From: Nitrosopumilus sp. Nsub
GTDB lineage: Archaea; Thermoproteota; Nitrososphaeria; Nitrososphaerales; Nitrosopumilaceae
Direction: 5' to 3'
Length of the DNA: 52,337 bases
Assembly (NCBI RefSeq): GCF_001541925.1
Contig: NZ_LQMW01000026.1
Span: 1 to 52,337, forward strand
Notes under the pieces: generated by a model
Told to the model about the DNA's origin: nothing
The model's input: only the letters and a program-made list of their open reading frames with translations
The model's database searches: none
Shown here: in pieces, positions 1 through 52,337 of the stretch
Layout: every line of letters starts with the position of its first letter
Numbering within the stretch: the first letter of the stretch is position 1
Position numbers and translations under genes: made by a program

Positions 1-84
1 TATGCAAATCAAAATTATGTGATTTTTCAATTATGAAAATGAGTGAAAAAGTATTCAAATCATTTTTAGATAAAAAGACAGAAT

Positions 85-450
85 TTATTCATTAGATTTC
101 AATTCAATTAATTGTAAGATTTTTTTAATTATTTTATCATGTTCTGCTTCAATTTCAGTTCCCACCACGAGCAATTTATGACTATCCAACGGAAATGTAA
201 TTCTTTTAATTTTTTCATATTCAGTTAGAGAATATTTTCCAAATCCTAAGAAAGGGTACAATAATTCACGAGTGTTCCAACGTAAAATCGTGTTATGTGC
301 AGATTTTGATAATTCCTCTGAAGGTAAATAAGATTGAACACCATTCTGCATACCACCAGTTAACAAATCACCATTACTATTATAAACAAATACACCTCTA
401 ATTTGGGTTTCAATTCCCAATACTAATGAACATAATTTTGCATAATCCAT
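85..450 (-). CDS. DUF6659-like small conserved thaumarchaeal protein
   Basis: Soluble protein of 121 residues with no signal peptide or membrane segment. A short N-terminal helix (MDYAKLCSLVLGIETQI) is followed by a strand pair around FVYNSNGDLLTGG. The same layout occurs in the gene at 35177-35551 (IRFVGVIGERGELLAHT), so the two look like paralogues. The fold recalls small sensor or roadblock-like alpha/beta domains, but that is inference. I associate this type with DUF6659, a family frequent in ammonia-oxidising archaea; its role is unknown. The ATG at 450 is the only reasonable start. It is monocistronic as far as can be seen. Confidence 0.7.
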   Translation of the reverse strand: MDYAKLCSLVLGIETQIRGVFVYNSNGDLLTGGMQNGVQSYLPSEELSKSAHNTILRWNTRELLYPFLGFGKYSLTEYEKIKRITFPLDSHKLLVVGTEIEAEHDKIIKKILQLIELKSNE

Positions 451-482
451 GATTTATGAAATATTTGATTTCTGTTTCAAAG

Positions 483-650
483 TCAACGATTCTCACACCT
501 AGGACATTTCAAACTATTTGTTTTATCTCCACAATGTCTACATCTTATATGAAATTGAACATACTCATTTTTTGATGTACTAGTGAATTCCAAAATTAAT
601 ACAAAAATCAAAATTATTCCAATGACTAGTCCCACAAATAAAATTACCAT
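483..650 (-). CDS. 55-aa membrane-anchored zinc-ribbon protein
   Basis: Residues 1-22 form one hydrophobic helix (VILFVGLVIGIILIFVLIL). A short linker leads to a zinc-ribbon-like tail with Cys37/Cys40 (CRHC) and Cys49/Cys52 (CPRC). The layout suggests a protein held in the membrane with a cytoplasmic metal-binding knuckle. No function can be named. The reading frame is intact from the ATG at 650 to a TGA at 483, and the two CxxC pairs argue that it is real. Confidence 0.6.
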   Translation of the reverse strand: MVILFVGLVIGIILIFVLILEFTSTSKNEYVQFHIRCRHCGDKTNSLKCPRCENR

Positions 651-806
651 AGCAACATAAGGATATACAAAATGAAATTTAATCTTCTATGCGAATAATC
701 ATTACAAATGTAAAGAAAAATTTAAAAAATTTAAAAATTTTTAAGGGTCAAATATACACATAATTTAAGAAATGATTTTTAAAGCAGATTTCAAAATATT
801 GTTAAT

Positions 807-1119
807 TTAGTTCAAGTCGATGTATTTACCATATTCTTTGTAATGATTACGAATTGTTACTGTTGAAATTCCAGAAATGTCAGATATTTTTTTGAGATAT
901 GTTTTCAGATGTCAAAATGCTTTCCATATAGATTACTACAGATGTGACACCTTCAGGATTTTTACCAGAAACTAAATCACATTTTTTCAATCTATCAAAA
1001 ATTTTAATAGATTCTCTTTTTGTATTTTCAGATAATTCTAAATTGTTTGTAATTTTAAAAATTCTTTGAGATTCTATAAAAATAATCTTAGATAGTATGG
1101 AAACATATTGATTGTGTGA
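807..1119 (-). pseudogene. Frameshifted remnant of a TFB (TFIIB-like) C-terminal cyclin repeat
   Basis: The minus strand reads LELSENTKRESIKIFDRLKK, then GKNPEGVTSVVIYMESIL, which matches the second cyclin repeat of archaeal transcription factor B (…GKDPxGLAAAALYLACIL…). That frame meets a TGA at 880-882. The continuation ISDISGISTVTIRNHYKEYG lies in another frame and ends at a TAA at 807-809; it is the TFB recognition-helix region (TQxxIAxxxGVTEVTIRNRY). The frame break falls in a run of seven T at 887-893 (A7 on the sense strand). The zinc ribbon, B-finger and first repeat are absent, and the open frame upstream of about 1119 has no TFB similarity. I infer a decayed extra tfb copy. A sequencing error could explain the frameshift but not the missing N-terminal half. 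Confidence 0.6.
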
Positions 1120-1286
1120 GTCTATTAAAAACAACAAGATTAACACAGCAAGAAAATAAATTTGAAATAGAAATTCCACAAGAATGCATGAAAGAATTAG
1201 GATGTAAGAAAGGATACATTTTAGAAATAGATGTTAAAGACTCAAAGGCCATTATTAAAAAACGGCATGGTTTTGTTGGAAAATAG
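1116..1286 (+). CDS. AbrB/MazE-like swapped-hairpin protein, 56 aa, GTG start
   Basis: From a GTG at 1116 the frame reads to a TAG at 1284. The segment FEIEIPQECMKELGCKKG followed by YILEIDVKDSKAIIKKR has the AbrB pattern: a basic strand, IPxxxxxxLG, KKGxxLEI, and a closing strand with lysines. Such proteins are small DNA-binding dimers or antitoxins. An in-frame TAG at 1089-1091 rules out a longer start, and no ATG exists. It runs antisense across the upstream edge of the TFB remnant. No toxin partner is visible. It may itself be a remnant. Confidence 0.45.
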   Translation: MSLLKTTRLTQQENKFEIEIPQECMKELGCKKGYILEIDVKDSKAIIKKRHGFVGK

Positions 1287-1326
1287 ATATTCAATTTTAA
1301 AAAACAGTATGAGTTAAAATTAGTAC

Positions 1327-1346
1327 AATATTTTTTAAAAAATATT
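1327..1346. repeat. Perfect 20-bp AT palindrome
   Basis: AATATTTTTT followed by its exact reverse complement. It lies 40 bases after the AbrB-like stop and could form a weak stem or act as a transcription terminator. In such AT-rich DNA its function is uncertain. Confidence 0.4.
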
Positions 1347-1370
1347 TTAATACTTTACTTACGTACTTAA

Positions 1371-1451
1371 TTATAACGAGGAAATGCTATCAATTGCAGA
1401 ACAGATTGATAGAACATATTGGATTTTTATCCATTCATATCCTCGTTGTAA
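1371..1451. other. Foldable intergenic element: 12-bp closing stem with two internal hairpins
   Basis: Bases 1371-1382 pair with 1440-1451 (11 Watson-Crick pairs plus one G-U). Inside, CTATCAAT at 1387-1394 pairs perfectly with ATTGATAG at 1405-1412, and TGGAT at 1420-1424 pairs with ATCCA at 1429-1433 around a TTTT loop. This makes a three-way junction of about 80 nt. The plus strand also holds a 41-codon ORF, ATG 1384 to TAA 1509, preceded closely by GAGG, encoding a protein that starts MLSIAEQIDRTYW. RNA element and tiny gene are both possible; no promoter decides between them. Confidence 0.4.
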
Positions 1452-1556
1452 AACATTAAAAAAACATACAAAAACTTTTTGTAAATATTTTACATTACAA
1501 GTATTTTAAAAATGAAATACAGATTTAATTCAAAAAAAATAAAAATAAAAATAATC

Positions 1557-2093
1557 TCAGTCTTGTTCTGAGATAATATTTAGAGTCATGCTAGTTTTGA
1601 TGTGAGGTAGTGCTCTAATTGCTTTTGTGATTACAGTTTCCAGAGATTCATAGTCTTGTGATTCAATTTTACACAAAACATCATAGAATCCAAACACAAC
1701 GTCTGCTTCTTTTACTTCTGGAATGTGGCTGAGATTTCGCAACACCTCATATTCTTCACCTTTTTCAGCATGGATCACAACATAAGCTTGAGAAGAATTT
1801 TTTCCAAGCATTACATTGACAAGTTTATCTGCAGGTTTGAAGAGTTCTTCACATTCAGAGCGAGTAAGGGTCATCGTAGAATGTATTTCAGGCATTTTAC
1901 GAATAGTTCCAGTTACAATTCTTTGAATTCCTGCCTCATCATCATCGGATTCAACTTTTGCCAAGATGTCATAGAGTCCAAAAGTTCCATGAGATTCAGT
2001 TACTCCATCAATTGCATTTAATGCAGATATGATATTTTTTTCAGCACCCAAATCACAATTCATCAAGACGTATGCTTTTGCCAATGGTATCAC
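1557..2093 (-). CDS. Tandem RAM (Lrp/AsnC ligand-binding) domain protein without HTH
   Basis: The 178-residue protein consists of two RAM domains, about residues 6-80 and 100-178. Each opens AYV(L/V)(M/I) and carries the G(T/V)FG(L/F)YDILAKVES-type core and a closing (S/T)TMTL-like strand. RAM domains bind amino acids or other small effectors and oligomerise as in Lrp/AsnC regulators. There is no helix-turn-helix, so a stand-alone sensor or co-regulator is likely. A GTG at 2093 and a TTG at 2081 are possible starts; the TTG gives MAKAYVLMN, matching the neighbour's MATAYVLIN, so it is attractive. The gene follows its paralogue after three bases, so they are co-transcribed. Confidence 0.8.
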   Translation of the reverse strand: MIPLAKAYVLMNCDLGAEKNIISALNAIDGVTESHGTFGLYDILAKVESDDDEAGIQRIVTGTIRKMPEIHSTMTLTRSECEELFKPADKLVNVMLGKNSSQAYVVIHAEKGEEYEVLRNLSHIPEVKEADVVFGFYDVLCKIESQDYESLETVITKAIRALPHIKTSMTLNIISEQD

Positions 2094-2096
2094 CGA

Positions 2097-2336
2097 TTAT
2101 TCTTGACCCTGAATTCCCATCAGTGTCAATGTAGAGCGAATTTTTGGAATTTTTCGAATCTTCCAGGTAATGGTTTCACGTAATGCCTCTACTTGGTTGG
2201 ATTCAACTTTTGCCAAGATGTCATATGCTCCAAAGGTGCCGTGTACTTCAGTTACACCTTCAATAGATTTTAGCTCTGAGATTACTGCTTCTTCAGAACC
2301 TAGCTCACAGTTTATGAGGACATAAGCTGTTGCCAT
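2097..2336 (-). CDS. Single RAM-domain (Lrp/AsnC effector domain) protein
   Basis: One RAM domain of 79 residues: MATAYVLINCELGSEE, then GVTEVHGTFGAYDILAKVES and a C-terminal strand STLTLMG. It is closely related to the first domain of the downstream gene, which suggests a duplication that produced the tandem protein. Without an HTH it cannot bind DNA by itself in the Lrp manner. It probably works as a small-molecule-binding partner of full-length Lrp proteins encoded elsewhere, or as an independent sensor. It is first gene of a two-gene unit, with a TATA-like box 45 bases upstream. Confidence 0.8.
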   Translation of the reverse strand: MATAYVLINCELGSEEAVISELKSIEGVTEVHGTFGAYDILAKVESNQVEALRETITWKIRKIPKIRSTLTLMGIQGQE

Positions 2337-2379
2337 TATTGTGTGACTCCTATTTTCATAGATTCAATACAATGTTGAT

Positions 2380-2389
2380 ACATATAAGT
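2380..2389 (-). promoter_or_regulatory. TATA-like box of the RAM-domain operon
   Basis: The minus strand reads ACTTATATG, an archaeal TATA-like octamer, about 45 bases before the ATG at 2336. That would place transcription start about 20 bases upstream of the start codon. Identified by sequence alone. Confidence 0.4.
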
Positions 2390-2639
2390 AATAATCAAAA
2401 TTTACTGAATAATTATGATATAGAATCAATTATTTCTCAATAAATGTTTAGTAAATTCATTTATTTTTTAAAAAAAGTTATCAAATTTTTAATTAAATAA
2501 ATCAAAATTTAACTTAAAAAATTCAAGATAATTTTAGTCGTGTAATATGATGGATACCTAGTTTACACTAGGGAGTGATTAAAAATAAAATCATCGTACA
2601 AGTCGTGGATATTCCACTTAGATGATAGAAATGAATCCT

Positions 2640-2650
2640 CGCGCATAGTC
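2640..2650 (-). other. Pre-23S processing stem, 3' strand
   Basis: CGCGCATAGTC here is complementary, apart from one G-U, to GACTATGCACG at plus 5680-5690. Together they extend the 23S terminal helix past a bulged region. A further match joins 2589-2596 with 5761-5768. This is the typical place for the archaeal bulge-helix-bulge cut by the splicing endonuclease; the exact bulges were not resolved. Confidence 0.55.
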
Positions 2651-2655
2651 TCTAT

Positions 2656-5672
<3,017 letters not shown>

Positions 5673-5808
5673 ATTACACGACTATGCACGACGATCATTG
5701 CAAACCACCGGTAAATGGTCCGCTACATCCTTCATACACCACTTTCGTGATGCATTGCATCGATGATTCAATGTGAAGATTACGTACATCCGTACACTTT
5801 CCATGTCT
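5673..5808 (-). other. 16S-23S internal transcribed spacer, no tRNA
   Basis: Spacer of about 136 nt. It contains the 3' strand of the pre-16S stem (5771-5793) and the 5' strand of the pre-23S stem (5680-5698). No tRNA-Ala can be made out, unlike many Euryarchaeota. Confidence 0.8.
5771..5793 (-). other. Pre-16S processing stem, 3' strand
   Basis: These 23 bases are complementary to 7343-7365 on the other side of the 16S gene: 21 Watson-Crick and two G-U pairs in RNA, with no gap. The helix brings both 16S ends together for endonucleolytic release. Confidence 0.75.
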
Positions 5809-7281
<1,473 letters not shown>

Positions 7282-7342
7282 TGAATTTTTTTCTTTTTGG
7301 TCTTGATTATTGAAGTACATTTGTACTTGTAAATTGGAATTG

Positions 7343-7365
7343 ACGGATGCACATAATCTTCACAT
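7343..7365 (-). other. Pre-16S processing stem, 5' strand
   Basis: Partner of 5771-5793, lying about 60-80 nt upstream of the mature 16S 5' end. The pairing is continuous over 23 positions with two G-U wobbles. Confidence 0.75.
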
Positions 7366-7505
7366 CTCAGAAATGATCTTTCAATCAAATCCTCATTTTT
7401 GTATGCGTAAATGGAGGCCCATGAATCACAAAATGGCATATTGCCATACTTCAACACGAGCGCCGCCTATTGCTTTACGTATGCAGAATCCGAAGAAGAC
7501 AGAAT

Positions 7506-7514
7506 CCATATAAA
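7506..7514 (-). promoter_or_regulatory. rRNA operon promoter (TATA box)
   Basis: Minus strand TTTATATGG preceded by GCATGG, a strong archaeal TATA/BRE candidate. Transcription would start near 7482, giving a leader of about 200 nt that carries the 5' strand of the 16S processing stem. The interval 7282-7650 holds this leader and promoter and the upstream region of the divergent aminotransferase gene; no other gene is seen there. Confidence 0.6.
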
Positions 7515-7650
7515 CCATGCGTGAAATTATACCAGATCGCTTCAAAAATGATAAAATTTTCAACAAAAATTAGCCAAAACTAGGCTCAAAAAAAATAGTA
7601 ACGATACAATTAGTCAGAATCTGGATGTTGATTAAAATGATAGAAGGAAT

Positions 7651-8955
7651 TTGAATAGTTTGCTTTTGGATCAGATAAAAAATTACAAAAAGAAAACACC
7701 AACTTCTGCAAAAATTTTTGCAAAATCATCAAAACTTCACATTAATGGAGTTTCACATAATATTCGATATTTCGAACCACACCCATTTGTTGTAAAATCA
7801 TCGTTAGGAAAAAATTTAGTTGATGTCGACAATAACAAGTACACAGATTATTGGATGGGGCATTGGTCTTTAATTCTAGGACATGGACAAAAAAATGTTA
7901 AAGAGTCAATCAAAAAACAAATTGAAAAAAGTTGGATGTATGGAACAGTTAACGAACAGACAATAAAATTATCAGAATTAATTTCAAAAGCAGTTCCAGT
8001 TGCAGAAAAAATTCGTTATGTAACATCAGGAACAGAAGCTACAATGTATGCTGTTAGATTAGCACGTTCAGTAACTGGGAAAAAAATTATCGCAAAAATA
8101 GATGGAGGATGGCATGGATATACATCAGATTTACTAAAAAGTGTTAACTGGCCATTTAAAGAATCAGAAAGTAGTGGAATTGTTAATGACGAAAAAATTA
8201 TTTCCATTCCTTACAACGATTTGGAAAACTCTTTAAAAATATTAAAAAAATATTCTAAAAATCTTGCAGGTGTAATTATAGAACCAGTTTTAGGGGGAGG
8301 GGGCTGTATTCCAGCAACAAAAGAATATCTAAAAGGAATTCAAGAATTTGTTCATAAAAATAAATCATTATTTATTTTAGATGAAATTGTTACAGGATTC
8401 AGATTTAGATATGGTTGTTTGTATCCTACAATGAAATTAGATCCAGACATTGTTACATTAGGAAAAATTACTGGAGGAGGAATGGCAATAGGAATTATTT
8501 GCGGTAAAAAAGAAATAATGAATTATGCAGATACAACAGAAAAGAAAAAATCAGAGCGCTCATACATTGGAGGAGGCACATTTTCGGCCAATCCAGTATC
8601 AATGACATCAGGATATACCACATTAAATTATTTGAAAATAAGAAAAACAGTATACGATAAAATTAATTCATTAGGAGATTATGCTAGAAAAGAATTAGAA
8701 AAAGTATTTGATGGAAAAGTTGCAGTTTCAGGTAAAGGATCTTTATTCATGACTCATTTTCTTGAGGAGGGAGTTACAGAGATTCAAAATTCAGCAGATG
8801 TAGCAAAATGTAATTCAGAGAAATTACAAAAATATCATTTTAAAATGATTTCTGAAGATGGAATATTTTTCTTACCAGGCAAATTAGGTGCAATATCAAA
8901 TAGTCATTCAAAAGAAGATATTAAAAAAATTATCAAAGCGTCAGAAAATTTCTAA
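7651..8955 (+). CDS. Glutamate-1-semialdehyde aminotransferase-like class-III PLP enzyme
   Basis: A 434-residue class-III aminotransferase. Visible features are the cofactor phosphate loop SGTEAT (126-131), GGWHGYT (152-158), the pyridine-nitrogen aspartate in [10 protein letters not shown] (D244) and the Schiff-base lysine in TLGKITGGG (K272). These agree with glutamate-1-semialdehyde 2,1-aminomutase, which makes 5-aminolevulinate for tetrapyrroles. The protein may be a paralogue acting on another substrate, since family members are hard to separate. The start is TTG at 7651. Linkage of a GSAT-type gene with the 16S-23S operon is a long-known feature of marine group I archaea. Transcribed divergently from the rRNA operon. 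Confidence 0.85.
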
Positions 8956-8964
8956 AATTCAAAA

Positions 8965-9318
8965 TCAATTTGAAAAATTATTTTTCCAAGACATTAATTG
9001 ATTAAAAATATTCAAAAAATCATCAGATTTTGTAGTAATATGAATATGAGCAAAAATATTTTCAAATTGACCTTCAAAAATCATCCTACATTCATTTTTA
9101 AAAAAAGGGACAGAAACTCCAATTTTTTTTAGATTTGTTATTAGAAAATTTTCAATCAAAACAGTTTCAGAATCAACAATTATTTTTTTTAAATTTGAAT
9201 TTTTATTGATAGAGACATCTAATTTTTTCTGTAAGGATTCATCCCATGCAGGAGAATCTTTAGGCCAGTGATGGACAAACACTTTTTCAGCAAAATATGA
9301 AATTTGTGATTCAGACAT
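8965..9318 (-). CDS. Hypothetical protein, 117 aa
   Basis: Soluble mixed alpha/beta protein not recognised. The N-terminal half has WPKDSPAWDESLQKKL; the C-terminal half has FEGQFENIFAHIHITTKS, which looks like strands of a small alpha/beta domain. It ends ten bases from the aminotransferase stop and is convergent with it. Codon use matches the neighbours. Confidence 0.6.
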   Translation of the reverse strand: MSESQISYFAEKVFVHHWPKDSPAWDESLQKKLDVSINKNSNLKKIIVDSETVLIENFLITNLKKIGVSVPFFKNECRMIFEGQFENIFAHIHITTKSDDFLNIFNQLMSWKNNFSN

Positions 9319-9433
9319 AATTAAAATAATTTTTAAATCAAATTAAGAGTTTGTCATCAAAATTGTCAACCTATTTTACAGCAATTCATGTTTTAACAAT
9401 TAATAACAGAATATCACAAAACATTTCCAATTT

Positions 9434-9532
9434 TTAAAATAAGCATAATTTTGCCCATGTGAATTCAAACATTTCTGCATCATCACTTTTTTGCTGAAGT
9501 TCTTCTTTACGATTTTCTTTGTTTTTATTCAT
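9434..9532 (-). CDS. Possible 32-aa peptide
   Basis: ATG at 9532 to TAA at 9434, very charged start (MNKNKENRKEELQQKSDDAE) and aromatic end (FEFTWAKLCLF). Its lysine/glutamate-rich composition is like that of other tiny proteins here, but length alone gives weak support. Confidence 0.3.
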   Translation of the reverse strand: MNKNKENRKEELQQKSDDAEMFEFTWAKLCLF

Positions 9533-9653
9533 ACATAATCTTAGGCAATTGTTTCTTTTATTATTGCTAAAAAAAATATTAAAAAATTAGTCAAAAATCA
9601 AACATTTTTTCAAAGTTATTCAGATTTTTATAAAATGACAATTTGTATTGGGT

Positions 9654-9773
9654 ATGGATAAGAAAAAAGAAGAAAAAGAGGCATATGCAACAGATGATCC
9701 TACAGATACATCTGCAGAAAAACAAGAAGAGATGGCTAAAGAAGCAATTAAAAAATTCAAATCATTGAATTAA
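9654..9773 (+). CDS. Small highly charged protein, 39 aa
   Basis: ATG at 9654 to TAA at 9771. MDKKKEEKEAYATDDPTD is followed by a predicted helix EKQEEMAKEAIKKFKSLN. There are no cysteines and no membrane segment. It lies 37 bases before the TPR gene on the same strand and could share its transcript. Function unknown. Confidence 0.5.
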   Translation: MDKKKEEKEAYATDDPTDTSAEKQEEMAKEAIKKFKSLN

Positions 9774-9810
9774 AGTAAACTTTCATTAGCAATTAAAATC
9801 TGATAAAATT

Positions 9811-10632
9811 ATGGGATTATTTGGATCAAAAAAGAATCCAGAGGACTTGAGATATGACGCCATGTCAATGATGGAAAAAAACCAACCAAAAGCAGCAATT
9901 TCATTATTTAATAAAATTCTAAAAGAGAATGATTCAGATAGTGACGCATTACTAAACAAGGGTTTAGCACTAAATCAAATAAGAAAATACAGTGATGCAG
10001 TTACCTGTTTTGACAAATTATTAGAAATTGATCCAAAAAATGCACAAGCACTAAACAACAGAGGAATTTCAATGGCAGAGAATGGAAATATACAAGAGGC
10101 AGCAGAATGTTACGATAAAGCAATCGAAGTTGATCCAAAATATGCAGCATCTTATTTTAACAAAGGAGTTCTCTTAGACAAACTTCAGGAGCATGAGGAA
10201 GCACTAACTGCATTAGAAAAAGCAATTTCAGTAGATTCAAGAAAACCAAATGCAATGATATACAAAGGAATTGTTTTAGGAAAAATGAAAAGACATGAGG
10301 AAGCACTAAATTGTTTTCAAAATATTTGTAAAAAATATCCTAACAATCAAGATGCATTTTTTCAGAAGGGAGTACAGTTTGCAGAATTAGGAAAACATGA
10401 AAAAGCAATCGATGTATTTAATGAAATTCTAAAAAAATACAAAGATAATGTAAATGTAATTTACGCAAAATCTAGAAGTTGTGCAGCAATTGACAAAATT
10501 CCAGAATCAATGGAATTATTAAAACAAGCAATTGCAAGAAATCCAAAAATCATAAGAAACTGGGCAAAGGAAGAACCGGTTTTTACAAAATTACACAACA
10601 ATGATAAGTTTAGAGCATTAGTGAAATTATAG
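9811..10632 (+). CDS. TPR-repeat protein
   Basis: A 273-residue protein built almost entirely of tetratricopeptide repeats, about seven units from residue 14 to 250. Examples of the consensus are ALLNKGLALNQIRKYSDAV, ALNNRGISMAENGNIQEAA and SYFNKGVLLDKLQEHEEAL. Such arrays bind partner proteins. There is no signal peptide, so it is cytoplasmic or membrane-peripheral. The N-terminus MGLFGSKKNP resembles the MGLFxKK start of several small zinc proteins in this window. The C-terminus (KLHNNDKFRALVKL) lies outside the repeats. The partner is unknown. Confidence 0.85.
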   Translation: MGLFGSKKNPEDLRYDAMSMMEKNQPKAAISLFNKILKENDSDSDALLNKGLALNQIRKYSDAVTCFDKLLEIDPKNAQALNNRGISMAENGNIQEAAECYDKAIEVDPKYAASYFNKGVLLDKLQEHEEALTALEKAISVDSRKPNAMIYKGIVLGKMKRHEEALNCFQNICKKYPNNQDAFFQKGVQFAELGKHEKAIDVFNEILKKYKDNVNVIYAKSRSCAAIDKIPESMELLKQAIARNPKIIRNWAKEEPVFTKLHNNDKFRALVKL

Positions 10633-11358
10633 GATTTTTTTTCTTACAGAATCGATTCGGATTATTCCAACTTTCTTTTTTGGTCCTATTAAACGAGCTT
10701 CATAAATTGGGACATATACTTCACTAATTTCTCTTAATACAAATTCTTCTTCAAGTTTACGAACTTCATCAACTAAAGGTTTTTTTAAAAACGATTGTAA
10801 TTTTTTAATTGCATCATCATGAGTTAATTCAGAATTTTTCACATTGGAAGAATTTTGTTCTAATAAACGATTAGGATAATTTTCTGTGGTTTTAGAATTT
10901 AATTTAAATGGAAATTTGATTTCTCGACCATGATGATCAAAAGTTATTTCATCTTCATTTTCAACAAAAACGTGTTCCTCTAATTTTAAATCAACTTTAT
11001 TTTTACCACGTTTTCCAACAATTGCTTTTTTGAAATTGGATTTTGTTCTAACTGGAAAAACACCATCACCTAAAAGAACTTCAGATACATTGGAAGAAAC
11101 AGAAATAGAGTGAGTTGTTTTTCGAAAATAATTTGCCATATATTTCCCAGAAACAATTAGGATGCATTCATAGTATAATTTCACAGAATGAATGTGAATA
11201 TCACTTTTTTTTGGGTGTGAAAATAAGGATTTGAATACACTAGTTTTTTTATCATCGATAATTTCTAAAGCTTCAGATTCCTCAAGTTTTTTCCGTAAAA
11301 CGACTGTTTTGTGTTCGTGTGTTTTTTTCAAAACTATTAAAAATATGAAATTCATCAT
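10627..11358 (-). CDS. Conserved hypothetical protein, about 240 aa
   Basis: The open frame continues upstream to 11466, but that part is hydrophobic, AT-rich and overlaps the divergent cupin gene. Likely starts are an ATG at 11358 or 11355, or a TTG at 11331. The body is soluble: a basic segment with VFPVRTKSNFKKAIVGKRGK, an acidic stretch EEHVFVENEDEITFDHHG and a C-terminal domain with EVYVPIYEARLIGPKKKVGI that looks like strands. I do not recognise the family. It overlaps the TPR gene end by six bases, convergently. Confidence 0.6.
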   Translation of the reverse strand: MMNFIFLIVLKKTHEHKTVVLRKKLEESEALEIIDDKKTSVFKSLFSHPKKSDIHIHSVKLYYECILIVSGKYMANYFRKTTHSISVSSNVSEVLLGDGVFPVRTKSNFKKAIVGKRGKNKVDLKLEEHVFVENEDEITFDHHGREIKFPFKLNSKTTENYPNRLLEQNSSNVKNSELTHDDAIKKLQSFLKKPLVDEVRKLEEEFVLREISEVYVPIYEARLIGPKKKVGIIRIDSVRKKIL

Positions 11359-11423
11359 ATTAAACCAATTCTGATTTAGATAAGCAGTCAGACAAAAATT
11401 CCAAACAAAGAAAAAGAAGTATT

Positions 11424-11894
11424 TTGATGAAAAATATGATGAATAAATCAAACATAAAAGGTTCAAATGATAAAAGAGACGTAAATTCCGAATGGTTTAC
11501 TGGAAAAACATGGATGAAAGTACTTTCAGAAAAAATAAAATCAAAAGATCAAGATATCTATCATGTTCATTTTGAAAAAGGTTCAAGAACCAAACTACAC
11601 TATCATGATGGAAATCAAGTGTTAATTGCAGTAAAAGGCAAAGGCAGTTTAGAAATTTTTAGGAAGTATGGAACAAAAAAATCGGATTTTAAAATTAAAA
11701 AGACGGAAAGGATTAGTTTGAATGAAGGAGATATTGTTCACATACCAGCTAAAACCCTCCATACACATGGTTCAATTAATAAAAACAAAGAATTTTCACA
11801 CATAGCAATCAACATTTTACCAAAAAAGAACTCAATTTACAAAACAGTTTGGTATGAATCAGATTTTAAAAATAATGTAACAAATATCATTTAA
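11424..11894 (+). CDS. Cupin-domain protein
   Basis: 156 residues. The first cupin motif is seen in GSRTKLHYHDGNQVLIAVKG (G-x5-HxH-x3-4-E/Q-x6-G), the second in GDIVHIPAKTLHTHGS. The histidines could bind a divalent metal. Cupins include dioxygenases, isomerases and small-ligand sensors, so substrate cannot be assigned. Starts TTG 11424 or ATG 11427 are equivalent. A second cupin gene begins five bases after the stop, so the two form an operon and may pair. Confidence 0.8.
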   Translation: MMKNMMNKSNIKGSNDKRDVNSEWFTGKTWMKVLSEKIKSKDQDIYHVHFEKGSRTKLHYHDGNQVLIAVKGKGSLEIFRKYGTKKSDFKIKKTERISLNEGDIVHIPAKTLHTHGSINKNKEFSHIAINILPKKNSIYKTVWYESDFKNNVTNII

Positions 11895-11899
11895 AGATA

Positions 11900-12262
11900 A
11901 TGTCCATCAAAGAGGATTCAAAAATCAGTTTTATTGAAGGTAATGAAAATGTGAAAATTAAACAATACTTCGATCCTAAAAATACATCAAACGGAATTAA
12001 TTTTAGTCTTGCACAATTCTCATTGGGAATAGGAGAAAAAACTAAACTTCATAAAATCAAATCATCAGAAATATACTATATTTTAGAAGGCAATGGAAGA
12101 TTGAGAATTAATAATAAAGAATATCAATTAAAAAAGAATGATTCAGCATACGTTCCCCCAAATTCAGAACAATTTTTTGAAAATATTGGAACTGAAGAAT
12201 TAAGTTTTTTATGTATCGTGGAACCAGCATGGAAACCAGAAGATGATAAAATTTTAGAATGA
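11900..12262 (+). CDS. Cupin-domain protein (second of pair)
   Basis: A 120-residue small beta-barrel protein. The first motif is GEKTKLHKIKSSEIYYILEG; the usual second histidine of HxH is lysine here. The second motif is KNDSAYVPPNSEQFFENIG, without the usual histidine. Metal binding is therefore doubtful, and it may be a non-catalytic ligand-binding or regulatory partner of the upstream cupin, from which it is separated by five bases. Confidence 0.8.
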   Translation: MSIKEDSKISFIEGNENVKIKQYFDPKNTSNGINFSLAQFSLGIGEKTKLHKIKSSEIYYILEGNGRLRINNKEYQLKKNDSAYVPPNSEQFFENIGTEELSFLCIVEPAWKPEDDKILE

Positions 12263-12312
12263 TTTGTCAAAATATGACAATGATTTTTAAAATATAAGGT
12301 ATTAAAGATAAT

Positions 12313-12981
12313 GTGAATAGAAGAGAGGCATTACTAACATTAAAAGTAAATCAAAATTCATCACAAGAAGAAATTAAGGCATCATATAGAAAAATGGCAC
12401 TAGAATTACATCCAGATAAAAATAAAGAAAAAAATGAAGACTCGAAATTTAAAAAAATTACAGAGGCATATAATTTTCTAAAAAAGAATGAAAAAGACGA
12501 TTCATCATACCAAGAAGCAAAGAAAAGTTCTGGAAATCAAAGAGTAAAACCAAAACCACAGTGGGGAGCTCCAAATGATGGAGGAATACCAGAACAGGAT
12601 TGGAGCAAATACACAAGAGAGTTTGAAGAAGGTGATCCAACTTTTTGGAAAGAATATGAAAAAAAATTCTGGGAAGATTACAATGCAAAAGTTCGAGCAG
12701 ATGGTAAAAATGGAGAATATGAAAAAGCCAAAGAGCCTACAAAACAACCGGATCTTCAGGTAAGTATAGACAAATCATTGTGTATCGGATGTTGTAGTTG
12801 TGAAATTATTGCGCCAGAAGTATTTGAAATTAATAAACAAACTCAAACAAATCCTAAATCAAAAGTAATTAACCAAAAAGGAGCAGGAGTGAATAAAATA
12901 ATGAATGCAGCTGAAACATGTCCAACAAAAGCAATTAAAGTAGAGAATGTTATCACAAAAGAAAAATTGTTTCCGTATTAA
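12313..12981 (+). CDS. DnaJ-ferredoxin fusion protein
   Basis: 222 residues. The N-terminal J-domain (about 3-60) carries the HPD motif at residues 33-35, which stimulates Hsp70/DnaK. A linker rich in W, E and K (about 80-145) leads to a C-terminal ferredoxin domain with Cys157, 160 and 163 (CIGCCSC) and Cys203 (CPT), as for one [4Fe-4S] cluster. The fusion suggests chaperone-assisted folding or Fe-S handling linked to redox state. A DnaJ-Fer fusion shared by plants/green algae and Thaumarchaeota has been described, with a proposed transfer from a chloroplast lineage; this gene fits. The start is a GTG at 12313. Its end overlaps the convergent HIT gene by four bases. Confidence 0.9.
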   Translation: MNRREALLTLKVNQNSSQEEIKASYRKMALELHPDKNKEKNEDSKFKKITEAYNFLKKNEKDDSSYQEAKKSSGNQRVKPKPQWGAPNDGGIPEQDWSKYTREFEEGDPTFWKEYEKKFWEDYNAKVRADGKNGEYEKAKEPTKQPDLQVSIDKSLCIGCCSCEIIAPEVFEINKQTQTNPKSKVINQKGAGVNKIMNAAETCPTKAIKVENVITKEKLFPY

Positions 12982-13385
12982 ATTTTTAATAGATTATAAT
13001 ATTTTTCAATTTCAGAGTCAGGCAATTGTAAAGAAGAGTCAAACATACTGTGAATAGGCCCACCAGTATCAGAAGAATCTCTAGGAACTAAATGCACATG
13101 TAAATGAGGAATTTCTTGTCCAGCTTCTTTACCATTATGAATTGCAATTAAAGTTGAACCAGTTATCGAATCAACTTTAGACATCATAACATGAACTAGA
13201 GAAAATAAATCAGCGTTTTCATCTACAGTCATGTCCTGAATTTTTTCACAATGATTTTTAGGAATTACTAGAACATGTCCTTTAGTTAACGGAAAAGCAT
13301 CTAGAAAACAAATTGAATTAGTTGTTTCATGAAGAATTTTAGCAGGAATTGTCTTTGATATAATTTTACAAAAAATACAATCCAT
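12978..13385 (-). CDS. HIT-family nucleotide hydrolase/transferase
   Basis: Hint-like protein of 135 residues starting MDCIFCKIIS. The histidine triad HLHVHL lies at residues 94-99, with His96 or His98 as the nucleophile by analogy. The N-terminal CxxC is common in Hint proteins that bind zinc. Family members hydrolyse nucleoside phosphoramidates or dinucleoside polyphosphates. An upstream in-frame ATG (13394) is less likely because MDCIFCKI is the usual family start. Confidence 0.9.
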   Translation of the reverse strand: MDCIFCKIISKTIPAKILHETTNSICFLDAFPLTKGHVLVIPKNHCEKIQDMTVDENADLFSLVHVMMSKVDSITGSTLIAIHNGKEAGQEIPHLHVHLVPRDSSDTGGPIHSMFDSSLQLPDSEIEKYYNLLKI

Positions 13386-13422
13386 AATTATCAAATAAAT
13401 TTTTAAAATATCAAAGTATCTA

Positions 13423-13728
13423 TCAAGGTGTCACTATAGTAGCCCAAGCCAAATCCTTACCAAATTTTATTGTCGCTTTATCTCCTGTATTTAATTCACA
13501 ATTTTCAATGATTTTAGGTACAGCATCAATAGTTTCAACATAACAAGTACCATCATCATTACTCAAGATAACAACATCTTCAAAAACATCTTCTCGGATT
13601 AAATGCCAAAAGGGAAAAATCATCGTAGATAAAACAACTCCCGCTGCTAAAAAGGCACAACCAAAAACCAAACCTTGTTGTTGACTAGAACTTAAATTCA
13701 ATTTACCATGTGCCGCCGTCCCCACCAT
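13423..13728 (-). CDS. Small membrane protein, 101 aa
   Basis: One clear membrane helix at about residues 18-42 (GLVFGCAFLAAGVVLSTMIF). It is followed by a soluble beta-rich domain (DVVILSNDDGTCYVETIDA … GDKATIKFGKDLAWATIV) that resembles a small OB or SH3-like barrel facing one side of the membrane. Function unknown. The start overlaps the end of the upstream zinc-finger gene by 26 bases, so the two are probably translated from one mRNA. Confidence 0.7.
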   Translation of the reverse strand: MVGTAAHGKLNLSSSQQQGLVFGCAFLAAGVVLSTMIFPFWHLIREDVFEDVVILSNDDGTCYVETIDAVPKIIENCELNTGDKATIKFGKDLAWATIVTP

Positions 13729-13870
13729 TCATATCCATTTTTTTGGCAGGTACGTTTCCATGTGCTTTTTTCATATGTTTTTTTAATCTCTCAGGATCAT
13801 GAAGTTCAGTTCCACAAACATCACATTTTGTTTTAGTCTCATTTGACTTTTTACGATTAAACAGGCCCAT
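13703..13870 (-). CDS. Single C2H2 zinc-finger protein, 55 aa
   Basis: MGLFNRKKSN leads into CDVCGTELHDPERLKKHMKK with Cys16, Cys19, His32 and His37, a classical C2H2 spacing. The tail is Gly/Asn-rich (MNGGDGGTW). Such mini-zinc-finger proteins are common in ammonia-oxidising archaea; whether they bind DNA, RNA or protein is not known. The MGLFxxKK start is shared with the genes at 9811, 15870 and 39672. Overlaps the following membrane-protein gene. Confidence 0.7.
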   Translation of the reverse strand: MGLFNRKKSNETKTKCDVCGTELHDPERLKKHMKKAHGNVPAKKMDMNGGDGGTW

Positions 13871-13925
13871 AATATCACAAAGGTGAAGAAATACATTATA
13901 AAGGATACTGAATTTTTGTCAATTC

Positions 13926-15065
13926 ATGTCAGTAAAAAATATCACAGTATTAGGATCAGGGGTAATGGGTCATGGAATTGCTCAAGTTTCAGCAACTGCA
14001 GGATATAATGTAGTTTTGAGAGATATCAAACAAGAATTTTTAGACAAAGCAATGGGAAAAATCAAATGGAGTTTGGACAAACTTGTTTCAAAAGAAAAGA
14101 TTTCAAAAGAGGAAGGAGATGCAATTTTTGCAAGAATTACCCCAATCGTAGATTTGAACGAGGCAGTAAAAAATGCAGAATTGGTAATAGAAGTTGTTCC
14201 AGAGATTATGGATTTAAAAAAATCAGTTTATGCAGAATTAGATAAAGCAGCAGGACCTGAAGTAATTTTTGCATCAAACACAAGTACTTTGCCAATTACA
14301 GAAATTGCAAACACAACATCACGCCCTGAAAAATTTATAGGAATACATTTTTTCAACCCACCACAATTAATGAAATTAGTTGAAGTAATTCCTGGAGAAA
14401 AGACTGGAGAAGATATTACGGAACTAACTCAAGAATTTGTAAAATCAGTAAACAAACAAGCAGTTCTATGTAGAAAAGACGTTCCAGGATTTATCATCAA
14501 CAGATTATTTATTCCAATGGTACATGAAGCATGTTTTGCACAAGACAGAACAAATGCAACATTAGAAGAAATAGATTCTGCAGTTAAATTCAAGTTAGGA
14601 TTTCCTATGGGAATTTTTGAATTAGCTGATTTCACCGGAATGGATGTAATTCACAAAGCAACTACAGAAATGCATTTACGAGATAAAAAAGTAATCAATC
14701 CACATCCAACAGTTGAAAAAATGTTTGATAAAAAGAAACTGGGACAAAAATCAGGAGAAGGGTATTACAAATATTCCGATGACAAATATGAAAGAGTTAC
14801 ATTATCTGAAGAATTAGCAAAAAAATTTAATCCAATACAATTGGTTGCAAATATTGTTAACAATGCAGCTTGGTTAATTACTAATGGTGCAAGTGACATA
14901 GAAGAGATTGAAAAAGCAGCACAGTTAGGATTAGGATTAAGAAAACCTCTTTTTGAAACAGCAAAAGAAATTGGAATTAAAAACATTGTTGATGAATTAA
15001 ATAAACTAGCAGAAGAACATGGAGAATTTTACAAACCAGACCCACTGTTAATCTCTATGCAGTAA
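13926..15065 (+). CDS. 3-hydroxyacyl-CoA (probably 3-hydroxybutyryl-CoA) dehydrogenase
   Basis: 379 residues. The N-terminal Rossmann domain has VLGSGVMGHGIAQ (8-20) for NAD. Further family marks are ASNTSTLPIT, GIHFFNPPQLMKLVEVI with the catalytic histidine, and the helical 3HCDH domain beginning PGFIINRLFIPMVHEA. A second, C-terminal 3HCDH-type helical repeat follows (about 290-375). In ammonia-oxidising archaea this enzyme oxidises (S)-3-hydroxybutyryl-CoA to acetoacetyl-CoA near the end of the 3-hydroxypropionate/4-hydroxybutyrate carbon-fixation cycle. The alternative is fatty-acid beta-oxidation, less likely in an autotroph. It stands alone and overlaps the convergent gene by 11 bases. 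Confidence 0.92.
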   Translation: MSVKNITVLGSGVMGHGIAQVSATAGYNVVLRDIKQEFLDKAMGKIKWSLDKLVSKEKISKEEGDAIFARITPIVDLNEAVKNAELVIEVVPEIMDLKKSVYAELDKAAGPEVIFASNTSTLPITEIANTTSRPEKFIGIHFFNPPQLMKLVEVIPGEKTGEDITELTQEFVKSVNKQAVLCRKDVPGFIINRLFIPMVHEACFAQDRTNATLEEIDSAVKFKLGFPMGIFELADFTGMDVIHKATTEMHLRDKKVINPHPTVEKMFDKKKLGQKSGEGYYKYSDDKYERVTLSEELAKKFNPIQLVANIVNNAAWLITNGASDIEEIEKAAQLGLGLRKPLFETAKEIGIKNIVDELNKLAEEHGEFYKPDPLLISMQ

Positions 15066-15564
15066 TCAATTCTATTATTTTATCAACAGCTTCTTTTGCA
15101 GTATCAACCCCAATGATTTTAACATTTTTTCGATGATCAACATATCCATCAATGTATGGAGAAATTGCACTATCAAAACCACGTATTGCAACCATTGGTT
15201 TTTTACTCATATATGCAGCACATACTTCAGATAGAGTTCCAGAGCCACCACCAACGATTATCACACCATCTGCAGATAAAGCATTAAGAAAATCTCGTGT
15301 AAATCCCATCCCAGAAGGAATAACAATATCACAAAATTCATTTGCAAATTTAGGATCATCTTGAGGGATTATTCCCATTGTTAGACCATTTGCATCTTTA
15401 GCACCATGAGAACAAGCATTCATTATTCCACCCAAGCCTCCTGTGATCAACAAAGAATCAGATTTTGCAATCTCTTGTCCTATATCATATGCCACTTTTT
15501 CATGTTCAGGGGTGCACCCAATGGTATTATTTCCAATAACTAAGATCTGTTTTTTCTTTACCAT
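15055..15564 (-). CDS. LOG-like / TIGR00725-type nucleotide-binding protein
   Basis: 170 residues from the ATG at 15564 (MVKKKQILVIGNN). A Rossmann-type fold is shown by LLITGGLGGIMNACSHGAKD and the glycine loop GVIIVGGGSGTLSEV. This is the 'lysine decarboxylase-like'/LOG superfamily, whose studied members cleave nucleoside 5'-monophosphates or bind Mo cofactor. The exact activity is unknown. The frame is open upstream to 15630, but that part is unlike the family. Confidence 0.8.
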   Translation of the reverse strand: MVKKKQILVIGNNTIGCTPEHEKVAYDIGQEIAKSDSLLITGGLGGIMNACSHGAKDANGLTMGIIPQDDPKFANEFCDIVIPSGMGFTRDFLNALSADGVIIVGGGSGTLSEVCAAYMSKKPMVAIRGFDSAISPYIDGYVDHRKNVKIIGVDTAKEAVDKIIELITA

Positions 15565-15639
15565 GATAGATCTTTTTGAATCGGTTTGAAAAAGGTTATC
15601 AGAGAAAAGGATATTAGTGAAATTATTCATATATTTAAT

Positions 15640-15762
15640 ATGAAAACACGATCAATGCCTGTTTGTTTTAGTGAAAAACAATACAAAATGATTGAAGAAT
15701 TTGCCAAGAGAAATGGAATGTTAAATGCAAGTCAAGCTCTTGAAAAAATTCTTAACAAATAG
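15640..15762 (+). CDS. 40-aa ribbon-helix-helix-like protein
   Basis: MKTRSMPVCFSEKQYKMIEE has the RHH shape: a basic strand with alternating side chains and then helix 1. Helix 2 is LNASQALEKILNK. RHH proteins bind DNA as dimers. ATG 15640 to TAG 15760. The gene at 43563 has a related RHH at its N-terminus (RSITYRLSEKLITEL). Confidence 0.6.
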   Translation: MKTRSMPVCFSEKQYKMIEEFAKRNGMLNASQALEKILNK

Positions 15763-15869
15763 ATAGTTTTTCAAATTTTTAATTTATTTTATTTTTCAAT
15801 ACCAGTAGCAATAGGCTAATTCAGTTGTTTACATTTAATAATTAAATATTTTAAAATAAAATTAGAGAT

Positions 15870-16280
15870 ATGGGGTTATTTAGCAAAAAAGCAACTAATT
15901 GTACTATTTGTAATAAAGAATTAACACATAGACATAAGCCAAAAAGAGAATGGAATATCAAAGGTTCATTATGTGGTGATTGTCATTTTGAGAAATCCAA
16001 AGAATACTACGAAGGGAAAGTCAGACAGCCATGTGTCAAATGTGGAGTAACAGGAAAAATTACAGATTTATGGGAACCCAGATGGCAATGGGACATGGAA
16101 GGATTACTATGCAAAAACTGTTTTGATGAAAAAGAAAAAAGTCATGACCAAAAGAAAAATTTTTGTGCAGTATGTGAAACAAAAATGGGCCTAATTAGAC
16201 ACAATGCCAAAGGACATTGGAAAATAGATGGTCAATTATGTAGAAAATGCTGGGACAGTAAAAAAGCAGAGTTTGGATAA
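15870..16280 (+). CDS. Triple zinc-ribbon protein, 136 aa
   Basis: Three similar modules of about 40 residues, each with CxxC, a tryptophan-bearing strand and a second CxxC: CTICNKEL…LCGDCHF, CVKCGVTG…LCKNCFD and CAVCETKM…LCRKCWD. Each presumably binds one zinc. The W-(D/N/K)-(I/M)-(K/E/D)-G turn is repeated in each module, so they arose by internal duplication. Start MGLFSKKATN belongs to the MGLFxKK group. Function unknown. The next zinc-finger gene starts directly after the stop. Confidence 0.75.
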   Translation: MGLFSKKATNCTICNKELTHRHKPKREWNIKGSLCGDCHFEKSKEYYEGKVRQPCVKCGVTGKITDLWEPRWQWDMEGLLCKNCFDEKEKSHDQKKNFCAVCETKMGLIRHNAKGHWKIDGQLCRKCWDSKKAEFG

Positions 16281-16281
16281 A

Positions 16282-16479
16282 GTGAATTTTTTAAAAAAAC
16301 ACTCATGCAATAAATGTGACAAAAAATTTTCAAAAGAAGAAGAGTTAATGAATCATCAACAAATCATACACGGAAAAAATTTAGAATATGATTGCAAAGA
16401 ATGTAACAAGAATTTTTCAAATATGGAAGATATGAGAACTCATTTACAAAGAGAGCATAGTTACAAAAAAGATAGATAA
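16282..16479 (+). CDS. Two-finger C2H2 zinc-finger protein, 65 aa
   Basis: GTG start at 16282, one base after the TAA of the preceding zinc-ribbon gene. Two C2H2 fingers are seen: CNKCDKKFSKEEELMNHQQ…H and CKECNKNFSNMEDMRTHLQ…H, with phenylalanine and leucine or methionine at the usual core places. The fingers are close to eukaryotic classical fingers, so nucleic-acid binding is plausible. The longer open frame from 16228 overlaps the upstream gene and is not needed. Confidence 0.7.
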   Translation: MNFLKKHSCNKCDKKFSKEEELMNHQQIIHGKNLEYDCKECNKNFSNMEDMRTHLQREHSYKKDR

Positions 16480-16662
16480 CTAAATTGCTTTTACAGTTTT
16501 AACTACTGGAGGTCGAACTTTGGTAAAGACTCTGAATCCACAAATACATTTGATTTCAGGCAAACGAGATAATTCAGTATTTGAAACAATTGTTCCACAT
16601 CTTAAGCATGCATAATTTACTTCAAATGTCTCAACAGGAGTTTCTTCAATTTCTTCAGCCAT
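16480..16662 (-). CDS. rpoP: DNA-directed RNA polymerase subunit P (Rpb12-like)
   Basis: 60 residues from MAEEIEETPV. CLRCG at 19-23 and the RPPVVK tail are the hallmarks of archaeal RpoP, the small zinc-binding subunit that bridges Rpo3 and Rpo2. The second knuckle reads CICG (Cys39, Cys41), one residue shorter than the usual CPxCG. It lies downstream of tuf and rpsJ in the same direction, so it belongs to a translation/transcription operon. Confidence 0.85.
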   Translation of the reverse strand: MAEEIEETPVETFEVNYACLRCGTIVSNTELSRLPEIKCICGFRVFTKVRPPVVKTVKAI

Positions 16663-16701
16663 ATTTATCATCATTAATTTCTATAATTTAAGGATATCAA
16701 A

Positions 16702-17010
16702 TTAAGTCAAAGATAATTCAATATAGACATCATCAGGAATTTTTAGTCTCATTAGTTGTCTAATTGCTTTATCGTCTGCATTAATATTGATTATTCTTCT
16801 ATGCATTCGCATTTCCCATTTTTCATAAGTTTCAGTTCCGCTGCCACAAGGAGATTTTCTTGTAGCAACATGGAGTCTTTTAACAGGAAGTGGAGTTGGG
16901 CCTTTTACTTTAACACCGGTTTTTTTACCAATACCCAGAATCTCATTACAAACATCCCCTAATTTAGGGAGGCTTGTAGAAGTGAGTTTAACACGGGCGG
17001 TTTGTGTCAT
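16702..17010 (-). CDS. rpsJ: 30S ribosomal protein S10
   Basis: 102 residues of the archaeal/eukaryotic S10/uS10 type: ARVKLTSTSLPKLGDVCNEI, then GPTPLPVKRLHVATRKSPCG and HRRIININADDKAIRQLMRL. It forms part of the 30S head. The order tuf-rpsJ, with a gap of nine bases, is the conserved archaeal arrangement. Full length. Confidence 0.97.
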   Translation of the reverse strand: MTQTARVKLTSTSLPKLGDVCNEILGIGKKTGVKVKGPTPLPVKRLHVATRKSPCGSGTETYEKWEMRMHRRIININADDKAIRQLMRLKIPDDVYIELSLT

Positions 17011-17019
17011 AAAAAACGC

Positions 17020-18318
17020 CTATGGTTTGTACTCTTCAGTAATTTCCTTAACAATACCTGCTGCGATTGTTGCACCCATATCTCTGAGAGCAAATCTACC
17101 CATTTCTGGGAATTCATTGAATGTCTCAATACAGGTTGGTCTTACTGGTCTAATCTTAACAATTGCGGCATCACCAACTTTAAGGAATTTTGGATTCTCT
17201 TCTTCAACTGCACCAGTTGCGGGGTTAATTTTTTGAAGGAATTCAGTAACAGTTGCTGCAACTTGTGTAGTGTGTGCGTGCATAACTGGAGTATAACCAG
17301 GTGCAATTGCTGTTGGATGGTGAATTACAATAATTTGGGCTTTGAATTCTTTTGCTACATTTGGTGGGTTATCAGGTTCACCAAGAACATCTCCTCTCTT
17401 GATATCCTTCTTTTCAATACCTCTAAGGTTGAAACCAATGTTATCACCTGCTTCTGCAGATGGCATTTCAGTGTGGTGAGTTTCAATTGATTTGATTTCA
17501 CCTAATGCACCAGAAGGCATTACAATGATTTTTTGTCCTGCTTTCATAATACCAGTCTCAACTCTACCTACAGGTACAGTTCCGACACCAGTAATGGTAT
17601 AAACGTCTTGAATTGGAGTTCTTAATGGTTTACCAGTTGGTTTTTCTTCTACTGTCAAATCATCAAATGCTTCTAGTAGTGTTTTTCCGGAATACCATGG
17701 CATGTTCTCAGTTTTCTTAACTAAGTTATCACCTTTCCATCCAGAAACTGGAATGAATGGTACGTCGTCAATTTTGTAACCAACAGATCTTACTAATTTT
17801 TCACCTTTCTCTTTTGCTGCTTTAAAGGCGTCTTCTTTGTATTCAACTGCATCCATCTTATTGATTGCGACAATAATCTGTTTTACACCTAATGTTTTAA
17901 GCAAGAATGCGTGTTCTCTTGCTTGTCCACCAGCTGCAGTTGCAGTATCTGTTTCACCTTCTTTAGCTGAAAGTACTAAGACAGCGGCATCTGCTTCAGA
18001 AGCGCCAGTAATCATATTTTTAATGAAGTCCCTGTGACCAGGTGCATCAATTAAAGTAAAGAAGAATTTGCTTGACTCAAATTTTTGGAATGCTAAGTCG
18101 ATAGTAATTCCTCTTTCTCTTTCATCTTTTATGTTATCCATAACCCATGCATACTTGAAAGTATCACCTTTTCCGGTCTTCTCGGATTCGGCTCCGTGTG
18201 CTGCAATGGTTCTCTCATCTACAACTCCTAGATCCATTAAGAAATGACCCATAGTTGTGGATTTACCGTTATCAATATGACCTGTTACAATCATGTTTAA
18301 GTGTGGTTTATCTGCCAT
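17020..18318 (-). CDS. tuf: Translation elongation factor EF-1 alpha
   Basis: 432 residues. GTPase motifs are GHIDNGKST (13-21), DAPGHRDF (91-98) and NKMD (153-156). The beta-barrel domains 2 and 3 follow (TGVGTVPVGRVETG; HAHTTQVAATVTEF). It delivers aminoacyl-tRNA to the ribosome. First gene of tuf-rpsJ, probably continuing to rpoP. ATG at 18318 lies about 25 bases after a TATA-like box, which fits a leaderless or very short-leader mRNA. Confidence 0.97.
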   Translation of the reverse strand: MADKPHLNMIVTGHIDNGKSTTMGHFLMDLGVVDERTIAAHGAESEKTGKGDTFKYAWVMDNIKDERERGITIDLAFQKFESSKFFFTLIDAPGHRDFIKNMITGASEADAAVLVLSAKEGETDTATAAGGQAREHAFLLKTLGVKQIIVAINKMDAVEYKEDAFKAAKEKGEKLVRSVGYKIDDVPFIPVSGWKGDNLVKKTENMPWYSGKTLLEAFDDLTVEEKPTGKPLRTPIQDVYTITGVGTVPVGRVETGIMKAGQKIIVMPSGALGEIKSIETHHTEMPSAEAGDNIGFNLRGIEKKDIKRGDVLGEPDNPPNVAKEFKAQIIVIHHPTAIAPGYTPVMHAHTTQVAATVTEFLQKINPATGAVEEENPKFLKVGDAAIVKIRPVRPTCIETFNEFPEMGRFALRDMGATIAAGIVKEITEEYKP

Positions 18319-18339
18319 AACGAATTCGTTGTCGAGGGG

Positions 18340-18349
18340 ATATATTACT
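18340..18349 (-). promoter_or_regulatory. TATA-like promoter of tuf
   Basis: Minus strand AGTAATATAT followed by CCCC, 22-31 bases before the tuf ATG. The distance suggests that transcription starts at or just before the start codon. Confidence 0.4.
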
Positions 18350-18448
18350 GTAATGAATTTTTTTCAAAAAAAATTATTTTTTTTTGTAATATTTGGTTTT
18401 TGAGACTTTACTAAAAGCACATAAATCAAAGAAGAAAAAATCAGTATT

Positions 18449-19585
18449 ATGAAAATTACAGTTTCAGTTATCAAAGCAGATGTCGGAGGGATCGGAGGAC
18501 ATACAAAACCTAGTGACGGCCTAATCAAAGCAATTAGAGATACCGTTGAGAATTCAGGAGATTTACTAATAGATCATTACATTGGTTATTGTGGTGATGA
18601 CACTCATATTGTAATGTCACATACACATGGAACCAATAATGAAAAAATTCACAAATTAGCATGGGATGCATTCATGGCAGGTACAGAAGTTGCCAAGAAA
18701 GAAGGTCTCTATGGTGCAGGACAAGATCTACTAAGAGATTCATTTTCAGGAAATGTCAAAGGAATGGGTCCAGGTGTTGCAGAAATGGAATTTGAAGAAA
18801 GACCAAATGAAGCATTCACAGTTTTTGCAGCAGATAAAACTGAACCAGGTGCATTCAACTATCCAATCTATAGAATGTTCGTTGATACATTAAGCAATAC
18901 AGCATTAATTGTAAACAAAAGTCTTGCAAAGGGAGTTAAGTTTAACATCATGGATGTTGAAAAAGCACAAATTGCAGAATTACAATTATGGGAAGACAAA
19001 CCAACAATTGAAGCAGCATTAATGTATCCTGGAAGATATGTTGTTGATTCTGTTTACACTAGAGATGGAGAACCAATTTTAGATGCATCAACAGATAGAC
19101 TTCACAATATTGCAGGAACATATGTTGGAAAAGATGATCCAATTTGTTTAGTTAGAACACAGAAAAATTTCCCAGCAACAGAAGAAGTTGGAAGCATGTT
19201 TAACAATCCACACTACGTTGCAGGCAACACTAGAGGAAGTCACAACATGCCACTTATGCCAGTGAAATTAAATTCAGCTGCATCAATTAACTTCTGCATT
19301 CCAATTGTAGAGGCATTGGTATTCAGTATGCATAATGGAAAATTCACTGGACCATTTGATGGATTCTCAACTCCAGATTGGGACTACATTAGAGAAATTG
19401 CAACAAAGAAAGCAATGGCGATTAGAAGTCAAGGATTCATTCATCCAGCAACATTAGTTCCATCAGAATTAGAATATGCTGAAGGATATAGAGCAAGAAT
19501 GGATGTTCTTGAAAGTAAAATGAAACCAATGGAAGATGAACCAACAAATTCGGATAGAAAAGAAAATTACGAAGATCCAGATTAG
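18449..19585 (+). CDS. Fructose-1,6-bisphosphate aldolase/phosphatase (bifunctional)
   Basis: 378 residues. The N-terminus MKITVSVIKADVGGIGGHT and the following DHYIGYCGDDTHIVMSH are diagnostic of the archaeal bifunctional enzyme (class V FBPase). It condenses the triose phosphates and removes the 1-phosphate, driving gluconeogenesis in one direction. Mg-binding Asp residues (D11 and the DD of GYCGDDTH) are visible, and the AAMY-like segment EAALMYPGRYVVDSVYT is near the Schiff-base lysine region. Full length. In an autotroph it carries fixed carbon into sugars. Monocistronic. Confidence 0.95.
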   Translation: MKITVSVIKADVGGIGGHTKPSDGLIKAIRDTVENSGDLLIDHYIGYCGDDTHIVMSHTHGTNNEKIHKLAWDAFMAGTEVAKKEGLYGAGQDLLRDSFSGNVKGMGPGVAEMEFEERPNEAFTVFAADKTEPGAFNYPIYRMFVDTLSNTALIVNKSLAKGVKFNIMDVEKAQIAELQLWEDKPTIEAALMYPGRYVVDSVYTRDGEPILDASTDRLHNIAGTYVGKDDPICLVRTQKNFPATEEVGSMFNNPHYVAGNTRGSHNMPLMPVKLNSAASINFCIPIVEALVFSMHNGKFTGPFDGFSTPDWDYIREIATKKAMAIRSQGFIHPATLVPSELEYAEGYRARMDVLESKMKPMEDEPTNSDRKENYEDPD

Positions 19586-19651
19586 GGATCATTCTTAATT
19601 TTACAAAATTACGAAATAGTTAAATCAAAAAAAGGAGTAATCTATTAAGGG

Positions 19652-20062
19652 ATGAATGCCTTTCAGAGAATCTTTGATTGGAAAACATACATTTTCACAG
19701 TGTTAGCAGTAATTTCGTTTTCTAGTTTTGTTGCAGTATTATTTGGACAAACCATACCAGGTATAATTCTGACATTTTTCAAAGTGGCAGGAGAATATGT
19801 AATTCTAGGAACGGTCTTAATTTTTGCATTTTCATGGTTCTTACGTGTAAGACCACACAATCGTCCAAAAAGTTATAGAGTTGTTCCAATAGATGCATTA
19901 GGAGAACAAAGCGTTATTGCAGAAATTAGGACAGAATTCAAAACACACGATGTAGCATGGAGTTTCATGAAACAGTACAAGAAAACATACCCACTACACA
20001 ATTTTGCATTAGTTTCAGATGTTAAAGATTCAGAGAAACCAACAATTTTCAAATACATCTAA
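19652..20062 (+). CDS. Membrane protein, 136 aa, two TM helices
   Basis: Two hydrophobic segments, about residues 13-35 (TVLAVISFSSFVAVLFGQ) and 45-62 (YVILGTVLIFAFSWFL), then a basic turn RVRPHNRPKSYR and a soluble domain (EIRTEFKTHDVAWSFMKQYK … FALVSDVKDSEKPTIFKYI). The soluble part is probably cytoplasmic by the positive-inside rule. Family unknown. It is 37 bases upstream of the ligase gene, so co-transcription is possible. Confidence 0.7.
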   Translation: MNAFQRIFDWKTYIFTVLAVISFSSFVAVLFGQTIPGIILTFFKVAGEYVILGTVLIFAFSWFLRVRPHNRPKSYRVVPIDALGEQSVIAEIRTEFKTHDVAWSFMKQYKKTYPLHNFALVSDVKDSEKPTIFKYI

Positions 20063-20099
20063 ATTCAAACTTTTATTCAGGATCAGTTAGAAACAGATT

Positions 20100-21866
20100 A
20101 TGGAATATTCTATTTTAGCAGAATCTTTTGAAAAAATGGAATCAACCAGAAAAAGATTAGAGCTTACACAATTATTAGTTGAGTTATTTGAAAAAACACC
20201 ACAAGAAGTAATTTCAAAAATAGTTTATTTGATTCAGGGAAAGTTAAGACCAGACTTTGAAGGTGTTGAATTAGGAGTTGCAGAAAAATTAGCAATTAGA
20301 GCAATTTCAAAATCATCAGGAATTGCAATTAAAAAAATTGAAGAAGAGTATACAAAAGGAGGAGACTTAGGACATGCTGCAGCTATAATTTTAGAACAAA
20401 AAACACAAACGACGTTTCTTGTTGAAGACATTACAGTAGAAAGAGTCTATGACACGTTGTTCAAGATTGCAAAATTAGAAGGGTCAAGATCTCAAGACAT
20501 GAAAATAAAATACATTTCAAGTTTGTTAAATGATGCAAATCCATTAGAAGCAAGTTTTATTTTGAAAATTTTGTTGGGTACTCTAAGATTAGGCATAGCT
20601 GAAAACACAGTAATGGATGCACTGGCAGTGAGGTATTCAGGAAACAAAGAAAATAGGAAATTATTACAAAATGCATACAATGTCTCAAGTGATTTAGGAA
20701 AAGTAGCAGAGACAATTGCATCAGAAGGAATTCAAGGAATTGAAAAATTCAAAGTGAATTTGTTTAATCCAATTCGTCCAATGCTTGCAGACAGAGTAAA
20801 AAGTGAAAAAGAAGTTATTGAAAAAATGGGGGAAGAGTTTGCAATTGAATACAAATTGGATGGAGAAAGAGTTCAACTTCACATTGAAGGAGAGAAAATT
20901 GAATTATTCTCAAGAAGTTTGGAAAAAATTTCAAGTTATTATCCAGACATTATTGAAAAAATTCCAAAAATGATTCAAGCTGAAGATGCGATTATGGAAG
21001 CAGAGATTGTAGCAATTAATGAAAACACAGGAGATTTTTTACCGTTTCAGGAATTAATGCATAGAAGAAGAAAATACAAAATTGAAAAAGCAGTTACAGA
21101 ATATCCAATTACAGTGAATTTTTTTGATTTACTTTATTGTAATGGAAAAGATTGTACAGATTTGAATTACATTGAAAGAAGAAAAAAATTAGAAAATATT
21201 ATTCAGGAAAATGAATTTGCAAAATTTATTCCAATGACTTTAGCAAAAAATGAAAATGAAATTGAAGAATTTTTTGAAAATAGCATCAATGCAGGAAGTG
21301 AAGGATTGATGTTAAAGATGTTAGACAAACCATATCAAGCAGGCTCTAGAGGAAGTCACTGGTTAAAATTGAAAAGAGAATATAGAAATGAATTAGGAGA
21401 TAGTTTAGATCTTGTAGTTGTAGGAGGATTTTTTGGAAAAGGTAGAAGAACTGGAAGTTATGGAACACTATTGCTTTCAACATATGATGAAAACACAGAC
21501 ACATTTCCCAGCATATGTAAAGTCGGCACAGGGTTTACTGATGAAAGTTTAGATCAATTATATCAAATTTTGAACCCAAAAACAACAATCAAAAAAAATC
21601 CTCGCATCAACAGTGAGATGAATGCAGACGTATGGTTTGAACCAGAATTAGTAATTGAAGTTGTTGCATCAGAAATAACATTGAGTCCAATTCACAAAGT
21701 AGCACGAGATGAAATAAGAAAAGATACAGGATTGGCATTGAGATTTCCAAAGTTTACAGGAAAAATTAGAGTTGAAAAAATGGCAGAAGATGCATCAACA
21801 GATGATGAAGTAATTTCACTATACAAAGGGCAGAATAAAGCTGCTCACGATAAAAATTTAATCTAA
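20100..21866 (+). CDS. lig: ATP-dependent DNA ligase
   Basis: 588 residues, usual archaeal LigI length. The adenylated lysine lies in EYKLDGERVQ (K252). Nucleotidyltransferase motifs III-V follow: EAEIVAIN, TVNFFDLLYCNG, GSEGLMLKM and SHWLKLKREY. The N-terminal helical DNA-binding domain (residues 1-200) and C-terminal OB domain with SPIHKVARDEIRKDTGLALRFPxF complete it. It seals nicks in replication and repair. Confidence 0.97.
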   Translation: MEYSILAESFEKMESTRKRLELTQLLVELFEKTPQEVISKIVYLIQGKLRPDFEGVELGVAEKLAIRAISKSSGIAIKKIEEEYTKGGDLGHAAAIILEQKTQTTFLVEDITVERVYDTLFKIAKLEGSRSQDMKIKYISSLLNDANPLEASFILKILLGTLRLGIAENTVMDALAVRYSGNKENRKLLQNAYNVSSDLGKVAETIASEGIQGIEKFKVNLFNPIRPMLADRVKSEKEVIEKMGEEFAIEYKLDGERVQLHIEGEKIELFSRSLEKISSYYPDIIEKIPKMIQAEDAIMEAEIVAINENTGDFLPFQELMHRRRKYKIEKAVTEYPITVNFFDLLYCNGKDCTDLNYIERRKKLENIIQENEFAKFIPMTLAKNENEIEEFFENSINAGSEGLMLKMLDKPYQAGSRGSHWLKLKREYRNELGDSLDLVVVGGFFGKGRRTGSYGTLLLSTYDENTDTFPSICKVGTGFTDESLDQLYQILNPKTTIKKNPRINSEMNADVWFEPELVIEVVASEITLSPIHKVARDEIRKDTGLALRFPKFTGKIRVEKMAEDASTDDEVISLYKGQNKAAHDKNLI

Positions 21867-21931
21867 CACGCTCAAAAAATATCAAAAATCATAGAGGATT
21901 TAAATTACCAACAGGCATCTGACTTTGTATT

Positions 21932-22585
21932 ATGTATAGTGGAGAACTTGAAGTTCAAGCAAAAAGAAAGGCAATAGCAGTTTTACAAGATGAGATCAAT
22001 AGAATTCTAAATGCATCAAGAGAACTTGCAACACTAACAGAAGCCTTAATGAAAAAGGACAAAAAAGGAATCAAAAACACATTAGAACAAATCTCAACAA
22101 TTGAAGAAGAAGTAGAAAACTTGAGAAGAAAAATCACACGTGAAGTTGCAGACGTAGGAGGATTAATCATGAATAGAGAAAATCTTCTGAACACAGCTTA
22201 TACGATGGATGAAATTGCAGGATATATCACAGGAATTGCATTCAAACTTTCTAATGTAAAAATTACTACATTAAAAAGTTCAAAACTTGACAAGGATATT
22301 GCAGAACTAATATCATTAGTAGTAGATGAAGTCTACAAACTTAATGAAATTATTAGAAGTCTCAATACAAACACTGCCAATGCAATTGAATTAGCTCAAG
22401 AAACTCAAACAATTGAAAGAGAGATAGACATCAAATACAGAGATGCAACAATTAAACTTCTCAACGAAGTTAAAGATCCAAAAGAATTGTTGTTAATCAA
22501 AGATGTTATTGAAGGAATTGAGGAGATGTCTGACAAATGTCAGAGAGTTTCAGACTCATTCATCCTATTAGCATTAAGCCTATAG
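21932..22585 (+). CDS. PhoU-like / DUF47 protein
   Basis: 217 residues, all-helical, with long amphipathic helices and repeated acidic pairs (EEEVENLRRKITREVADVGG, ETQTIEREIDIKYRDATIKL, IEGIEEMSDKCQRVSDSFI). This is the DUF47/PhoU four-helix pattern seen in partners of PiT phosphate transporters, where acidic clusters bind metals. No transporter is adjacent. It lies 65 bases after ligase. Confidence 0.8.
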   Translation: MYSGELEVQAKRKAIAVLQDEINRILNASRELATLTEALMKKDKKGIKNTLEQISTIEEEVENLRRKITREVADVGGLIMNRENLLNTAYTMDEIAGYITGIAFKLSNVKITTLKSSKLDKDIAELISLVVDEVYKLNEIIRSLNTNTANAIELAQETQTIEREIDIKYRDATIKLLNEVKDPKELLLIKDVIEGIEEMSDKCQRVSDSFILLALSL

Positions 22586-22678
22586 CCAAAGAGAATTAAA
22601 ATTTCTAGTTTATTTTTAATATAATTAACGTTAGTTGTAAAGTATAGAATTCATATACATTGAATATTCAATAACAAT

Positions 22679-23215
22679 ATGAAAAGTGAATTAATAGAAA
22701 ATAGAATAATTGTATGGAATATTGAAGATTCAAAGAAACTTTTCAGTGAAGGATATTATGGGAAACCGATTGGAATGCCTAAACCAAAAATTGAAGAAAT
22801 TGATGTCCCATTAATTTTGGATTTAATTGAAGGGTATTACTTGTTAGAAAAGAAAAAAATCACAATTACTAAATTAAAACAAAAAATTAAGACAGAAGAA
22901 ATGATAGAGATTTGTAAAAACGAAGTACATGATTTTGAAAAAAAGTATATTGTTTACAAAGATTTTCGAGAGAAAGGATACATAATTAATCCAGGAATAA
23001 AATTCGGATTTGATTTTGCAGTATATGAAAAAGGTCCAGGAATTGATCATGCACCATTTTTAATTCAGGTGTATAACAGAAATGAACCAATTACATCTAC
23101 AGGAATTGTTCTTGCAGGACGATTAGCTACGACAGTAAGGAAACAATTCATCTTAGCTATTCCAAAAGGAAAAGATAAAGTAGATTTTCTTGCTCTAGAT
23201 TGGTGGAAAGCTTAA
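22679..23215 (+). CDS. endA: tRNA-splicing endonuclease
   Basis: 178 residues. The C-terminal catalytic domain carries the triad: Tyr in FREKGYIINPGIKFGFDF, His in GPGIDHAPFLIQV and Lys in ATTVRKQFILAIP. It cuts bulge-helix-bulge motifs in pre-tRNA and pre-rRNA, so the 16S/23S processing stems in this window are likely substrates. Length suits a single-catalytic-domain homodimer/homotetramer form. The end overlaps the convergent gene by four bases. Confidence 0.93.
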   Translation: MKSELIENRIIVWNIEDSKKLFSEGYYGKPIGMPKPKIEEIDVPLILDLIEGYYLLEKKKITITKLKQKIKTEEMIEICKNEVHDFEKKYIVYKDFREKGYIINPGIKFGFDFAVYEKGPGIDHAPFLIQVYNRNEPITSTGIVLAGRLATTVRKQFILAIPKGKDKVDFLALDWWKA

Positions 23216-23589
23216 ACAGATTTAATGTGACCAGCAATGCGGTCATAAATTTCAAATAATTCTTTGGTGATGCCAAATGAAATATGATTTTCCCATTTAC
23301 CACGAATTCGAATTGCAGTATCTGTAGGTTCAACATAGATTGTTGCATCCTTTATAGTTTGTTTTGCAATCATTTCATTTAATTCAGAATCAGAATTCAA
23401 TTTAGTAGCCAAATCACCATATCCGTTCCATTCTACTTTAGCAATTACTTTGGAACCAAAATGACCTTTAGTACTCAAAGATGTCTTTGCGATATAATTG
23501 ATACCAGAAGAACCAGCGTTTTTTCTTACAATAAATTGTGCTTGAAATCTATCTAAGGCACCCCAAGGAAGTGGATTTGGATCTTGCAT
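23212..23589 (-). CDS. Conserved hypothetical protein, 125 aa
   Basis: Soluble beta-rich protein. MQDPNPLPWGALDRFQAQFI is followed by strands such as FGSKVIAKVEWNGYGDLATK, DATIYVEPTDTAIRIRGKWE and a C-terminal helix ELFEIYDRIAGHI. No family recognised. It is translated two bases after the upstream 78-aa gene, so the two form an operon. Confidence 0.65.
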   Translation of the reverse strand: MQDPNPLPWGALDRFQAQFIVRKNAGSSGINYIAKTSLSTKGHFGSKVIAKVEWNGYGDLATKLNSDSELNEMIAKQTIKDATIYVEPTDTAIRIRGKWENHISFGITKELFEIYDRIAGHIKSV

Positions 23590-23591
23590 GA

Positions 23592-23828
23592 TTATCCCTT
23601 TTGAATTATTTGTACGACGTCAATATTTGAATTTTTAATTTCAATGCACCCCTTATTTGTAACCATTCTAGGAGTTTGAGAAAAGTATCTGCTATAGTAA
23701 TCATCATTTTCAACTTCATCAGTGGCGATTTCTTTAGATTCAGAATCCACACCGATCTCTTTTAACATATCACTGAATTTTTCAGGCCATGTTTGGTAAA
23801 TGAAAGTATCAGATTCTGTATCATGCAT
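23592..23828 (-). CDS. Hypothetical acidic protein, 78 aa
   Basis: MHDTESDTFIYQTWPEKFSD and a middle region rich in Asp/Glu (DEVENDDYYSRYFSQTP); the C-terminus CIEIKNSNIDVVQIIQ looks like strands. No recognised domain. First gene of a two-gene operon with the following 125-aa protein. Its ATG abuts a plus-strand ATG inside the palindrome ATGCAT (23823-23828). Confidence 0.6.
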   Translation of the reverse strand: MHDTESDTFIYQTWPEKFSDMLKEIGVDSESKEIATDEVENDDYYSRYFSQTPRMVTNKGCIEIKNSNIDVVQIIQKG

Positions 23829-23924
23829 AAAAAATCTCTGAACATACCCACAAATAAAGATATCAAGAAAAAATCCCTAGAGATCAATCCAAATAAATAT
23901 GCAAAAGTTTTTTATTTTTTTAAC

Positions 23925-25691
23925 TTGAAATTCCAAGGCAAAACTGCATTAATTACAGGTAGTGGTACAGGAATTGGTAAGGCCATAGCAACAAAATTTG
24001 TTGAAAATGGTGCAAGTGTGATTATTTTAGGTAGAAGAAAAGAACCATTAGAAGAAGCATCAAAAGATCTAGAACAAATTATTTCAAATAAAAATAGTGG
24101 TGCATCTGTTAAGATTTTTGCCGGAGTAGATGTTGCAGACGAATCAGCAATGACCTCAATGTTTGATGCGCTAAAAAATGACAATGTTAACGTAGATTAT
24201 ATTATTAACAATGCAGGAGTTTCAGGTCCTGTAACATGTTTTCCAAATTCACCATTAAAAGATTTCAAAAGTACAATTGCAATTCATCTAACAGGTACAT
24301 TTTGGGGTTCAGTTCAAGCACTAAAAGTAATGAAAGAAGGTGGAAAAATTATCACAATTTCAACATTCTTTACAGAAGAAAGACCACTTGAACAAAGACC
24401 TTACAGATTTAGAAGTCCATATACAGCATCACAAGGAGCTAAAAACAGACTTGCTGAAGCAATGTCATGGGAATTAACTGATAAAGGAATCATATCAATT
24501 GCAACAAACCCAGGTCCAGTACATTCAGATAGAATTTACAAAACAGTATATCCAAAAGCTGCAGCTGAATTCATGAGAGTAAGTGGATTTGAAGACTTGA
24601 GTCCTACAGAAGTTGAAGAAGCAAAAGATGATTTGTTAGAATGTATTCTTGCAGATGGAATTGACAAAGAAGGAATTGCAAAAACTGCTGAGAAATTAGC
24701 AAATGGAAAAGATGTTGCAAAACTAACAGAGACATTTACAAATTTACTTACAAAAATTCAAACAATTGCTGAAAAAGTTCAAAACAATACATCACATATG
24801 ATTGCTAACAGAGAATTTTTAGCTCAGACACAAGTATCAGAATCAGTTCTAAATTTGTGTGATGATGAAATTGCCAAAATCCTTAACGGAAAAGTTATTC
24901 CAGGAGATAGAGTATTTTATCCAGTAAAACCACATATTGGAACAACAGCTCCAGGAGTACATCAACCAGACTTTTCAGGTAAGTCAGTTGTATTTGCAAT
25001 TGATGGCACTGATAAAACAGATGCAGAGAGAGTAGAATTCTTAGCACAGCATGTTGAGAAAAACGGAGGTAAAGTTGCATGTTTCATTTCACAATCAACT
25101 CCAACAGATGTTCAAGAACATATCAGCAGTAAATTCCATTCACATGTTGTAGATATTACAAATCCTGAAGAAATGGAGAGATGGTTTAATACCGCTAAGA
25201 CAAATCTAGGAGAAATTTTAGGTGTAATTCATGTAACTGGAAAACTTCCAGAAATTGGTAAATTAACAGAATTGAATAGAGCAGGATGGGAAGAATTAGT
25301 TGCAAAATTCATTTCAACCCCAGCAACAGTTGCACAAAGAGCATTAGAACACTTTGTACCAGGCGGAGACAAAGATCCAAGATTATACAAAGATACCAAA
25401 GGAGCAATCATGATAATTGGGCCAGATTTACCAATAGGACGTAAAGTGACAGGAACTCAAAGAGCTCAAGTAGAGGTTTTCAGAGGAGCATTACGCCCAT
25501 TCACTACAACAGTTAATCAAGAATTAAGTGATGTATTGAAATCAAAAATCAGAATGTTTACAGTTTTCCCAGGTTCAGTTACAGGTGCAGAACCAGATAA
25601 TCAAAAAATTGCGGATGCATTCAACTTTTTAGTTTCAGAAAATTCAGATTCATCTGCAGAAGTAACATTCTGTGTTGATGAAACAAGATAA
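23925..25691 (+). CDS. Tandem short-chain dehydrogenase/reductase (two SDR domains)
   Basis: From the TTG at 23925 the protein is 588 residues and begins (M)KFQGKTALITGSGTGIGKAI, the normal SDR start with the TGxxxGIG cofactor loop. Domain 1 has YIINNAGVSGP and NPGPVHSDRIY. The catalytic motif reads YTASQ, with Gln at the place of the usual YxxxK lysine and a Lys three residues later. About 270 residues on, after a helical linker, a second Rossmann domain follows (SGKSVVFAIDGTDKTDAERV … HVTGKLPEIG … FTVFPGSVTGAEP) with a degenerate cofactor loop. The frame is open to 23793, but a TATA-like stretch (about 23891-23900) lies about 25 bases before the TTG. Each half of Chloroflexus malonyl-CoA reductase has such a two-SDR layout; substrate here is unproven. 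Confidence 0.8.
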   Translation: MKFQGKTALITGSGTGIGKAIATKFVENGASVIILGRRKEPLEEASKDLEQIISNKNSGASVKIFAGVDVADESAMTSMFDALKNDNVNVDYIINNAGVSGPVTCFPNSPLKDFKSTIAIHLTGTFWGSVQALKVMKEGGKIITISTFFTEERPLEQRPYRFRSPYTASQGAKNRLAEAMSWELTDKGIISIATNPGPVHSDRIYKTVYPKAAAEFMRVSGFEDLSPTEVEEAKDDLLECILADGIDKEGIAKTAEKLANGKDVAKLTETFTNLLTKIQTIAEKVQNNTSHMIANREFLAQTQVSESVLNLCDDEIAKILNGKVIPGDRVFYPVKPHIGTTAPGVHQPDFSGKSVVFAIDGTDKTDAERVEFLAQHVEKNGGKVACFISQSTPTDVQEHISSKFHSHVVDITNPEEMERWFNTAKTNLGEILGVIHVTGKLPEIGKLTELNRAGWEELVAKFISTPATVAQRALEHFVPGGDKDPRLYKDTKGAIMIIGPDLPIGRKVTGTQRAQVEVFRGALRPFTTTVNQELSDVLKSKIRMFTVFPGSVTGAEPDNQKIADAFNFLVSENSDSSAEVTFCVDETR

Positions 25692-25693
25692 GA

Positions 25694-26149
25694 ATGAAAA
25701 AATTTTCAGAATTTATTGTCGGTGAATCATTTTATTCAACATGCAGTATTTCAGATGATGAATTAGAAGAATATCTAAAATTCTCAAGAGTAAAAAATGT
25801 ATTTTTGGAAAATAAAGTCAATGAAGGACGTCAATTAGTTTCAGGAAGAGCAATTTTATCAAGAATGGAAGGAGAATTTACAAGACTAAATCAAATTTAT
25901 GGAAATCAAATAATATTTTTGGGAACAGATGGAGACTCAGAATGGGAAAATAGAAACACAAGATTTCTAAAACCATTGTATACAGATCAAGTTTTAAAAT
26001 TAAAATTCACAATAGTTCAAAAAGAAGAAATAGATGAAAACTTTGGAAAAATAATAATTAATTTTGAAGGAACTACACAAGAAAATGAACTAATAATAAT
26101 TGCCAAAAATAATATTTACAGAATTAAAAAGGAACCAGAAAATAATTAA
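25694..26149 (+). CDS. Hot-dog-fold / MaoC-like acyl dehydratase domain protein
   Basis: 151 residues. The start KKFSEFIVGESFYSTCSISD with ELEEYLKFSRVKNVFLE is the opening of MaoC-like (R-hydratase) proteins. VSGRAILSRMEGEFTRL replaces the usual central-helix signature HPDxxxA...G...SG, and FLKPLYTDQVLKLKFTIVQK matches the P-(V/L)-xxGD strand. The catalytic Asp/His pair of R-hydratases is not evident, so thioester binding or a changed activity is possible. It starts two bases after the tandem-SDR stop, so both act in one pathway, probably on an acyl-CoA. Confidence 0.65.
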   Translation: MKKFSEFIVGESFYSTCSISDDELEEYLKFSRVKNVFLENKVNEGRQLVSGRAILSRMEGEFTRLNQIYGNQIIFLGTDGDSEWENRNTRFLKPLYTDQVLKLKFTIVQKEEIDENFGKIIINFEGTTQENELIIIAKNNIYRIKKEPENN

Positions 26150-26154
26150 TTAAA

Positions 26155-26215
26155 CTAAGGAGCCGACTAGTCTCCTCAGCCATCAGATCAAAAGATCTAA
26201 CGAACACCTTTTATC
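26155..26215. other. GC-rich foldable segment between convergent genes
   Basis: In AT-rich surroundings, about 50 bases have near 50% GC. AGGAG pairs with CTCCT across nine bases, and AGATC-AAAA-GATCT forms a hairpin. It may be a bidirectional terminator for the MaoC-like and TSUP genes or a small RNA. No C/D-box motifs could be completed. Confidence 0.35.
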
Positions 26216-26252
26216 AAAAAATTACTATAAAAATGCCAATAATTTTTTGAGG

Positions 26253-27029
26253 CTAGAATAAAGAACCACTGGTCAAAGAATCAAAAAATAATTTTACAGC
26301 TGTAATTACAAGTACCATAGAAATTAAAATTTTTAAATTTCGTTCCTTTACACTTAACGATAATTTTGCTCCCACTAGTCCTCCAAAAAAAGCACCTATT
26401 GCTAAAAATCCTGATTGTATAAAATCAGGATGTCCCAAAATACTATGAACAATTACTCCAGATAATGATGCAAATAATAAAATAAATTGTGAGGTAGGAG
26501 CAGCCTTTTTCATAGACATTCCCATTCCAACAATCATCAATGGGACAAATACAATCCCACCACCAATTCCAAAAAAGGAGGAAATAATCCCTGCAAAAAA
26601 GCTAGAACCAATTATTAGGAGAATTAATTGTTTTGAAATTATTTTTTCTTTAGATTCAACTTGTTTTCTTAAGAAAATGTAAACAGAAGATGCTATCAAT
26701 ACAAAACCAAATAAAATTTTAAAAATATCAGGGGCAACATCAGTAGAAATAACTGCACCAAGAATAGTACCAGGAATTGCAAGTAAACCAAGTTTCAATC
26801 CTAAAGAAAATTCAATTCTTTTTTGTTTTGAATAGGAAATTGTAGAAGCAATAGAATTACTAAATGCAGCAAAAAGACTATTACTTGCAGCAATAGTAGG
26901 AGGAATTCCCAAAAATGTTAAAACTGGAACAACAATTATTCCACCACCCAGACCAATCATAGATCCTAATATTCCAGCTGCAAATCCTAAAGGAATTAAC
27001 CATAATTGATCAATCATTGTAATCGCCAA
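26253..27029 (-). CDS. TSUP-family (TauE/SafE) membrane transporter
   Basis: 258 residues with about eight membrane helices. Two homologous halves each carry the family GxxxGxGGG(I/F)xxVPxL motif: GMIGLGGGIIVVPVLTFLG near residue 25 and FFGIGGGIVFVPLMIVG near residue 155. Members export or import sulfite, sulfoacetate or other anions; the substrate here is unknown. Full length. Confidence 0.9.
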   Translation of the reverse strand: MAITMIDQLWLIPLGFAAGILGSMIGLGGGIIVVPVLTFLGIPPTIAASNSLFAAFSNSIASTISYSKQKRIEFSLGLKLGLLAIPGTILGAVISTDVAPDIFKILFGFVLIASSVYIFLRKQVESKEKIISKQLILLIIGSSFFAGIISSFFGIGGGIVFVPLMIVGMGMSMKKAAPTSQFILLFASLSGVIVHSILGHPDFIQSGFLAIGAFFGGLVGAKLSLSVKERNLKILISMVLVITAVKLFFDSLTSGSLF

Positions 27030-27054
27030 TCAAATAATTTTATCATATATTAGA

Positions 27055-27684
27055 CTACTTTAGAACAATTAAAGTCCACAAATAAGAGTCATTTTTGTAA
27101 GTAATTTCAAGAATCAATGTTTCATCGCCCAATCCAGTAACTGTAGACTTCAAAGGTACTGTTTGAGAAGATTCAACATATTTTATTTGAGCAGCATCTA
27201 TCCAGGCAGTAATAGATTCAAAGCCCCCAGGTTGTTTTTCATCCCAACAATCACAAACTAAAGATTCAACCATAGTTTTAAAAACAATTTCAACTTCATC
27301 AGATTTTGAATTTACAAATGGTGAAGATTCAACTAGTGCAATAGCCATTATAGGATTATCAGGAACACCGCCCATGCTAATATTTCCTAGAGATCTACCA
27401 TCAGGGCCTTGTATGGCAGTTGTTGTACAATAACTAATTTTGGATAAAATGTCATCACGAATAGCACAGTAGTTTCCAATAGTATGATCTGTGACAGGAC
27501 TAGGGGTAGACATGAAAATATTTTCTTCAGATAATGATGTTTTTATTTTTTCAACATCATAAAATGTGAATCCATATTGATAGAGATTTTCTGAAGAAGG
27601 CATAGAAGGTTCTTCAGGGATTAAAAAGATAGCAGCAGTAGAGATAATTATTACGATTATAGGAATCATAATTTTAGAATTCAA
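27055..27684 (-). CDS. Membrane-anchored extracellular protein, 209 aa
   Basis: An N-terminal hydrophobic segment (IMIPIIVIIISTAAIFLIP) is either an anchor or an uncleaved signal. The extracellular domain contains five cysteines, including CDCWDEKQPGGFES, which could form disulfides or bind metal. The domain includes ITAWIDAAQIKYVESSQTVP, which resembles secreted proteins of this lineage. No family name is given. It lies 41 bases downstream of the DUF192 gene. Confidence 0.65.
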   Translation of the reverse strand: MNSKIMIPIIVIIISTAAIFLIPEEPSMPSSENLYQYGFTFYDVEKIKTSLSEENIFMSTPSPVTDHTIGNYCAIRDDILSKISYCTTTAIQGPDGRSLGNISMGGVPDNPIMAIALVESSPFVNSKSDEVEIVFKTMVESLVCDCWDEKQPGGFESITAWIDAAQIKYVESSQTVPLKSTVTGLGDETLILEITYKNDSYLWTLIVLK

Positions 27685-27725
27685 TAATTATTTAAAAATA
27701 GATTATAAGATAAGGTTTTGCAATT

Positions 27726-28220
27726 TTAGATAGAAATTATTTCCATAATAGAATCTTTGGTAATATTATTTTGTTCTACAAATCCGGATGTGACTTCAAG
27801 AATATATGTTGCTTCACCATCAGGTACAAAACTAGGACATCCAGCTGCAATTTCAACAGGAATTACACAAGGCGGCACATTTGTTTTAATATGTACAACC
27901 TTACCATCATTATCAAACCAAATCATATCTAATTCAAATTGCATGTTAAGCATCCATAATGAATACAACCCCTGTTCAGGAAATACAAAAAGCATTCCTT
28001 GATCTAAAGGTAATTGATCTTGAAACATCAATCCACGAACACGAGTTGGTTCAGTATCAGCTATTTGCACTTCAAGTATAGTTTCATCAACTTTAATCAT
28101 ACCTTTAGGAAATTTGACTTGTTCAAGCTTTATCTCACTGGGCAGAGTCAATAATCCAATGGAACCAATAATTACAGCAGCAATGAAAATGGGAATCAAT
28201 GCCTGTGCCTTAGTAGTCAT
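27726..28220 (-). CDS. Secreted/anchored DUF192 protein
   Basis: 164 residues with an N-terminal membrane helix (LIPIFIAAVIIGSIGLLTLP). The DUF192 domain is recognised from VRGLMFQDQLPLDQGMLFVF, LWMLNMQFELDMIWFD and GEATYILEVTSGF. The family is extracytoplasmic and of unknown biochemical role. Here the domain holds an extra CVIP…GCPSF pair of cysteines. Likely in one unit with the following secreted protein gene. Confidence 0.88.
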   Translation of the reverse strand: MTTKAQALIPIFIAAVIIGSIGLLTLPSEIKLEQVKFPKGMIKVDETILEVQIADTEPTRVRGLMFQDQLPLDQGMLFVFPEQGLYSLWMLNMQFELDMIWFDNDGKVVHIKTNVPPCVIPVEIAAGCPSFVPDGEATYILEVTSGFVEQNNITKDSIMEIISI

Positions 28221-28258
28221 AATCTAGTTTAGTTCAATCCCATTAAAAACTCAGTGCG

Positions 28259-28609
28259 TTAACTTACAGTTTTTCTAAAATCACTAATCGTAGAAATAGT
28301 GCTTTTAGTATGATGACCAATATCATGTATAGTACTTCCGTTGTATTTTTTATCTAAATATCTTCCAGCAACTATCATTGGTCCACCTATAGCACAAGTG
28401 ACACCAGTTGGTTCAGGAATCCATAACATCAAAAATCCAATTTTTTGAAGTTTTTTACCTGGAGCAGATGCTTTTTGTAAAGCCCCTAAGGAACGAGCTG
28501 TTTTAGAATCATCCATTTGTGCAATATCAGAGTAGAGATTAGCCCTACGCTTAGCAGATTCAGAAAATTTTTGTAATTTTGCTAGTCGTGCCTTTAATGG
28601 ATCATTCAT
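28259..28609 (-). CDS. Conserved hypothetical protein, 116 aa
   Basis: Basic N-terminal helical part (LKARLAKLQKFSESAKRRAN), then a hydrophobic glycine/proline-rich stretch (GFLMLWIPEPTGVTCAIGGP MIVAGRYL) that may be membrane-associated. The family is unknown to me but the gene has the local codon use and an intact frame. It is upstream of the DUF192 gene with a gap of 38 bases. Confidence 0.6.
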   Translation of the reverse strand: MNDPLKARLAKLQKFSESAKRRANLYSDIAQMDDSKTARSLGALQKASAPGKKLQKIGFLMLWIPEPTGVTCAIGGPMIVAGRYLDKKYNGSTIHDIGHHTKSTISTISDFRKTVS

Positions 28610-28737
28610 TTTAACATTAATTTAGAAAAAATTAGTTAAGATTCAAAGATAAACAATGATTACCCTCAAGTCAACAAAGAATAACTAATTCAGGTAGACA
28701 CTAAATTATAGTAGATTATTGATCATAACAAGAATAG

Positions 28738-29202
28738 ATGAAAAATAAAAACTCAAAGAGACTAGATTCAATTAAAGCGGCACATGAAGTGGAGAAAACA
28801 CGTTCAAGTTCCAGAATGGAAGACTATCTAGAAATCATCGGAGAATTAGTAGAACTAAAAGGATATGCCACAACATTAGATATTTCAAGATACATGAACG
28901 TTAGTGCCCCAAGTGTTACTAAAATGCTACAAAGATTAGACGAGGGAGGGTTTTTAGAATATGAAAAATATCACGGAATTAATTTAACAAAAAAAGGAAT
29001 TCAAGTTGCTGAAGGAATTAGACAAAACCACGGAATCTTATTAGAATTCTTCGAGATTTTAGGAGTAGGATATGATACTGCAAATCAAGATATCGAAGGA
29101 ATTGAACATCATCTCAATCCAAAAACAATCAAACAATTAAGGAAATTCATTACTTTTCTAAAAGCAAATCCAAAAATTATTGATAATTTTAAAAATCTTT
29201 AA
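28738..29202 (+). CDS. DtxR/MntR-like metal-dependent regulator
   Basis: 154 residues. After a basic tail, MEDYLEIIGELVELKGYATT begins the DtxR winged helix; the recognition helix is in VSAPSVTKMLQRLDEGGFLE and the wing in KYHGINLTKKGIQVAEGI. The dimerisation domain follows (NQDIEGIEHHLNPKTIKQL), with Glu/His residues that could bind Mn or Fe. No SH3 domain. It probably represses metal transport or storage genes elsewhere. The end overlaps the convergent ATPase gene by 14 bases. Confidence 0.85.
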   Translation: MKNKNSKRLDSIKAAHEVEKTRSSSRMEDYLEIIGELVELKGYATTLDISRYMNVSAPSVTKMLQRLDEGGFLEYEKYHGINLTKKGIQVAEGIRQNHGILLEFFEILGVGYDTANQDIEGIEHHLNPKTIKQLRKFITFLKANPKIIDNFKNL

Positions 29203-31009
29203 GATACAATTGAATATCATTTTGAGAAGAAGTTTGATTTAACAAATTCCTCCCAATATCAGAACGTTTTGGAATTTTGATTTGTCCTTTTTTACCAATT
29301 CTAACAGATGTGAAAAATTTACCATTAAGAAAAATATCAGCATGTAGAGAAGTAAATTCCCGATTTACAGTTAACAATAGTGCAGTTTTAGATTCTGAAA
29401 AACTAAAAGGAAGATCATTTGAAGTTAAAGATAATTCTTCAGAATCTTTGGCAACAACATCAATGTGAACTTTAAGGAATTTTTCAATTTCATCAATATT
29501 TGAGCCCCCTCTACCAATTATAGATGGAATGCAGTCTTCATGCACACTAACTTTTACACGATTATTGGACAAAATGTCAACTTGTGCATTAGAATCATAT
29601 CTCTGAAAATAATCTTTAATTTTATCTTCAGCTAATTTTTCAATTCCAACTTTTTCATCACGTTGTTGTACAGGAACAATGACATTTTCTTCGCCAAAAG
29701 TGTAGATTTCATGTTCTAAATCATTATTTTCAAAATTTCTTATTTCAATCACAGGTCTTGCTAGATCAGATTCAGTCATACCTGTAGGAACTTTTACCTT
29801 TAATTCTAGATCATAGACTTTTTCGATATCACCATTATTAACAAATACAACAGTATCCAATACATTTGGTATTATACCAAGTTCAATTTTTCCAATAAAT
29901 CTTTGAATTGCATCTAAAGGAGAATTTGCATGAATTACACCAACCATTCCAACTCCAGTTAATCGTAAATCAGAAAAAGTGGTGAAATCCTCTTTTCGAC
30001 GTACTTCATCAAAAATAGTATAATCAGGTCTAACAAGTAATAAGATATCTGCAGTGTTATCAAAACTCCCATCTAATTTGCTGTACTGAGTAATTCCAGA
30101 ATTTACTTGTAAATCTCTAGGAGATTCAAATGTTTTAACAATTTTTCCTTGTTGATGATAAAAATTTGCCAAACCAGATGCCAAAGTACTTTTTCCAGAA
30201 CCAGGAGAACCAGAAATAACAATTCCTTCAGCCCTATCAGTTAAACGTTGCATTAATGATTCAGAAATGGAATAGTCATTAAGAGATAATTGAACAGTGG
30301 GATGAACTATTGTTATTTCATATGATTCAGAAAATGGAGGGTAAGTAATTGCAATACGATAATCATCATGTTGAATCACAGATGCACCAGTTTTAGAAAT
30401 TTCAACAGTACTAGAGTCAGAAATATTTGTAGCAGATAGTATTTGGGAAGAAATCATTTTCAAATAATCCCTCGTTAATACTTCATCACTAATTTGAGTA
30501 AGCAAAAATTCCCCAGGTTTTCCTTTTTTAGCAAGAGGAAATTGGTTTTCTTTGAGATGAATACTCATTGTTGTGCTGTCAAAGAATTTTAAGAATTCAA
30601 GTTTTTCAAAAACTATCTTAGGTTTTAAAAATACAGTTTGGACATCTTCAGCTTTTGCAACTAAATGTTGGACCTTATCAGAGGTATAAAGAATTGCATC
30701 GTTTTGTTTTGCTATATCAATAATTAAAGCATCAATTCTGCCACTTGACGCAAATTTAATATCATTTATGTCAGGATGAGAACCCATTAACAGAATTTTT
30801 ACTCCAGAGTCTTCAGATAATTTATTCAGTTTTTCAATTTGTTCTAACCCCACAAAACCCTGTTGTTTATGATTTGAAGCTTGAGATTGAAGTTCATCAA
30901 ATACTGCCTGAGGGATGATCAAATCGGAATTTCTAATAGAACCAGATTCAATTTGTTGAGCAAGATTGCCATTAATGATTACACTAGTATCTGCAACAAT
31001 AGTAGTCAT
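29189..31009 (-). CDS. PIN-domain / VirB11-like ATPase / KH-domain protein
   Basis: 606 residues in three parts. Residues 1-130 are a PIN nuclease domain with acidic positions D7, E39, D93 and D111. Residues about 245-430 are a type II/IV secretion-like ATPase with Walker A GSPGSGKST (267-275) and the Asp box following ILLLVRPDYTIFDEVRR. Residues about 490-560 are a KH-like RNA-binding domain with IIGRGGSNIDEIE. This combination (PINc-ATPase) is conserved in archaea but not assigned a process; RNA processing or quality control is a reasonable inference. Monocistronic. Confidence 0.88.
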   Translation of the reverse strand: MTTIVADTSVIINGNLAQQIESGSIRNSDLIIPQAVFDELQSQASNHKQQGFVGLEQIEKLNKLSEDSGVKILLMGSHPDINDIKFASSGRIDALIIDIAKQNDAILYTSDKVQHLVAKAEDVQTVFLKPKIVFEKLEFLKFFDSTTMSIHLKENQFPLAKKGKPGEFLLTQISDEVLTRDYLKMISSQILSATNISDSSTVEISKTGASVIQHDDYRIAITYPPFSESYEITIVHPTVQLSLNDYSISESLMQRLTDRAEGIVISGSPGSGKSTLASGLANFYHQQGKIVKTFESPRDLQVNSGITQYSKLDGSFDNTADILLLVRPDYTIFDEVRRKEDFTTFSDLRLTGVGMVGVIHANSPLDAIQRFIGKIELGIIPNVLDTVVFVNNGDIEKVYDLELKVKVPTGMTESDLARPVIEIRNFENNDLEHEIYTFGEENVIVPVQQRDEKVGIEKLAEDKIKDYFQRYDSNAQVDILSNNRVKVSVHEDCIPSIIGRGGSNIDEIEKFLKVHIDVVAKDSEELSLTSNDLPFSFSESKTALLLTVNREFTSLHADIFLNGKFFTSVRIGKKGQIKIPKRSDIGRNLLNQTSSQNDIQLYLKDF

Positions 31010-31127
31010 AAAATATGATCAATGTTTGTATATAAAAAATATCCAATAGAATTAGTTAAAGAAAACCAACATCAAGGATCAAAATGACTCACTCTCATGA
31101 AAAAATTATCAAATTAATAACAAAATC

Positions 31128-31271
31128 ATGAATCATGAAATGAAGAAAAATGATGAATTTTACAAAAATTGTACAGAGTACTTTGAATTTTTGAGAAAAA
31201 ATAGCACAGTTGACTTTGAATTTGAAGATGAATACTATTTCACCATGCCTGCAATATCTAGTCACAAATAG
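31128..31271 (+). CDS. Small acidic protein, 47 aa
   Basis: ATG 31128 to TAG 31269. MNHEMKKNDEFYKNCTEYFE, then FEFEDEYYFTMPAISSHK. Aromatic and acidic, no membrane segment. It is 34 bases upstream of tldD. Unknown function. Confidence 0.4.
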   Translation: MNHEMKKNDEFYKNCTEYFEFLRKNSTVDFEFEDEYYFTMPAISSHK

Positions 31272-31305
31272 TACAAGATTTAGAACTCATCATAATTAGT
31301 AGAAT

Positions 31306-32721
31306 ATGGATAAAAAATTACAGGAGTTAGCTGATAAAATAATTGAATATGCAGAACAATCAGGCGTGCAATATTGTGATGCCAGAGCAGAACAGCAGGT
31401 GAAAAAATCCACATTAATAGAAAATAATGAAATTGAACATGTTAGAAATAGTGAAGATAAAGGAATAGGAGTCAGATTAATTAAAAATGGTGCATGGAGT
31501 TTTTGTTCAATTAGCAATCCAAAATCATTTGATGAAATAAAAAATATTTTAGATGATACAATAAGAAATTCAGATTATACAAATTCAAATAAAAAAAATA
31601 AAATTAATCTTCATGACAATCCAATAAATAAAAAACAGATTGATTTTCCTGTATTAAAAAAACCAAAAATTGAAGAATTAACATCGATAGGATTAGAATG
31701 CAATAAAATAATTATGGATTCACCATCAATAATTAAATCAGTTACAAATCCATATTATGTAACTAGTTCAAAATATTTTGTTAATTCAGAAGGTTCAGAA
31801 ATTTTACAAAATTTCACAGATGTAATTATTGAAATGATTGCAACTGCACATGAATCAGGATTAACACAATCAGTTAACATTACAGAAGGAGGAAGAGGAG
31901 GTTTAGAATTAATTCAAAATAAAGTTCAACAAAGTGCAAAAGAAATTGCAAACAAAGCATCAGAATTAATAAAGGCAAAACCAGTAAAAGAAGAAAAAAC
32001 AACACTAGTAATGAATCCAGATTTTGTTTCCTTGCTTACTCATGAAATTTTAGGACATCCATCAGAAGCAGATAGAGTTCTAGGTAAAGAAATGGCTTGG
32101 GCAGGAGGAGCTTGGTGGAAAGGAAAAATTGGAGAAAAGATTGGTTCAGAAAATCTTAATGTGTTTGATGATCCGACAATAAAAGAAAGTCTAGGATGGT
32201 ATTATTTTGACGATGAAGGAGTTGAAACTAAAAGAACAAACCTAGTAGAAAATGGAATTTTAAAAAATCATATGCAAAATAGAGAAACATCTGAAATATT
32301 CAATTCTACACCAACAGGCAATATGAGAGCAACAAATTATCGATATATGCCATTAATTAGAATGGCCTGCACCTGTATTGATAACGGAAACCAAAATGTA
32401 AGTGAAATAATCAAAGATGTAAAAAATGGATACTATATTTCAAATATGAAAGTCCCATCAATAGACATGAAACGATACAATTGGAGCATTTCATGTCAAT
32501 ACGCACAAAAAATCGAAAATGGGGAATTAACAGATTTGCAAAGAGATGTCATTGTAATGGGAACTGCACCTGAATTTTTTAATTCCATAGATGCATGTGG
32601 AAATGATTTTACAGTAAGACCAATAACTAATTGCGGAAAAGGAGATCCTATGCAATCAATGATTATGGGAAACGGAGGTCCTACAATCAGAGGAACTGCA
32701 ACAGTAAAAAGTGTAAATTAG
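31306..32721 (+). CDS. tldD: TldD-family metalloprotease
   Basis: 471 residues. The zinc-binding HExxxH motif is HEILGH (246-251) within LLTHEILGHPSEADRV. Other family blocks are SEGSEI, VNITEGGRGGLE and the C-terminal TNCGKGDP. In bacteria TldD pairs with TldE/PmbA to degrade unfolded or modified peptides; no tldE is seen here. The next gene (UDG) begins one base after the stop, so a TldD-UDG-AAG operon is likely. Confidence 0.92.
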   Translation: MDKKLQELADKIIEYAEQSGVQYCDARAEQQVKKSTLIENNEIEHVRNSEDKGIGVRLIKNGAWSFCSISNPKSFDEIKNILDDTIRNSDYTNSNKKNKINLHDNPINKKQIDFPVLKKPKIEELTSIGLECNKIIMDSPSIIKSVTNPYYVTSSKYFVNSEGSEILQNFTDVIIEMIATAHESGLTQSVNITEGGRGGLELIQNKVQQSAKEIANKASELIKAKPVKEEKTTLVMNPDFVSLLTHEILGHPSEADRVLGKEMAWAGGAWWKGKIGEKIGSENLNVFDDPTIKESLGWYYFDDEGVETKRTNLVENGILKNHMQNRETSEIFNSTPTGNMRATNYRYMPLIRMACTCIDNGNQNVSEIIKDVKNGYYISNMKVPSIDMKRYNWSISCQYAQKIENGELTDLQRDVIVMGTAPEFFNSIDACGNDFTVRPITNCGKGDPMQSMIMGNGGPTIRGTATVKSVN

Positions 32722-32722
32722 T

Positions 32723-33316
32723 ATGGAAAAAAAATTAGAAAAAATAAAGCAACAAGTAATTGAATGCACAAAGTGTGAATTAAGTCAAACACGCAATAAT
32801 TCAGTTGCAGGAAAAGGGAATTTCAAAGCAGATGTGATTTTTGTAGGTGAAGCACCAGGGAAAAATGAAGATTTGAAAGGAGAACCATTTATTGGAATTG
32901 CAGGAAAAAAATTATCAATTGCACTTGAAAGTGCAGGAATTACACGAGAGGAAGTGTACATTACAAATATTGTCAAATGCAGGCCACCAAAAAACAGAGT
33001 TCCAACACCAATTGAGAGAGAGATGTGTCAAAATTATCTTAAGAAAGAAATAGAGATCATTGAACCTAAAATAATTTGTATTTTAGGTAATACTGCATTT
33101 AGTTCATTATTAGATGGTAAGGAAATAACAAAATTTAGAGGAAAAGTAGTCAGCAAAAATAATCAACTATATTTTTTGACAGTACATCCAGCTGCAACAA
33201 TTTACAATCAGAAATTGATTGATGTGTTAAAAAAAGATATGAAAAAATTGTTCAAAGTAATAAAAGAATTAAAAGATATGAAAAAAATTAAGATAGATAT
33301 TGAATATACTTCCTAG
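32723..33316 (+). CDS. Family 4-type uracil-DNA glycosylase
   Basis: 197 residues. Motif 1 is GEAPGKNED, motif 2 is HPAA near the C-terminus. Four cysteines for a [4Fe-4S] cluster are seen: CTKC near residue 15, C in NIVKCRPP and C in EREMCQNYL. It removes uracil from DNA after cytosine deamination. The sequence agrees with thermophile-type UDGs also common in archaea. It overlaps the following AAG gene by 17 bases, so a coupled repair unit is inferred. Confidence 0.93.
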   Translation: MEKKLEKIKQQVIECTKCELSQTRNNSVAGKGNFKADVIFVGEAPGKNEDLKGEPFIGIAGKKLSIALESAGITREEVYITNIVKCRPPKNRVPTPIEREMCQNYLKKEIEIIEPKIICILGNTAFSSLLDGKEITKFRGKVVSKNNQLYFLTVHPAATIYNQKLIDVLKKDMKKLFKVIKELKDMKKIKIDIEYTS

Positions 33317-33857
33317 AGAATTTTATCAAAAAGATACAGTAATTGTTGCAAAAAAGCTATTAGGAAAAAAACTAGTAAGGAAAATAGGAAATCAAGAAAT
33401 TTCAGGAATCATTACTGAAACAGAGGCATATAGGCACAATGATGACCCTGCTAGTCACGCATTTAGAAAAATCACAGACAGGAATAAAGTAATGTTTGGA
33501 GATGTTGGAATTTCATATGTCTATTTTACGTATGGGATGCATTATTGTTTTAATGTTGTTGCAAAAAAATCAAAAGTTCCAGCAGGTGCAGTTTTAATTC
33601 GTTCAATAAAACCAGATAAAGGAATTAAAAAAATACAAGGAAATAGAAACCTAAAAGATCTAAAAAATCTTACAAATGGTCCAGCAAAACTAACACAGGC
33701 ATTAAGAATTACAAAAGAACATTACGGAATGGATTTAACAAAGAAATCAGAAATATACATTACTGAAGGTAACAAAATAAAAAAAATTATTGAATCGCCC
33801 AGAATAGGAATTAAAAATGGGAAAGAATTTTTGTGGAATTTTAAAGTAATGGATTAA
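33300..33857 (+). CDS. 3-methyladenine DNA glycosylase (AAG/MPG family)
   Basis: 185 residues from a TTG start (MNILPREFYQKDTVIVAKKL). The family's catalytic Glu lies in ITETEAYRHNDDPASHA and the intercalating/active-site tyrosines in YVYFTYGMHYCFNVV. It excises alkylated purines and hypoxanthine. It overlaps the UDG gene upstream and ends four bases into the convergent VTT gene. Full length for the family. Confidence 0.92.
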   Translation: MNILPREFYQKDTVIVAKKLLGKKLVRKIGNQEISGIITETEAYRHNDDPASHAFRKITDRNKVMFGDVGISYVYFTYGMHYCFNVVAKKSKVPAGAVLIRSIKPDKGIKKIQGNRNLKDLKNLTNGPAKLTQALRITKEHYGMDLTKKSEIYITEGNKIKKIIESPRIGIKNGKEFLWNFKVMD

Positions 33858-34510
33858 TTTTTAGAGTTTTTATTATTTTCATCATCTAAAGAATCATCTA
33901 ATGTCCAAGGTGCAAATTTCACCATAATTCTTTGCCAATCTAATTTTAGAACTAATACCACTACGCCAGTCATCATAGCACCAAAAATTAAAATTCCAAC
34001 ATAAACAGGAGTTGGATCAGATACATTTTCTAAAAATGGTTCAATAAATGACAATCCAACATAATGAGAAATAAACACAATGATGTAACTAAGTACAATT
34101 TTTCCAGTTAATGTAGCAACAAAAAATCTTTTTGGATTATATTTTGCAAGACCAAGAGGTATGAAAATAATATCATCAGGCATTGGAGTTGCAGCTGCAA
34201 AAAATGCGGCAGCTGCACCATATTTCTTTACTAATCTTTCAAAAGGTTTCATTCGTTTTCTTGTTTTGGGATTTAAGATTTTACGACCGCCAAAACTTAA
34301 GAAAAAGATAATTTGTTTTGCAACAGTGGCACTAATTGCAGAAACTAAAGCAAGAATATGCAAATCATATTCAGAGCCTACAGACATTGTTGCAAGTAGT
34401 AAAAATCCAGGAAGAGGTACAAATGGAACTAAAGAACCAATGAAATTGACCAATGCCAGAATAATATAACCATCATCAGGAGCAAACGGAAAGATGTCTG
34501 TCAACTCCAT
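33854..34510 (-). CDS. VTT-domain (DedA/TVP38-like) membrane protein
   Basis: 218 residues with about five membrane segments. The VTT signature is visible in FIGSLVPFVPLPGFLLLATM and AAAFFAAATPMPDDIIFIPL with the arginine-rich loop FGGRKILNPKTRKRMKPF between. DedA/VTT proteins are linked to lipid scrambling or transport of undecaprenyl-like carriers and membrane homeostasis. C-terminal tail DDSLDDENNKNSKN is acidic. It is divergent from a second VTT gene at 34597. Confidence 0.8.
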   Translation of the reverse strand: MELTDIFPFAPDDGYIILALVNFIGSLVPFVPLPGFLLLATMSVGSEYDLHILALVSAISATVAKQIIFFLSFGGRKILNPKTRKRMKPFERLVKKYGAAAAFFAAATPMPDDIIFIPLGLAKYNPKRFFVATLTGKIVLSYIIVFISHYVGLSFIEPFLENVSDPTPVYVGILIFGAMMTGVVVLVLKLDWQRIMVKFAPWTLDDSLDDENNKNSKN

Positions 34511-34596
34511 TATTCAAATGATAATTAGGCAATATTTAATCAAAACTAACAACAAAAAATCAAAGTGAATAATAATCACAAGAAAAAGGGGTATTC

Positions 34597-35097
34597 ATGA
34601 GTTATAAATTAATCATAGAATATTATCAACAAATTCAAGAAATTTTATCAAATAATTATTTTCAAGAATATGGAGTAATCGGTTTATTTCTGAATTCATT
34701 ATTATCAGCTACTGCAATTCCGATACCAACAGAAATTTTAACATCGGCATTATTAATCGGAGGAGAAAATATTTTTCTTGTTTCACTAGCATTAATTATA
34801 GGATCAGTGATCGGAGGAATTTTAAATTATTTCATAGGATTTGGAGGAAACAAATTATTTAAAAAAATCAAAAAAGAAACAGATATCGAAAAAAATGAAA
34901 AAAAACACAACAAAATATTAGATAAGTTTGGATGGAGTGCAATATTTTTTGCAGCATGGATTCCAGTGATTGGAGATCTAATTTTAATTTCAGCAGGAGT
35001 TAAGAAAATGAAACTTGTAAAATTTTCAATTTTCATGGTTTCAGGAAAAATAGTCAAAACAATAATCGTAGTAGTAGGACTAGGAACAATATTTTAA
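34597..35097 (+). CDS. DedA-family membrane protein
   Basis: 166 residues, four or five hydrophobic segments. Family marks are LLSATAIPIPTEIL near residue 35, GSVIGGILNYFIGFGGNKLF and the later WSAIFFAAWIPVIGDLILIS. It is shorter than most DedA proteins and probably works as a dimer. Its neighbour at 33854-34510 has the same fold and divergent orientation. Confidence 0.8.
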   Translation: MSYKLIIEYYQQIQEILSNNYFQEYGVIGLFLNSLLSATAIPIPTEILTSALLIGGENIFLVSLALIIGSVIGGILNYFIGFGGNKLFKKIKKETDIEKNEKKHNKILDKFGWSAIFFAAWIPVIGDLILISAGVKKMKLVKFSIFMVSGKIVKTIIVVVGLGTIF

Positions 35098-35176
35098 AAA
35101 ACAACGTATGAATTCAATCTAAAATAGTTCAAGATCAAAGAGATGATTAAAATACATTTAAAATTAAGTGTGTGGT

Positions 35177-35551
35177 ATGACATCTAAAAAATTCAAATTG
35201 ATTTGTCAGGATATAGCCTCGATTAGCCCATTTATCAGATTTGTAGGAGTAATTGGAGAAAGAGGAGAATTATTGGCACATACTAGAAGACAAGAATTAA
35301 CACCATTATTAGATGAAAAAAATACAAAATATCAATTTTCACATATTGCTATGAAAACCGATCTTGAAGGATTTTTTGACAAAAATTTAGGAGAAGTAGA
35401 ATTTGTATGGGAAGAAAGAAAGAAAGTACAAACAATTTCCTTTGCAATTAAAAAAGCAATAGTATGGGTATCAATAGATAAAAAAGTCATCAGATCAGAA
35501 ATGCTGAGAATCATTGACGCATGTCTACCAATAGTAAAAAAACATTCTTAA
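35177..35551 (+). CDS. DUF6659-like small protein (second copy)
   Basis: 124 residues from the ATG at 35177; an upstream in-frame GTG at 35168 is less likely. MTSKKFKLICQDIASISPFI then RFVGVIGERGELLAHTRR, and a later WEERKKVQTISFAIKKAIVW. Its layout resembles the protein at 85-450. It may be a small sensor domain; its function is not known. A 31-aa zinc-finger gene follows four bases after the stop. Confidence 0.65.
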   Translation: MTSKKFKLICQDIASISPFIRFVGVIGERGELLAHTRRQELTPLLDEKNTKYQFSHIAMKTDLEGFFDKNLGEVEFVWEERKKVQTISFAIKKAIVWVSIDKKVIRSEMLRIIDACLPIVKKHS

Positions 35552-35554
35552 AAT

Positions 35555-35650
35555 TTGAAATGCCCATTTTGTGAAATTGATTTGGATTCACTAAGTATGA
35601 CAGATGGATTAAAACACATTTTAGAACATAAAAAAGAGAATCAAAATTAA
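35555..35650 (+). CDS. 31-aa zinc-finger peptide
   Basis: TTG start at 35555, TAA at 35648. CPFCEIDLDSLSMTDGLKHI followed by LEH gives a C-x2-C … H-x3-H finger. It fits directly behind the previous gene, suggesting translational coupling. One of many tiny zinc proteins in this window. Confidence 0.5.
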   Translation: MKCPFCEIDLDSLSMTDGLKHILEHKKENQN

Positions 35651-35675
35651 AGTAGGAAATAAAAATTAGCAATAC

Positions 35676-35957
35676 ATGGAAGGCATCAAAGAATTAATTG
35701 AAGAGATTAATTCAAGAAAACCAAAAAATTATGAAAAAATGAACATAGAAGAAATCAGTGATGAACTTCATAGAGTTATGGAATTTGAACAAATAGTGTT
35801 AAAAAAATTGAAATTATTTGAAGATGACCACCAAGAACCAGATCTGATACAATACGCAAAAATGATTTATAAAAAAATCATAGAAAGAGAAACTCTATTA
35901 ATTCAAGAAACATACTTGAAAAAAATAGATTCACAGTATCTAAATTCTAAAAATTAA
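35676..35957 (+). CDS. Hypothetical helical protein, 93 aa
   Basis: Predicted all-helical with many Lys/Glu (EGIKELIEEINSRKPKNYEK, EISDELHRVMEFEQIVLKKL). It may form a coiled coil. The end overlaps the convergent ABC ATPase gene by four bases. Unknown family. Confidence 0.6.
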   Translation: MEGIKELIEEINSRKPKNYEKMNIEEISDELHRVMEFEQIVLKKLKLFEDDHQEPDLIQYAKMIYKKIIERETLLIQETYLKKIDSQYLNSKN

Positions 35958-36889
35958 TTCTCTTCATAAAGCCAACATCTTACGTAACCAGTATTTATTT
36001 TAAATTTTGGAGGCAGTTTTTTACATTTTTCAATAGCTTGAGGACATCTGTCAATGAATCTACATTCAGTTGGAGGTTCAAGCAAACTAGGAGGAGTTCC
36101 ACGAATATATTTTGGAATTTTCCCCTTAAGTGTAGGAATTGATTCTATGAGTCCTTGAGTGTAAGGATGCTTAGGATTTTCAAAAATTTCTTTAGAAGTT
36201 CCAAATTCAACCATTTGTCCACCATACATAATTCCTATTTTATCGGCAATTTCAGATAAAACGGCTAAATCATGTGTGATTAACATAAAAGACATTCCAT
36301 CTTTTTTTAATTTTTTTAGTAAATTGATTATTTGTGCTTGAATTAAAACGTCTAATGCAGTTGTAGGCTCATCAGCTACAACAAATTGAGGTTTTAAAAT
36401 TAAAGCCATAGCAATGATAACTCGTTGTTTCATACCACCGCTTAATTCATGAGGATATTTTTTTAAGACAGCCTCATCTAAATTAACAGAATTGATTGAA
36501 TCTAAAATCAATTTATCGACATTTCCATCAAAATTATGTTGTTTCAGAATTTCATGGAATTGTTGAGAAATGGTAAAAACAGGATCCAAAGAATTCATGG
36601 CGCCTTGAAAAATCATAGATATTTTTTTCCAACGAAATTTTTCATCAAATTCAGAATCAGAAATATCCAAAATGGATTGATCGTCAAAAATTATTTTTCC
36701 AGTGCTTTTTCCTCCAGAAAGCATTCTAATAATTGATAATCCCAATGTGCTTTTTCCACATGCACTTTCACCTGCAATTCCTAACGACTCTCCAGCACCT
36801 AATTGAAAGTCCACATCATCTACAGCATAAACGGGGCCTTTAGATGTAGAATATCTAGAAAATAGCCCATCAACAGATAACAGAGTCAT
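35954..36889 (-). CDS. OppD/DppD-type ABC transporter ATP-binding protein
   Basis: 311 residues. Walker A GESACGKST, Q-loop in ISMIFQGAMNSLDP, signature LSGGMKQR, Walker B FVVADEPTTALD and H-loop LLITHDLA are intact. The C-terminal peptide-transporter extension has CRFIDRCPQAIEKCKKLPP and a last Cys in RCW, the Fe-S-like cysteine set of OppD/DppD. It energises uptake of oligopeptides or nickel-type ligands. No permease or binding protein is seen on either side, so the rest of the system is elsewhere or the protein is shared. Confidence 0.9.
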   Translation of the reverse strand: MTLLSVDGLFSRYSTSKGPVYAVDDVDFQLGAGESLGIAGESACGKSTLGLSIIRMLSGGKSTGKIIFDDQSILDISDSEFDEKFRWKKISMIFQGAMNSLDPVFTISQQFHEILKQHNFDGNVDKLILDSINSVNLDEAVLKKYPHELSGGMKQRVIIAMALILKPQFVVADEPTTALDVLIQAQIINLLKKLKKDGMSFMLITHDLAVLSEIADKIGIMYGGQMVEFGTSKEIFENPKHPYTQGLIESIPTLKGKIPKYIRGTPPSLLEPPTECRFIDRCPQAIEKCKKLPPKFKINTGYVRCWLYEEN

Positions 36890-36971
36890 GTATTACTTAG
36901 ATCCATCTAGAATTTTTATTTTGCACTAAGGGATATAAACAACATTATTAGAATTAAAAAAATCGATTCAA

Positions 36972-37478
36972 ATGATATTTCCAATATGTGGCTTTGATGC
37001 AAAAAATGCAGTATTATGTCCTCAATGTGAGGCAAAAGTAGAAAGAGGAGAATTAACTAAAGCAGACGTAGATGCATCAATCACATTAGCAAAAATTGCC
37101 AAATCAAACAAAGAATTAGAAAATTTTACGTTATTTTCATGTAAAAACTTTGGAGGAAATTACATTTTATCACTATCAAAAAATGACATCATGGCAATTA
37201 GACAAAGTAGAACATTGTACAGACTAATTCAAGATCAGTTTAAAGAAAAAATTTGGTTAGTAGAAGCAGATGAAACTGATAAAAAATTTATAGAAGATTT
37301 GTTTTTTCCTACCAAAATTTTAACAATTAATTCTGTTTTTTCAGGAGGCAATCAAAAAACTAAAGCCGTAGTTTCGGGCAAATGGACTCCAAAATTCCCA
37401 ATTGACACCAATAAAGTGGTGGAAATTGTCAAAAATGCCCGAAACCTTGACATTGAGATAGAATTTGAGGATAAATGA
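36972..37478 (+). CDS. Archaeal zinc-ribbon / KH-like RNA-binding protein
   Basis: 168 residues. The start MIFPICGFDAKNAVLCPQCE has three cysteines resembling a zinc knuckle. The later part (LFFPTKILTINSVFSGGNQK TKAVVSGK) resembles NusA-like KH segments. It looks like the conserved archaeal protein often found before AspRS, perhaps a translation or transcription factor. The gene ends one base before the aspS ATG, so they are co-transcribed. Assignment is by pattern only. Confidence 0.6.
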   Translation: MIFPICGFDAKNAVLCPQCEAKVERGELTKADVDASITLAKIAKSNKELENFTLFSCKNFGGNYILSLSKNDIMAIRQSRTLYRLIQDQFKEKIWLVEADETDKKFIEDLFFPTKILTINSVFSGGNQKTKAVVSGKWTPKFPIDTNKVVEIVKNARNLDIEIEFEDK

Positions 37479-37479
37479 A

Positions 37480-38766
37480 ATGGTTTTTGTTAAAACTCAC
37501 GATATTTCTGAATTAAACCAGGAACTTATCGGAAAAGATGTAATTTTAGGAGGATGGATTGAGGATCTTAGAAAACTAGGGAAAATGTCATTTATCACAC
37601 TTCGAGATATTTCAGGAATCTCACAAGTAATTGTAAAAGGTGAACTAAATGACAATCTGGGAGAAATTAATCGTCAAAGTGCTGTAAGAATAAAAGGAAT
37701 TGTTCAAGAAACAAAAGCTAGAGATTTCGAATTTGAAATAAAGGCTGAAGAAATTGAAGTGTTAGCAAAAGCAATTCATCCATTACCAGTAGACCCAATT
37801 GGAAGATTAGAAAGTAACATTGACACAAGATTAAATCATCGTGCATTAGATATGAGAAATCAAAAAACAGCTTCAATTTTTAAATTGAGACATTATGTTC
37901 TACAAATATTACGAAAAACTTTAGCTGAAAAAAAATTTATTGAAATTACAACTCCAAAAATTATCGGTAGTGCAAGTGAAGGAGGAGCAGATTTATTTTC
38001 ATTAGAATATTTTGGCAAAACAGCTTACCTTGCACAAAGTCCTCAACTTTACAAAGAACAAATGACAATTGGATTAGAAAGAGTATTTGAAATTTCAAAT
38101 TTTTATCGAGCAGAAAATTCACATACAGGAAGACACCTAACTGAATTTACTAGCATAGACATTGAAGCAGCATTTATGGATTATGAAGACGTCATGGATG
38201 TTTTAGAAGCATTAGTTATTGCAGTTTACAAATTTACAGCAGAAAATTGTAAAAAAGAACAAGAATCAATTGGCCATACTATTGAGATTCCAACTGCACC
38301 ATTTGAAAGAATTACTTACAGTCAATGCGTAGAAGAACTCAAACAAGCAGGAGAAAAAATTGAGTTTGGAGATGACTTGTTAGACTCACATTTGAGAATT
38401 ATTGGAAACAATCATCCAGGATTTTACTTTTTAACTGACTGGCCAATGAAGCTTAAGCCATTTTACATTAGAGAAAAAGACGAAGATGCAACATTATCAC
38501 GTTCTTTTGATTTGCAATATGGATATCTGGAATTGTCATCAGGAGGAACAAGACTCCATGATTCTGAATTGCTAAAAGCAAGATTAACAGAACAAGGATT
38601 GGATCCAGCACAATTTGCAGACCATCTTAAGACATATGATTGGGGAATGCCACCACATTCAGGTTGGGGTATGGGATTAGACAGACTCATGACAACATTG
38701 ATTGGAATTGATAATGTTCGTGAGGTGGTTCTTTATCCAAGAGATCCAGACAGACTATCACCATAA
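37480..38766 (+). CDS. aspS: Aspartyl-tRNA synthetase
   Basis: 428 residues from the ATG at 37480. The OB anticodon-binding domain (residues 1-105; GWIEDLRKLGKMSFITLRD) is followed by the class II core: motif 2 FYRAENSHTGRHLTEFTSID and motif 3 GWGMGLDRLMTTLIGI. It is of the archaeal, shorter type without the bacterial insertion domain. Many archaeal AspRS are non-discriminating and also charge tRNA-Asn; that cannot be decided here. The start is one base after the upstream gene. Confidence 0.96.
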   Translation: MVFVKTHDISELNQELIGKDVILGGWIEDLRKLGKMSFITLRDISGISQVIVKGELNDNLGEINRQSAVRIKGIVQETKARDFEFEIKAEEIEVLAKAIHPLPVDPIGRLESNIDTRLNHRALDMRNQKTASIFKLRHYVLQILRKTLAEKKFIEITTPKIIGSASEGGADLFSLEYFGKTAYLAQSPQLYKEQMTIGLERVFEISNFYRAENSHTGRHLTEFTSIDIEAAFMDYEDVMDVLEALVIAVYKFTAENCKKEQESIGHTIEIPTAPFERITYSQCVEELKQAGEKIEFGDDLLDSHLRIIGNNHPGFYFLTDWPMKLKPFYIREKDEDATLSRSFDLQYGYLELSSGGTRLHDSELLKARLTEQGLDPAQFADHLKTYDWGMPPHSGWGMGLDRLMTTLIGIDNVREVVLYPRDPDRLSP

Positions 38767-38815
38767 ACAATTCAAAATATTTACGCGTTAAAAAAATTAG
38801 ATTCAATAATTTTTC

Positions 38816-38913
38816 AAAAGCCAACTAATCACACCCTTTACGTAATGTAGCAGGTAGGCTTACACCAGTAACACGATGGGGAATTCATGACAATGGGTAC
38901 TGTGTTGGCTTTT
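38816..38913 (-). ncRNA. Putative structured small RNA E1 (~100 nt)
   Basis: A 98-nt non-coding element closed by a perfect 10-bp stem: 38816-38825 (AAAAGCCAAC) with 38904-38913. Inside, CCC at 38834-38836 can pair with GGG at 38895-38897, and ACA with TGT beside it. GC content is clearly above the flanks and neither strand holds a meaningful ORF. On the minus strand a promoter block (38940-38966) predicts a 5' end near 38918, just before the stem. T-rich sequence follows the 3' side. It is neither a tRNA nor a 5S gene by sequence. The rest of 38767-39045 contains only this promoter and AT-rich DNA. Confidence 0.55.
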
Positions 38914-38939
38914 AATTTAGTTTTCTAAACATGAAATAA

Positions 38940-38966
38940 AAGTAATCAGTCCATAATGTATTGCAA
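38940..38966 (-). promoter_or_regulatory. Promoter block P7 upstream of element E1
   Basis: Minus strand TTGCAATACATTA (38966-38954), six bases, then GATTACTT (38947-38940) as TATA. This is the same layout as the five blocks 36 bases before start codons. Here 36 bases downstream leads to 38918, the edge of E1. The 13-mer is the weakest copy (A instead of C at its end). Confidence 0.5.
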
Positions 38967-39045
38967 TGTATGTACAAAATATTTTTTTAACAAAAAATTT
39001 TTGTAAAAAATTAGCACATATTAAAAAATATAAGATTTCAACAAG

Positions 39046-39399
39046 TTATCTTAACAACCAATGCCAATATCCACCGAGCATTGGTTTTTCACCATGAAAT
39101 TTTATTCTAGCTTTACTCTTTTGTGTTTTGAAATAGTTTTGAATAATCTTTAGAATTGCTTTTTTATCTTTAATTTTAGGATCACGTGTGTGATTATATT
39201 CTACAAGTTTTTTGATAAAACCAATTCTTACATAAATTGTGTAAAACCACCACCCCATTGCAAATTCAGCTTCCAGACTAAATCTATAACCATCATTGCG
39301 ATGAATCTGTTTTTCAAATTGTGAAAAAACTGTTTTCAATAATTTGATATCTCCTTCAAAATCTTGTGAAGATACATAAAAAATGGGAACCCAAGTCAT
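39046..39399 (-). CDS. Hypothetical protein, 117 aa
   Basis: From the ATG at 39399: MTWVPIFYVSSQDFEGDIKL. It is rich in aromatic residues (FAMGWWFYTIYVRIGFIKKL and GGYWHWLLR at the end) and positively charged. The WWFYTIYVRIGFI stretch may insert partly in a membrane but is not a clean helix. Family unknown. Confidence 0.6.
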   Translation of the reverse strand: MTWVPIFYVSSQDFEGDIKLLKTVFSQFEKQIHRNDGYRFSLEAEFAMGWWFYTIYVRIGFIKKLVEYNHTRDPKIKDKKAILKIIQNYFKTQKSKARIKFHGEKPMLGGYWHWLLR

Positions 39400-39465
39400 A
39401 ATGCTATTTAGCACAAACAGAATTTAAGGAAAATGTAATGAATGATTTCAGGAATAATTCTAGTT

Positions 39466-39651
39466 TTAGTGTTCACAAGAATCTGAAACAGAATCCATTT
39501 TTGACTTTACGTCTGTTTTTAAATGATAAGCAAGTTCAAGACCTTGTCTAACTTCTTCTTCAGAATATCCTTCTGCTTGTAATTCTTTAGTAATTTCAGC
39601 AATAATCTTTTGTTCCTCATCTTGGTCTAATTTTACAGATTTTTCACTCAT
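39466..39651 (-). CDS. Small helical acidic protein, 61 aa
   Basis: Charged helices (DQDEEQKIIAEITKELQAEG, SEEEVRQGLELAYHLKTDVK) resembling a UBA-like or helix-hairpin pair; C-terminal DSCEH holds a possible metal ligand pair. Function unknown. It lies 20 bases after the zinc-finger gene of the same strand. Confidence 0.55.
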   Translation of the reverse strand: MSEKSVKLDQDEEQKIIAEITKELQAEGYSEEEVRQGLELAYHLKTDVKSKMDSVSDSCEH

Positions 39652-39671
39652 TATGCATCATCAAAAATCAG

Positions 39672-39899
39672 TTATGGATAATATCTCCACATTTCACCAA
39701 TAAAATCACATTCTCTGCAGACATAGATTAGATTTCCATATGCCTGAGTCATTTGTCTCTCCCATGCCATTAACCCTGAACATTTGGTACAAGGTTTTGT
39801 TGCGGGATGTATGTTTTTCACATGATCACGACATTCATCAAGACTATCAAATGGTTTGTTACAAGCATCACATCTTTCTTTCTTTTTTCCTAATAGACC
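39672..39899 (-). CDS. Zinc-finger/zinc-ribbon protein, 75 aa
   Basis: From the ATG at 39899: MGLLGKKKERCDACNKPF. A C2H2 finger (CDAC … CRDHVKNIH) is followed by a second zinc site formed by CTKC and CREC with a hydrophobic strand between. The start belongs to the MGL(F/L)xKK group seen at 9811, 13870 and 15870. Part of a minus-strand run of small zinc protein genes (39466-40256). Confidence 0.7.
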   Translation of the reverse strand, partial: GLLGKKKERCDACNKPFDSLDECRDHVKNIHPATKPCTKCSGLMAWERQMTQAYGNLIYVCRECDFIGEMWRYYP

Positions 39900-39948
39900 C
39901 ATAATAATACAATTCATATGCCACTAAAAAATCACACTATAGAAGATA

Positions 39949-40143
39949 TTATTGATTCAAATATTTTTCAAATTCTTCTTTTGAAATTATTTGGTGATCT
40001 AACTCTTTTATTTCATTGAAACATTTTTTGCATGAATAAGTTACAAATTGATTTTCATCAACCGTACAAAGTGCATAAACAGATTGAGATGCCTCTATTC
40101 TAATTCCAGATACATCAATATGATTACACATCTTGATTTTCAT
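39949..40143 (-). CDS. Small Cys/His protein, 64 aa
   Basis: MKIKMCNHIDVSGIRIEASQ, then YALCTVDENQFVTYSCKKCF. Cys6/His8 and the later CKKC could make one zinc site; the protein looks like a treble-clef or ribbon. The gene starts two bases after the stop of the next upstream gene, so they are coupled. Confidence 0.55.
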   Translation of the reverse strand: MKIKMCNHIDVSGIRIEASQSVYALCTVDENQFVTYSCKKCFNEIKELDHQIISKEEFEKYLNQ

Positions 40144-40145
40144 AT

Positions 40146-40256
40146 CTAATTTCCTATTTGATATCCACAGTCATTACAACGATTCGCTTTTTTATCAAAT
40201 CGTACTTGATGACATGCAGGGCAAGAGGTAAAGGCCACATAATATTTACAAAACAT
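40146..40256 (-). CDS. 36-aa zinc-ribbon peptide
   Basis: MFCKYYVAFTSCPACHQVRF … RCNDCGYQIGN: two CxxC knuckles 14 residues apart, like a rubredoxin-type or ribosomal zinc ribbon. ATG 40256, TAG 40146. It directly precedes the 64-aa gene and belongs to the same run. Confidence 0.55.
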   Translation of the reverse strand: MFCKYYVAFTSCPACHQVRFDKKANRCNDCGYQIGN

Positions 40257-40293
40257 CCACTAAAAAAAGTGACTCAAAAAGAGATTCTCAAAT

Positions 40294-40854
40294 TTAACTA
40301 CTTTGATTACAGATGTTCTCTAAATCTATTTTTTGTTGTTCTCCAACATAGATTTTAAGCAATGTTTTCCAAGCTCTTTGAAGATCAGAAGAGAATTTAT
40401 TAAATCCAGATTTAGTGGAAAGAGAAATACTCATTTTTGGATTATACATTACTTCATCAATAGAAATACAATGTACAGCATCATTTCTTACTTCAAAAAG
40501 TCTAGACATATCACGTGTAAATTCAGGAGAAAAGACTTTCCAATCCAAAAATGTCCTTATCTTTCGATTAATTGGAACAAGATTTAACAGATATAGTAAT
40601 TCGTCACTATCAGTCCCATTTGAGGACTGGACAATTCTTAATCGAATAATTTCATCAAACAAAAATGCCATTTTTGAATATGCAGAAAGTACACTATCAC
40701 GATTTTTTACAATAGTTAATTTAGAATCAAATCCATTTTTTAAGACACCGTTATTGAAAAAGTAGTGTTTTTCCTTATCAATTAGATAAATTCTAACTTC
40801 TAAAGGCAATTTCTTATTTTTTTTTATTGTAGAGATAACTTTTGAAACACCCAT
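40294..40854 (-). CDS. HEPN-like protein, 186 aa
   Basis: From the ATG at 40854 (MGVSKVISTIKKNKKLPLEV). The N-terminal part resembles strands (VRIYLIDKEKHYFFNNG). The rest is helical and includes FEVRNDAVHCIS. RNDAVH fits the Rx4-6H catalytic signature of HEPN-domain RNases, placed at the start of a long helix as usual. No partner nucleotidyltransferase (MNT) gene is adjacent. The assignment to HEPN rests on this motif and helical layout only. Confidence 0.5.
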   Translation of the reverse strand: MGVSKVISTIKKNKKLPLEVRIYLIDKEKHYFFNNGVLKNGFDSKLTIVKNRDSVLSAYSKMAFLFDEIIRLRIVQSSNGTDSDELLYLLNLVPINRKIRTFLDWKVFSPEFTRDMSRLFEVRNDAVHCISIDEVMYNPKMSISLSTKSGFNKFSSDLQRAWKTLLKIYVGEQQKIDLENICNQSS

Positions 40855-40903
40855 GTGGCAAAAAAATCTATAACACAATTAAAGATTATGTAGATTTTCA
40901 CGT

Positions 40904-40912
40904 CTATATAAA
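40904..40912 (-). promoter_or_regulatory. TATA-like box of the HEPN-like gene
   Basis: Minus strand TTTATATAG, about 50 bases before the ATG at 40854 and 26 bases before a likely transcription start at about 40878. Confidence 0.4.
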
Positions 40913-40973
40913 AAATTAAATTTTTTAAAAAATTACTCATAAGACATCATTAAAAGAGATTGTATTCAAAATA

Positions 40974-41000
40974 ATGCAGTGTATTCCTGATTGTTATAAC
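40974..41000 (+). promoter_or_regulatory. Promoter block P1 (13-mer + TATA)
   Basis: ATGCAGTGTATTC (40974-40986), six bases, then GTTATAAC (40993-41000). The last base of the 13-mer is 36 bases before the ATG at 41022. The identical 13-mer lies at the same distance before the gene at 51509. Confidence 0.6.
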
Positions 41001-41021
41001 ATATTTTAACATATTTTATTC

Positions 41022-41150
41022 ATGGATACAATTCCTTTGATCATGGACATGGTCAGCATACTTTCTACAACTGCAGCAGGAATATTGGTAGTTTATTTTG
41101 TAAAATCAATTTTTGCAGATAAAAAAAGAACAATTCAAAATAATTTTTGA
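41022..41150 (+). CDS. Small single-pass membrane protein, 42 aa
   Basis: MDTIPLIMDMVSILSTTAAG and the following ILVVYFVKSIF form one membrane helix; the tail ADKKRTIQNNF is basic, so N-out/C-in is predicted. ATG at 41022, TGA at 41148. It has a P1 promoter block and shares the ATTTTATTC-ATG leader with the gene at 51509. Unknown role, but the promoter class links it to the amoC-proximal genes. The gap 41151-41434 contains AT-rich DNA and the palindrome AGAGCGCTCT; nothing else is clear. Confidence 0.6.
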   Translation: MDTIPLIMDMVSILSTTAAGILVVYFVKSIFADKKRTIQNNF

Positions 41151-41434
41151 AGTGGGCATCAAAAATTAACATATGAATTTCCACATCATAAATTAAACAA
41201 AATAAAATATATTGTTTAAAATCTAAATTAAAAAATTAAATATATACTCGAAAGGAAACTTTTACGAGATCAAAGAGCGCTCTGTTCTTTTTGTAGGATT
41301 TCTAGTAATTGCAGATACAACAGTAATGCCAATCTCATGATTTTTTCTTTTTAAAATTCCCTAGTAAAACTATCAAAAATCAATAGAAAAAAGAATTCCA
41401 ATATGATAAATAACAAAAATTCCAGGAATCGAAT

Positions 41435-41737
41435 ATGAAGGAGGCTTCACTCTCAAAATTAGACGATAAAGGAGTATTTACAATCATAAATGTACAAAAA
41501 GTTGAGCGTAAAGTTGGAAAAGAAATAATTTTTGAAATAGATCTTGAAACTGAGGAAGAATTTGAAGGAATTAAAAAATTCTATACGTCAAGAAAGATGA
41601 TTATTGCAAAATTTTTTGATAATGGAAACCCAACCACTTTATGCCAAGACATTCAAAAAGGCAAAAAATACAGAGTGAAAATCATCACACAAAAATTCGG
41701 TAACGGTAAAGAAGATTATGATATTGCAAAATCATAA
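41435..41737 (+). CDS. Hypothetical OB-like protein, 100 aa
   Basis: Strand-rich and basic: DKGVFTIINVQKVERKVGKE, then KFYTSRKMIIAKFFDNGNPT and GKKYRVKIITQKFGNGKEDY. The pattern is compatible with an OB-fold nucleic-acid-binding domain. No family was recognised. Short gene with normal codon use. Confidence 0.6.
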   Translation: MKEASLSKLDDKGVFTIINVQKVERKVGKEIIFEIDLETEEEFEGIKKFYTSRKMIIAKFFDNGNPTTLCQDIQKGKKYRVKIITQKFGNGKEDYDIAKS

Positions 41738-41807
41738 AACAATTAAAATTGAAAATAATCTTAAAAATCATGATCAGTCTTAAATATCATTTTGACATTG
41801 TATAATT

Positions 41808-41907
41808 AACAAGAAACCGCCATGTCTGCGTAGTAGAGTGGTGAGTAAGGAAAACAATTCATGTTAGGATTCGTTTACGTCTCCAATGTTTTCCAGTTTT
41901 TCTTGTT
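41808..41907. other. Putative structured element E2 (~100 nt)
   Basis: Outer stem: AACAAGAAA (41808-41816) with TTTCTTGTT (41899-41907). Inner stem: GGAAAACA (41849-41856) with TGTTTTCC (41887-41894), both perfect. A third helix CGCCA/TGGTG lies near 41819-41844. GC is above the flanks and no ORF is present. On the minus strand, a TATA-like AGATAATTT (41938-41930) would place a start close to 41908; on the plus strand a TATA-like GTATAATT (41800) is possible. Minus-strand reading shares CATTG, CATGAATT, TTACT, CTAC and ACAT in the same order with E1. Confidence 0.45.
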
Positions 41908-41955
41908 GTAAAAAAATTAGAGTTTTGAAATTATCTTTATTATTTAACAAAAAAA

Positions 41956-42108
41956 CTATCCAAAACTCAAATCAGGGTTTTTGCAAAAAGTGCATTTTTC
42001 CATCAATCCAAACTCATTCATGAATTTTCCTTTTCCATCACATTGAAGACAATCCAAATTGATCTTTATTGTTGACGATAGAAATAAGTTTTTTGTAAAA
42101 ACAATCAC
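41956..42108 (-). CDS. 50-aa protein with DnaJ-like zinc knuckles
   Basis: GTG start at 42108. A hydrophobic N-terminus is followed by DCLQCDGKGKFMNEFG and KCTFCKNPDLSFG. The CxxCxGxG and CxxC sites resemble half of a DnaJ zinc domain. Might cooperate in protein binding; function unknown. Confidence 0.45.
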   Translation of the reverse strand: MIVFTKNLFLSSTIKINLDCLQCDGKGKFMNEFGLMEKCTFCKNPDLSFG

Positions 42109-42165
42109 ATTATCATTCTAGGCATAAATATTCAGCTTTTTATTATAACAAGTTAACTACAAAAT

Positions 42166-42420
42166 ATGATCGAAAAAGAAGATGCAAAAAAAGTAATCGA
42201 AGTGATTGGCAATAATTTGATAGGAGTATCACATGATTCAAACAGTTTTCAAAAATTACCTGATTCATTTTGGGGATATTTTGCACGAGGTCATGACAAA
42301 AAAGGCACGTTTGGAGTAATTGTCACATATTCTGAAGAAGGAAAAGATGTTGATGAGTTAATGAAAATGTATGAAAAATGGGCAATGCAAAACAAGCCTC
42401 AAGCTGAAAAATCTACCTGA
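42166..42420 (+). CDS. Hypothetical protein, 84 aa
   Basis: EKEDAKKVIEVIGNNLIGVS, SFWGYFARGHDKKGTFGVIV and DELMKMYEKWAMQNK: a small alpha/beta protein of unknown family. ATG at 42166. Intact and of local codon use. Confidence 0.6.
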   Translation: MIEKEDAKKVIEVIGNNLIGVSHDSNSFQKLPDSFWGYFARGHDKKGTFGVIVTYSEEGKDVDELMKMYEKWAMQNKPQAEKST

Positions 42421-42540
42421 TTAGTATTTGGAAACATTGTAGAGGATGACAGAATTCTAGGCAGATCTGAACAAATCTAATTTTAAATGAGTCACCCTCA
42501 CAAATTAAGTTAAAATTTTTAATAATTAAATATTGAACTT

Positions 42541-42560
42541 AAATCTCACAATTGAGATTT
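42541..42560 (-). terminator. Hairpin terminator candidate after the cupredoxin gene
   Basis: AAATCTCA, loop CAAT, TGAGATTT: a perfect 8-bp stem two bases after the stop of the gene at 42563-43081, followed on the minus strand by AT-rich sequence with T runs. Confidence 0.5.
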
Positions 42561-42562
42561 CA

Positions 42563-43081
42563 TCATCTAACTGTAACTAATCCTACTCGCCATGGGTGTA
42601 ATGAACAAAAGTAATTGTAAACACCTTCTTCAGTAAATTTGAATTCAAATGTTTCACCTGACTTTAGGGGTGCACTATTGAATAATCCAATAATTTCTCC
42701 AAACTCATCTTGACTTTGAACTGTATGTAAAACAATATCATTATTTATCCATTGGACTGTTGTCATAGGACGAATTTCCAAATTTAATGGTAAGTAAACA
42801 TTTCCACCAGAAACAACATAATTTCCATTAGGAATTATAATTTGTTCCAATTGATTTCGTTTAATTGGCTCATTCTTTTCCAAAACAAGGATATCATTTT
42901 CAATCAAAAATTTAATTGAATTAAGAAATTCTGTTTCAGTAATATGTCCTTGACCATACCATAATGCATTATTTTTTATCCAGGCAGGCACATTTTCAGC
43001 ATTTACAGAACTTGTGGATAAAGAAATTAGAATTAAAACTGAAATTGAAAAGAAGACTAATTTTAGATTCAAATTTTTCAA
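42563..43081 (-). CDS. Secreted cupredoxin (plastocyanin-like) protein
   Basis: 172 residues, TTG start at 43081. A signal peptide (LVFFSISVLILISLSTSSVN AENV) is followed by the thaumarchaeal secretion-linked domain PAWIKNNALWYGQGHITETE and a cupredoxin domain (about 95-172). Likely copper ligands are His in DIVLHTVQS, Cys in YNYFCSLH and His of that motif. The usual axial Met after HP is replaced by HPWR. Such blue-copper proteins are proposed electron carriers of ammonia oxidation, acting in the pseudoperiplasm. Promoter block P6 and a TATTTCGAAATA palindrome lie upstream; a wHTH regulator is divergent. Confidence 0.85.
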   Translation of the reverse strand: MKNLNLKLVFFSISVLILISLSTSSVNAENVPAWIKNNALWYGQGHITETEFLNSIKFLIENDILVLEKNEPIKRNQLEQIIIPNGNYVVSGGNVYLPLNLEIRPMTTVQWINNDIVLHTVQSQDEFGEIIGLFNSAPLKSGETFEFKFTEEGVYNYFCSLHPWRVGLVTVR

Positions 43082-43097
43082 GATAAGCCTATTTCGT

Positions 43098-43109
43098 TAT
43101 TTCGAAATA
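43098..43109. promoter_or_regulatory. Palindromic operator candidate in a divergent promoter
   Basis: TATTTCGAAATA is a perfect 12-bp palindrome overlapping the downstream end of the cupredoxin TATA box (43106-43113). It lies between the cupredoxin gene and the divergent winged-helix regulator, a position suited to repression by that protein. Confidence 0.4.
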
Positions 43110-43132
43110 TAACAAATTGGAATACATTGCAA
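43106..43132 (-). promoter_or_regulatory. Promoter block P6 of the cupredoxin gene
   Basis: Minus strand TTGCAATGTATTC (43132-43120), six bases, then GTTATATT (43113-43106). The 13-mer-TATA spacing equals that of P1 to P5. Distance from 13-mer to start codon is 39 bases instead of 36. Confidence 0.55.
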
Positions 43133-43179
43133 TACTTTGCAAACATCAGTATTATAACTAATTTGGAAATAGTTTATCC

Positions 43180-43530
43180 ATGCTAGACTTAATTCAAACA
43201 AAAAAAATCACAGAAGAAGAAAGAAAGCAGGTAATTTTAGAAAGCCTTGCAGATAGATATTGTAAATTAATTTTAAAAAATACGCTTGAAAAGCCCAAAT
43301 CAGCAATGAATATCTCCCAAGAAGAAGAAATTCCTCTAAGTACAGTTTATCGAAAATTACAAAAACTATATGATGGAAAATTGTTGGCAATCTCAGGGTC
43401 AATTAACAGAGATGGGAAAAGATATTTTCTTTATATGAGTAAAATTCGGGAAATAAACATACATTGTGATTTAATGGACACAAAAATTGATTGTGTTTTA
43501 AATAACACAAAACAAGAAGACATCAATTAA
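43180..43530 (+). CDS. Winged-helix (ArsR-like) transcription regulator
   Basis: 116 residues. The N-terminal helix pair is followed by SLADRYCKLILKNTLEKPKS AMNIS, recognition-helix segment EIPLSTVYRKLQKLYDGKLL and wing ISGSINRDGKRYFLYMSKI. The fold is that of ArsR/TrmB-like regulators. A C-terminal tail has CDLMDTKIDC, two cysteines that could sense metal or redox. Divergent from the cupredoxin gene, so control of that gene is plausible. Confidence 0.8.
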   Translation: MLDLIQTKKITEEERKQVILESLADRYCKLILKNTLEKPKSAMNISQEEEIPLSTVYRKLQKLYDGKLLAISGSINRDGKRYFLYMSKIREINIHCDLMDTKIDCVLNNTKQEDIN

Positions 43531-43562
43531 TATCACAGAGTCATTACGTTGACTATAGAGGC

Positions 43563-44153
43563 ATGGATTCATCAAAGAGGCAAATACATATGACTAAAAA
43601 AGATCCAACTAGAAGTATCACTTATCGATTATCAGAAAAATTAATTACAGAATTAGAAACTGAAGCAAATCAAAAAGGCATATCTCAAAACGTGTTAGTA
43701 AAACAAATTTTAGAAAAATATATTCAATGGGATAGATTTTCACAAAAAATTGGATTGATTCCAGTTCCAGTAGGAATTTTACAATCACTGGGAGATGATT
43801 TAGACGGACAAGAAATTGATGAAATAATTAATTTGATTTTTCCCACCATTAAAGATACGGTAATGTTCATCAAAGGCGGATATGATTTGAAGAGATGTGT
43901 TGAAACATTAGAAGATTACATGAAAGCGTCTGGAATGAATTCGGATCATAGGGTAAAGGGTAACATTCACACATTTCTAATTCAACATGATTTAGGAACA
44001 AAATGGTCAGTATTTACAGAACAATTACTAAAACAAGTATTCCGAAGTTTCTTACCAGATAAAGAATTAGATTTTCAAACTACAGACTCTACAGTAATTT
44101 TAAAAGTTTCATTAGGTTCAGATTTCAATGAACATGATTTTAATGAAGAATGA
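43563..44153 (+). CDS. RHH-domain regulator with thaumarchaeal C-terminal domain
   Basis: 196 residues; a second start at 43590 (MTKKDPTRSITY) is equally possible. RSITYRLSEKLITELETEAN QKGISQNVLVKQILEKYIQW is a ribbon-helix-helix DNA-binding domain. The C-terminal 130 residues (KIGLIPVPVGILQSLGDDLD … LGTKWSVFTEQLLKQVFRSF) form an alpha/beta sensor-like domain of a family that I think is expanded in Nitrosopumilales. Ligand unknown. It lies 32 bases after the wHTH gene and may share its transcript. Confidence 0.7.
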   Translation: MDSSKRQIHMTKKDPTRSITYRLSEKLITELETEANQKGISQNVLVKQILEKYIQWDRFSQKIGLIPVPVGILQSLGDDLDGQEIDEIINLIFPTIKDTVMFIKGGYDLKRCVETLEDYMKASGMNSDHRVKGNIHTFLIQHDLGTKWSVFTEQLLKQVFRSFLPDKELDFQTTDSTVILKVSLGSDFNEHDFNEE

Positions 44154-44197
44154 TTTTCAATGTTGAAATTTGATTAACATATTGAAATAGTGTATGA

Positions 44198-44596
44198 ATG
44201 AAGATATCAACAATGCAATTTGATCCATATCAAAAAAACAAAAAAATCAAAGATGTGATGAGTCCAACAATTGTTTCTTTAGAATCAACTGCCACGGCTT
44301 CAGATGCAGCAAAAATTATGGAAACATGTAATGCCGAAGCAGTAGTGGTAGTTGAAGATAAAAAATTAGTAGGAATAATTACAGATAGGGATTTTACGAT
44401 TAAAATTGGCTCTCACGCATATCCAATTGATACGCCCATCAATAGATTGATGAGTTATCCATTAGTTGCAATTGATGAAAATGAAGATATATCCAATGCT
44501 AGAAAACTGATGGAAGAAAATAAAATCAAAAGATTACCAGTCATTGACGAGGACAAATTATTAGGAATTGTGACTATGAAAGATCTTAATATCTAA
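44198..44596 (+). CDS. CBS-domain pair protein
   Basis: 132 residues made of two CBS domains: KIKDVMSPTIVSLESTATAS … GIITDRDFTIK, then PINRLMSYPLVAIDENEDIS … GIVTMKDLN. Such Bateman modules bind adenine nucleotides or S-adenosyl compounds and act as energy sensors or regulators of other proteins. No catalytic domain attached. Confidence 0.92.
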   Translation: MKISTMQFDPYQKNKKIKDVMSPTIVSLESTATASDAAKIMETCNAEAVVVVEDKKLVGIITDRDFTIKIGSHAYPIDTPINRLMSYPLVAIDENEDISNARKLMEENKIKRLPVIDEDKLLGIVTMKDLNI

Positions 44597-44631
44597 AAAT
44601 CACTTTAAAGAACTAAAACACTTGATGAATT

Positions 44632-45306
44632 TTAAGAATCCTCATCTTTCTTTTTATTGAATTTATTATAGCCATCTTGATTATATCCTTCCACATCATA
44701 ACCTAAATGATCATATCCTAGATTATCATATCCATGATTATCATATCCGTTTTCATCAAATCCGTCTAAATCATATCCATCTTTGTTGTAACCATTTTTG
44801 TCATATCCATGATTATCATAACCGTTTTCATCAAATCCGTCTAAATCATATCCATCTTTGTTGTAACCATTTTTGTTGAACCCATCTTTGTTGTAACCAT
44901 TTTTGTCATATCCTTTTTTGTTGAATCCATCTTTGTCAAAAGCTATTTTCGTTTCAATATGAAGTCCATCTACAGAGAACCCTCGATTATCATATCCATT
45001 TTTGTCATATCCCTTTTTATCATATCCCTTTTTGTTGAATCCATCTTTGTTGTAACCTTTAAAATTAAATCCATCTTCATCATATCCTTCTTTGTAACCT
45101 TTTTTATCATATCCGTTTTTGTCAAATCCTTTTCGATTGTATCCTCTTTTATCATATCCCTTTTTGTCATATCCATTTCTATCAAATCCATTTTTGTCAT
45201 ATCCCTTTTTGTTGAACCCACTTTTAGAAAATCCATCTCGATCATACCCATCAAGATCATATCCCTGTTTGTCAAATGTATGACTAAATCTATCCAAAAA
45301 TCCCAT
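44632..45306 (-). CDS. Protein built of G-(Y/F)-(D/N)-x-x pentad repeats
   Basis: 224 residues, about 38 tandem five-residue units such as GYDKN, GFDRN, GYNKD, GFDEN, with aromatic residue alternating Y and F and the two variable places mostly K/D/N/E/R. A break with GLHIETKIAFDKD lies near residue 115. The leader is MGFLDRFSHTFDKQ and the tail KFNKKKDEDS. There is no signal peptide. Periodicity suggests a stacked-coil or solenoid like pentapeptide/MORN-type arrays, or a calcium-binding chain (DxNG resembles EF-like loops). DNA shows matching 15-bp repeats, including a 75-bp near-identical duplication around 44730-44870. Function unknown. Confidence 0.75.
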   Translation of the reverse strand: MGFLDRFSHTFDKQGYDLDGYDRDGFSKSGFNKKGYDKNGFDRNGYDKKGYDKRGYNRKGFDKNGYDKKGYKEGYDEDGFNFKGYNKDGFNKKGYDKKGYDKNGYDNRGFSVDGLHIETKIAFDKDGFNKKGYDKNGYNKDGFNKNGYNKDGYDLDGFDENGYDNHGYDKNGYNKDGYDLDGFDENGYDNHGYDNLGYDHLGYDVEGYNQDGYNKFNKKKDEDS

Positions 45307-45363
45307 AATAGAATACCATGAGTCTGTTTACATAAGCATTTTTGTTCCCAATAAAGTCCCACA

Positions 45364-45495
45364 TCACTTGGTTTCTTTCAAAAGTTTTCTATAACCTTCA
45401 CATTCTTTACAAACAGGTTTTCCTTTATACTTTGGATTGCCATCTTTGATCTTTAATGTTCCAGGTGCAATTTTACAAATACAACAAACTGCCAT
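45364..45495 (-). CDS. 43-aa zinc-ribbon peptide
   Basis: MAVCCICKIAPGTLKIKDGN … GKPVCKECEGYRKLLKE: two CxxC pairs (CCIC and CKEC) with a 25-residue beta loop, then a helix. ATG 45495, TGA 45364. Unknown role. Confidence 0.55.
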   Translation of the reverse strand: MAVCCICKIAPGTLKIKDGNPKYKGKPVCKECEGYRKLLKETK

Positions 45496-45536
45496 GTTAA
45501 ACAAGTAAAATTTGCAATTAATAAAATTTGGTAAAT

Positions 45537-46550
45537 TTACAAATTATCAGTTATTTGTTTTGTGAATTCTGAAGTTGTTTTGTCACCACCAATATCTTTG
45601 GTTTTAATTCCAGATTTTACCAAATCAAAAATAGTAGATTCCAATTTTATTGCCATTTCAAAACATTTTTGATCATTATGTTTTGCACCTAACCAGTCAA
45701 GCATCATCTTAATTGAAAGTAAAAATGATGAAGGGTTTGCAATATTTTGTCCAGCAATGTCAAATGCTGCACCATGAACAGGTTCAAACAAGGCAAAATC
45801 ATCACCAAGATTTGCAGCAGGTGCCATTCCCAAACCACCAACCACTTGAGAAGATTCATCAGACAAAATATCTCCAAAAAGATTTGTAGTAACCACAACA
45901 TCAAATTTTTCAGGTTGACGAATTAAGTTCATTGCACATGCATCAACATACATTTCTTCAAATTCAATTTCAGGATAATCTTTTGAAACATCAACACATG
46001 CTTTTGCAAATAATCCATCAGTAACACGCATTACATTTGACTTATGAACACAAGTTACTTTATTCATTGAATTACGTTGCTTTGCGGTTTCAAAAGCATA
46101 TTTAGCAATTCTTTTTGATGCATCTTCAGAAATGATTCTCAAAGCAACTGCAGAATTACCCAAACTGAATTCTTTTCCAGTGTAAAGATCTTCAGTATTT
46201 TCACGAACGATTACCATATCAATATCATCACGTAATGCAGGCATGTGAGGGTATGATTTTGAGGGTCGAATGTTTGCATATAGATCAAGCATTCTTCTTA
46301 ACACAACAATCACATCAGCTGCACTCTCACCGACAGGGGCTTTTAGACACACATCAGAATTTTTGATAGTTTCAACAACATCATCAGGTAGTGCTTTTCC
46401 TGTTTGTTCAAGTGCCTTATCTCCAGCAATTAATTTAGAAATTTTAAATTCAATTCCATATTTTTCCTGAATTGTATTTAATATAGAAATTGCAGAATCA
46501 GATAATTCTGGACCTATGCCATCACCAGTGATTAAAGAAATCTTATACAT
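45537..46550 (-). CDS. leuB: 3-isopropylmalate dehydrogenase-type enzyme
   Basis: 337 residues of the isocitrate/isopropylmalate dehydrogenase family: SLITGDGIGPELSDSA, substrate arginines in RRMLDLYANIRPSKS, IVRENTEDLYTGKE, metal-binding Asp in NLFGDILSDESSQVVGGLG and adenosine-binding EPVHGAAFDIAGQNIANPS. The adenosine loop with Asp-Ile favours NAD. Placed last in the ilvB-ilvN-leuA-leuB operon, it most likely oxidises 3-isopropylmalate in leucine synthesis, although homoisocitrate-type enzymes look similar. 22 bases after leuA. Confidence 0.88.
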   Translation of the reverse strand: MYKISLITGDGIGPELSDSAISILNTIQEKYGIEFKISKLIAGDKALEQTGKALPDDVVETIKNSDVCLKAPVGESAADVIVVLRRMLDLYANIRPSKSYPHMPALRDDIDMVIVRENTEDLYTGKEFSLGNSAVALRIISEDASKRIAKYAFETAKQRNSMNKVTCVHKSNVMRVTDGLFAKACVDVSKDYPEIEFEEMYVDACAMNLIRQPEKFDVVVTTNLFGDILSDESSQVVGGLGMAPAANLGDDFALFEPVHGAAFDIAGQNIANPSSFLLSIKMMLDWLGAKHNDQKCFEMAIKLESTIFDLVKSGIKTKDIGGDKTTSEFTKQITDNL

Positions 46551-46572
46551 TATATCACATCAATAATTAAAT

Positions 46573-48087
46573 TCAGTTTAACTGTTTTTCCTTTAGCATA
46601 TTTTTAAGCATAATTCTATTGATCCCATCAATTACAGCTTTAACGCTAGTAGTTACAATATCTTCTCCAACAGATTTTGCAGAAACAGAATTTCCTTGAG
46701 GATCTTCAACAGTTATTGTTACTTCACATAATGCTGTTGCACCACCAGAAATAGATGCCAATCTATAGTCTGTGATTTTTAATTCTGAAACCTTTCCAGT
46801 AATTTTTTGAATGGCATTTAATGCAGCATCGACAGGACCTACACCATAATCAGTTCCAATGAAATCTTCACCATCAATATTTAGTTTTACAAATGCATAT
46901 GGCATAATTCCAATTCCAGTAGAAACTGAAAATGCAGACAATTGAACAATTCGTTTAATTCCTTTTTCACCTAAAACATCACTTGCAATTGATAACAATT
47001 CAACATCAGTAATTTGTTGTCCTTGATCACCCAATACTTTGATTTTTTCAAGAATTTGTTTGGATTGGTCTTCAGTAGTTTTTACTCCAAATTCTTCAAG
47101 CATGGCATTCATTCCATGAATTCCAGCATGTTTTCCTATTCGAAGTTGTCTCTTTCTTCCAACTAATTCAGGACTAATTGGTTCGTAAGTAAGAGGATTA
47201 TTCAAAACACCGTGAGTATGAATACCAGATTCGTGCCCAAATGCATTATCACCAACTATAGCTTTGTTTGGTTGAACTTTGATACCAACTATTTTTGAAA
47301 TGTATCTTGAAGCATCGTAAATTAATTCTGATTTGATATTTGTTTCATATTTTTGATCTTGTGGAAGACATTGTAATGCCATAGAAAGTTCTTCCAAAGA
47401 AGCATTTCCAGCACGTTCTCCAATACCATTAATTGTTACATGTGCACATGCTGCACCAGCATGAATGCCAGATAAAGCATTTGCAACTGCCAATCCAAAA
47501 TCATTATGACAGTGAACACTAACTGGAAGTTGTGTTGCAGCAATTGCATCTTTTGTAATTTCTGCAATATATTCAGGAGTAGAATATCCCACTGTGTCAG
47601 GAATGTCAATTCTGTCAGCTCCAGATTTTGCAACATCACCAAAAACTTGTTTTAAGAAATCTCTATCAGTTCTAGTTGCATCTTCAGCTGAAAATTCAAC
47701 TTGCAGTCCACGAGATTTTCCATATTCAACGGCTTCAATTGCTTTTTCAAGTGCTTGTTCTCTGGTCATTTGGAGTTTGTATTTTAAGTGAATATCAGAA
47801 GTTGCAATGAACGTATGAACATAATTTAATCCAGCATCAACTGCAGCATCAATATCACCTTTTATGGTTCTTGTCAAGCCTGCAATTTCACAAGATAAAC
47901 CTTCACTAGTAATCATCTTTACTGCTTTAGATTCACCCTCAGAAATCACTGGAAAACCAGCTTCTATAGCATCAACTCCAAGTTCATCTAGTTTTTTTGC
48001 AATTGATAATTTCTGATCTGGAGATAAAGAAACGCCAACAGTTTGTTCTCCATCTCTTAATGTCGTATCAAAAATTCTTACTTTCAA
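46573..48087 (-). CDS. leuA: 2-isopropylmalate synthase
   Basis: 504 residues. Motifs are FDTTLRDGEQTVGVSLS (6-22), the metal-binding HCHNDFGLAVANAL (HxH), GERAGNASLEEL and HESGIHTHG. The C-terminal regulatory domain (about 380-504) with GIGIMPYAFVKLNIDGEDF and GVGPVDAALNAI binds leucine for feedback. Citramalate synthase is the main alternative. The start overlaps the ilvN stop by four bases (ATGA-type). Confidence 0.9.
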   Translation of the reverse strand: MKVRIFDTTLRDGEQTVGVSLSPDQKLSIAKKLDELGVDAIEAGFPVISEGESKAVKMITSEGLSCEIAGLTRTIKGDIDAAVDAGLNYVHTFIATSDIHLKYKLQMTREQALEKAIEAVEYGKSRGLQVEFSAEDATRTDRDFLKQVFGDVAKSGADRIDIPDTVGYSTPEYIAEITKDAIAATQLPVSVHCHNDFGLAVANALSGIHAGAACAHVTINGIGERAGNASLEELSMALQCLPQDQKYETNIKSELIYDASRYISKIVGIKVQPNKAIVGDNAFGHESGIHTHGVLNNPLTYEPISPELVGRKRQLRIGKHAGIHGMNAMLEEFGVKTTEDQSKQILEKIKVLGDQGQQITDVELLSIASDVLGEKGIKRIVQLSAFSVSTGIGIMPYAFVKLNIDGEDFIGTDYGVGPVDAALNAIQKITGKVSELKITDYRLASISGGATALCEVTITVEDPQGNSVSAKSVGEDIVTTSVKAVIDGINRIMLKNMLKEKQLN

Positions 48088-48566
48088 GCTCCGCTCCTTT
48101 GCAAAGCAGTAACACCAGTTCTAGCAACATCAATGATTCCAAATGGTTTTGCCAGTTCTTCAAATGCTTTAATTTGATCTGGTGTAGAAGTTAACTCAAC
48201 CATAAGTGAGTCCTTTTTCACATCATGTACTTTTGCACCATATGCATTTGCTAATTTGTTTACTTCCATGCTATCATTAGCATTACTAAGCTTTAACTTA
48301 AAAATACATAGTTCACGAAAAACTGTTTTGTGCTCATCTAGTTGTTTTACTTCAACAGTGTCAATCATTTTATCAAGTTGTTTTACAATTTGTTCGATTT
48401 GTTTTTCATCACCATAAGAAGTAATTGTCATTCTAGAGTAATTAGGATTATCAGTTATTCCAACAGAGATACTATCGATATTGAAATTTCTGGATCTAAA
48501 AAGATGAGTAATCTTAAACAAGACTCCAGGTCTATTTTCAACTAAAACAGAAAGAATAGCCCACAT
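48084..48566 (-). CDS. ilvN: Acetolactate synthase small (regulatory) subunit
   Basis: 160 residues from MWAILSVLVENRPGVLFKIT. The N-terminal ACT domain (residues 1-78) has VENRPGVL and RNFNIDSISVGITDNPNYSR; the C-terminal domain has FELAKPFGIIDVARTG-like ending. It confers valine feedback on IlvB. The gene begins within nine bases of the ilvB stop and overlaps leuA. An upstream ATG at 48575 overlaps ilvB and is less typical. Confidence 0.93.
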   Translation of the reverse strand: MWAILSVLVENRPGVLFKITHLFRSRNFNIDSISVGITDNPNYSRMTITSYGDEKQIEQIVKQLDKMIDTVEVKQLDEHKTVFRELCIFKLKLSNANDSMEVNKLANAYGAKVHDVKKDSLMVELTSTPDQIKAFEELAKPFGIIDVARTGVTALQRSGA

Positions 48567-48574
48567 GATTATCA

Positions 48575-50287
48575 CTAAGAAGGTAAAATCATATCCGATA
48601 ACGAAGTTCCAGGAGCAACAAATGGTAACACATCTTCTTCAGGATCAATTGGAATATCAATTACTGTTGCAACATCACTGCTGATTGCAGATTTGATTGC
48701 CCTATCTAATTCATCCATGGATTGTGCTCTTATTCCTTGAGCCCCATAAGATTCTGCTAATTTAACATAATCAGGACAACCGCCTTGATCTACACCGACC
48801 ATCCTTCTATCATAGAATGTTCTTTGCCATTGAGCTACCATTCCCAATGTAGAGTTATTCAAAACAAATACAATCACAGGAATATCTTCCAATACTGCTG
48901 TTGCAAGAGAATTTTCAGTCATACTAAAACTTCCATCTCCTGCTATATCAACAACTGGTACATCAGGTCTTGCAACTTTTGCCCCTATAGATGCAGGGAA
49001 ACCCCAACCCATTGTACCAAGTCCTGTAGAACTAAAGAAAGTTCCAGGTTGAATTACATCATAAAATAATGAAGCCCACATTTGATGTTGGCCAACCTCA
49101 GTAGTGATAACGGATTCTTTTGGTAAAATTTCTCTTAATTTTCTAAGAATTTTTGCTGCACCCATTTCACCAGGATGAAGTTTCAAATTTTCTCGCCAAT
49201 AATCTTTGGTTTCTTTAACATGTTTTAACCAAACAGATTCTTCAGTTTTTTTAATTGCTTTTTGTAAAAGTAATTTTACCATAATTCTAAGAGAAGTACG
49301 AACATCACCGACAACTGCCAAACTAGTTGTTTGATTTTTACCAATTTCAGCTGGGTCAACATCCATATGAATAATCTTTAATTGTTTTTCAAAAGCCTCA
49401 AAGGTTCCAACAGACCTATCAGAAAATCTAGTTCCAATTGCCAAAACACAATCAGCTTCAGCCATCATTTTATTTGCTTCAGCATGACCATGCATTCCAA
49501 TTGGACCTAAAGACAAAGGATGGTTTTCAGGAAATGCACCTTTGCCTTTGAAAGTGGTAACTACAGGAAGCATAAGGGTTTCTGCAAGAGATTGTAATTC
49601 AGCAAATGCTGATGAAATAATAGTTCCACCACCAGCTAAGATTATTGGTTTTTCAGAATTAAGTAACATTTCAATTGCTTTTTCACAAGCAACAATATCA
49701 GGATCAGTCCAAGGATGATAACCTTGAATGTTAAACTCATCAGGAAATTCCATTGAAGCTTCATTTTGTTGAACATCTTTTGGAATATCAATTAGTACAG
49801 GACCAGGTCTACCGGTTTCAGCAATGTAAAATCCTTTTTTTACTACTTCAGGAACTTCTCCAGGAGTTCTAGGTTGAAAAGCATATTTGACAACAGGATT
49901 TGTCATTCCAATTATGTCACTTTCTTGAAATGCATCTTTCCCTATCATTGCAACAGGAACTTGTCCTGTTACTGCAATCATTGGAGATGAATCTGCTTGT
50001 GCAGTTGCTATCCCAGTTAAGATATTTGTAGCGCCAGGTCCAGAAGTTGCAAAACAAACTCCAGGTTTTCTACTAACACGACCAAACCCATCTGCCATGT
50101 GTGATGCAGATTGTTCATGACGTACCAAAATATGTCTAATATCACATCGTGAAAATTCATCATACATTGGAAGATTTGCTCCTCCAGGTAATCCAAATAC
50201 CTCTTTGACACCTTCTTTTTCCATTGCAGTCATCAAGGCTTTTGCACCAGTCATACTTTCCATAATATTGATTAAATTTTTCTCCAT
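48575..50287 (-). CDS. ilvB: Acetolactate synthase large subunit
   Basis: 570 residues. The TPP-activating Glu lies in ILVRHEQSASHMADGFGR (about residue 58), the FAD domain follows, and the TPP/Mg motif is GDGSFSMTENSLATAV. It condenses pyruvate with pyruvate or 2-oxobutyrate in valine/leucine/isoleucine synthesis. First gene of ilvB-ilvN-leuA-leuB. Internal ATG at residue 9 (MESMTGAKAL) is an alternative start. The interval 50288-50500 is AT-rich and contains no gene or clear promoter. Confidence 0.95.
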   Translation of the reverse strand: MEKNLINIMESMTGAKALMTAMEKEGVKEVFGLPGGANLPMYDEFSRCDIRHILVRHEQSASHMADGFGRVSRKPGVCFATSGPGATNILTGIATAQADSSPMIAVTGQVPVAMIGKDAFQESDIIGMTNPVVKYAFQPRTPGEVPEVVKKGFYIAETGRPGPVLIDIPKDVQQNEASMEFPDEFNIQGYHPWTDPDIVACEKAIEMLLNSEKPIILAGGGTIISSAFAELQSLAETLMLPVVTTFKGKGAFPENHPLSLGPIGMHGHAEANKMMAEADCVLAIGTRFSDRSVGTFEAFEKQLKIIHMDVDPAEIGKNQTTSLAVVGDVRTSLRIMVKLLLQKAIKKTEESVWLKHVKETKDYWRENLKLHPGEMGAAKILRKLREILPKESVITTEVGQHQMWASLFYDVIQPGTFFSSTGLGTMGWGFPASIGAKVARPDVPVVDIAGDGSFSMTENSLATAVLEDIPVIVFVLNNSTLGMVAQWQRTFYDRRMVGVDQGGCPDYVKLAESYGAQGIRAQSMDELDRAIKSAISSDVATVIDIPIDPEEDVLPFVAPGTSLSDMILPS

Positions 50288-50500
50288 AATTTAAAATGTA
50301 TCAAAATTTTAGGCACAAATACAAAAAAACAAGCAATAATCAGCAATTACCCATTTTGATTATTAAAAAATAAAAATTCTTCATTGTCATTAAAATTATG
50401 AACTCTACAGTAGATTAAATTAGAATTATTACGGATTTCTTTCAATAGTTATTAAAACAATGGAATTTTTACTTCCTTTGACATGATTTTTTAATTTTTA

Positions 50501-50527
50501 GTGCAGTGCAATCATACCTTTTATCTT
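50501..50527 (+). promoter_or_regulatory. Promoter block P2
   Basis: GTGCAGTGCAATC (50501-50513), six bases, then TTTATC as TATA. The 13-mer ends 36 bases before the ATG at 50549. Confidence 0.55.
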
Positions 50528-50548
50528 CAGTATTTTTTTCTGAAATTT

Positions 50549-50761
50549 ATGACTTATTGTGTTGGAAAATGTAAAGAGTACAAGGCACTCAAACCCACAG
50601 GAGTGGGAAGATATGCAATGGGACAAAAAAGATGTAATTTTTGTGAAATTTTTATTGAAATTGATAATATTTTATGTCCTTGTTGCAATAGTCAATTGAG
50701 ATGTCTCCCTAGAAGCAGAAAAGGAAAAGAGCAATACCATTTACATTTACAAAAAAATTAA
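50549..50761 (+). CDS. Small Cys-rich zinc protein, 70 aa
   Basis: From the ATG at 50549: MTYCVGKCKEYKALKPTGVG. It holds CVGKC, then KRCNFCEIFIEIDNILCPCC and LRC, enough for two zinc sites. The C-terminal tail is basic (RSRKGKEQYHLHLQKN). It may bind nucleic acid. The end overlaps the convergent gene by four bases. The P2 promoter block decides the start: ATG falls 36 bases after the 13-mer. Confidence 0.65.
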   Translation: MTYCVGKCKEYKALKPTGVGRYAMGQKRCNFCEIFIEIDNILCPCCNSQLRCLPRSRKGKEQYHLHLQKN

Positions 50762-51003
50762 TCAAATTTTGGAATAAAGTAATTTTTATAACATTTCTTT
50801 GAACAAAATTTACTTCCGACAAATTCGTAGGATTGGCCACATGTAATGCATTTATTTTTTTTATCCACATCCCATTTTACATCATAAGCTATAATTTGCA
50901 GTTTTTCTGAATCTTTTATTTTACCCCATTCAAATTCATCATGCCCAATATTTTCACCATCATTTCTATTCCACGGGTTTTTTGGAATTTTATCAATATC
51001 CAT
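50758..51003 (-). CDS. Zinc-knuckle protein, 81 aa
   Basis: The N-terminal half is polar (KIPKNPWNRNDGENIGHDEF). The C-terminal half has CITCGQSYEFVGSKFCSKKC, a C4 knuckle similar to MYND/treble clef. Unknown function. Promoter block P3 lies 36 bases upstream. Confidence 0.65.
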   Translation of the reverse strand: MDIDKIPKNPWNRNDGENIGHDEFEWGKIKDSEKLQIIAYDVKWDVDKKNKCITCGQSYEFVGSKFCSKKCYKNYFIPKFD

Positions 51004-51024
51004 AAATTTTCACAAAAAAAATAA

Positions 51025-51051
51025 CTAATAAAAAAGAGGATTACAATGCAC
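51025..51051 (-). promoter_or_regulatory. Promoter block P3
   Basis: Minus strand GTGCATTGTAATC (51051-51039), six bases, then TTTATTAG (51032-51025). The last base is 36 bases before the ATG at 51003. Confidence 0.55.
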
Positions 51052-51123
51052 CCTTTTTATTAAATTCTAGAATATAGAATTGTTTAAAAAAATAATTAAA
51101 AGAAATGGGAATAACCTTTTAGA

Positions 51124-51384
51124 TTATTGCCCTTTGTTTTTTTCATATTCAGCTCGTACTTCAGCTGCCATTTCTGCAAATGGGTCTTCATGCCATTGCT
51201 CTTTGTTTAAATCAGCTCCCAGCATACCTGTTTTAGGCAAAATGCCTTGCTCTGCGGCAGCAGCCTTTACTGAATCCTCTTGTACGTAATTTGCTTGATT
51301 TGCAGTTCCATATGCAATAGCACCTGCCATAGCAAGTACACCTACTGCAATTCCTGCAATCACTATCATTGTTCGTGACGCCAT
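51124..51384 (-). CDS. Single-pass membrane protein near amoC, 86 aa
   Basis: Residues about 6-26 form one helix (MIVIAGIAVGVLAMAGAIAY), preceded by MASRT. The extracellular or pseudoperiplasmic part is acidic and helical (EDSVKAAAAEQGILPKTG; EQWHEDPFAEMAAEVRAEYE). Topology N-in/C-out is predicted. GC content and codon choice (GCA, GCT rich) suggest high expression. Archaeal ammonia monooxygenase contains extra small membrane subunits (AmoX, AmoY, AmoZ); the closeness to amoC makes a relation thinkable, but I cannot match it. Promoter block P4 is 36 bases upstream. Confidence 0.7.
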   Translation of the reverse strand: MASRTMIVIAGIAVGVLAMAGAIAYGTANQANYVQEDSVKAAAAEQGILPKTGMLGADLNKEQWHEDPFAEMAAEVRAEYEKNKGQ

Positions 51385-51405
51385 GAATTAATTTTCGTTT
51401 TTCAG

Positions 51406-51432
51406 TATTAATCATCTAAGACTCTATTGCAA
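51406..51432 (-). promoter_or_regulatory. Promoter block P4
   Basis: Minus strand TTGCAATAGAGTC (51432-51420), six bases, then GATTAATA (51413-51406). The last base is 36 bases before the ATG at 51384. Confidence 0.55.
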
Positions 51433-51460
51433 GACAATGTATGCATATAATAGAAATCTC

Positions 51461-51487
51461 ATGCAGTGTATTCTTACTAGATAAATA
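51461..51487 (+). promoter_or_regulatory. Promoter block P5
   Basis: ATGCAGTGTATTC (51461-51473), six bases, then GATAAATA (51480-51487). The last base of the 13-mer is 36 bases before the ATG at 51509. P4 and P5 are divergent and 29 bases apart. Confidence 0.6.
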
Positions 51488-51508
51488 AATTAATTTAAAA
51501 TTTTATTC

Positions 51509-51838
51509 ATGACTGTAGAGGCACAATATGATCAGTTTATCGCAATTCTCAATCAAACAATAAAAAATGTAGATCCAGATTTACTTGTTAGAATGATGTA
51601 TTTGGAACGAAAACTACCAGATGCCCCTCCTAGAGTTGAATTAAATATTCACTACAAACCAAATGTAGATGCTGAAAGAAAAAAAGAAATCTTAAGGAAC
51701 AGATTTGGATTTCCAAATCAATCAAATGATCATGGAATTAATGTAGTAGGTAAAATGGATACGAGTGTTGTGGAACAATTTTCTCAAGATCCAGATGTGG
51801 AGTACATCACAGGCATTGCAACTCCTTCATCATATTAA
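51509..51838 (+). CDS. Conserved hypothetical protein, 109 aa
   Basis: Soluble alpha/beta protein: DQFIAILNQTIKNVDPDLLV, PRVELNIHYKPNVDAERKKE, GFPNQSNDHGINVVGKMDTS and DPDVEYITGIATPSSY. Alternating strands and helices resemble a ferredoxin-like fold. No family recognised. It has the P5 promoter block and is divergent from the small membrane protein gene. Confidence 0.65.
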   Translation: MTVEAQYDQFIAILNQTIKNVDPDLLVRMMYLERKLPDAPPRVELNIHYKPNVDAERKKEILRNRFGFPNQSNDHGINVVGKMDTSVVEQFSQDPDVEYITGIATPSSY

Positions 51839-51848
51839 TAAAAAACTA

Positions 51849-52007
51849 ATGAATTTACAATTCTTAAATGAATTAAAAAAAGAAGACAAAGAATTACGAA
51901 GACAACAAAATAAACGATATAGACAAAAACACAGAGAGATACTTAATTTAAAAAAACAACGTGCTTATCATAAAGTAAATTTAGAGAAAAAATATCAAAA
52001 AAAATAA
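51849..52007 (+). CDS. Very basic helical protein, 52 aa
   Basis: From the ATG at 51849, eleven bases after the previous stop: MNLQFLNELKKEDKELRRQQ, then RYRQKHREILNLKKQR. Lys/Arg-rich single helix, probably nucleic-acid or ribosome binding. The open frame extends upstream to 51765 but overlaps the preceding gene. Confidence 0.5.
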   Translation: MNLQFLNELKKEDKELRRQQNKRYRQKHREILNLKKQRAYHKVNLEKKYQKK

Positions 52008-52077
52008 TTTTTGAAATAAATTTCATTAGACTAAATAAAAATAAGAAAAAAAATGTGCTAATGCACAATTTGTGTGT

Positions 52078-52337
52078 CTATGGGATGCTTCTACTGTACA
52101 ATTTACCTTCTAAGGCCATCTTGTACATTTCTGCAACATGAGGATTCTCACCAGGGGTTTCTGCACCTAGTTCTACGAGTCGAGCATATACTCTGACTAC
52201 GTATGCAAGTGCACCAATGAAAGCCACTACGACTCCCATGTTAAACATCCAGTGATTTGGTACTGCAAATACTTCTTCTACAAACCAGAAATGCCACATC
52301 TCATTGACCCCAATTGTAAACATTGTTGCTAAGTAAC
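52078..52337 (-). CDS. amoC: Ammonia monooxygenase subunit C, C-terminal part
   Basis: Partial gene: the frame is open to the window edge and continues as YLATM before MFTIGVNEMWHFWFVEEVFA. That segment, the following AVPNHWMFNMGVVVAFIGAL AYVV membrane helix and the end EGKLYSRSIP are the C-terminus of archaeal AmoC. AmoC is a membrane subunit of the copper-dependent ammonia monooxygenase that oxidises ammonia to hydroxylamine. Conserved His and Asn/Glu residues in NEMWHFWFVEE may contribute to the metal site. The start lies outside the window. Confidence 0.93.
   Translation of the reverse strand, partial: YLATMFTIGVNEMWHFWFVEEVFAVPNHWMFNMGVVVAFIGALAYVVRVYARLVELGAETPGENPHVAEMYKMALEGKLYSRSIP

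Follow-up and report, generated by a model that had tools for sequence, protein, structure and literature searches.

The contig of Nitrosopumilus sp. Nsub analysed here (52,337 nucleotides, referred to as the window) carries several small genes beside amoC with similar upstream regions, and the question raised by this locus is whether these genes share a regulatory element and, if so, which protein reads it. A sequence-only reading had pointed to five 13-mers at a fixed distance from start codons and had proposed a regulon with either an activator site or a special TFB site abutting BRE/TATA. The five 13-mers were found as reported (Table 1), each ending exactly 36 bases 5' of an ATG and each followed, after six intervening bases, by a TATA-like octamer that occupies -29 to -22 of the start codon. 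In the window, TGCANTRNANTC occurs at -47 before 5 of the 410 ATGs that open ORFs of at least 40 aa, while at 299 other upstream offsets it never occurs more than once per offset (8 in all). This pattern was derived from these same sites, so that the window count is a consistency check only, and the independent tests weigh more.

Table 1. Elements and genes of the proposed regulon (window coordinates; E values of sites are those of the 39-column model)
Feature	Coordinates	Strand	Remarks
Site 1 element and TATA	50492..50530	+	13-mer 50501-50513, before ORF 50549; E=1.1e-6, best in the genome; in training set
70-aa Cys-rich (zinc-ribbon-like) protein, proposed target	50549..50761	+	ORF
Site 2 element and TATA	51022..51060	-	13-mer 51039-51051, before ORF 51003; E=0.019; in training set
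81-aa protein	50758..51003	-	N-terminal GH(T/D)xxEWG family, C-terminal CxxC treble-clef-like
Site 3 element and TATA	51403..51441	-	13-mer 51420-51432, before ORF 51384; E=0.036; in training set
86-aa protein, one predicted N-terminal membrane helix	51124..51384	-	ORF
Site 4 element and TATA	51452..51490	+	13-mer 51461-51473, before ORF 51509; E=1.1e-3; in training set
109-aa soluble protein (MYLERKLPD family), near amoC	51509..51838	+	ORF
Site 5 element and TATA	40965..41003	+	13-mer 40974-40986, before 42-aa ORF at 41022; E=1.4e-3; in training set
Sixth site, cupredoxin gene promoter	43103..43141	-	held-out; E=2.7e-6, second best in the genome; score 31.2, offset +3
172-aa secreted blue-copper (plastocyanin/azurin-type) protein, proposed target	42563..43081	-	Pfam Copper-bind 6.1e-7, above curated cut-off
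Weak in-register element upstream of the regulator gene; overlaps the cupredoxin element of the opposite strand	43123..43161	+	score 9.9, best position offset 0
116-aa ArsR-like winged helix-turn-helix protein, candidate regulator	43180..43530	+	A2 profile E=1.3e-55; AF2 fold; co-occurrence

Searches beyond the window were performed with exact patterns and with a 39-column model that does not contain the start codon, run on whole genomes, for which sites 1-5 were part of the training set. This 1.38-Mb genome contains four exact matches to the ATG-spaced pattern, all in the window, site 3 being off by one base; when two mismatches were allowed the matches were mostly coding, and the relaxed pattern was set aside. 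Across 151 genomes of the family, TGCANTGNANTC-N35-ATG gave 125 matches versus 3 for the reversed control. About half of the 125 are promoters, and the remainder include one recurring coding stretch (TGCANTGAANTC...GATGAAAAACATG) that accounts for many of the exact family matches and was left out. Among the genes downstream of the promoter-like half, that of a 110-aa winged-helix protein is the most frequent, alongside relatives of the window genes at sites 1-4. With the ATG-free model, this genome yields eight sites. Seven lie in this contig, where the one before the gene at 43180 (+) is weak. The eighth, C18:42177 (-), has a model E of 3.6e-5 and was outside the training set, as was the match at 43106-43141 (-). 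One further match, C5:21775 (E 0.014), falls within a coding gene and was taken as a chance false positive, and the remaining matches in this genome are noise (E 0.47 or worse).

A genome-wide scan and a comparison of orthologous promoters had been suggested as checks on the proposed regulon, and its core reading, in which a site of activator type next to BRE/TATA of leaderless genes defines a regulon, stood up to both. In 46 congeneric genomes 102 sites were found at E<0.01, against approximately 0.5 expected. The gene at 50549 has orthologues in 34 of these 46 genomes, and at all 30 congeneric loci compared the best site falls within 0 to +3 of the expected position, with a strong score in 29. 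Regulator loci were picked by protein similarity alone, which left 79 usable, and in all 79 the best upstream site is at offset 0, +1 or +2. A score of at least 15 is reached in 74 of the 79, with 61 sites at 0, 12 at +1 and 1 at +2, while the best motif score inside the regulator genes is 1.4. The core of the putative DNA switch is therefore considered real and, judged by sequence, conserved across the Nitrosopumilaceae, a family of ammonia-oxidizing archaea. In three other families of the order the motif gave matches at noise level only (best 0.002, in one genome), the element is absent from the outgroup winged-helix homologues examined (families f2 and f4), and none of the 27 pattern matches in viral contigs lies at the correct distance before an ORF. 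With about 2-12 sites per genome, the regulon is small and is no general promoter class.

The 13-mer is real as a conserved unit, but the repeat to which it belongs is longer, and the 13-mer covers only its proximal half. An alignment of 55 promoter-like sites of the family gives the full consensus TGCAN-TGCAN-TGCAN-TGCAN-TC-N2-ACT-N2-TTATAT, which spans -57 to -23 relative to the start codon, with TGCAN units at -57, -52, -47 and -42, TC at -37/-36, ACT at -33 to -31, TTATAT at -28 to -23 and C or T at -1. The TGCAN pentamers, four at most, follow one another 5 bp (half a helical turn) apart and end at -38, and the TGCA array stops 7 bases before TATA, leaving TATA and the start free. Bases outside the search pattern are conserved too, at -57 to -49 and at -33 to -31. 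In 75 distinct regulator promoters G is found at -51 and -41 and C at -55, -45 and -36, so that the invariant bases extend from -55 to -36, i.e., 8-28 bases upstream of TATA, which begins at -28. The bases of the BRE region differ from those of 137 generic promoters of the same loci (at TATA-6, A in 10% versus 56%), which is in keeping with a BRE that may need help, although it is no proof of it.

The distance of 36 bases holds for all five window sites, but not as a rule, given that it varies from 34 to 39 in relatives with a second mode at 37; the distribution is narrow and has its mode at 36. Indeed, 86 of 100 held-out sites with a score of at least 20 are followed by an ATG ORF (at least 35 aa) that starts between -2 and +3 relative to expectation, 37 of them at 0 and 32 at +1, versus a mean of 0.8 ATG ORFs per offset at other offsets of the same set. 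Because TATA occupies -28 to -23 and a pyrimidine stands at -1 in 94% of the 75 regulator promoters, we infer that the transcripts are leaderless; in the 50549 family, up to three leader bases seem to be tolerated.

The sequence-only reading was right about its five sites and missed three others, namely the sixth site at 43103-43141 (-), the weak copy at 43123-43161 (+) and the one on contig C18. At the sixth site the transcription start is expected at 43084, and the cupredoxin gene has a TTG start at 43081. The candidate regulator gene is divergent from the cupredoxin gene, and both promoters use one TGCA array. Although the regulator's own site is weak in this genome, most relatives score 15-50 at the same position; it is also found in genome G001 (score 29.9, offset 0), and the second regulator copy, on contig C18, is preceded by a strong site at offset 0. 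The promoter of the regulator itself is the most widely conserved site.

The AlphaFold (AF2) model of the candidate regulator is a winged helix with a pLDDT of 83, and its closest PDB folds are of the ArsR/SmtB type (SrnR, NolR, 2p4w and CzrA), with a best Foldseek E of 2e-3, which is a moderate match. A PDB sequence search with the regulator was weak (best E 0.007), and the profiles of the ArsR/SmtB family remain below their curated cut-offs (HTH_20 18.1 and 24.6 versus 27; HTH_metalloreg 20.2 versus 55). The homologues share one near-conserved Cys at position 28, replaced by Ser in some, with no conserved Cys pair, and no conserved metal site was recognised in the regulator family.

To relate the element to this protein, 40 genomes of the family were searched with the motif and with a regulator profile, a close regulator being defined by E<=1e-39. 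The motif (E<=0.01) is present in 23 of the 24 genomes with a close regulator and in none of the 16 with distant paralogues only (best 0.019). Within the genus it is found in 22 of 22 genomes with the regulator and in neither of the two without, which gives 0 of 18 for family and genus genomes lacking the regulator. Both states occur within each of the genera g1, g2, g6, g14 and g17, pointing to losses. When the sites beside the regulator are excluded the numbers become 14/24 versus 0/16 (Fisher p=1e-4, not corrected for phylogeny). These counts are phylogenetically non-independent and partly reflect autoregulation, and the co-occurrence may follow genome streamlining.

Across the family, the putative targets are the regulator, the cupredoxin, small proteins rich in Cys, a membrane protein with a single helix, the soluble protein of the 51509 type and secreted EEYDF-type proteins. 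Of the genes behind the five sites, the one behind the site at 40974 is the least certain, its 42-aa ORF having no homologue among the loci fetched; this ORF may be no gene. The 50549 protein has no Pfam or NCBIfam match, and this type of Cys-rich 70-aa protein forms a multi-copy family of up to approximately 12 copies per genome for which no Pfam/NCBIfam model exists. In most other genera the 50549-type gene lacks such a promoter, indicating that the regulon turns over. For site 2, strong elements precede c2-type relatives in other genera; for site 3, elements of 25-38 bits precede 14 relatives; and the element of site 4 is also found before relatives in loci L039, L083, L106, L170, L201 and L202. 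In 11 of 80 named loci, 51509-type homologues adjoin the regulator gene by tblastn, and 38 of 80 regulator loci have a cupredoxin homologue in their flanks. The 51384 protein has the right size for AmoY and one predicted membrane helix, and its gene lies near amoC; identity with AmoY is not claimed, and no amoZ-like neighbour of this gene was seen. The amoC gene itself is truncated by the contig end (52078-52337, -), and its promoter lies outside this contig.

Several further observations were made at these loci. The secreted target proteins of L139, L162, L203 and L210 share an EEYDFVAGIxxExTFxFRxGxETVNFPVFSTTS domain. In L106, an 84-aa one-helix protein (61-315, +; MSLPLFNMVNLITVADPLETAF...) is encoded upstream of the 51509-type gene and might be an AMO subunit. 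In other species, the Cys-rich ORFs of 43 and 37 aa in L061 and L092 have elements at the exact spacing and are probably unannotated genes. In yet another species, L170 (G174:C1:1550300-1552900) has three elements (1741-, 1248- and 698-) beside amoC, of which one precedes a more distant winged-helix paralogue and one has no obvious ORF at the right distance, possibly serving a small RNA or an unannotated small protein. A second element without a clear ORF lies 400 b downstream of the 51509-type gene in two species (L201 at 1087+ and L202 at 1047+).

We propose, with a probability of roughly 75%, that a small regulon is controlled through these sites as operators. Its most likely transcription factor would be the ArsR-like winged-helix protein, acting as an autoregulated activator upstream of BRE/TATA at leaderless genes. 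Two dimers of this protein would bind opposite faces of the TGCAN array, directly upstream of BRE/TATA, which is the simplest geometry because units spaced by 5 bp alternate helix faces. The bound regulator would help TBP/TFB onto a promoter with a BRE region unlike that of other genes, and transcription would begin at the start codon or at most 3 bases from it. The regulator's targets would be its own gene, often the divergently oriented cupredoxin gene, and a few genes for small proteins that are secreted or Cys-rich. As for the signal, the most plausible guess is the redox or copper status of the electron chain of ammonia oxidation; only the neighbours and the cupredoxin target hint at ammonia or copper supply, and a role around the copper/redox proteins of ammonia oxidation is likewise a guess. 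The picture in its entirety, in which a family-wide autoregulated activator of the Nitrosopumilaceae holds TBP/TFB on leaderless promoters through two opposite-face dimers on a half-turn TGCAN array and switches the cupredoxin and small amo-linked proteins by the redox/copper state of ammonia oxidation, is tentative and more doubtful than not.

The same winged-helix protein might instead bind the array as a repressor of its own and other promoters, given that proteins of the ArsR/SmtB type are mostly repressors and that autoregulation is typical of repressors. This is unlikely, since the array ends 7 bases before TATA and leaves TATA and the start free, the BRE region is atypical, and the archaeal activators described so far bind upstream of BRE; activation rather than repression is thus favoured by position and precedent. 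EarA and TFB-RF1 are activators that recruit TFB and whose sites adjoin weak BREs on the upstream side (PMC5512572, PMC10665913, PMC5937170), and as in systems of the EarA/TFB-RF1/Ptr2 kind the array lies directly upstream of BRE/TATA at near-fixed spacing. EarA, the archaellum activator of Methanococcus and Pyrococcus, is also a small archaeal regulator with repeated short sites in this position and is thought to bring TFB to a weak BRE (PMC5512572, PMC10665913). However, the EarA site is TACATA and its target the archaellum operon, as opposed to TGCAN repeats and other targets here, and P. furiosus arlB0 in the EarA system has a 30-nt leader, unlike the predicted leaderless transcripts here; EarA and the candidate regulator are likened by the arrangement of their sites. 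TFB-RF1 (PF1088, Pyrococcus furiosus) likewise has its site just upstream of BRE/TATA and acts at the promoter of its own operon (PMC5937170), but it uses the palindrome TCTG-N5-CAGA, absent here, in two binding regions without a tandem half-turn array. The predicted fold, size and proposed autoregulation of the candidate resemble those of ArsR/SmtB-type regulators (NolR, SrnR, CzrA, SmtB and the P. furiosus heat shock regulator 2p4w). It differs in that known members are mostly repressors placed over the promoter, in having no recognised metal site and in scores below the family cut-offs.

Somewhat less probable still is that another DNA-binding protein reads the element and that the winged-helix gene is merely a target, lost together with the regulon. 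Co-occurrence does not separate target from reader, and the regulon holds other DNA-binding candidates, such as the distant winged-helix paralogue in L170 and L207. Nonetheless, the winged-helix promoter is the most widely conserved site, and this protein is the only DNA-binding protein seen to be common to all motif-bearing genomes. The other option of the sequence-only reading, in which a special TFB paralogue recognises an extended BRE, would agree with the several TFB paralogues of ammonia-oxidizing archaea and with the fixed position of the element relative to TATA. It is nevertheless improbable: the element extends approximately 28 bases upstream of TATA, with its invariant bases 8-28 upstream, whereas a BRE comprises the 6-7 bases adjoining TATA (PMC5512572), the palindromic TGCA repeat resembles the operator of a dimeric regulator, and the presence of the element tracks one winged-helix gene. 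Chance or an AT-rich compositional artefact has a negligible claim, for although the pattern is short, was picked post hoc in one 52-kb window and has relaxed matches often in coding sequence, this explanation is refuted by held-out conservation and all independent tests are against it.

A motif common to the upstream regions of a gene set has been described in another ammonia-oxidizing archaeon. In copper-limited Nitrososphaera viennensis, which belongs to another family, a set of genes that includes one of the ArsR type shares the motif TTCSGSMTTTGWACYANT, located between -35 and -70 relative to the start codons (Reyes et al., PMC7785015); this motif occurs in either orientation, and its consensus is unrelated to the present element. 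For the six amo genes of N. viennensis, no obvious common promoter motif is reported (Hodgskiss et al., PMC10030591). No description of the regulon proposed here was found in the open-access literature.

Ammonia-oxidizing archaea are globally important, and genetics in them is hard. Among transcription-factor regulons of these organisms, the one proposed here is probably among the first to be traced. In one package that can be tested without genetics, using a 13-kDa protein and short promoter fragments, it brings together a candidate regulator, the DNA code it would read and the genes it would control. The position-fixed promoter map may also serve for predicting the starts of leaderless genes. 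For the biology of the family, it would place in one circuit several conserved proteins annotated without function, some of them encoded beside amoC.
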